From Halanaerobium congolense (GTDB taxonomy: Bacteria > Bacillota > Halanaerobiia > Halanaerobiales > Halanaerobiaceae): 33,021 nucleotides of DNA. Of this stretch, positions 1 to 33,021 are shown one piece after another. A program made the translations under genes and the position numbers. Location: positions 1-33,021 of the forward strand of contig NZ_SOEF01000033.1 of the NCBI RefSeq assembly GCF_004366375.1, given 5' to 3'. Within the stretch, counting starts at the first letter, position 1; each line of letters begins with the position of its first letter. The notes beneath the pieces are model-generated. The model searched no databases. It was not told the DNA's origin and was given only the letters and a program-made list of their open reading frames with translations.

Positions 1-63
1 ACTTTTTAAAATAATTTTATCGACCAAAAAATTAGTATCTATAACTTTTCAGCGACATACATT

Positions 64-92
64 ATCATAGCATCAATTCTTGTATTTGTCAA
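64..92 (-). promoter_or_regulatory. Sigma-A type promoter reading out of the window
   Basis: On the minus strand a perfect -35 TTGACA (87-92) is followed after 17 bases by a -10 TATGAT (64-69). It lies just past the yjbQ stop codon and points left, so it should drive a gene or RNA whose start is beyond the window edge. Bases 1-63 contain no coding region that I can support. Confidence 0.6.
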
Positions 93-109
93 GAGGTGAT
101 CAGAAAAAA

Positions 110-508
110 TTAATCTTTGGTAATTTTTAAATAAATTTTTCTCGTTCTCGGACCATCAAATTCACAAAAATATATTCCCTGCCAGGTTCCTAATAATAAT
201 TTTTTGTTTTCAATTATAATATTTTGATCAACACCAAATAGACTTGATTTTATATGTGCAGCTGAATTACCTTCCAAGTGTGCATAATTATCATCAAAAG
301 GTATTATTTTATTTATTTCTTTTTTGATATCACTTTTAACATCAGGATCAGCATTTTCATTTATAGTAACTGCAGCAGTAGTATGAGGGATGTGAATCTG
401 TAATAATCCAGATTCTAACTCTGTTTCTTTAATCGCATTTTGAATCTGAGTGGTAACATCAATAAGTTCTACTTTATTATTTGTCTTAATTGATAATTTT
501 TTAAGCAT
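110..508 (-). CDS. yjbQ: YjbQ/UPF0047 family protein
   Basis: This 132-residue protein belongs to the YjbQ (UPF0047) family, small trimeric proteins for which a weak thiamine-phosphate synthase activity has been reported and whose true role is unsettled. Family hallmarks visible are the IPHTTAAVTINE block with its conserved histidine, the HLEGNSAAH block, and the C-terminal GTWQGIYFCEFDGPR signature. Length is normal for the family. An ATG 18 bases upstream (526) is possible, but an AAAGGAG ribosome-binding site lies inside those codons, 8 bases before the ATG at 508, so the inner start is preferred. It follows lysS, from which it is separated by a GC-rich hairpin, so it is probably a separate or partly attenuated unit. 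Confidence 0.85.
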   Translation of the reverse strand: MLKKLSIKTNNKVELIDVTTQIQNAIKETELESGLLQIHIPHTTAAVTINENADPDVKSDIKKEINKIIPFDDNYAHLEGNSAAHIKSSLFGVDQNIIIENKKLLLGTWQGIYFCEFDGPRTRKIYLKITKD

Positions 509-601
509 TTTTAAAACTCCTTTCATTGTTATTATTTAAATTTTCTCAATTAAGAATCAGGTTTCAATTAGCTGAAAATTTAATTAATTAAATTTAAAGA
601 T

Positions 602-629
602 ATAGCCGGGATTTTATCACCCCGGCTAT
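602..629 (-). terminator. Hairpin terminator after lysS
   Basis: A perfect 9-bp stem (602-610 with 621-629, ATAGCCGGG/CCCGGCTAT) closes a 10-base loop just after the lysS stop codon. The downstream T tract on the minus strand is only modest (ATCTTTAAATTT), so termination may be partial. Confidence 0.65.
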
Positions 630-650
630 TTATTTTAACTTATATCTCAA

Positions 651-2132
651 TTATTCATTACTTTCTGGTCTCATGGTTGGAAATAAAATTACATCCCTAA
701 TGGAACTTGAATCAGTTAATAACATAATTAATCTATCAATACCAATTCCCAGTCCACCTGTAGGTGGCATACCATATTCTAAAGCTCTAATAAAATCATA
801 ATCCATCATCTGTGCTTCCTCATCACCAGCTTCACGCATTTCTACCTGTTTTTCAAATCTGCGCTTCTGTTCTTCTGGATCATTTAACTCACTAAATGCA
901 TTAGCAATTTCTCGACCATAAACAAACGCTTCAAAACGATAAGTAAAACGTGGGTCGTCTTCGATTTTTTGTGCTAATGGTGATACTTCAATTGGATAAT
1001 CCATAATAAATATTGGCTGAACTAATTTTTCCTCAACCCTTTCTTCGAATACTTCATTTAAAACTTCTCCATAAGATAAACCTTCTTCAAGTTTCACACC
1101 CACTGAAGCAGCAGCTTCATAAGCAGCTTCCGCTGTTTCAAATTTAGTAAAATCTACATCAGCATATTTTTTAACAGCTTCTACCATTGTTATTCTATCC
1201 CAGGGAACTGTAAAATCAAGCTCCGTACCTTCATACTCGAGAGTTGTAGTACCCAAAACTTCTTCAGCTAAATGGCTGACCAAATTCTCAGTTAGTGCCA
1301 TCATATCATGATAATCTGCCTGGGCCTGATAAAGCTCCATTGTTGTAAATTCAGGATTGTGCTTATATGACATGCCTTCATTACGGAAATTCCTATTTAT
1401 TTCAAAAACTTTCTCAAAACCACCAACAATAAGCTTTTTAAGATAAAGCTCTGGTGCAATTCTTAAATATAAATCCATATCTAAAGTATTATGATGGGTG
1501 ACAAAAGGACGCGCAGTAGCTCCACCAGCAATTGGATGCATCATTGGAGTTTCTACTTCTAAAAATCCTTGGTCCTCTAAATATCTTCTCATTTCTTTAA
1601 TAATTTTGCTTCTTATAACAAAAGTTTCTTTTACATCTGGATTCACAATTAAATCTAAGTAGCGTTGGCGATATCGAATATCTTTATCTTTTAAACCATG
1701 AAATTTTTCCGGTAAGGGTCTTAACGATTTAGTTAAAAGTTTAAAAGAAGAAACTCTTATAGATACCTGGCCTCTATTTGTTTTAAATACAGTACCTGTA
1801 ATTCCAACTAAATCACCAAGATCTAGATCCTGAAAAAATTCATAACGGTCTTCACCAACATTATTTTGCTTCACATATAACTGGACTTTACCGCTCATAT
1901 CCATTAAATCAGCAAAACTTGCTTTTCCATGAGTACGAATAGCCATTAAGCGGCCTGCTAATTTAACTTCTTTTTCTTCAAGTTCTTCAAAACTATCTTC
2001 CACTTCTGCTGCATGATGAGTAGTTTCATATTTTTCCGCAAAGGCTTTTTTCTTTCTCGATCTAAGTTGAGTCAACTTTTCCCGTCTCTGCAGCATTAAT
2101 TCATTCATATCTTCGAGCATATTTTCACTCAT
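651..2132 (-). CDS. lysS: Lysyl-tRNA synthetase, class II
   Basis: LysS charges tRNA-Lys with lysine using ATP in the cytoplasm. The 493-residue length is normal. An N-terminal helical stretch is followed by an OB-fold anticodon-binding domain (about residues 55-140). The class II catalytic core shows motif 1 around 190-200 ([10 protein letters not shown]), motif 2 around 249-266 ([18 protein letters not shown]) and motif 3 around 459-473 ([12 protein letters not shown]). The start ATG has AAGGAG 13 bases upstream, a rather long spacing. It lies 114 bases after greA in the same direction and is probably co-transcribed from the promoter before greA. A tRNA-Lys(UUU) gene is present in the same window at 32.7 kb. 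Confidence 0.98.
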
Positions 2133-2161
2133 TATAAATATCCAACTCCTTATTAAATTAT

Positions 2162-2180
2162 AATAGAGCCAAGCTCTATT
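2162..2180 (-). other. Hairpin between greA and lysS
   Basis: A perfect 8-bp stem (AATAGAGC at 2162-2169 with GCTCTATT at 2173-2180) encloses a 3-base loop. No proper U tract follows on the minus strand, so it looks like an intercistronic or weak attenuating hairpin rather than a strong terminator. A -10-like TATAAT lies right after it but no -35 was found. Confidence 0.4.
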
Positions 2181-2246
2181 CCTTAAAATTCGAGTTCAAG
2201 TTAATAAAAACAAATAATAAAATTAAAACATTATTAATATCTAAAT

Positions 2247-2732
2247 TTAATGTTTAACTTTTTTAATTGAAATAATTTTGTAATTAACTTCTCCAGCTGG
2301 AGTTTCTACAGTTACTTCATCACCAATCCCATGTCCTAATATAGCTTTCCCAATTGGAGATTCATTAGAAATTTTGTAATTTAATGGATCTGCTTCTGCT
2401 GAACCAACTAAAGTATAGCTGATTTTCTCATCACTATCAAGGTCATGCAGCATAACTGTTGTCCCAAGATTAACCTTTTTATCAGTTACATCTTCATCTT
2501 TTACAACATGTGCATTGTTAATCATGTTTTTAATTTCCTGTATTCTTCCCTCAACAAAAGCCTGTTCATTTTTAGCATCATCATATTCCGAGTTCTCGCT
2601 GATATCACCAAACTCTCTGGCCACTTTAATTCTTTTAGCAACTTCACGTCTTTTTTCTGTTTCTAAATATTCAAGTTCATTTTCTAATTTCTCATAACCC
2701 TCTTCTGTCAACATTACTTGTTGTTCTGACAT
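2247..2732 (-). CDS. greA: Transcription elongation factor GreA
   Basis: GreA inserts its coiled coil into the RNA polymerase secondary channel and stimulates cleavage of backtracked transcripts. The 161-residue protein has the N-terminal coiled coil (about residues 5-77) with the acidic tip FGDISENSEYDDAKNEQ, giving D43 and E46 as the likely counterparts of the catalytic-tip acids, and a C-terminal FKBP-like domain ending around GEVNYKIISIKK. It precedes lysS, and behind it is a roughly 150-base leader with a consensus promoter and two hairpins. Confidence 0.97.
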   Translation of the reverse strand: MSEQQVMLTEEGYEKLENELEYLETEKRREVAKRIKVAREFGDISENSEYDDAKNEQAFVEGRIQEIKNMINNAHVVKDEDVTDKKVNLGTTVMLHDLDSDEKISYTLVGSAEADPLNYKISNESPIGKAILGHGIGDEVTVETPAGEVNYKIISIKKVKH

Positions 2733-2813
2733 AAATATCTACCTCTACTTTCTAAATTATATTCAAAATTTTATAATTCTCTAAATTATCTAATATATCT
2801 AAAACTATCAAAA

Positions 2814-2866
2814 GGGCCATCAAACTCAGCCCAACAACAAAGTGTGTCAGACAAATCATCTGACAC
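2814..2866 (-). promoter_or_regulatory. Two hairpins in the greA leader (possible attenuator)
   Basis: Inside the transcribed leader of greA lie two hairpins. The first is a perfect 8-bp stem (2844-2851 with 2859-2866, GTGTCAGA/TCTGACAC) with a 7-base loop. The second is GGGCU (2832-2828) paired with GGCCC (2818-2814) and is followed on the minus strand by UUUU. The second resembles a weak intrinsic terminator ahead of the coding region. Regulation by attenuation is inferred; E. coli greA is known to have a leader-derived small RNA (GraL), but no sequence similarity is claimed. Confidence 0.4.
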
Positions 2867-2891
2867 CTATATAAGTCTACAATTATTAATT

Positions 2892-2920
2892 ATTATAAAT
2901 AACTTTAGTTTTATTGTCAA
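2892..2920 (-). promoter_or_regulatory. Consensus sigma-A promoter of greA-lysS
   Basis: A perfect TTGACA (2915-2920) and a perfect TATAAT (2892-2897) are separated by 17 bases on the minus strand. Initiation would fall near 2885, giving a leader of about 150 bases before greA at 2732. It sits just behind the dusB stop codon, so greA-lysS can be expressed independently of the coaX-dusB unit. Confidence 0.85.
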
Positions 2921-2980
2921 GAAGCTTTTTAGCATAATCCGTTAAATAATAGCATCAAACTCCAATATTTTTTCAATAAT

Positions 2981-3949
2981 TTATAATGATTTTTGATATT
3001 TTTTTAATAAAGCTATTAATTTATTCTTATCAGCTATTTTATTTGCTTCATTTTTCATCTTACCAGCATTTGGCATCCCTTTTAAATACCAGGAAATATG
3101 TTTGCGCATTATTGGAACACCATGGTTTTCTCCATAATAATCAACTGTTAACTCTAAGTGTTTTAAAGCCATTTCGATTTTTTCAACATTTGAAGGAACT
3201 TTAATTAATTTCCCCTTAGTTAAATACTCTACAATTTCTTTGAAGATCCAAGGATTTCCCTGAGCAGCTCTTCCGACCATTATTCCATCACATTTAGTTT
3301 TATCGATAATTGAGGCAGCATCCTCTGCAGAAAAAATATCACCATTCGCTATAACAGGAATTTCAACTGCATTAACAACATCTTTTATAATCTCCCAATC
3401 AGCCTGACCTTTATAAAACTGACTGCGGGTACGACCATGAACTGCAACAGCTGCAGCACCTGCTTCTTCCGAAATTTTAGCCAATTCAACAGCATTAATA
3501 TTTTCTTCATCCCAGCCACTTCTCATTTTAACAGTTACTGGAACCTCAGCTGCATTTACTGTTTTTTTAATTATCTCAAAGGCTAAATCAGGCTTTTTCA
3601 TTAAAGCAGAACCAGCACCATTTTTTACAATTTTCCTGGCCGGACACCCCATGTTAATATCTATCAAATCGATATCATATTCTGCAGAAATATCTGCAGC
3701 AGCACGAGCCATAAATTCTGCATTCTCACCAAAGATTTGAACAGCAATTTTTCCAGTTTCCCCTTTATCAAACTCAATGAGTTCAGCAGTTCTTTTATTT
3801 CCATACTCATAACCTTTTGAACTAACCATTTCAGTATATAATAAATTTACACCCATTTCCCTTACTAACTGTCGATAAGGATAATCACTTACTCCAGCCA
3901 TTGGAGCCAAAAAAACAGCAGGCTCAATTTTTATATTAGCAATTTCCAT
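2981..3949 (-). CDS. dusB: tRNA-dihydrouridine synthase (DusB type)
   Basis: An FMN enzyme that reduces specific uridines in tRNA D-loops to dihydrouridine. The 322-residue TIM-barrel begins with the FMN-binding PMAGVSDYPYR segment (residues 16-26). It carries the catalytic cysteine C102 in the NMGCPARKIVKNGAGS block and the phosphate-binding NGDIFS and MVGRAAQGNPW segments. A C-terminal helical domain follows (KHISWYLKGMP). Its ATG overlaps the coaX stop by one base (TAATG), so the two are translationally coupled. The subgroup is assigned from resemblance to Firmicutes DusB proteins; the modified position is not decided here. Confidence 0.93.
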   Translation of the reverse strand: MEIANIKIEPAVFLAPMAGVSDYPYRQLVREMGVNLLYTEMVSSKGYEYGNKRTAELIEFDKGETGKIAVQIFGENAEFMARAAADISAEYDIDLIDINMGCPARKIVKNGAGSALMKKPDLAFEIIKKTVNAAEVPVTVKMRSGWDEENINAVELAKISEEAGAAAVAVHGRTRSQFYKGQADWEIIKDVVNAVEIPVIANGDIFSAEDAASIIDKTKCDGIMVGRAAQGNPWIFKEIVEYLTKGKLIKVPSNVEKIEMALKHLELTVDYYGENHGVPIMRKHISWYLKGMPNAGKMKNEANKIADKNKLIALLKKYQKSL

Positions 3950-4722
3950 TATGATCCCATTCCATTAATATCAGCTATGTGTTTTAAGCCTTTTAAAGTT
4001 AAAAATGGTTCAACATAATCAATAGAATCAGTTTCAGCTGCAATTAAACTAACTAATCCACCAGTCGCAATTACAACTGCTTCTTTAGATAATTCTTTTT
4101 TGAATTTTTTTACCAAATATTCAACCTGGCCGACAAAACCATAAACTATTCCTGATTTCATCCCGTCAATTGTATTTTTACCAATTGCATGACCTGGTTC
4201 AATCAATTCAATTCGTGGAAGTTTAGCAGATTGGCTAAATAAAGCTTCTGAGGATATACCAATTCCAGGAGCTATAGCTCCACCTAAATATTCACCTTTT
4301 TCAGAAATGGCACAAAAAGTTGTGGCTGTACCAAAATCGACAATGATAAGAGGACCTTGATAAAACTGATGTCCAGCGACAGCATTTACAATTCTATCTG
4401 CCCCAACTTCTTTAGGATTATCCATTTTAATATTCATTCCAGTCTTGACACCTGGCCCAATCACTAATGGATTGACATTAAAATAACGATAAGCTGTTTT
4501 CTTTAAAATCCTCAAAATTGGTGGTACCACACTTGAAATAATTATGGAATTAACAGCATCATCAGTAATATCTGCCGACTTAAATAAATTTCTAAACAGC
4601 ATCCCATATTCATCAGGGGTTTTATTTCTATCTGTTGAAATTCTCCAATGAGTTTTTAGATCATCTCCTTCATATAAGCCAAGTACTGTATTAGTATTCC
4701 CAATATCCATTGTTAAAATCAT
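3949..4722 (-). CDS. coaX: Type III pantothenate kinase
   Basis: CoaX phosphorylates pantothenate in the first step of CoA synthesis, is not feedback-inhibited by CoA, and needs a monovalent cation. The 257-residue ASKHA-fold protein shows the phosphate-binding DIGNTNT at residues 6-12, GADRIVNA at 107-114 and DFGTATTF at 129-136. Length is typical. The ATG is preceded by AAGGAG. It is coupled to dusB downstream. In many Firmicutes coaX neighbours birA; here a reductase-like gene and a BMP-family gene lie between them. Confidence 0.96.
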
Positions 4723-4760
4723 TTCAATTTCTCCTTATTATTTTATATAATTTAGACTAT

Positions 4761-4795
4761 AAAAGACTGCAGAAAATAGAACAGTATCTGCAGCC
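4761..4795 (-). terminator. Terminator after the FMN reductase-like gene
   Basis: Nine base pairs form on the minus strand between 4795-4787 and 4773-4765 (GGCTGCAGA with TCTGCAGTC, including one G-U pair). The loop is 13 bases and a TTTT run follows. It separates this gene from coaX. Confidence 0.7.
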
Positions 4796-4812
4796 TATAA
4801 ACTCATTCCTGG

Positions 4813-5754
4813 TTATTCTCTAAAATAATCCTTAATCTTTTTAAAAATTTCATGAGTAGATAATATTTTTTTAACTCTACCTATTCCTTCACCAGTGAAA
4901 AACACGCCATTATCCAAATCACCAGCTTTAGCATTTACCAGGGCATCCTTAATACAGAATTTTCTGGTGCAGTGTTTTAAACAATCCGTACAATTAGCTG
5001 GAGGTGGTGCTTCTCCAGCTTTAATCAAGTCGGAGAATCTAGTTTTTATTGCATTAGCTTTATAACCAACTGAACTCATAATTTTCATAACATCATCAGA
5101 AGAAGCTTTAACACATAATTGTTTGAATTCATCCGCCACTGAGGCTTCTTTACTTACTAAAAATCTAGTTCCCATCTGCACTCCATCTACACCTAGCTTA
5201 AGCATTTTTTCAATATCTTCTGGAGTCACAACATCACCAGCACCAATTACTGGTATCTCTATTTTACCCACAATTTTTTTAACTAAATTAAAACTATATT
5301 CATCACTTCCTAAATGTCCGCCAGCATTTCCACCTTCTACTACAACAGCGGCCGCTCCCAGTCTCTCAGAAATTTTTGCAAGTTTTAATGAAGAAACAAT
5401 TGGTATTACAGGAGTATTACTTTCCTTACCAACACTAAACATATCTCGAGAAAAACCAGCACCTGAGATAATTACATCTATACCGGCTTCTACTGAAGCT
5501 TTTAACAGCTCACTAAATCCAGCAGCAGCAAACATTATATTAACACCTATAATTCCATCACTAAGTTTTTTAGCCTTTTTAATTTCAGTCTTTAGTTCTT
5601 TTGGTGTCATAACTGAAGCTCCAATAACTCCAATTCCACCTTCGTTAGCCACTGCAGCTGCCAGTTCAGCCATCGATACACGAATTGCCATCCCACCCTG
5701 TATAATGGGAAACTCCGGTTTCAAATCAGCAATTTTCAATTCAGGTAATTTCAA
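4813..5754 (-). CDS. FMN-dependent nitronate monooxygenase / FabK-like reductase with a C-terminal Cys cluster
   Basis: The 313-residue protein is a TIM-barrel flavoenzyme of the nitronate monooxygenase / FabK enoyl-ACP reductase superfamily. The FMN-binding N-terminus is FPIIQGGMAIRVSM (15-28). The GGNAGGHLGS block (141-150) supplies the conserved histidine H147, and GAGDVVTPE and GVQMGTRFL form the phosphate site. The C-terminal part has four close cysteines, C255, C258, C262 and C267 (C-x2-C-x3-C-x4-C), which could bind a metal or an iron-sulfur cluster. No fatty-acid synthesis genes are adjacent, so a FabK role is not supported by context and the substrate is unknown. The start is a TTG, seven bases after AGGAG. 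It is likely a single-gene unit, with a terminator behind it. Confidence 0.85.
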   Translation of the reverse strand: MKLPELKIADLKPEFPIIQGGMAIRVSMAELAAAVANEGGIGVIGASVMTPKELKTEIKKAKKLSDGIIGVNIMFAAAGFSELLKASVEAGIDVIISGAGFSRDMFSVGKESNTPVIPIVSSLKLAKISERLGAAAVVVEGGNAGGHLGSDEYSFNLVKKIVGKIEIPVIGAGDVVTPEDIEKMLKLGVDGVQMGTRFLVSKEASVADEFKQLCVKASSDDVMKIMSSVGYKANAIKTRFSDLIKAGEAPPPANCTDCLKHCTRKFCIKDALVNAKAGDLDNGVFFTGEGIGRVKKILSTHEIFKKIKDYFRE

Positions 5755-5857
5755 TTTATCACTCCTAAAATTATCTTAACTTTATATTCTATTTTATCTT
5801 ATCATATAATAATAAAGATTTAAAATGTTTTTTTGACTATTGGTCATCTTTTTTTAA

Positions 5858-6823
5858 TTATTGAGGATTTGGTGAAATTTCAATTTCACCTGCTAAAAAT
5901 TGCTGCTTGTATTCCTCAATTTTAGTTAAAGTATCAGAACTTATTAGCTTTTCGGCCTGTTTTTGAGCTAAAACAAAAGCATTATCACTAATACCATATT
6001 CTTTTATCTCATTTATATAATTATCATTATAATGAGCTTCTATTATTCTTTTTACAATTTGATCAGTGTTTTTTAAAATAGCAGTTAATACATTATTAGG
6101 AGCTAAATTTATGTCCGTTCTATTTAAAGAAATCAAATTCATATTTTGTTCTATAGCCGCTTCAATAATTCCACTTGAAGCAGCTCCAGCAGCATAAAAA
6201 ATAATATCTATATTTTCTGCTGCAAGTTCTTCAGTTATATTTTTAGCTTTAGAAAAATTATTAAAACTACCTAGATATCTATTATATATTTTTACTTCAG
6301 AATTGGCTTTTTTAGCACCGGTATTAAAACCCACTTGGTACTGCTTTAGTTCATCATTTTCTTTTGCTCCAATAAAGGCTATTTTAGAATTTTGGCTTTC
6401 TAGAGCAGCAATTATCCCCGCTAAAAAAGCAGCTTCTTCTTTTTTAAAGGTTATAGATGTCACATTTTCTTCTTTAACTATACCATCAAAAATCACAAAA
6501 TTTCTTTCTGGGTACATTTGAGCTGTTTCTTTAATGGCCCGCTCCATAGTGAAACCAACACCCCAAATTAAATCAAATTTGTTTTCTGCAAAGTAATTTA
6601 TATTCTCTAGATATTCTGTCATTAAAGTTGATTCTCTAAACTCAAATAATATATTCAAATTTTGTTCAACTGCATTAATTGATGCTCTCAATTGGTCATT
6701 ATAGCTGTAATCTCCAAAACCTCCAATATCACTTACTAAAGCAACTTCCAAATATTGGGCTGAAGCTGAAAATGAAAAAAATAAGAAAATAAATATCAAA
6801 ATTATTATTATTTTAAATTTCAT
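5858..6823 (-). CDS. BMP-family periplasmic binding protein (orphan)
   Basis: The 321-residue protein resembles the BMP/Med family of ABC-transporter substrate-binding proteins, which often bind nucleosides. It shows the typical start of the mature domain (VALVSDIGGFGDYSYNDQ), LIWGVGFTMERA, FVIFDG, and ITFKKEEAAFLAG followed by KIAFIGA. Residues 1-22 form a hydrophobic signal peptide ending ASA before QYLEV, a signal-peptidase-I site; no lipobox cysteine is present. This suggests a soluble protein in a periplasm, as in a diderm Firmicute. No permease or ATPase of the matching BMP transporter type is nearby, so it may be a sensor or may serve a transporter encoded elsewhere. AAAGGTG precedes the ATG. 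It follows birA by 20 bases and is probably co-transcribed. Confidence 0.8.
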   Translation of the reverse strand: MKFKIIIILIFIFLFFSFSASAQYLEVALVSDIGGFGDYSYNDQLRASINAVEQNLNILFEFRESTLMTEYLENINYFAENKFDLIWGVGFTMERAIKETAQMYPERNFVIFDGIVKEENVTSITFKKEEAAFLAGIIAALESQNSKIAFIGAKENDELKQYQVGFNTGAKKANSEVKIYNRYLGSFNNFSKAKNITEELAAENIDIIFYAAGAASSGIIEAAIEQNMNLISLNRTDINLAPNNVLTAILKNTDQIVKRIIEAHYNDNYINEIKEYGISDNAFVLAQKQAEKLISSDTLTKIEEYKQQFLAGEIEISPNPQ

Positions 6824-6843
6824 TTTTTTGCACCTTTCTAAAG

Positions 6844-7677
6844 TTATTTATTGTATTTTTTTAGACTTTTATAATTTAAAGAAGTATTAAAAGAGCTAAC
6901 TTTTTTACTTTGACCATTGTTAAAATTAATTAATAGATCTCCATCGTCTAATATTTTCTTTATTTCCCCTGTATAATTATTATCTTTATAAGTAAAATCA
7001 ATTTTTTTGCCAATCAAAGCTAATTTTTCCTTCCACATTAAAATTATCTCTTCTCTTTTTTGATCAAAATAATTATTTACATAATCATTCATCTTTTCAA
7101 TTAGTACAGCTAGAAATAAATTTTTATCTATATGCTCTTTTCTTTCTAAATAATAAGATGTTGCTAAATTATTAATTTCTTTTTTAAAAGTAGAATTATT
7201 TAAATTTATACCACAGCCAATTATCACAAAAGTATTTTTACTATTATCTATGACTAACTCAGATAAAATACCAGCAATTTTCTTTTGAGAGGCTAAAATA
7301 TCATTTGGCCATTTTACAGCAGCTGATAAGTCAAAATATTTAAAAGTGTCATAGACTGCCAGAGCTGCTGCCGCAGTAACCAATGGGATTTTTGCTGTTT
7401 CGTCCTCAACAGCAAATAAAAAAGAAGCAGCTAAACCCTCTGGACCACCAGAAAACCAGCTGTGACCTCTTCTGCCTCTACCTTTTTTCTGAAAATCGGC
7501 AGCAAAAACATAGGTATTGTTTATATCATTTTTAGTTTTCATGTTTTTTAGATATTTTTTAGCCTGATCATTTGTTGAATCAGTTCTAGAAAATAGCTTT
7601 AGCTTAATTTTATTTCTTAAAGGTTCTTTTAAGCTTAATTTTATTTTATCACTATTAAAGAAATTTAATATATCCAT
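6844..7677 (-). CDS. birA: Biotin--[acetyl-CoA-carboxylase] ligase (short, no repressor domain)
   Basis: BirA activates biotin with ATP and attaches it to biotin carboxyl carrier domains. The 277-residue protein has the biotinyl-AMP loop GRGRRGHSWFSGG, the VKWPNDI active-site segment with its catalytic lysine, GILSELV and GCGINLN, and a small C-terminal beta domain. It lacks the N-terminal winged-helix DNA-binding domain, so it should not act as a biotin repressor. A reading frame extends 27 bases further to a TTG, but that codon lies inside the folT terminator hairpin. AGGAG lies 7 bases before the ATG at 7677, which is therefore the start. Confidence 0.93.
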   Translation of the reverse strand: MDILNFFNSDKIKLSLKEPLRNKIKLKLFSRTDSTNDQAKKYLKNMKTKNDINNTYVFAADFQKKGRGRRGHSWFSGGPEGLAASFLFAVEDETAKIPLVTAAAALAVYDTFKYFDLSAAVKWPNDILASQKKIAGILSELVIDNSKNTFVIIGCGINLNNSTFKKEINNLATSYYLERKEHIDKNLFLAVLIEKMNDYVNNYFDQKREEIILMWKEKLALIGKKIDFTYKDNNYTGEIKKILDDGDLLINFNNGQSKKVSSFNTSLNYKSLKKYNK

Positions 7678-7690
7678 ATAAATTCTCCTA

Positions 7691-7716
7691 GAAAAAGGAC
7701 CCAAAATTGGGCCCTT
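7691..7716 (-). terminator. Intrinsic terminator after folT
   Basis: A 10-bp stem (7716-7707 with 7704-7695, one G-U pair) with a tight 2-base loop is followed by TTTTTC on the minus strand. It ends only 14 bases before the birA start and nearly touches the birA ribosome-binding site, so some read-through or an unseen promoter must supply birA. Confidence 0.75.
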
Positions 7717-7721
7717 AATTA

Positions 7722-8264
7722 TTAACAGCTTTTACCAGCTTCAATTTTTCGAATTTTTACAGCATTGTAATTTAATAATGTTTTAATGAAATATGCATAA
7801 ATAGGTATATTTATTAACTGACTTACTAATCTGGGGGGCATTAAAACAGTAAATGGAACTCCAAAAAGTAAATTAATAAAATATGGAACTAAAATTAAAG
7901 AAGAAATTAATTGCCCAATTGAAATCGAAATAAAAATTATTGGTAGGGTTCTACACCTCTTTAAAATATAAAACACCATAAAACCTGGAATAAACCCGGT
8001 TAAAAAAGAGGTAAGCGTAAAATGAGGCATATAAGCACCAAGAGGATTAATAAAATAACCAAGTAAATCCCCCAAAGCTCCAACAACACCTCCCGCGACT
8101 GGTCCAAAGGCAATACCCGCAAATATTATCGGTAATGCACCAAATCCAATTCTTACACCTTCAACACCTGCAATTGGAATTCTAATACTTAATACTCGAG
8201 TTAAAATAATAGTTAAGGCAGTTAAGAATGAAAGATACGCTATTTTTTTTGTACCTATTTTAAT
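7722..8264 (-). CDS. folT: Folate ECF transporter S component FolT, apparent AUU start
   Basis: FolT is the substrate-binding membrane subunit of an energy-coupling-factor importer for folate/THF; the shared EcfAA'T module is not in this window. The 180-residue protein has about five or six hydrophobic segments and the family-typical block AGVEGVRIGFGALP (32-45), then FGPVAGG and YFINPLGAYMPHFT. Reading from the first ATG/GTG/TTG available (TTG at 8075) would remove 63 residues, including that block. Between the in-frame stop TAA at 8270-8268 and 8075 there is no ATG, GTG or TTG. The only well-placed initiator is ATT at 8264-8262, 8 bases after GGGAGG. An AUU start is therefore inferred. Upstream lies a THF riboswitch, which independently supports the folate assignment. 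Confidence 0.88.
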   Translation of the reverse strand: MKIGTKKIAYLSFLTALTIILTRVLSIRIPIAGVEGVRIGFGALPIIFAGIAFGPVAGGVVGALGDLLGYFINPLGAYMPHFTLTSFLTGFIPGFMVFYILKRCRTLPIIFISISIGQLISSLILVPYFINLLFGVPFTVLMPPRLVSQLINIPIYAYFIKTLLNYNAVKIRKIEAGKSC

Positions 8265-8272
8265 TTTTTACA

Positions 8273-8335
8273 CCTCCCTCCCCCTTTGGTTAAGATGATA
8301 GTTTATCTGCACCAAAGAAAGAGGACACTTTGGTG
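8273..8335 (-). promoter_or_regulatory. Expression platform of the THF riboswitch (RBS sequestering)
   Basis: Two mutually exclusive helices can be drawn. CACCAAAG (8335-8328) pairs with CTTTGGTG (8317-8310), leaving the ribosome-binding site free. Alternatively CCTCTTTCTTTGGT (8324-8311) pairs over 14 positions, with G-U pairs, to ACCAAAGGGGGAGG (8290-8277), masking the purine-rich region before folT. The first helix shares CAC with the 3' strand of aptamer helix P1, so ligand-stabilised P1 should favour masking. This predicts translational repression by THF. Confidence 0.7.
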
Positions 8336-8431
8336 ACAGCGGACGCGACAAGGAGACCGCAGCTATAAAGCTTTCGTTTCAAAGCAACGTCCCATCTTTG
8401 AACACTCTACGCCTCCTGTCTACTCTATCAC
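8333..8431 (-). ncRNA. THF riboswitch aptamer
   Basis: The minus-strand RNA matches the tetrahydrofolate riboswitch layout. P1 is GUGAUAG (8431-8425) paired with CUGUCAC (8339-8333). It is followed by the conserved GAGUAG. P2 is GACAGGAG paired with CUCCUUGUC (one bulge). Then come GCGU and a P3 of UUCAAAG/CUUUGAA capping a GGGACG-containing loop, followed by ACGAA, a short hairpin and GCGGU. It stands directly before folT and after fhs, both folate genes. Recognition is by eye against known THF aptamers, not by a covariance search. Confidence 0.9.
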
Positions 8432-8446
8432 TATATTATTTAATAT

Positions 8447-8475
8447 ATTATAACTTATTTATAAACATTTTTAAA
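8447..8475 (-). promoter_or_regulatory. Candidate promoter of the folT riboswitch transcript
   Basis: TTTAAA (8470-8475), 17 bases, then TATAAT (8447-8452) on the minus strand. Initiation would fall about 10 bases before aptamer helix P1. The -35 box is weak, and the site lies in the 3' flank of fhs, so read-through from fhs is also possible. Confidence 0.55.
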
Positions 8476-8480
8476 GTTAT

Positions 8481-10151
8481 TTAGAACAATCCAGAAATTT
8501 TACCATCAGCATCTATATCTATATTCTCTGCAGAAGGTCTTTTAGGAAGTCCTGGCATTGTTAATACAGGACCAGTCATAACTACTAAAAACCCAGCACC
8601 TGCAGAAAGATTAATTTCATTAACAAAGATTTTAAAACCACTTGGACGTCCTTTTAAATTTGGATTATCAGAAATTGAACTTTGAGTCTTAGCCATACAA
8701 ACTGGAATATCTGCATATCCCTGTTCATTGTATTTTTCAATCTGAGCAAGTGCTGTATCGCTATAGTTAACACCATCAGCTCCATAAATTTCTTTAGCAA
8801 TTATCTCAATTTTTTCTTTGATAGGAGCCTTTTCATCATAAAGAAATTCAAATTTACTTTCTTCATTTTCTAAAACATTCACAACAGCATTTGCTAATTC
8901 TTCTCCACCTTTTCCTCCATGAGCCCAAACCTCAGATAAGGCTACATTAACACCTAAATCTTCACATTTTTGGCGAACTAGATCTAACTCTGCTTCAGTA
9001 TCATCAGGGAATCTATTAATAGCTACAACTGTTGGCACACCGAATTTATGCACATTTTCTATATGTTTTTCTAAATTTTCAATACCCTTTTCTAGAGCTT
9101 CTAAATTTTCTTCAGTTAAACCATCTAAGTCTACCCCACCATGCATTTTTAGGGCTCTTATAGTTGCCACCAACACTGTAGCATCTGGTTTCAAATCAGC
9201 AAATCTTGACTTTATATTATAAAACTTCTCAGCACCTAAATCAGCACCAAAACCTGCTTCTGTAACAGTAATATCACCCAGCTTCATTGAAAATTTAGTT
9301 GCCATAACACTATTACATCCATGAGCAATATTGGCGAATGGTCCTCCGTGAATAAAGGCAGGGGTGTTTTCTAAAGTCTGAACTAAATTAGGTTTAATAG
9401 CATCTTTTAAAAGAGCTGTCATTGCACCTTCAACCTGTAAATCGTTAGCTGTTATACTTTCACCATCATAACTATAACCAACAACAATTTTCCCCAATTT
9501 TTCTTTTAATTCCATCAAATCATTTGCCAGACAAAGTATTGCCATTATTTCTGAAGCAACAGTAATTAAGAAACCATCTTCTCTTGGCTGTCCATTTATT
9601 GTACCCCCTAAACCAACGATAGTATTTCTAAGTGCTCGATCATTCATATCTAATGCCCTTTTAAAAGTAATTTGAGTTGGATCAATATTCAATTCATTAC
9701 CCTGTTTTATATGATTGTCAATTGCAGCTGCCAACAAATTATGTGCTATACCAATAGCATGAATATCACCTGTAAAATGGAGATTTATATCTTCCATTGG
9801 AATTACCTGAGCATAACCACCACCAGCTGCACCACCTTTAATCCCCATTGTGGGGCCCAATGAAGGCTCCCTAATTGCAATCACAGCATTTTTACCAATT
9901 CGGTTTAACGCCTGTCCCAATCCAACAGTAGTTGTTGTTTTTCCCTCACCAGCTGGAGTTGGTGTAATTGCAGTAACCAAAACTAATTTGCTATCTGCCT
10001 TATTAGATAACTTTTTTAAAACATCCAATTTTACTTTAGCTTTGTATTTACCGTATAATTCTAAATCATCTTCCTCTAAACCAACTTTTTCAGCAATCTT
10101 TGTTATTTCTTTCATCTTTGCTTCCTGAGCAATTTGAATATCACTTTTCAC
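8481..10151 (-). CDS. fhs: Formate--tetrahydrofolate ligase
   Basis: Makes 10-formyl-THF from formate, THF and ATP, feeding purine and fMet-tRNA synthesis and one-carbon metabolism in anaerobes. The 556-residue length is normal. Hallmarks are the ATP-binding [20 protein letters not shown] segment near residues 63-82, [22 protein letters not shown] with the formate/folate site, FTGDIHAI, and the C-terminal [20 protein letters not shown]. The start is GTG with AGGGGG upstream. It has its own promoter and lies upstream of the riboswitch-controlled folT. Confidence 0.98.
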
Positions 10152-10223
10152 TATATTTCCCCCTATTTGCTTATTCTAGATCAAAAAATAAAAAATTAAA
10201 TTTTTGACTTATTTTTAGTACCT

Positions 10224-10252
10224 ATTTTAATATTTCAATATAATTTAAGCAA
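10224..10252 (-). promoter_or_regulatory. Candidate promoter of fhs
   Basis: TTGCTT (10247-10252) and TAAAAT (10224-10229) are 17 bases apart on the minus strand, about 70 bases before the fhs GTG codon. Confidence 0.55.
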
Positions 10253-10288
10253 TTCCTTCTTTATAATTAGATTGTGATTTGAATAGCT

Positions 10289-11068
10289 TTACAAATTTAA
10301 CTGTTTTCTAGAATTAAAAAATGTTTTAGCACCTTTGTTAACCATAAAAAACACTGTTAAAGTTACACTACCTAAAATCCCCATCATAATTGCAATTTGA
10401 TATTTTATCGCAATAATAGGAGAAGCTCCAGCTATAATCTGACCAGTCATCATACCAGGCAGAAAAACAATACCCATTCCCATCATAGAATTAATTGTCG
10501 GAAGAACTGCATTATAAAAAGCCCTGTTGCTTATTTCTTTAACAGCTGTTTCAGGCTCTGCACCTAACATAAGATAATTTTCAACTAAATTCTTATTATC
10601 TCTAATGCCATTGATCAGATAATTCACCCCCAGAGAAATACCTGTCATTGAATTACCAATTAACATTCCTGAAAGAGGAATAAAGTAATCTGCTCTAAAC
10701 CAGGGATCTAAACCAACAACTGCAATTACAAAAAATAATATACTAATTGAGGTTCCTAAAAACATAGATCCTGCAATAATTAATTTTAATTTTTTCGAAA
10801 TTCTGCCTTCAACTCTCCCAAAAATATTATAAATTGCAAATGTTTCCATTATTAATAATATTAGTATACTATAAATAGGGCTTTGATTAGAAAAAACATA
10901 TTCTAATATAAATCCAACTGCAATTAGCTGAATTGTCATTCGAACTGAAGCTAATAAAATTTCCCCTTTATGACCAATTTCTTTTTGTTTGACAATAAAT
11001 AGTAAAACTAAAACAAATATATATGCAAAAACAAGCTGCATTATTTGAATATCTATTGTTCCACTCAT
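10289..11068 (-). CDS. FetB-like ABC exporter permease (UPF0014)
   Basis: The 259-residue integral membrane protein has about seven hydrophobic segments and the UPF0014/FetB signatures: the N-terminal VKQKEIGHKGEILLASVRM region, PLSGMLIGNSMTGISLG in the middle, and INSMMGMGIVFLPGMMTGQIIAGASP. E. coli FetAB is linked to iron export and oxidative-stress resistance; the substrate here is not proven. It follows its ATPase by 39 bases, and a PadR regulator heads the operon. Confidence 0.88.
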   Translation of the reverse strand: MSGTIDIQIMQLVFAYIFVLVLLFIVKQKEIGHKGEILLASVRMTIQLIAVGFILEYVFSNQSPIYSILILLIMETFAIYNIFGRVEGRISKKLKLIIAGSMFLGTSISILFFVIAVVGLDPWFRADYFIPLSGMLIGNSMTGISLGVNYLINGIRDNKNLVENYLMLGAEPETAVKEISNRAFYNAVLPTINSMMGMGIVFLPGMMTGQIIAGASPIIAIKYQIAIMMGILGSVTLTVFFMVNKGAKTFFNSRKQLNL

Positions 11069-11107
11069 TTTTATACTCCCTCTTTTTTTGTGATTTTTAT
11101 TTTAGAT

Positions 11108-11734
11108 CTATTTGATAATTTTACCATTTTCAATATTTATTATTTTATCAGCAAATTTTTCTGCAATTTTAGAACTGTGAGTCACCATAATTAAAGTTCT
11201 GTTGTTTTTTCTAACATAATCGACCACCCTCTTTATTATTTTCTCCTCAGTCTTTTTATCCAGAGAAGAAGACGGTTCATCTAAAAGCAATACTTTAGGC
11301 TCTAACAGCATAACCCTGGCTAATGCCAATCTTTGTTTTTCGCCTCCAGACAAATTATCAGCAGCATCATTTAAGTCCTGAGTTAAAGAAACTTTTTGTA
11401 AAAGCTCATTATAATTTAAGTTCCTTGAATTTTCATTATCGGTTATTGCCTCTGTTTTTGTAAAATTATCTTTAATAGTACCTTTAAAAATTTGAGGATC
11501 TTGGGGCAGCATCACAATTTCACGCCTCAGAGATACCGGATCATAACTTTCTATATCTTTTCCCTGATAAGTAATTGTACCCTGATCAGCTGTTATCATA
11601 TTATTTAACAGCTTCAAGAAGGTTGTTTTGCCTCCTCCACTGCTTCCTAAAATTGCTGTAACCCTATTTTCTTCCAATAATATTTCTTCTATATTTAAAA
11701 TATTTTTAAATTTAATTTTTTCAAGTTTAAACAT
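11108..11734 (-). CDS. FetA-like ABC exporter ATPase
   Basis: The 208-residue ABC ATPase has Walker A GSSGGGKT near residues 30-37, a Q-loop at MLPQDPQIF, and the signature LSGGEKQRLALARV. Walker B LLLDEPSSSLD follows, with a switch histidine in MVTHS. Its short length and direct pairing with a UPF0014 permease fit FetA (YbbL). It energises the exporter from the cytoplasmic face. It starts 45 bases after the PadR gene. Confidence 0.87.
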   Translation of the reverse strand: MFKLEKIKFKNILNIEEILLEENRVTAILGSSGGGKTTFLKLLNNMITADQGTITYQGKDIESYDPVSLRREIVMLPQDPQIFKGTIKDNFTKTEAITDNENSRNLNYNELLQKVSLTQDLNDAADNLSGGEKQRLALARVMLLEPKVLLLDEPSSSLDKKTEEKIIKRVVDYVRKNNRTLIMVTHSSKIAEKFADKIINIENGKIIK

Positions 11735-11779
11735 TATAATCTCTCCTAATAAATTCTTTTATGATTATTTTAAATATAA

Positions 11780-12088
11780 TTATGATTCCATTATTTCCTG
11801 ACTCAGTTCATGAGTCTTTTCCTTAACTTCTTCTAAAACTTTTTCGCCTTTTTCAGTTAGACTATAATATTTTCTAATTTTACCATCAACAGTTCGTTCC
11901 CGACTGGTCAGTATTCCATCTGCTTCCATAGAATGAAGAATTGGATATATTGTCCCTGAACTTACTTCATATCCATGACTTTTTAACTCTTCAATCATCC
12001 ATAAACCAAAAATTTCTTCTCTTGCATGATGGAGAATATGAATTCTCATAAATGCTAAAAACATCTTCCTTAAAATATCATTTTTCAT
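11780..12088 (-). CDS. PadR-family transcriptional regulator
   Basis: This 102-residue protein is a short PadR regulator: a winged helix with the IYPILHSMEADGILTSRE and GKIRKYYSLTEKGEKVLEE segments characteristic of the family, followed by a C-terminal helix for dimerisation. PadR proteins are usually repressors that sense small molecules and often control adjacent transporters. It is the first gene of the padR-fetA-fetB unit and is preceded by AAAGGAG and a dyad operator candidate, so autoregulation is likely. The inducer cannot be seen from sequence. Confidence 0.9.
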   Translation of the reverse strand: MKNDILRKMFLAFMRIHILHHAREEIFGLWMIEELKSHGYEVSSGTIYPILHSMEADGILTSRERTVDGKIRKYYSLTEKGEKVLEEVKEKTHELSQEIMES

Positions 12089-12101
12089 ATTTGCACTCCT
12101 T

Positions 12102-12131
12102 TATCGATAGTCGATATTGATTTTTATTATA
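12102..12131 (-). promoter_or_regulatory. PadR promoter -10 and dyad operator
   Basis: On the minus strand a TATAAT (12126-12131) is followed at about +3 to +17 by a 6-bp dyad, TATCGA-N3-TCGATA (12102-12116), between the start of transcription and the ribosome-binding site. A third TCGATA copy lies at 12138-12143. The position suggests repression by the PadR protein. No convincing -35 box is visible. Confidence 0.55.
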
Positions 12132-12321
12132 GGCTTTCGATAATAAAAAATAAAGTAATTTGGTTACATTAATTGATTTTTTAGAACAAAATGTCCTTCG
12201 AACAATCTGTAATATAGTAAGGTTAAATTTTGTTGATAGCGGAAATTATGAAACTATAAATATTATCCACAACAAACCATTAGGTATAATTTCCTGGTAT
12301 TATATAATGTTGATAGATAAG

Positions 12322-12350
12322 AAAAAAGACCAGCCGCTAAGCTGATCTTT
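12322..12350 (-). terminator. Intrinsic terminator after ftsH
   Basis: A 10-bp stem (12350-12341 with 12334-12325, one G-U pair) with a 6-base loop is followed by a TTTTTT run on the minus strand. The stretch between it and the PadR promoter (about 12145-12320) holds nothing I recognise; a 61-codon plus-strand frame there has no ribosome-binding site. Confidence 0.88.
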
Positions 12351-12366
12351 TAGATAAATTATATAT

Positions 12367-14277
12367 TTATGCATTCTGCGTTTCTGGTTTGAAGGTTTTA
12401 ATTATACTTTCTTTCTTTTTTTTGTCACCATCAGAATCACCTGATTCATCAATTCTATCTTTATCCGGATCACCAGTAATTTCTTCGCCCTTTATCAGAC
12501 GTTTAATTTGATCCGCATTTAATGTTTCATGTTTTTTTAAAGCTGCAACAATTCGTTCTACTGTCTCGGAATTATCTCTAAGCAGTCGTTCCGCCTTGCT
12601 GTAGCATTCTTCCACCATTTTACTGATTTCTTTATCAATTCGAGCAGCAACTTCTTCACTGTAGTTTCTTTGACGAGAAATATCTCTACCTAGAAAAACC
12701 TGCTGATCATGTTTCTGACCTAAGGTTAATGGTCCTAAGTTTTCACTCATACCATATTCAGTTACCATTGCTCTAATAATCTGAGTTGATCTTTCAATAT
12801 CATTCTGGGCACCTGTACTGATATCATCAAGAAAGATTGCTTCTGCAGCACGTCCTCCCATCAAACTAGTAACCTTATCTAAAAGCTGTCCTTTAGTCAT
12901 AAAGTTTTGATCATCTGAAGGCAGGGGTACTGTAAAGCCCCCGGCTCTACCTCGCGGTATAATTGTTACTTTATGAGTTCGATCAGCATGTTCAAGAAGT
13001 TCACCCAGCAGAGCGTGTCCTGTCTCGTGATAGGAAACAAGATTTTTTTCTTCTTCAGATACTACTTTGCTTTTTCTGGCAGGTCCAGCAATCACACGAT
13101 CAATTGCATCATCAAATTCCTTCATTGCAATGATATTCTTTGATCTTCTGGCAGCTAAAATAGCAGCTTCATTAGCTAGATTTTCCATATCTGCACCTGT
13201 AAAGCCAGGAGTTCTTTTAGCAAGAACCTCTAAATCGATATCATCATCTAAAGGTTTATTCTTCACATGAATTTCAAGTATTTTTTGTCGTCCTACCCTA
13301 TCCGGCTTATCAACCATAACCTGCCTATCAAAACGTCCTGGTCTTAATAAAGCAGGATCTAAAACATCAGGTCTATTGGTTGCTGCCATTAAAATGATCC
13401 CTTCATTTGGCTCAAAACCATCCATTTCTACAAGCAGTTGATTTAAAGTCTGTTCACGCTCATCGTGTCCACCACCAAGTCCAGCACCACGCTGACGTCC
13501 AACAGCATCTAACTCATCAATAAAGATAATACAAGGTGCATTCTTCTTACCTTTTTCAAATAAATCTCTTACTCTAGAAGCTCCAACACCAACAAACATT
13601 TCAACAAAATCAGATCCACTGATAAAGAAGAAGGGAACCCCTGCTTCTCCAGCAACTGCTTTTGCCATCAATGTTTTACCTGTTCCTGGAGGTCCTACCA
13701 TTAAAACTCCTTTAGGTACTTCTGCACCTAACTCAGTAAATTTATCAGGCTTCTTTAAAAATTGAATTACTTCCTGCAGTTCCTCTTTTACTTCATCATA
13801 ATTAGCAACATCATCAAATGATACTTTAACATCACTCTCATTCAATTTTGCCTTACTTTTTCCAAAGGACATCATTTTGCTGCCGCCACCCTGCATTTTC
13901 TGCATAATAAAAATCCAAGCGACAATTAAAATTACAACAGGTAAAATATAACTTAAGATATTAATCCACCATGGTGTTGTTGGCTGTGGTTTTGTTTTTA
14001 TATTAACATCACCAGCTCTTAAATCCTGCATTAAAGAGGGAATAGCTTCCGGTGGAATTGGAACTTTAAAATCTCTATTATTAATAGTACCTGTTACTTC
14101 CTGATTACCAACAATAGTTACCTGATTTATATTATCAGCTTCAACCTCCTGCAGTAAATTCGTGTATGTGAAGTCCTCTACAGTAGCTGGTCCCTGCTGC
14201 ATAAAAAATTGAGCAACTAAAATAGATATTGCAATCAGAATTAAATAAAATCCTATATTTTTAACAAACTTATTCAA
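12367..14277 (-). CDS. ftsH: ATP-dependent zinc metalloprotease FtsH
   Basis: A membrane-anchored hexameric AAA+ protease that degrades misfolded membrane proteins and regulators. The 636-residue protein has a TM helix at about 8-25, an extracytoplasmic domain, and a second TM helix at about 104-125. Walker A is GPPGTGKT (195-202), Walker B FIDELD (252-257), and the second region of homology lies around 299-319. The zinc site is HETGH (417-421) with a later acidic ligand. The usual motif is HEAGH; T for A leaves the HExxH ligands intact. The C-terminal tail is charged. It is the last gene of the ring and has its own consensus promoter. Confidence 0.98.
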
Positions 14278-14320
14278 ATTTCTTTACCTCCCCTACGACT
14301 TAAATCATATACAATAAAAT

Positions 14321-14349
14321 ATTATAACATAATATTTATATTTTGTAAA
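14321..14349 (-). promoter_or_regulatory. Sigma-A promoter of ftsH
   Basis: TTTACA (14344-14349) and a perfect TATAAT (14321-14326) are 17 bases apart on the minus strand, about 45 bases before the ftsH start. ftsH can therefore be expressed apart from tilS-hpt. Confidence 0.8.
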
Positions 14350-14374
14350 TATTCTATTATCTCCCCAGCCTTAA

Positions 14375-14400
14375 TCATCTGTTTTGTTTAAAACAGATGA
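14375..14400. other. Perfect 11-bp hairpin between hpt and ftsH
   Basis: TCATCTGTTTT (14375-14385) and AAAACAGATGA (14390-14400) enclose a 4-base loop. Neither strand has a strong T tract after it, so it may be a weak terminator after hpt or an mRNA-end stabilising hairpin. Confidence 0.6.
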
Positions 14401-14492
14401 AATACTCAGCTAAAACACATTATAAACTATAAATATTAAATTTCAATTAGAAATCTATAAATATAAATATTAGTATTTAAGCCGGTGAGTAT

Positions 14493-15053
14493 TTATATAT
14501 ATAATTTTTCTTTTAGAACACCAATAAATGATAAATTTCTATATTTTTCAGCAAAGTCAAGCCCGTATCCCACAACAAATTCATCTGGTATTTCAAAACC
14601 ATTGAAATCAGCATCAATTTCTTTTTTTACTCTTCTTTCCGGTTTATCTAATAAAGTAACAACTTTAATGCTTTTAGGATTTCTTGTTTGAAGCATATCA
14701 ATTACATGTTTTAAAGTTCTTCCAGTATCAATAATATCTTCAACAATTAATAAGTGTCTGCCCTCAATGTTTTCTTCCATATCCTTAATAATTCGAACTA
14801 CCCCAGATGATTCAGTAGAAGCGCCATAGCTTGAAACATCCATAAAATCAAAAACTACCGGCAAATCGATTTCTCTTGCTAAATCAGCCATAAATAAAAT
14901 CGCTCCTCTTAAGATACAGAGCATTACAATATCATCATCATCATTATAAATATTTGTAATTTCTTTTCCCAACTCTTCAATCCTCTGTTTTATTTCTTCT
15001 TCATTAATAATAACTTCTTTTATATCATTTGTGAAAACATTATTCTTTCCCAT
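14493..15053 (-). CDS. hpt: Hypoxanthine phosphoribosyltransferase
   Basis: Salvages hypoxanthine (and usually guanine) to IMP/GMP with PRPP. The 186-residue protein shows the PRPP-binding signature LLIVEDIIDTGRTLKHV, the flexible-loop region around SSYGASTESSG, and a C-terminal base-binding GYGLDFAEKYRNL segment. It follows tilS by 10 bases; the tilS-hpt-ftsH order is classical in Firmicutes. Confidence 0.96.
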   Translation of the reverse strand: MGKNNVFTNDIKEVIINEEEIKQRIEELGKEITNIYNDDDDIVMLCILRGAILFMADLAREIDLPVVFDFMDVSSYGASTESSGVVRIIKDMEENIEGRHLLIVEDIIDTGRTLKHVIDMLQTRNPKSIKVVTLLDKPERRVKKEIDADFNGFEIPDEFVVGYGLDFAEKYRNLSFIGVLKEKLYI

Positions 15054-15063
15054 TGTGGTCCTC

Positions 15064-16464
15064 CTAATTATATTTTAATTTTAAAATTAAAACCTTATTT
15101 GTTTTTTCAGTAATTTTATAATCATCAGAAATTCTATATGGAGCCAGCCAAATAATATTGTCATCTGCATCTGTTATTATTGGCACATTTTTTCTTAAGT
15201 TCTTAGGTACTTTTTCATCAATTAAAATATCCTTCACCTTTTTATGTCCACTCATTCCTAAAGGTACCAACATATCACCAGGATTTCTGCTTCGTATTTT
15301 TAATGGTGACTTTAATTTATCAAAATCAAAAGCTGCCTGCCGTGGATTTTCATTAAAGGAAAATTCTTTTTTTCTTAAAATATTAGAATATATACTATAA
15401 ATTTCATTGATTTTAATAGTTTCTTCTATTTCAATTTCTTTAGGTTGAAAAACTGTATTGGTTTGCCTATTATTTTTTTTAAAAAATATTAAATTAGAGT
15501 AACTAATTTCAACTCTAATTCCAGAAGCAATGTCTATACCTCTTCCAGTCTGCTGGTTAGAAATTAATTTTTCTATTTCCAAAATATGATCAAAATATAA
15601 ATCATCAAGATTATCATTAAGTTTATTATAAATTAATCTATAAAGCCTGCGCTGTAAAACCTGATTGATTTTTTTTAATTTATCAAAATCAATTATAATC
15701 CTATCATCATTTTTTTCTTTGAAAATTTCTTCATATTTTTGGATAGTGAGTTTTTCTAAAAATTCATTTTCAGCAGCAATAATTTTACTATTACGAGAAA
15801 TAACTTCCCTTGCTTTATCATTAATCTTATTTTCTACAATCGGAAAAATTTCGTTGCGGATTATATTTCTGCTGTAAATACTCTGCTCATTACTGCTGTC
15901 AAAACAAGGTTCTAACTTATGTTTTTGGCAGTAGTTTAAAATCTCTTTTTTGCTGAAAGATAACATCGGATGAATTACATTTAATTTTTGAATCACTACT
16001 TTAGCTTGAATACCACTCAATCCTTTTAAACCTGTACCCCTAAATAAGTTTAACAAAATTGTTTCTGCTTGATCATCTCTGTGATGAGCTAGTGCCAATC
16101 CATCATAGTTATATTTTTCAATAATATTTCTAAAAAAATCAAACCTTATTTTTCTAGCTGCTGCCTCAGCAGAAATATTTTCCTTTTTTATAATCACTGG
16201 CAGATTTTCACTTTTTCTAAAAAGTTTGATTCCTTTTTTCTCAACAAATTTTTCAACAAAATCAGCTTCAGCGGCAGATTCTTTTCTAAAATTATGGTCT
16301 AAATGAGCTGCAGCTATCTCTATATTTAATTCCTTACTAAGATTACAAAAAAGATTTAGCATTGCTAAAGAATCCGGGCCACCTGAAACACCAAGCAGTA
16401 AACTTTTACAATTATCAAGTAAATTATTCTTATTTATAAAATCTTTAAACCTGCTTTTCATCAT
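15064..16464 (-). CDS. tilS: tRNA(Ile)-lysidine synthase
   Basis: TilS converts C34 of the tRNA-Ile with anticodon CAU to lysidine so it reads AUA instead of AUG. The 466-residue protein has the PP-loop SGGPDS at about 27-32, AAHLDHNFR, and the ALAHHRDDQAET block. The C-terminal half has the long-type TilS substrate-binding domains, ending near MSGHKKVKDILIDEKVP. An upstream ATG at 16497 is in frame, but GGGAG lies 6 bases before the ATG at 16464, which is preferred. It follows the ppx gene closely. Confidence 0.95.
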   Translation of the reverse strand: MMKSRFKDFINKNNLLDNCKSLLLGVSGGPDSLAMLNLFCNLSKELNIEIAAAHLDHNFRKESAAEADFVEKFVEKKGIKLFRKSENLPVIIKKENISAEAAARKIRFDFFRNIIEKYNYDGLALAHHRDDQAETILLNLFRGTGLKGLSGIQAKVVIQKLNVIHPMLSFSKKEILNYCQKHKLEPCFDSSNEQSIYSRNIIRNEIFPIVENKINDKAREVISRNSKIIAAENEFLEKLTIQKYEEIFKEKNDDRIIIDFDKLKKINQVLQRRLYRLIYNKLNDNLDDLYFDHILEIEKLISNQQTGRGIDIASGIRVEISYSNLIFFKKNNRQTNTVFQPKEIEIEETIKINEIYSIYSNILRKKEFSFNENPRQAAFDFDKLKSPLKIRSRNPGDMLVPLGMSGHKKVKDILIDEKVPKNLRKNVPIITDADDNIIWLAPYRISDDYKITEKTNKVLILKLKYN

Positions 16465-16515
16465 AAAAGTCTCCCTTTTTTTAACTTCTTTGAGCATCTT
16501 TTTGAAGAACTTAAT

Positions 16516-17421
16516 TTATTTAATCAAAAGCTCTTTTTTCAATAAACCATAAAGTAAGTCGTGATCACTTACATACAGTTCTTGAACATTTAAGTAATTC
16601 AAAATTGTTTTTAAAATAATAAGACCAGCTGTAATAACATCAGCTCTTTTAGGCTGGAGTCCTTTAATTTTCTTTCTTGTTTTTAAATCAAGATCAGCAA
16701 ATCTATTTAGAATATTTTCAAGCTCAAAATATTCTAACCTCAAATTTTCTATTTTACTGCTGTCATATTCTTCTAAAGCAAGTTTAACTGCAGCTACTGT
16801 AGTTATTGTACCACCTACTCCTTTAACTTTAAATTTTTTATTTAAATCAAGCTTTTGTTTTAAAAGATTTTCTACATAACTTTGAATCTCTTTTTGTTCA
16901 AGTGATCTGATCTTTTTTTTTGGATCAGAAATAAATTTTTCAGTCATTCTCACACAACCAATATCTAAACTCTTAAAATTTATATCAGAAGTAGTTGGCC
17001 AAATAAATTCTGTACTGCCACCTCCAATATCAATTAATAAAAAGTCTTCATCCAAATTAGATACTGCTCCCAAATAATTTAATTCTGCTTCTTTTTCACC
17101 ACTGATTATTTCCAGTACTAAATCTAATTTTTTTATTTTATCAGTTAATAAATGGGGATTTTCTACATCTCTTAAAGCACTTGTTCCAACAACTCTAATT
17201 TTATCCACCTGAAACTTATCAATTGTTTTTTTATATTTTTCCAAAGCTTTATAAACTCGATTAACAGCTTCTTCTTTCAAAAATCTGTTTTGATCAACAC
17301 CCTCACCTAGTCTTGTTATTTCTAACTTCCTACTTAAAACATCCAAAGATTTATTGGCTTTTTTTTCAGCTATTAGCAAACGACAAGAATTTGTTCCAAT
17401 ATCAATTGCTGCTGCTCTCAA
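16516..17421 (-). CDS. Ppx/GppA phosphatase family protein
   Basis: Members hydrolyse polyphosphate or pppGpp. The protein shows the ASKHA phosphate-1 motif IDIGTNSCRLLIA right at the N-terminus (residues 6-18), then VGTSALRD, DIGGGSTEF and VGGTITTVAA, and a C-terminal VSDHDLLYGLL. The frame is open upstream to 17511, but the domain begins directly at a TTG (17421) preceded by AAAGGG. From there the length is 301 residues, the usual size of the short form. It overlaps the DUF501 gene by 20 bases, so translation is likely coupled. Which substrate it uses cannot be decided from sequence. Confidence 0.9.
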   Translation of the reverse strand: MRAAAIDIGTNSCRLLIAEKKANKSLDVLSRKLEITRLGEGVDQNRFLKEEAVNRVYKALEKYKKTIDKFQVDKIRVVGTSALRDVENPHLLTDKIKKLDLVLEIISGEKEAELNYLGAVSNLDEDFLLIDIGGGSTEFIWPTTSDINFKSLDIGCVRMTEKFISDPKKKIRSLEQKEIQSYVENLLKQKLDLNKKFKVKGVGGTITTVAAVKLALEEYDSSKIENLRLEYFELENILNRFADLDLKTRKKIKGLQPKRADVITAGLIILKTILNYLNVQELYVSDHDLLYGLLKKELLIK

Positions 17422-17947
17422 ATTGATCAACCCTTTCTTTACATATCTGACAGTTATCAGGCCAATTAATTTTACTAAACACAATTTCACCAGCTGGATT
17501 AAACTTATCAACTAAAAAATCAGCTAGATGTGTATGCAGACACTTTATTCCTTCTTTTTCTTTAATTCCACCAACACCGGAATTCATTAATGTATTATAA
17601 AGATCTTCTGAAATGCTTTTAGCTTCAGCTAATTGTTCTGCTGATAACAAAGACTTCCTCTGCTCTGCATATTTCTCATGTGTTTTTATCATTTTATTTT
17701 TAAACTTGGGGTTATATTTTAATTTTCCCTGCAGTTTTGAAATTAAATTACTTTCTGCTTCTAAACGATCAACTTCATAATTTAAATGTGGACAACTCAG
17801 CCAATAAATTGTGGGCGCTGGAACACCATTAACAAATGGATTAACAATTATTACAGCTGGATAATCGAAAGGACAAAATTTTGCTATTTTTAAAAAATTA
17901 TTTATTTTTCTATCTAACTGCAGTTCTATAATTTCGTGCTCATTCAT
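17402..17947 (-). CDS. DUF501 domain protein
   Basis: A 181-residue DUF501 protein of unknown function. Conserved family blocks are visible: FCPFDYPAVIIVNPFVNGVP, PTIYWLSCPHLNYEVDRLE, and GVGGIKEKEGIKCLHTHLAD, with CQIC near the C-terminus. Several of the cysteines and histidines are conserved and could bind a metal. It sits immediately before a Ppx/GppA phosphatase and overlaps it, a pairing often found in bacteria, so a shared role in phosphate or alarmone metabolism is plausible but unproven. Confidence 0.88.
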   Translation of the reverse strand: MNEHEIIELQLDRKINNFLKIAKFCPFDYPAVIIVNPFVNGVPAPTIYWLSCPHLNYEVDRLEAESNLISKLQGKLKYNPKFKNKMIKTHEKYAEQRKSLLSAEQLAEAKSISEDLYNTLMNSGVGGIKEKEGIKCLHTHLADFLVDKFNPAGEIVFSKINWPDNCQICKERVDQFESSSN

Positions 17948-17980
17948 TATTTTTCTCCTATAATTTTATTATTTACTTTC

Positions 17981-18023
17981 TATAAAAAGAGAAAACACCC
18001 CTTAAACGAATTAAAGGATGTTT
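17981..18023 (-). terminator. Terminator after the S1-domain gene
   Basis: A 13-bp stem on the minus strand (18023-18011 with 18005-17993, including G-U pairs) has a UUCGU loop. It is followed by TTTTC and then a TTTTT run. It separates the S1-protein gene from DUF501-ppx-tilS-hpt. Confidence 0.85.
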
Positions 18024-18051
18024 AAAAAGTTAATAAAATAATGGCAAATAT

Positions 18052-18417
18052 TTATTTAGAACTCCCGCCATTTTTTGCCTCTCTACTTTTTAGATCTTGC
18101 TGACGCTCACTGCTCTGCTTTAAGAAACGATCCATCTTTTCTTCAAAAGACATCTCCGGAGCGTGATCAATTCTGTCACCTGGATCCTCTAATTGTTTGA
18201 TGGAAAGTCCAATTTTTCCGTCATCATCAACATTGATGACTTTAACCTTGACTTCATCACCTTCTTTAAGGAAATTACTAATATCTTTTACATAAGTATT
18301 AGCAACTTCAGAAATATGAACGAGGCCAGTATCTCCAGTTTCCAATTCAACAAAAGCACCAAAATTTGTTATCCCTGTAACTTCTCCTACAACTATAGTT
18401 CCAACTTCAATGGACAT
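18052..18417 (-). CDS. S1 RNA-binding domain protein (YabR-like)
   Basis: A 121-residue protein with one S1 domain spanning residues 1-75 (VGEVTGITNFGAFVELE, GLVHISEVA, VKVINVDDDGKIGLSIKQ) and a charged, flexible tail. It resembles Bacillus YabR and general stress protein 13, found beside divIC in Firmicutes, which probably associate with ribosomes or mRNA. GGGAGG lies 12-13 bases before the ATG. It has its own strong promoter and terminator. Confidence 0.9.
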   Translation of the reverse strand: MSIEVGTIVVGEVTGITNFGAFVELETGDTGLVHISEVANTYVKDISNFLKEGDEVKVKVINVDDDGKIGLSIKQLEDPGDRIDHAPEMSFEEKMDRFLKQSSERQQDLKSREAKNGGSSK

Positions 18418-18455
18418 GCTTAAAAAATTCCTCCCTAGATATTAATATTGTACTC

Positions 18456-18485
18456 ATTATAACTTAATTACGACAGAGCTGTCAA
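18456..18485 (-). promoter_or_regulatory. Consensus promoter of the S1-domain gene
   Basis: A perfect TTGACA (18480-18485) and a perfect TATAAT (18456-18461) are 18 bases apart on the minus strand. A 5-bp dyad (GACAG-N2-CTGTC) overlaps the -35 box and could be an operator, but this is speculative. Confidence 0.75.
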
Positions 18486-18504
18486 ATTTATTGGCTAAAA
18501 TTTT

Positions 18505-20676
18505 CTAAAATTTTAAAGTTAAAGAAATTCTACCCCGTTTTTGATCAACATCAAGGACCTTAACCTCTATATTCTGTCCTATTTCAACAATTTCAAAAGG
18601 ATCATTAACATACATCTGACTCATTTCTGAAATATGTAATAATCCATCCTGTTTTAAACCAATATCAACAAAAGCTCCAAAATCAACAATATTTCTAACT
18701 TTTCCTTTGAAAATCATTCCAGACTCTATATCTTCTATTTTCAGGATGTCCTTTCTAAAAATAGGTGCTGGCATAGAATCGCGAGGATCTCTCCCTGGCT
18801 GTTTTAAAGCCGCAGTAATATCCCTTGCAGTCGGCAAACCAATATCTAACTGGTCTGCAATTTCTATTAAGTCAATTTGTTCTAATTTTTCTCTAAGAGT
18901 TTCAACTATATCTTTATTTCGAATTGCATCAGCTTTATAATTTATTTTATTTAATATTTTTTCTGCTGCTTCATAAGATTCAGGATGAATAGGAGTAACC
19001 GCAAATGGATCTGTTTCTGAATCTAAACGAATAAATCCAGCTGCCTGTTCAAAAGTTTTAGGGCCAAAACCATAAACATCTAATAATTCTTCTCTCTTTT
19101 TAAAAGCTCCATTTTGACTGCGGTGCTCAATAATTTTCTCAGCATTGTTAGAGCTGATTCCAGCAACATAAGTTAAAAGAGCAGCAGAAGCTGTATTTAT
19201 CTCAACTCCAACATGATTAACTGCATCAACAACTACCTCATTTAGAGCTTTTTCCAATCTTTTTTGTGAAATATCGTGTTGATACATTCCTACGCCAAGT
19301 GATTTGGGATCAATTTTAACTAATTCGGCGAGTGGATCCTGAATTCTGCGCCCAATTGAGATGGCACCTCTAATCGAGACATCTAACTTAGGAAACTCTT
19401 TTCGGGCCAGTTTAGAAGCCGAATAAACAGAAGCACCTGCTTCACTAACAATGGTATATTCTACATCCATTCCACTTTTAATTAACTCGGCAATAAAAGT
19501 CTCAGTTTCTCTGCTTGCAGTCCCATTTCCAATTACGATTAAATCAATATTATGCTTTTTCACTAAGTTAGCTACTGTTTCAGCCGCCATTTCCATTTGA
19601 TTAACAGGTGAATGAGGATAAATAGCTCCTGTCTCTAATAACTCTCCATCTTCAGCTAATACTGCTAGTTTACAGCCCGTTCTAAAGGCTGGATCAACTG
19701 CAAGAACTCTTTTAGCCTCTAATGGTGGCTGCATTAATAAAGAATGAAGATTTGTTGAAAAATTATGAACTGCTTTTTTTTCTGCTTTTTCAGTTAAATG
19801 ATTTCTTATTTCTCTTTCTAGAGATGGAAATATCAACCTTTTATATGCATAATCTACTGCATTTATTAAATGTTCAAAACTTCCTCTTTTTCTGTTATCA
19901 AACTTATAAATATTATATATCATTTCAATAGCTCTTTCATCAGAAACCTCAGCTTTAACCCTCAAAATATTCTCGTTTTCACCTCTATTTAAGGCTAAAA
20001 TTCGGTGAGGAGGAATTTTATTGATTGACTCTTTAAACTCATAATAATCTTGGTATTTCCCTTCTTCATCCTCGTTTTTTTGTTCAGAGGTGATTTTAGC
20101 AGTTTTAAAGACGAAAGTTCTTAATTTCTTTCTTAATTCAGCATCATCTGATATTTCTCCAGCTATTATATCTTCTGCTCCGCTTAAAACATCTGTTACA
20201 GAGTTCAGTTCTTTTTCCGAATCTAAATGTTTTTCAGCAATTTTTTTAATTTCAGCTTCAGTTTTTTTCTGTGAAAATATTAAATCTGCTAGAGGCTGCA
20301 AACCTTTATCAATTGCTTTAGCAGCTTTTGTTTGTTTTTTTACTTTAAAAGGACGATATAAATCTTCAACTTCTTGTAAAGTATTTGCTTTTTTTAATTT
20401 AAATAATAATTCATCATTTAATTTTTCCTGTTTTTCTGCCGCCTCTGCAACTTCATTTTTTCTCTCGTTTAATCTGCGCAAATAATCGATTTTTTCCTCT
20501 ATATTTCTTATCTCTTCTTCATCAAGGCTGCCTGTCATTTCTTTTCGATAACGCGCAATAAAGGGAACTGTATTCCCTTCATCTAACAAATCAACTGCTG
20601 CTTTTACATTTTCTATTTTTAATTTCAACTCTGAAGATGCAAGTTTAAATAAGTCTATTTTTATGTGTTCTGACAT
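18505..20676 (-). CDS. tex: Tex-family RNA-binding transcription accessory protein
   Basis: Tex is a nucleic-acid-binding protein implicated in transcription and stress tolerance. The 723-residue length fits. The N-terminal helical region carries PFIARYRKEMTGSLDEEEIR. A YqgF-like RNase H fold spans about 320-460 (LAVDPAFRTGCKLAVL, VIGNGTASRETE). Helix-hairpin-helix repeats cover about 490-620. The C-terminal S1 domain is about 648-720 (GKVRNIVDFGAFVDIGLKQDGLLHIS). AAAGGAG precedes the ATG. It follows divIC by 24 bases, inserted between divIC and the S1-domain gene. Confidence 0.97.
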   Translation of the reverse strand: MSEHIKIDLFKLASSELKLKIENVKAAVDLLDEGNTVPFIARYRKEMTGSLDEEEIRNIEEKIDYLRRLNERKNEVAEAAEKQEKLNDELLFKLKKANTLQEVEDLYRPFKVKKQTKAAKAIDKGLQPLADLIFSQKKTEAEIKKIAEKHLDSEKELNSVTDVLSGAEDIIAGEISDDAELRKKLRTFVFKTAKITSEQKNEDEEGKYQDYYEFKESINKIPPHRILALNRGENENILRVKAEVSDERAIEMIYNIYKFDNRKRGSFEHLINAVDYAYKRLIFPSLEREIRNHLTEKAEKKAVHNFSTNLHSLLMQPPLEAKRVLAVDPAFRTGCKLAVLAEDGELLETGAIYPHSPVNQMEMAAETVANLVKKHNIDLIVIGNGTASRETETFIAELIKSGMDVEYTIVSEAGASVYSASKLARKEFPKLDVSIRGAISIGRRIQDPLAELVKIDPKSLGVGMYQHDISQKRLEKALNEVVVDAVNHVGVEINTASAALLTYVAGISSNNAEKIIEHRSQNGAFKKREELLDVYGFGPKTFEQAAGFIRLDSETDPFAVTPIHPESYEAAEKILNKINYKADAIRNKDIVETLREKLEQIDLIEIADQLDIGLPTARDITAALKQPGRDPRDSMPAPIFRKDILKIEDIESGMIFKGKVRNIVDFGAFVDIGLKQDGLLHISEMSQMYVNDPFEIVEIGQNIEVKVLDVDQKRGRISLTLKF

Positions 20677-20700
20677 TTAAAATCTCCTTTATTAAAAATA

Positions 20701-21048
20701 TTAATTATCATTATTATTATCATTTTCTTCCCCTTGATTATCACCTTGTTCTTCCTTTATTGATTCAACTGGTATTAATAATTTTTCTCCTGGTTTTACC
20801 AAACCCAATTTTTCTCGTGCAACTTCTTCTATATATTCTTTACTATCACTATTTTGAATTTGTTTTTGTAATTGTTCATTTTCTGCCTCTGTCTCAGCAA
20901 TTTCAGCTTCGATTTCCTTTATTTTATTTTCAATTTGAGTCATTCTAGTTATATTCTGATAAAAATTAAAAGCAGCAATTACAGCTATAATGACTATAAT
21001 AGCTATAAAAACTGGATTCAATAAAAAATCCTTTTTTTGGCGAGGCAT
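20701..21048 (-). CDS. divIC: Septum formation initiator DivIC/FtsB family
   Basis: A 115-residue bitopic membrane protein of the divisome. It has a basic N-terminus, one TM helix at about 11-27, and a coiled coil at about 30-70 rich in E, K and Q. The family-typical EVAREKLGLVKPGEKLLIPVE motif region follows, and the tail is acidic. It acts with FtsL and DivIB/FtsQ in assembling the division septum. GGAGG stands before the ATG, and its own promoter lies upstream. It heads the divIC-tex unit. Confidence 0.9.
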   Translation of the reverse strand: MPRQKKDFLLNPVFIAIIVIIAVIAAFNFYQNITRMTQIENKIKEIEAEIAETEAENEQLQKQIQNSDSKEYIEEVAREKLGLVKPGEKLLIPVESIKEEQGDNQGEENDNNNDN

Positions 21049-21098
21049 TTTTATTCCTCCTAAGCAAACTATTATCGTATTTAATACTTACACTAATA

Positions 21099-21127
21099 AT
21101 TATACTTGAATTTGTTAAATTAATCAA
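21099..21127 (-). promoter_or_regulatory. Promoter of divIC-tex
   Basis: TTGATT (21122-21127) and a perfect TATAAT (21099-21104) are 17 bases apart on the minus strand, about 50 bases before divIC. The -35 box overlaps the T tract of the preceding terminator. Confidence 0.7.
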
Positions 21128-21157
21128 AAAAGCAGCTGAATTAAAAATCCAGCTGCT
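21125..21157 (-). terminator. Terminator after the MsmX-type ATPase gene
   Basis: An 8-bp stem (AGCAGCTG at 21131-21138 with CAGCTGCT at 21150-21157) is followed by TTTTT on the minus strand. Confidence 0.85.
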
Positions 21158-21191
21158 GCTATAATTCAAATATTTATTTTTCTTTTTTACT

Positions 21192-22301
21192 CTAAAATAC
21201 ACACTCTTCAGTTTCAGCATCAAAGATATGAATTTTTCTTAAGTCAACACCAAGAGAAATTGTATCTCCCGTTTTTGCAGTACTTTCAGCTTCTACACGA
21301 GCAATTAAAGAGTGTGCTTCTTCTGCTAAATATAAATAAATTTCAGAACCCATAGGCTCAACAACATCTACATCAGCTTCAAAAGAATTATCTTCTTTAA
21401 CTTCAAAATCATGATTAATATTAGTATCTACAATGTCTTCAGGTCTCACACCAAAAACTACATTTTTGCCTACATAATCCTTAATATGGTCTTCTTTATC
21501 TTCTGGAACACGAATTCTAAAGGTTCCATCACCATCAATATAGTAAGTATCTCCTTCTTTTTCAATTTTAGCATCCATAAAGTTCATAGCTGGAGAACCA
21601 ATAAATCCAGCAACAAACATATTGTTAGGTTTATTATATAGAGATAATGGATCATCAACCTGCTGGATAACACCATCTTTAAGCACAACAATTCTATCTC
21701 CCATTGTCATCGCTTCAGTCTGATCATGAGTTACATAAATCATTGTTGTTTGTAATTCATCATGCAGTTTAGATAATTCAGTTCTCATCTGAACTCTTAA
21801 TTTTGCATCAAGATTAGAAAGCGGCTCATCCATTAAGAACACCTGAGGCTCACGCACAATTGCACGTCCTAAAGCTACACGCTGTCTCTGACCACCAGAT
21901 AACTGTTTAGGTTTTCTTTCTAATAACTGCTCAATACCTAGGATATCAGCAGCTTCCTGTACACGTCTTTCAATTTCATCTTTAGGAAACTTACGTAATT
22001 TAAGCCCAAAAGCCATGTTATCATAAACATTCATATGTGGATAAAGAGCATAGTTCTGAAAAACCATCGCAATATCTCTGTCTTTAGGCGCTACATCATT
22101 AACAACCTGATCTCCAATTTTTAAAGTACCCTCACTGATTTCTTCCAGACCAGCAATCATTCTTAAAGTGGTTGATTTACCACAACCGGAAGGTCCTACT
22201 AAAACAATAAATTCTTTATCCTTGATTTCTAAACTCTGATCCTTTACTGCCACTAAATCACCAAAACGCTTATAGATATGTTCTAAAGTCACACTTGCCA
22301 T
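21192..22301 (-). CDS. MsmX/UgpC-type sugar ABC importer ATPase
   Basis: The 369-residue ATPase of carbohydrate (CUT1-type) ABC importers has Walker A GPSGCGKST (about 37-45), a Q-loop at MVFQNYALYPHM, and the signature LSGGQRQRVALGRAIV. Walker B FLMDEPLSNLDAKLR and the switch histidine in VTHDQTEAMTMGD follow. The C-terminal regulatory TOBE/OB domains span about 240-369. Such ATPases often serve several sugar importers, which fits the absence of permease and binding-protein genes here. It follows a LacI regulator by 21 bases and is probably co-transcribed with it. GGAGG precedes the ATG. Confidence 0.93.
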   Translation of the reverse strand: MASVTLEHIYKRFGDLVAVKDQSLEIKDKEFIVLVGPSGCGKSTTLRMIAGLEEISEGTLKIGDQVVNDVAPKDRDIAMVFQNYALYPHMNVYDNMAFGLKLRKFPKDEIERRVQEAADILGIEQLLERKPKQLSGGQRQRVALGRAIVREPQVFLMDEPLSNLDAKLRVQMRTELSKLHDELQTTMIYVTHDQTEAMTMGDRIVVLKDGVIQQVDDPLSLYNKPNNMFVAGFIGSPAMNFMDAKIEKEGDTYYIDGDGTFRIRVPEDKEDHIKDYVGKNVVFGVRPEDIVDTNINHDFEVKEDNSFEADVDVVEPMGSEIYLYLAEEAHSLIARVEAESTAKTGDTISLGVDLRKIHIFDAETEECVF

Positions 22302-22322
22302 TAGAAAATCCTCCTCATAATT

Positions 22323-23333
22323 TTAATTATATTTTGATATTGATGACTCCCTAATAATTAATTCGGGAGTTAAAACCTTGATTTGTTGATCCTTCATTTT
22401 TTTATTAATTAGCTTTAATAAAAAATCAAAAGAATAATCAGCTAATGCATCCACCGGTTCACTTAATACCGTCAGCGGTGGATCAATAACCGATGTCAAA
22501 ATGTTGTCCCCATAACCAACTACTGCAAAATCATCCGGAATGAAATATCCTCCCATTTTAATAGCCTCCACCAGACCAATAGTAGTTAACTCGCTTGTTG
22601 AGATGAAAGCATCTGGAATAATATCCCCTTCAATTATTTCTAAAAAGACATTATAACCAGATTTTCTATCAGCTTTAATTGAAAAAATAAGATCTTCATT
22701 AATTTGATAACCGTGATCAATTAAAGCTGCTTTATAGCCAGCTGATTTTTCTTCTTCAATTAAGTTATAATCTTCTCCACCAACAAGAGCTATATTTTCA
22801 AATCCCTGATCGAGAAGATGGCCTACAGCTTTATAAACTCCCTGACTATAATCTGTTAAAACTGATGTAAAAAAATTTTCCTCTGCGAGTCGGTTAACCA
22901 ATACAATATTGTTGTCCGGACTAAAACTAGCTCGCAGAAGATGACCCTCAACCAGCTTTCCCCCAATAAAAATAGCACCATCAACTTGATTTGACTCTAA
23001 GAGTGTTAGATAAGATTTTTCTTTTTCTGTTTGATTGTTTGTATTACATAGTATTATTTGATAACCATTTTTTTCAGCCGCTTTTTCTAGACTCTTGACT
23101 ATTTCTATATTACCCGGACTGTCCATCTCTGAAAGAATTACAGCTATCATATTTGTTTTATTTGCTGCTAAACCTCTTGCAAGTTGATTCGGACGATAAT
23201 TGTGTTTTTTTGCAATTTTTATAATTTTTAATTTAGTATCCTCACCAACTCCGGGCTTATTATTTAAAGCCCTAGAAACTGTTGACTCAGCAACATCAGC
23301 CATTCTAGCAATATCTTTGAGGGTGATCTGCAT
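22323..23333 (-). CDS. LacI-family transcriptional regulator
   Basis: The 336-residue regulator has the N-terminal helix-turn-helix and hinge typical of LacI/GalR proteins (ITLKDIARMADVAESTVSRAL, NYRPNQLARGLAANKTN) and a periplasmic-binding-protein-like effector domain (about 60-336). The effector is probably a sugar, given the adjacent sugar-importer ATPase and beta-phosphoglucomutase, but cannot be named. A perfect 14-bp palindrome lies upstream, so autoregulation is likely. Confidence 0.93.
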   Translation of the reverse strand: MQITLKDIARMADVAESTVSRALNNKPGVGEDTKLKIIKIAKKHNYRPNQLARGLAANKTNMIAVILSEMDSPGNIEIVKSLEKAAEKNGYQIILCNTNNQTEKEKSYLTLLESNQVDGAIFIGGKLVEGHLLRASFSPDNNIVLVNRLAEENFFTSVLTDYSQGVYKAVGHLLDQGFENIALVGGEDYNLIEEEKSAGYKAALIDHGYQINEDLIFSIKADRKSGYNVFLEIIEGDIIPDAFISTSELTTIGLVEAIKMGGYFIPDDFAVVGYGDNILTSVIDPPLTVLSEPVDALADYSFDFLLKLINKKMKDQQIKVLTPELIIRESSISKYN

Positions 23334-23369
23334 CTTTTCGCCTCCAATTTAAACACTCACTAGAATTTA

Positions 23370-23383
23370 CGCAAGCGCTTGCG
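23370..23383. promoter_or_regulatory. LacI-family operator (14-bp palindrome)
   Basis: CGCAAGCGCTTGCG is a perfect palindrome with the central AAGCGCTT typical of LacI/GalR/CcpA operators. It fills the spacer of a weak promoter candidate on the minus strand (TTTAAA and TAAATT, 17 bases apart), 37 bases before the lacI-type gene. It is most likely bound by that regulator. Confidence 0.75.
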
Positions 23384-23394
23384 AAATTTAAAAA

Positions 23395-23445
23395 GAAAAA
23401 AGAGTCTGTAAACTACCTCTTAGTATATTATTCGTCACAGACTCT
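23395..23445 (-). terminator. Terminator after pgmB
   Basis: A 9-bp stem, AGAGTCTGT (23401-23409) with ACAGACTCT (23437-23445), encloses a long 27-base loop and is followed by a TTTTTT run on the minus strand. Confidence 0.75.
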
Positions 23446-23472
23446 AAAACTCCTTCTTTTTTTAAAAAATTT

Positions 23473-24123
23473 TTATAATTTTTTTAAAATCTCATCAAAA
23501 TCAATTGAATCAACATTTCCATAAACTAAATGTGCTTTACCTACTCTTGACTCAGGTCCAACTCCTACTGCCTTCATATTAGCAGCTAAGGCTGCTTCTA
23601 CTCCAGATTCTGCATCTTCTAATACAACACATTCCTCAGGCTCAAGACCAAGATTCTTGGCTGTGTGTAAAAATAAATCTGGGGCTGGCTTAGCACTTTC
23701 AACACTATTACCATCTGAAATAGCATCAAACATATCATAAATCTGCAGCTGTTTTAAAACTTTCCTTGCATTCCTACTTGATGAACCCACAGCAATTTTA
23801 AAACCATCATTTTTTAGTCTTTTTAATTTAGATTCCATATCATCAAGGATATTCTCTTTTGTAATTTCTTCTAAATATTTTTGATAATAAGCATTTTTTC
23901 TATCTGTCCACTCTTTTTTGATCTTTTCTGGGAGTTCTTTGCCATCTAAAATTATGTCTAATGAATCCATTCTAGAAACGCCACGTAATTTTTCGTTAAT
24001 CTCACGATTAAAAAAAAGGTCTTCTTCATCAGCCAGCTTCTGCCAACTTTTATAATGATATTCGGCCGTATCTGTTATTACTCCATCAAGATCAAAGATA
24101 AAAGCTTTAATTTCAGTTGCCAT
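23473..24123 (-). CDS. pgmB: Beta-phosphoglucomutase (HAD superfamily)
   Basis: Converts beta-glucose-1-phosphate, as released by inverting disaccharide phosphorylases, to glucose-6-phosphate. The 216-residue protein has the HAD nucleophile/acid pair in FDLDGVITDT (D11, D13). The cap domain carries LRGVSRMDSLDIIL, typical of beta-PGM, followed by VGSSSRNA, KPAPDLFLHTA and VVLEDAESGVEAA. A start nine bases upstream (GTG) is in frame, but AGGAG lies 8 bases before the ATG at 24123. The usual phosphorylase partner is not in the window. Confidence 0.9.
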   Translation of the reverse strand: MATEIKAFIFDLDGVITDTAEYHYKSWQKLADEEDLFFNREINEKLRGVSRMDSLDIILDGKELPEKIKKEWTDRKNAYYQKYLEEITKENILDDMESKLKRLKNDGFKIAVGSSSRNARKVLKQLQIYDMFDAISDGNSVESAKPAPDLFLHTAKNLGLEPEECVVLEDAESGVEAALAANMKAVGVGPESRVGKAHLVYGNVDSIDFDEILKKL

Positions 24124-24163
24124 AATCATCACTCCTATTATTTAAATTGAATTAATATAAAAT

Positions 24164-24192
24164 ATTATATCTAATTTTTTAATTTATATCAA
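24164..24192 (-). promoter_or_regulatory. Promoter of pgmB
   Basis: TTGATA (24187-24192) and a perfect TATAAT (24164-24169) are 17 bases apart on the minus strand. The -35 box overlaps the last codons of the preceding 2H phosphoesterase gene. Confidence 0.7.
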
Positions 24193-24754
24193 AACTTGCA
24201 ATTATTTTTTCTACTGGATCAAGAGTCGGTCTCCAGATCTCTAACTTATCAGCAGCTGCTGATAACGGTCTGGACATTCCCTCCATAAATAAGCAGATTT
24301 CCGTTAACTCGTCCATTGGAATTGGATTTTCAGCAAAAATATTACTAATAATTGTAATATGAAACATCCACTCTTCATAATTTTCAATAGTTGAAATCCC
24401 CTCATTAATTAAACTTTGATGAACTGACTCAGAAAATTGCTTTAATGATTCAGTTTCATTAACTTCTAAAACCAGCTGATGCTGATCTGAAAATTTAATA
24501 CAGCTAAACCTATCTACTTCTATTTCAATTTTTCCAAAATCTTTAATTTTCTTTAATAAAATTTTTTTAGCTTTTTTTGCTTTTCTCTTATAAATTCTAT
24601 CAATTGTAATATGAAGCTGCGGATATATTTGGTCTGGATAAAGATTATAATGTTCAGAAACAATTTTTTGGACTTGTGATGCAGTTTCTACAAGTTCTTT
24701 TCCAGGAATTAATACTAAAAAATATTCATTTTCTAAGTCTGCAGCCTTTATCAT
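24179..24754 (-). CDS. 2H phosphoesterase superfamily protein (2'-5' RNA ligase-like)
   Basis: The 191-residue protein carries two HxT motifs, HIT at 48-50 (QLHITIDRI) and HIT at 132-134 (MFHITIIS), the diagnostic pair of the 2H phosphoesterase / 2'-5' RNA ligase superfamily. Members hydrolyse or form 2',3'-cyclic or 2'-5' phosphodiester bonds in RNA or small molecules. The exact substrate is unknown. It begins 2 bases after the stop of the fused ABC ATPase, with GAGAGG as ribosome-binding site, so it is the last gene of that operon. Whether this link is functional is open. Confidence 0.85.
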   Translation of the reverse strand: MIKAADLENEYFLVLIPGKELVETASQVQKIVSEHYNLYPDQIYPQLHITIDRIYKRKAKKAKKILLKKIKDFGKIEIEVDRFSCIKFSDQHQLVLEVNETESLKQFSESVHQSLINEGISTIENYEEWMFHITIISNIFAENPIPMDELTEICLFMEGMSRPLSAAADKLEIWRPTLDPVEKIIASFDIN

Positions 24755-24756
24755 AA

Positions 24757-26034
24757 TTACCTCTCCATCTCCATGTTTTCCAATTCATTTATTTTTTTAA
24801 TTAAATCATCTTTTTCTTTTAACAAAATAACATTTTCATCTTCTATTATTATTTTATTCCAGATTGCTGCCGCTTTTCCTTTAATATAATCCCTTTTTTC
24901 TATATTTAAATTAGAAAAAAGAATCTTTTTCTTTTCTGGAAATTCCAGCAAAATTTTTAAATTCGCTAAATTTCCATGACCAAAGGGTAAATCACTTAAG
25001 ATAACTAAGTCCGCTTTTTTAATTAATTTTCTATTTTTATTAATTTCTTTTTCAGTTATCTCTATAAATGGAGGTGCTTCAACAGTTTCAATTCCAAGTT
25101 CTTTGGCTGCCTGCCAATCAGCATCTCCAATATTTAAAACTCCTATACTTAATGGATACCCTTCATTATCAAGTTTATACAAAAACTTTTGTGCTGTTCC
25201 TCCACCTGCAATGACATGAACTTTAAAATCTTTATTTTTTTGGTTTTTATATTTATCATTTTTTTCAGGTATTAAAGTTACAAATGGTTTGCCTGAAATA
25301 GGGTTTATTTTAATTAAAACTTCTGCCTTGTATACCTTTTTGATATTTTTTTCAGTCAAAACATTTTCGGCATTTCCAGCTGCAAATATTTTTCCATTTT
25401 TAAGCAGCAGTAATTCTTCACAATATTGAGCAGTCAAATTTAAGTCATGTGAAACTGTAATAATAGTCAAGTTGAATTTTTGATTTAAATGTTTTAATAA
25501 ACCATAAATTTCCCCTTGATAATTTATATCTAAATTCGACGTTGGCTCATCTAATAATAACACATCTGGATCCTGGGCTAAAGCTCTGGCAATTATAACC
25601 CGCTGTCTTTCTCCTCCAGATAATTCATTAATTAGTTTATTTTTTAGTTTTAAGGTATCAGTAAGCTCCATTATGTTTTTTACTATTTTTTTATCTTCCT
25701 GCTTTAAACCTGACCACCTTTTTTGATATGGGTGCCTCCCCATCATTATAATATCATAAACATTAAAATTAAAATTAACTTCAGTATTTTGAGGAACCAC
25801 AGCCATTTTTTTTGCTAACTCCATAGAATTATAATCATTTAAAACTTTTTTATCCAAATAAACTTTTCCCTGATCAACAGTTAAAGTTTTACTTATATTC
25901 TTTAATAGAGTTGATTTTCCTGAAGCATTTGGTCCAATAATTCCAACAAAAGAACCTTTTTTTATATTTAAATCAATACCTTTTATAATATTAGTTTTAT
26001 TATAACTAAATTTGATATTATCTGTTTTCAACAT
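24757..26034 (-). CDS. FecE/BtuD-type ABC ATPase with an extra C-terminal domain
   Basis: ATPase of a siderophore/heme/cobalamin-type importer. The ABC domain (about 1-250) has Walker A GPNASGKST (34-42), VVPQNTE, the signature LSGGERQRVIIARAL, Walker B LLLDEPTSNLD and the switch histidine in TVSHD. About 155 further residues follow a lysine-rich linker. This extension starts HVIAGGGTAQ (273-282) and continues with GVLNIGDADWQAA, ETVEAPPF, ADLVILSDLPFGHGN and KKILFSN, an alternating pattern like a nucleotide-binding Rossmann-type fold. Most FecE proteins have about 255-275 residues, so this is a long form. The start is uncertain: ATG at 26034, or GTG at 26043 overlapping the permease stop. 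Confidence 0.88.
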   Translation of the reverse strand: MLKTDNIKFSYNKTNIIKGIDLNIKKGSFVGIIGPNASGKSTLLKNISKTLTVDQGKVYLDKKVLNDYNSMELAKKMAVVPQNTEVNFNFNVYDIIMMGRHPYQKRWSGLKQEDKKIVKNIMELTDTLKLKNKLINELSGGERQRVIIARALAQDPDVLLLDEPTSNLDINYQGEIYGLLKHLNQKFNLTIITVSHDLNLTAQYCEELLLLKNGKIFAAGNAENVLTEKNIKKVYKAEVLIKINPISGKPFVTLIPEKNDKYKNQKNKDFKVHVIAGGGTAQKFLYKLDNEGYPLSIGVLNIGDADWQAAKELGIETVEAPPFIEITEKEINKNRKLIKKADLVILSDLPFGHGNLANLKILLEFPEKKKILFSNLNIEKRDYIKGKAAAIWNKIIIEDENVILLKEKDDLIKKINELENMEMER

Positions 26035-26039
26035 AATTT

Positions 26040-27053
26040 TCACCAAATATTTTTAGATTTATTACGTAATAAATGAATAAAGTATGGGCCTCCAGCTAAA
26101 GCTGTTATGATCCCTACAGGTAACTCCATAGGTGCCATTATAGTTCTAGCTGCTGTATCAGCAACCAATAAAAAGCCACCTCCAAACAGAGCTGTTAAAG
26201 GTATTAGTTTTCTATGGTCTGGTCCAATAATCATCCTTGTAATATGGGGTACAACTAAGCCAATAAATCCAATACTTCCGCTAACTGAAACAACAGAGGC
26301 AGTAATAAGAGAAGCTGATCCCAGTAAAATAATTTTTGTTCTTTCTACATTCAAACCTAAGTGAGCTGCACTTTCTTCTCCCAGCAGTAAAATATTCAAA
26401 TCTTTTAAATAAAAAACTATAACAGCCAAAGCAGCTAAAAAATATGGTAAGACCATCTGTATATCTGACCAGGAGGAGCCGGCTAAACTACCCATTAGCC
26501 AGTACACTAATTGCTGTAAATTTTCAGTTCTAAGAACCATTAGAAAAGACATAACTGAATTTAAAATAAAACTCATAGCAACACCAGCTAAAAGAAAAGT
26601 CAAAACAGGAAGTTTTTTACCAACTTTAGCCAACTGATAAACAATAAAAACTGTTGAAACAGCTCCTATGAAAGCAAAAACAGGAATTGAACTTAAATTT
26701 AAAACAGAAATCTCAATTCCTAAAAATAAAGCCACCATAACACCAGTACCTGCTCCTGCAGATATACCAATAATATATGGATCCACCATCGGATTTCTGA
26801 TGATTGCTTGAAATACAGATCCTGCCACAGCCAATCCTGCTCCTACAATGAAAGCCAAAATAATTCTTGGCAGTCTAATTTCAGAAATAATAATTGCTGT
26901 TGAAGCAGAAATTTGATTGTTACTCAAAATATATGATACTACATCTATTGGATTTATATAACTTGATCCTATAAAAAGAGCAGTAAATCCGATTAAAATT
27001 AAAACAATTACTGCCACTAGATATACCAATATGTTTTTTTTATACTCGGTCAT
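26040..27053 (-). CDS. FecCD/BtuC-type ABC importer permease
   Basis: The 337-residue polytopic permease has about ten hydrophobic segments and FecCD signatures: EIRLPRIILAFIVGAGLAVAG, FQAIIRNPMVDPYIIGISAGAG, and the C-terminal GFIGLVVPHITRMIIGPDHR with LPVGIITALAGGPYFIHLL. It transports an iron- or cobalt-type chelate inward. Upstream in-frame TTG and ATG codons exist, but the ATG at 27053 has a GAGG element 9 bases before it. No periplasmic binding protein gene is adjacent. It follows the DUF1015 gene by 55 bases without a clear terminator. Confidence 0.93.
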   Translation of the reverse strand: MTEYKKNILVYLVAVIVLILIGFTALFIGSSYINPIDVVSYILSNNQISASTAIIISEIRLPRIILAFIVGAGLAVAGSVFQAIIRNPMVDPYIIGISAGAGTGVMVALFLGIEISVLNLSSIPVFAFIGAVSTVFIVYQLAKVGKKLPVLTFLLAGVAMSFILNSVMSFLMVLRTENLQQLVYWLMGSLAGSSWSDIQMVLPYFLAALAVIVFYLKDLNILLLGEESAAHLGLNVERTKIILLGSASLITASVVSVSGSIGFIGLVVPHITRMIIGPDHRKLIPLTALFGGGFLLVADTAARTIMAPMELPVGIITALAGGPYFIHLLRNKSKNIW

Positions 27054-27108
27054 AAATCTCATCCTCAAAACTTTCTAAATGAATTTTTACTAAATCCAAT
27101 TCATAAAT

Positions 27109-28392
27109 TTATTTTTTAATTGAAAGCTTATTAATAACTAGACCCGTTAATAGTTTTGGATAAAAATCTGTAGATTTTTGCGGCATTTTTTCACCTTGAT
27201 CAGCAATTTTTTTAACTTCTTCAACTGATGTCGGATTCAAAATAAATGCTGCCTGATAGTTATCTGCAGCAAGTTTAGCAAGAGCCTTATCTCGGTATCT
27301 AATATAATCAAGATTAGATTTAGCAGCTAATGCTTTTTTATCAATGCTGAGATATTTTTCTAATAAAATATTGTGCAGAATACTAACATCTAATTTATTA
27401 TATGCATCAGAATATTTTTCTTTAATTTCTGCTAAAGCTTCTTCATTTACAAATTGAAAACCATAATAGTTAGTATCTTCTTTTGCTTTAAAACCAAAAA
27501 CTTTATTGCCTTTATTTTTATCTAAATAATTATACATTTCTTCTTTTATTTTAAATTTATTAATCTCAAAATTTTCAGCAGTTTTTTTCAAAAACAAATC
27601 TAGTTTAAAATCTTTTATTCCATACACCAATCTATGGGTTGGTAAGACCCTTAAGCCAGGATCATCCATATTGATAAAAGTCATTAAACGATGATTAAAA
27701 CTTTCCACACCATCAGCTGCCCAGCCCTTTTTAAGGCACTCTTTTTGATAATTTAAAGCTGTTTGATAACGATGATGACCATCTGCAATATATAAATCCC
27801 TGTTCATCATTTTTTCTTTTATTTCACTAATCAAATCAACATCTTCCAACTTCCAAATTTTATGTAAGTTTTGATCTTCATCTTTAACTTCGATCAATGG
27901 CTCAGCTTTCATTCTTTTGCTTAATAAATTATTAATATCATTTTTGGGATCAGAATATAACATAAAAATATGGCCAAAATTAGCTTCAGTTGCCCTGATT
28001 AGCTTTAATCGATCAGCTTTTGGTCCTTCCATGGTTGTTTCATGTTCTTTAACACCTTCACCAGCTTCTAATTCTCCTAAAGCAACAAAACCTTTTCGAG
28101 TAATTTTTTCTCCAGCTACCTCATATTCTTGAGTATAAATATAAACTCCAGGCTTTTGGTCACGAACTAATATTCCATCCTTAATCCACTCTTCTAAATT
28201 TTCTGCTGCAGTTTGATAACGATTTTCTTCTTTAGGTAAAATTAATCGAACAATGTTATAAGGACTCTCTTTGTAATAATTATCTTGCTGTTGACTATCA
28301 ATTTTATCATAGGGTTGAGTTACTACCTTCTCTAATTCTTTTACCTTTTCTTGATTGTACCTATACGCTCTAAATGGAAATATCTTCGCCAT
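27109..28392 (-). CDS. DUF1015 family protein
   Basis: A 427-residue protein of the DUF1015 family. Typical blocks are FPFRAYRYN and VTQPYDKID at the N-terminus, ESPYNIVRLILP, HETTMEGPKADRLKLIRATEANFGHIF (in two parts of the family core), and DGHHRYQTAL at about 204-213. DGHHRY resembles the GxHR element of the ParB/sulfiredoxin-like nucleotide-binding fold, which includes free-serine kinases; this is an observation, not a proven relation. It is divergent from serA, with facing promoters about 70 bases apart. The start is the ATG 8 bases after GAGGAG, not the GTG nine bases earlier. Confidence 0.88.
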   Translation of the reverse strand: MAKIFPFRAYRYNQEKVKELEKVVTQPYDKIDSQQQDNYYKESPYNIVRLILPKEENRYQTAAENLEEWIKDGILVRDQKPGVYIYTQEYEVAGEKITRKGFVALGELEAGEGVKEHETTMEGPKADRLKLIRATEANFGHIFMLYSDPKNDINNLLSKRMKAEPLIEVKDEDQNLHKIWKLEDVDLISEIKEKMMNRDLYIADGHHRYQTALNYQKECLKKGWAADGVESFNHRLMTFINMDDPGLRVLPTHRLVYGIKDFKLDLFLKKTAENFEINKFKIKEEMYNYLDKNKGNKVFGFKAKEDTNYYGFQFVNEEALAEIKEKYSDAYNKLDVSILHNILLEKYLSIDKKALAAKSNLDYIRYRDKALAKLAADNYQAAFILNPTSVEEVKKIADQGEKMPQKSTDFYPKLLTGLVINKLSIKK

Positions 28393-28413
28393 ATTTATCA
28401 CTCCTCATTATCC

Positions 28414-28442
28414 ATTATATATTTTAATTGTCTCTACGGCAA
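28414..28442 (-). promoter_or_regulatory. Promoter of the DUF1015 gene
   Basis: TTGCCG (28437-28442) and a perfect TATAAT (28414-28419) are 17 bases apart on the minus strand, 22 bases before the ATG. Confidence 0.78.
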
Positions 28443-28470
28443 GTCTGAAATATTTTAGCAACCTCGACAA

Positions 28471-28489
28471 ATTTAAGTTAATCTTAAAT
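28471..28489. promoter_or_regulatory. Dyad between the divergent DUF1015 and serA promoters
   Basis: ATTTAAG-N5-CTTAAAT forms a 7-bp inverted repeat midway between the two outward-facing promoters, a good position for an operator controlling both. It is AT-rich, so chance is not excluded. Confidence 0.35.
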
Positions 28490-28515
28490 ATTTAATCACT
28501 TTAAAGAATTAAACC

Positions 28516-28544
28516 TTGCTTTATCAAGTTCTTTTAGATATAAT
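28516..28544 (+). promoter_or_regulatory. Promoter of serA
   Basis: TTGCTT (28516-28521) and a perfect TATAAT (28539-28544) are 17 bases apart on the plus strand. The expected leader is only about 35 bases, too short for a riboswitch or T-box. Confidence 0.75.
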
Positions 28545-28586
28545 TAATAAAAATTAGCAGCAAGTAGAGCGAAGGAGTGGTAATAA

Positions 28587-30191
28587 GTGTACAAAGTACT
28601 AGTTAGTGACAATATTGCTCAAAAGGGTATTGAGGTTTTAGAAAATGCAGGCATGAAAGTTGACTTTAATCCGAACTTAAACCGCGAAGAATTTTTAGAA
28701 ATTATTGCTGATTATGATGGAATAATAGTTCGAAGTATGACAAAATTAGATAAAGAAGCTTTAACTAAAGCTAAAAAACTTAAGGTTATTGGTAGAGCTG
28801 GAACAGGTTATGATAATATTGATTTAGAAGAGGCAACGAAAAATGGAATTTTTGTTTTTAACACTCCAACTGGAAACACAATTTCTGCAGTTGAACATAC
28901 TCTTGGAATGATGCTTTCTCTTTCCCGTAATATTTCTCAAGCTAATCAGGCACTACACAATGATATTTGGGATAGAAAGAAATATATGGGAGTAGAAATA
29001 AAAGGGAAAACCTTAGGAATAATTGGACTTGGTAGAATTGGAAGTCGAGTTGCCAAAAGAGCTCAAAGTTTCGGCATGAAAGTAATTGCTAATGATCCTT
29101 ATCTATCACCAAAAAAAGCAGAAAAAATCAATGTTCCTCTACTTCCTTTTAAAGAAGTATTAAAAAAATCAGATTATGTTACATTACATACTCCCTTGAC
29201 TGATGAAACTTATCATATTTTAAGTCATAAAGAATTTGCAATTATGAAACCGGGGGCTCGTGTAATTAATTGTGCCAGAGGCCAAAATGTAGATACTAAA
29301 GCCTTAGCAGAAGCTTTGGAAAAAAATAAGATAGCAGGAGCAGCAATTGATGTTCATGAGGAAGAACCTGTAAAAGCAAGTAATAATCCTCTGCTTAAAT
29401 TTGAAGACAGTGTGATAATGACCTGCCACTTGGGCGGAACTACAACAGAAGCTATGGATAATGTTTCAATTACTGCAGCAGAAGAAGTTATTTCAGTGTT
29501 AAAAAATAATTTACCAGAATCACCTTTAAATATTCCTGCAATGGATCCACAAGATTTTAATCAGGCTAAACCATATATTAATTTAATAACAAAATTGGGT
29601 AATTTTGTGGCGAAATGGAAAGGACACGAAAGAATTGAAGCTGTAGAGATAGAGTACGGTGGAGAAGTTAACCAGTATAATCTTAAACCTATGACTTTAA
29701 GTCTGGTTAAATCCATTTTAGAACCAAATTTGGATGATAGAATAAATCTAGTTAATGCTATGCATGTAGCTAAAGAACGAGAAATTTCAATTAAAGAAAG
29801 TCAAATTCAAAATGAAGGCGAATTAAAAAATATAATCAAAATTAATCTAAAAACTGAAATGAACGAATACAGTCTTGCTGGTACCTATTTACCTATCGGT
29901 TTCAGACTAATTGAAATAAATGGTTTAAGAATAGATCTTGATCTATCAGGAGAATTTATTATTGTAAGTTATCAAGACAAGCCGGGAGTAATTGGAAAAA
30001 TTGGTTCAACTCTTGGTGAAGCAAATATTAACATTGCAAATATGCAGGTTGGACGTAAAAAAATTGGTGGAAATGCAATTATGATGATGCAAATTGATTC
30101 AAAACCATCTAAAGATATTATGGAAAAAATTAAAACTCATCTAGATGAATTAGATACAAAAGTCAAAGATTTAAGTTATTTAGAAATTTAG
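28587..30191 (+). CDS. serA: D-3-phosphoglycerate dehydrogenase (long form with ACT domain)
   Basis: Oxidises 3-phosphoglycerate to 3-phosphohydroxypyruvate with NAD, the first step of serine synthesis. The 534-residue protein has the NAD-binding GLGRIGSRVA segment (about 148-157), GRAGTGYDNID, the catalytic RGQNVD arginine, the EEP glutamate and the CHLGGTT histidine. An intervening (allosteric substrate-binding) domain covers about 320-450, and a C-terminal ACT domain (DKPGVIGKIGSTLGEANINIANMQ) is the usual site of serine feedback inhibition. The start is GTG with AAGGAG 9 bases upstream. It is the only convincing plus-strand protein gene, divergent from DUF1015 and convergent with a class V aminotransferase. 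Confidence 0.96.
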   Translation: MYKVLVSDNIAQKGIEVLENAGMKVDFNPNLNREEFLEIIADYDGIIVRSMTKLDKEALTKAKKLKVIGRAGTGYDNIDLEEATKNGIFVFNTPTGNTISAVEHTLGMMLSLSRNISQANQALHNDIWDRKKYMGVEIKGKTLGIIGLGRIGSRVAKRAQSFGMKVIANDPYLSPKKAEKINVPLLPFKEVLKKSDYVTLHTPLTDETYHILSHKEFAIMKPGARVINCARGQNVDTKALAEALEKNKIAGAAIDVHEEEPVKASNNPLLKFEDSVIMTCHLGGTTTEAMDNVSITAAEEVISVLKNNLPESPLNIPAMDPQDFNQAKPYINLITKLGNFVAKWKGHERIEAVEIEYGGEVNQYNLKPMTLSLVKSILEPNLDDRINLVNAMHVAKEREISIKESQIQNEGELKNIIKINLKTEMNEYSLAGTYLPIGFRLIEINGLRIDLDLSGEFIIVSYQDKPGVIGKIGSTLGEANINIANMQVGRKKIGGNAIMMMQIDSKPSKDIMEKIKTHLDELDTKVKDLSYLEI

Positions 30192-30198
30192 ATTATAC

Positions 30199-30232
30199 AA
30201 GATAGCAGCCATTTTAAAATGGCTGCTATCTT
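30199..30232. terminator. Bidirectional hairpin between serA and the aminotransferase gene
   Basis: A perfect 34-base palindrome (17 bases each side, centre TTTTAAAA) starts 7 bases after the serA stop and lies about 40 bases past the stop of the convergent aminotransferase gene. T tracts are short on both sides, but the position fits a shared terminator. Confidence 0.7.
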
Positions 30233-30274
30233 AATAATGAGATAAATTAATTTGAAGTTATAATCATTTAAAGC

Positions 30275-31345
30275 TTATAAAGATAAAATATCTTCTATCA
30301 CAGATAATAAACCTTTAATATCAACCAAAGTTAAATCTCCCATGTGACCAACTCTAAAGGCTTTATTTTTTAAGTCACCATATCCATTTGCAATTCTAAC
30401 ATTATATTGTTCTACAAGTTGACTAATCAACCTGTCAACATTAATTCCCCGATTATTTTCAATACAGGTAACTGTATTTGACCAATAGCCTTCCTCTGCA
30501 TAAATATCAAAATACTCCAAAGCCCAATTTTGAACATACTCAGCCATTTTTTGGTGTCTTTCAAATCTATTTTTAATACCTTCTTCATTAACAATGTAAT
30601 CAAGCTGTTTTTGCAGAGCAAATATTTGAGGTCCCGCAGGAGTAGTTCTGGTTTGAGAACGCTGATGATATTTATAAAGCAGTGGCAAATTAAAATAATA
30701 ACTCTTACTATCAACTGTTTCTGCTCTTTTTAATAATTTTTCACTAACTGAAGCAACAGTTAATCCAGCAGGTAAAGCAAAAGCTTTCTGCACCCCAGCC
30801 AGACACATATCAATTCCCCAATCATCAACCCTAATTTCTGTTCCTGCCATTCCAGAAACTGCATCAACTAAAAATAACACGTCATCAAACTTTTTTACAA
30901 CTTCCCCTATTTTTTTAATTGGATTCATTAATCCGGTTGAAGTTTCATTCAAAACAACAGTAATTGCATCATAAGCTCCTGTTTGTAGTTTTTGCTCAAC
31001 TAATTCAGGTTTTACTGCCTGATCCCATGAAATCTCAATTTTATCACAAGCAATACCATTTTTTTTAGTAATCTGATGCCAGCGATCTGAAAAAGCTCCA
31101 TTAACAAAATTTAAACAGCGTTTTTTTACACCATTTGTAACCGCAGCTTCCATTGCCCCTGTAGAAGAAGAAGAAAATAATAGAACTGGATTATCAGTAA
31201 AAAGAAGCTTCCTTAAATTTTTTTGAATATCATCATAAATAATAGAAAATTCTTTAGTTCTATGATGAATCTGAGCAGTTGATAACTGCTGTAACAATTC
31301 TGTTCTTACTTCTGTTGGGCCCGGAGTAAACAATTTTTCATGCAT
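30275..31345 (-). CDS. Class V aminotransferase (serine-pyruvate/alanine-glyoxylate type; probable phosphoserine aminotransferase)
   Basis: The 356-residue PLP enzyme begins with FTPGPTEV, has SSSTGAMEAAV for phosphate binding, and the cofactor aspartate in LVDAVSG (about D161). The PLP-binding lysine lies in LAGVQKAFALPAG (about K187), and YHQRSQTRTTPAGPQIFALQ shapes the substrate site. Proteins of this type are annotated as serine-pyruvate or alanine-glyoxylate aminotransferases. Next to serA they may act as the phosphoserine aminotransferase, and no separate serC is visible. The start is the ATG after GAGGTG; the GTG nine bases earlier overlaps that ribosome-binding site. Confidence 0.9.
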   Translation of the reverse strand: MHEKLFTPGPTEVRTELLQQLSTAQIHHRTKEFSIIYDDIQKNLRKLLFTDNPVLLFSSSSTGAMEAAVTNGVKKRCLNFVNGAFSDRWHQITKKNGIACDKIEISWDQAVKPELVEQKLQTGAYDAITVVLNETSTGLMNPIKKIGEVVKKFDDVLFLVDAVSGMAGTEIRVDDWGIDMCLAGVQKAFALPAGLTVASVSEKLLKRAETVDSKSYYFNLPLLYKYHQRSQTRTTPAGPQIFALQKQLDYIVNEEGIKNRFERHQKMAEYVQNWALEYFDIYAEEGYWSNTVTCIENNRGINVDRLISQLVEQYNVRIANGYGDLKNKAFRVGHMGDLTLVDIKGLLSVIEDILSL

Positions 31346-31368
31346 ATTTAACACCTCTTAATTATATT

Positions 31369-31384
31369 TTCAGTTATAACTGAA
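31369..31384. promoter_or_regulatory. 16-bp palindrome upstream of the aminotransferase gene
   Basis: TTCAGTTATAACTGAA is a perfect palindrome 24 bases before the start codon, within the likely 5' leader. It is an operator candidate with no known binder. Confidence 0.35.
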
Positions 31385-31405
31385 TTACTCAATTCTAATA
31401 TATAA

Positions 31406-31459
31406 TTACTGCTATAATAATAGTAATTTAATATATAATTACTATTATTATAGCAGTAA
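31406..31459. repeat. 23-bp perfect inverted repeat carrying twin extended -10 elements
   Basis: Two 23-base arms (31406-31428 and 31437-31459) are perfect reverse complements around an 8-base spacer. Each arm contains TGCTATAAT, an extended -10 motif, on opposite strands facing each other (31410-31418 plus; 31447-31455 minus). The minus copy, with a weak TTTAAT 17 bases upstream, could be the aminotransferase promoter. A 15-base direct repeat (31396-31410 and 31429-31443) overlaps the structure. Confidence 0.7.
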
Positions 31460-31514
31460 AAAATTAATTATTAAAGCTAAAAAAAATTATCAGAAAATTA
31501 AAATATATCTATAA

Positions 31515-31538
31515 ATAAAAAAAGCACCGAAAAGGTGC
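31515..31538 (-). terminator. Terminator of the tRNA cluster
   Basis: GCACC (31524-31528) and GGTGC (31534-31538) enclose a 5-base loop and are followed by TTTTTTT on the minus strand, just past the last tRNA gene. Confidence 0.88.
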
Positions 31539-31555
31539 AAAATTAATATTAAAAA

Positions 31556-31630
31556 TGGAGCGGGAAACGAGATTTGAACTCGCGACCCTCACGTTGGCAA
31601 CGTGATGCTCTACCACTGAGCTATTCCCGC
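31556..31630 (-). tRNA. tRNA-Gly (GCC)
   Basis: The minus strand folds into a cloverleaf with acceptor GCGGGAA/TTCCCGC. The anticodon loop TTGCCAA lies in a CACG/CGTG stem, the T arm is GTTCAAATC, and the 3' CCA is encoded. It is the last tRNA of the cluster. Confidence 0.96.
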
Positions 31631-31638
31631 ATATTTAA

Positions 31639-31723
31639 TGGTGGAGGGGAAAGGATTTGAACCTTTGTAGGCATCGCCGGCAGATTTACAGTCTGCTCCC
31701 TTTAACCACTCGGGCACCCCTCC
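31639..31723 (-). tRNA. tRNA-Tyr (GTA)
   Basis: A class II tRNA of 85 bases with a long variable arm, anticodon GTA within CAGACTGTAAATCTG, acceptor GGAGGGG/CCCCTCC and encoded CCA. The 95 bases upstream, before tRNA-Ala, hold only a weak AT-rich hairpin (AGATTTT/AAAATCT). Confidence 0.96.
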
Positions 31724-31818
31724 AAATAAATGTAGGAATTAAGAAATAGGAAATAAGATTTTTTGAAAATCTAATTCTATTACTTAAAATATTTTATTTT
31801 TCTCCAACAAATAAGCTT

Positions 31819-31894
31819 TGGTGGAGATAAGGGGATTCGAACCCCTGGCCTCTACACTGCCAGTGTAGCGCTCTCCCAGCTGAGCTATATCCCC
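31819..31894 (-). tRNA. tRNA-Ala (GGC)
   Basis: The anticodon GGC is in CTACACTGGCAGTGTAG, the T arm is GGTTCGAATCC, and CCA is encoded. The acceptor GGGGATA pairs with TATCTCC, with one G-U pair. Confidence 0.95.
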
Positions 31895-31910
31895 ATGGCT
31901 GGTTAATTAA

Positions 31911-31987
31911 TGGAGCCGATGACCGGAGTTGAACCGGTGACCTCTTCCTTACCATGGAAGCGCTGCTACCAACTGAGCTACATCGGC
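31911..31987 (-). tRNA. tRNA-Thr (GGT)
   Basis: The anticodon stem CTTCC/GGAAG surrounds loop ATGGTAA (anticodon GGT). The acceptor is GCCGATG/CATCGGC and CCA is encoded. Confidence 0.95.
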
Positions 31988-31994
31988 AAAAAAA

Positions 31995-32071
31995 TGGCGG
32001 AGGAGACGGGATTTGAACCCGCGATCTCCGGCTTGACAGGCCGGCGCGTTAAACCGCTACGCTACACCTCC
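31995..32071 (-). tRNA. tRNA-Asp (GTC)
   Basis: The anticodon stem CCGGC/GCCGG has loop CTGTCAA (anticodon GTC), the D stem is GCGT/ACGC, and the discriminator is G with encoded CCA. The acceptor GGAGGTG against CTCCTCC leaves an unusual U6-U67 mismatch. Confidence 0.93.
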
Positions 32072-32144
32072 GTATTTGGATGTAGAAAGTAAGATATCAA
32101 AAAAGGAATCTCTTCCAGTCTACCAATATACTTCATTTTTAAAA

Positions 32145-32220
32145 TGGTGGGCGAAACAGGGCTCGAACCTGTGACCCCCTGCTTGTAAGGCAGGTGCTCT
32201 CCCAACTGAGCTATTCGCCC
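32145..32220 (-). tRNA. tRNA-Val (TAC)
   Basis: The anticodon stem CCTGC/GCAGG has loop CTTACAA. The acceptor is GGGCGAA/TTCGCCC and CCA is encoded. The 73 bases before the next gene, tRNA-Asp, show no feature. Confidence 0.95.
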
Positions 32221-32226
32221 GCAAAA

Positions 32227-32302
32227 TGGTACCCTCAAGGGGATTCGAACCCCTGCCGCCAGGATGAAAACCTGGTGTCCTAGACCCCTAGACGATGAGG
32301 GC
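32227..32302 (-). tRNA. tRNA-Glu (TTC)
   Basis: The anticodon stem CCAGG/CCTGG has loop TTTTCAT. The acceptor is GCCCTCA/TGAGGGT with a G1-U72 pair, and CCA is encoded. Confidence 0.95.
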
Positions 32303-32312
32303 ATAAATTAAA

Positions 32313-32405
32313 TGGCGGAGAGAGAGGGATTCGAACCCTCGCCAGAGTAAATACCCTGCTACAGGTTTAGCAAACCCGCCCCTTCAGCCACTTGGGTACC
32401 TCTCC
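32313..32405 (-). tRNA. tRNA-Ser (GCT)
   Basis: A class II tRNA of 93 bases with a long variable arm. Loop TGCTAAA gives anticodon GCT; the acceptor is GGAGAGG/CTCTCTCC-type and CCA is encoded. Confidence 0.94.
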
Positions 32406-32416
32406 ATGAATACAAA

Positions 32417-32493
32417 TGGTGGGTCTAAGAGGACTTGAACCTCTGACACTGTGGGTATGAACCACATGCTCTAGCCAACTGAGCTATAGACCC
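32417..32493 (-). tRNA. tRNA with anticodon CAT, probably elongator Met
   Basis: The anticodon stem TGTGG/CCACA has loop TTCATAC, and the acceptor is GGGTCTA/TAGACCC with encoded CCA. Loop TTCATAC fits elongator tRNA-Met better than the CTCATAA usual in tRNA-Ile(CAU), the TilS substrate, but identity is not certain. Confidence 0.9.
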
Positions 32494-32501
32494 ATGTTAT
32501 A

Positions 32502-32578
<77 letters not shown>

Positions 32579-32630
32579 ATCATTACCATGTAATTTTTGC
32601 CTGATGTATAGTAAAATATTATATTTAAAA

Positions 32631-32707
32631 TGGTTGCGGGGACCGGATTCGAACCGATGACCTCCAGGTTATGAGCCTGACGAGCTACCAGACTGCTCTA
32701 CCCCGCG
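32631..32707 (-). tRNA. Initiator tRNA-fMet (CAT)
   Basis: It has the C1-A72 mismatch of bacterial initiators (CGCGGGG against CCCCGCA), the D arm AGCAGTCTGGTAGCTCG, loop CTCATAA and encoded CCA. The anticodon stem has AGG/CCT at 29-31/39-41 instead of the canonical GGG/CCC. The 52 bases between it and tRNA-Gly(TCC) carry no confident promoter. Confidence 0.95.
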
Positions 32708-32714
32708 CTATAAA

Positions 32715-32790
32715 TGGTGAGCCATGGAGGATTCGAACCTCCGACAACCTGATTAAAAGTCAGGTGCTCTGCCAACTGAGCTAATGGCCC
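32715..32790 (-). tRNA. tRNA-Lys (TTT)
   Basis: The anticodon stem CCTGA/TCAGG has loop CTTTTAA. The acceptor is GGGCCAT/ATGGCTC with one G-U pair, and CCA is encoded. Confidence 0.95.
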
Positions 32791-32817
32791 AAAATAATGA
32801 TGATAATTTATAATTAA

Positions 32818-32892
32818 TGGCTGGGGCGGTAGGATTCGAACCTACGCGTCCTGAGACCAAAACCCAGTGCCTTACCGCTTGGCTACACCCCA
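32818..32892 (-). tRNA. tRNA-Gln (TTG)
   Basis: The anticodon stem CTGGG/CTCAG (one G-U) has loop TTTTGGT, anticodon TTG. The 5' end TGGGGTG, typical of tRNA-Gln, pairs with CGCCCCA, with a G-U-type and weak pairs, and CCA is encoded. It is the first tRNA after the 5S gene. Confidence 0.94.
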
Positions 32893-32934
32893 ACAGTTAA
32901 CAGTTAATATAATCATCAAATTTCGGAAAAAAGG

Positions 32935-33021
32935 ACCGGCAGCGACCTACTCTCCCACATCGTTACCAATGCAGTACCATAGGCGCTGGAGGACTTAACT
33001 TTTGTGTTCGAGATGGGAACA
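32935..33021 (-). rRNA. rrf: 5S ribosomal RNA, 3' part (runs off the window)
   Basis: The minus strand carries the conserved 5S segments TTCCCATCTCGAACAC, AAGTTAAG, AGCGCC, ATGGTACTGC and GGGAGAGTAGGTCGCTGCC. The 5' end lies beyond base 33021; the 3' end is approximate. A T-rich stretch follows but no hairpin precedes tRNA-Gln, so the tRNA cluster is probably transcribed with the rRNA operon. Confidence 0.95.

Follow-up and report, generated by a model that had tools for sequence, protein, structure and literature searches.

The gene folT of the halophile Halanaerobium congolense, coding for the folate-specific S component of an ECF transporter, probably starts at an AUU codon that lies at positions 8264-8262 of the minus strand of the window (the whole stretch of 33,021 nt that was analyzed). 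This reading is supported because the position and spacing of the ATT match those of the ATG of its relatives, because the sister genome G014 shares the ATT, the N-terminus is constrained and the Shine-Dalgarno duplex comprises 12 pairs, and because infC from the same genome (G000) also appears to have a non-canonical start and cvfC1 offers a precedent for AUU. The initial annotation had proposed an AUU start together with a truncation of the gene by gene callers, and this continues to be the best-supported reading, with the AUA at codon 3 persisting as an alternative. The elements considered are the following:

7722-8264, minus strand: folT, ECF transporter folate-specific S component, 180 codons counted from the putative start ATT 8264-8262
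8262-8264, minus strand: ATT codon, putative start
8256-8258, minus strand: ATA at codon 3, rival start
8268-8270, minus strand: in-frame TAA just upstream of the ATT
8073-8075, minus strand: TTG at codon 64, the first conventional start, considered false; preceded by an internal GGGAGGTG (8094-8087)
8271-8282, minus strand: Shine-Dalgarno tract GGGAGGGAGGTG, 12 contiguous predicted pairs with the 3′ end of the organism's own 16S rRNA, -20.2 kcal/mol
8335-8429, minus strand: THF-I riboswitch aptamer (Rfam RF01831, 73.7 bits; gathering score, 36)
8311-8324, minus strand: 5′ arm of the predicted sequestering helix, CCTCTTTCTTTGGT
8277-8290, minus strand: 3′ arm of the predicted sequestering helix, ACCAAAGGGGGAGG, which also covers the 5′ part of the ribosome-binding site
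8328-8334, minus strand: alternative (anti-sequestering) arm ACCAAAG, read from the sequence, which can pair with CTTTGGT at 8317-8311

A direct read of the minus strand gives, for the start region, ...ACCAAAGGGGGAGGGAGGTG TAA AAA ATT AAA ATA GGT ACA AAA AAA ATA GCG..., in which GGGAGG (8278-8273) is followed by a gap of 8 nt and then by the ATT, the same spacing reported in the initial annotation. Between the TAA at 8270-8268 and its stop codon at 7724-7722, the folT frame is uninterrupted and, as had also been claimed, it contains no ATG, GTG or TTG between that TAA and the TTG at 8075, which is codon 64 counting from the ATT. Because no ATG, GTG or TTG is found before this TTG, the mechanical ORF list gives folT as 7722-8075, with 117 aa instead of 180, and a third of FolT is absent from the list. 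The other two frames beyond the ribosome-binding site run directly into a stop (TGT AAA AAA TTA AAA TAG and GTA AAA AAT TAA), in agreement with the earlier statement that both are closed and that a single indel yields no ATG. A homopolymer indel or frameshift was consequently discarded, since there is no ATG near the ribosome-binding site in any of the three frames of the window sequence, and the alignment with G014 is free of gaps from the ribosome-binding site to the start and across the 180 codons. Translation from farther upstream is blocked by the in-frame TAA, and G011, G015, G016, and G019 have a TAA or TAG at the equivalent position; the retention of this stop codon indicates that the start is downstream of it. 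Likewise, the GTG at 8273-8271 was rejected as a start, because it is within the ribosome-binding site with the TAA directly after it, and four ATG-starting relatives show the same GTG-stop arrangement.

The product of the 180-codon frame belongs, by sequence match, to the FolT family: in a profile search it reached 122.2 bits with TIGR04518 (cut-off, 60 bits) over residues 3-165, and it also matches the Pfam ECF families PF07155/PF12822. The best structure match was PDB 4z7f, a solved folate ECF S-component, aligned to FolT residues 2-158. The presence of a FolT N-terminus ahead of the TTG, noted in the initial annotation, is thus borne out by matches that begin at residues 2 and 3, while folate binding and transport with an ECF module are putative.

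Comparison of 30 folT loci from Halanaerobiales revealed a conventional start 3-13 nt past the ribosome-binding site in 29 of them (20 ATG, 5 TTG, and 4 GTG), the single exception being H. congolense. Eight of the 12 genomes of Halanaerobium have ATG as the homologous codon (G011, G013, G015, G016, G017, G018, G019, and G020), two have TTG (G010 and G012), and only H. congolense and its sister G014 have ATT. The start region of H. kushneri (G011), with AGGTGTAAAAAATGAAAATAAGC where the window has AGGTGTAAAAAATTAAAATAGGT, differs mainly in having ATG and not ATT, and the distance from GGAGG to the start is 8 nt in H. congolense and in most of the genus. In the initial annotation, a conventional codon at this position in close relatives was held to speak against an AUU start; most relatives do have ATG here, whereas the sister genome has ATT. 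The TTG-starting homologs (loci L088 in G010 and L085 in G012) use the same codon as the ATT, indicating that the start has been weakened more than once in the genus.

The genomes of H. congolense and G014 are sisters in the phylogeny, with a support of 100/100 (100/99 with fhs alone). As for conservation of AUU at the start, the ATT is shared with G014 only, and this genome also contains an ATG two codons past the ATT (ATT ATA ATG AGT), at an unusually long distance from the ribosome-binding site. The main rival reading is based on codon 3 (8258-8256), where H. congolense has ATA and from which translation could begin as AUA; the start of G014 has probably moved to this codon, and AUA has been measured as a start in S. 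aureus, for infC, ccpN, and citZ (PMC13009471). We nevertheless consider it unlikely, because this codon lies 14 nt from GGAGG, while the other Halanaerobium genomes except G014 have spacings of 7-8 nt, and because ATA also occupies codon 3 in several relatives that plainly start at the ATG of codon 1 (G011, G013, G015, G017, and G020), so that it is not a conserved start. From the same distribution we can also deduce that the ATG of G014 is derived. The simplest history compatible with these sequences would be that the common ancestor lost the ATG at codon 1 and that G014, and not the lineage of H. congolense, then gained an ATG at codon 3; a two-step alternative, in which the codon-3 ATG was gained first and lost again in H. 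congolense, would be less parsimonious.

Codons 2-63, upstream of the TTG, show a pattern of substitution similar to that of the remainder of folT: between H. congolense and G014, dS and dN were 0.66 and 0.057 for this stretch and 0.88 and 0.061 for the rest of the gene. Changes on the H. congolense branch, polarized with four relatives, were seven synonymous and four nonsynonymous, the latter all conservative (S4G, I24V, V51I, and I60V); nonsynonymous changes were, within these few changes, below the neutral expectation (P = 0.011; 0.024 with transition weighting). These small numbers point to purifying selection on codons 2-63, also on the H. congolense lineage alone, which argues that the N-terminus is translated, as judged from selection, with no conventional start available for it. 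A decaying pseudogene, or a gene yielding only a short product from the TTG at 8075, is in turn very unlikely. Such a condition would agree with the lack of a conventional start upstream and with the internal GGGAGGTG situated 11 nt before the TTG, and a very recent loss of function could escape tests of selection; however, codons 2-63 are constrained like the rest of the gene, and solved FolT structures align to most of residues 1-63, which a short product would lose. Moreover, the TTG is absent from all 13 near relatives compared and some of them have no more than a part of GGGAGGTG (GGAGGT), so that the 117-aa call seems an artefact caused by the rule on start codons. Situated within the coding sequence, this internal motif could mislead gene callers. 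Finally, an error of sequencing, assembly or binning masking an ATG or other conventional start is highly improbable, since, although the ATT is a single G-to-T change away from the codon of most relatives and there is one assembly of H. congolense, the separate assembly of its sister has the same ATT, which makes an error unlikely under either history, and no single indel yields an ATG near the ribosome-binding site. We thus take the ATT to be real and older than the H. congolense genome, given its presence in the sister species.

The putative AUU is located 8 nt after the GGAGG of a strong Shine-Dalgarno tract complementary to the organism's own 16S rRNA, a spacing typical of the genus. A strengthening of this tract to offset the AUU found no support, because the duplex is about as strong in the ATG-starting G011 (-19.3 kcal/mol); the riboswitch and the strong ribosome-binding site are also the same in the relatives using ATG, indicating that the strong Shine-Dalgarno predates the AUU, and loss of the AUG may have been tolerated simply on account of it. 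In the leader, CCTCTTTCTTTGGT and ACCAAAGGGGGAGG can form a sequestering helix of 14-15 pairs, which is the predicted fold in all 11 of the Halanaerobium genomes folded and leaves the ATT outside. The competing ACCAAAG/CTTTGGT hairpin, predicted as the fold of G021 and G022, uses an arm in common with this helix, and both are therefore mutually exclusive. The predicted leader fits a translational THF-I switch, with putative control by the ligand. Incidentally, the upstream neighbor of folT (8481-10151, minus strand) resembles, by eye from the ORF translation, a formate-tetrahydrofolate ligase gene (fhs), another folate gene, and the riboswitch separates the two.

Under an AUU start, the ancestral AUG of an intact and translated folT would have mutated to AUU; the very strong and correctly spaced Shine-Dalgarno helix would place the 30S subunit on this codon, which the initiator fMet-tRNA would decode at reduced efficiency and with discrimination by IF3, while the upstream THF-I riboswitch would expose or sequester the Shine-Dalgarno. 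Initiation at AUU itself, its reduced rate, the sensitivity to IF3 and the logic of the riboswitch are what we infer from these elements. Extrapolating from S. aureus reporters (PMC13009471), the output of folT may be about a tenth of that with AUG. It is quite doubtful that selection maintained the AUU as a second brake, dependent on IF3 or on growth, on a folate importer controlled by a riboswitch; in that case one gene would be under the serial action of a leader that senses a metabolite and of a weak start codon. A tolerated loss of the ATG fits as well as the second regulatory layer suggested in the initial annotation, and regulation by the weak start is a conjecture.

Starts at AUU outside infC are already documented, and folT is a well-supported further example of this known rarity. 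A survey found one switch from AUG to AUU among 61,358 ancestral AUG starts, placing these changes among the rarest in bacteria (PMC5622118). The closest precedents are cvfC1 from Staphylococcus and pncA from Borrelia. In S. aureus, cvfC1 starts at AUU behind an extended Shine-Dalgarno and yields about 10% of the AUG level in poor medium; this gene and ccpN (AUA) are, like folT, Firmicute genes with a near-cognate start and an extended Shine-Dalgarno, although theirs are experimentally demonstrated and conserved across Staphylococci or to B. subtilis, whereas the AUU start of folT is recent and putative, and it is placed behind a riboswitch (PMC13009471). The pncA gene (bbe22) of Borrelia burgdorferi is likewise a metabolic gene with an AUU start and an N-terminally truncated database entry; its start is backed by genetics, biochemistry and structure, unlike that of folT, and the text consulted describes no riboswitch for it (PMC13398362). 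In Streptomyces, the GTC start of sigR is repressed by IF3 and constitutes a true regulatory brake (PMC5472188); folT resembles it in being a regulated gene on which a non-canonical start might act as a brake, but the codon is different and the regulatory role, proven in sigR, is conjectured for folT. Other Halanaerobium folT genes have the same THF-I aptamer, sequestering helix, ribosome-binding site and protein as that of H. congolense, and differ in beginning with ATG, or with TTG in G010 and G012. In a limited literature search we found no description of an AUU start combined with a riboswitch, and no paper on start codons in Halanaerobium. The change in folT is limited to one clade and affects an ordinary transporter gene; the relatives keep the ancestral ATG, and the sister seems to have acquired another ATG in its place. 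Whether loss of AUG can be buffered by a very strong Shine-Dalgarno could be tested directly in this system. Rules limited to ATG, GTG, and TTG truncate genes such as folT.

The frequency of such genes was estimated in a 433 kb sample that includes the window (around 15% of the genome), compared to 1.6 Mb of G013. From 207 non-overlapping conserved ORFs, 17 had a conserved stretch ahead of the first conventional start; on inspection, the majority were antisense ORFs or brief conserved segments directly preceding a normal start. Only three of the 207 had over 40 conserved residues in that position: infC, folT, and a 145-aa fragment, infC being the sole other intact gene like folT in this sample. 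The fragment (contig C13, L144 around 6180-6615, plus strand) has no early conventional start, shows 45% identity to part of a G013 protein and looks like a broken gene or paralogue.

The infC gene is the classical case of a non-canonical start, which is autoregulatory in E. coli. Its loci in the 12 Halanaerobium genomes (L119-L130; G000:C1 near 37358-37900, minus strand, in H. congolense) all show AGGAGGTGCATAAATATCGTTAA and no ATG, GTG or TTG near the N-terminus, and we infer that the gene starts at AUC (or AUA) after AGGAGGTG. It is thus very probable that in H. congolense near-cognate initiation (AUC/AUA) already serves at least one gene, since infC lacks a conventional start throughout these 12 genomes. 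Both infC and folT have a putative near-cognate start behind a strong Shine-Dalgarno, with a duplex of 8 pairs and -14.0 kcal/mol in infC versus 12 pairs and -20.2 kcal/mol in folT; however, the rare start of infC is genus-wide and that of folT is limited to two sister species, and a feedback with IF3 is known for infC in E. coli and none is known for folT. As a separate observation on the window, 13 tRNA genes, two of them with a CAT anticodon, are clustered beside a 5S rRNA gene at 31556-33021 (minus strand).
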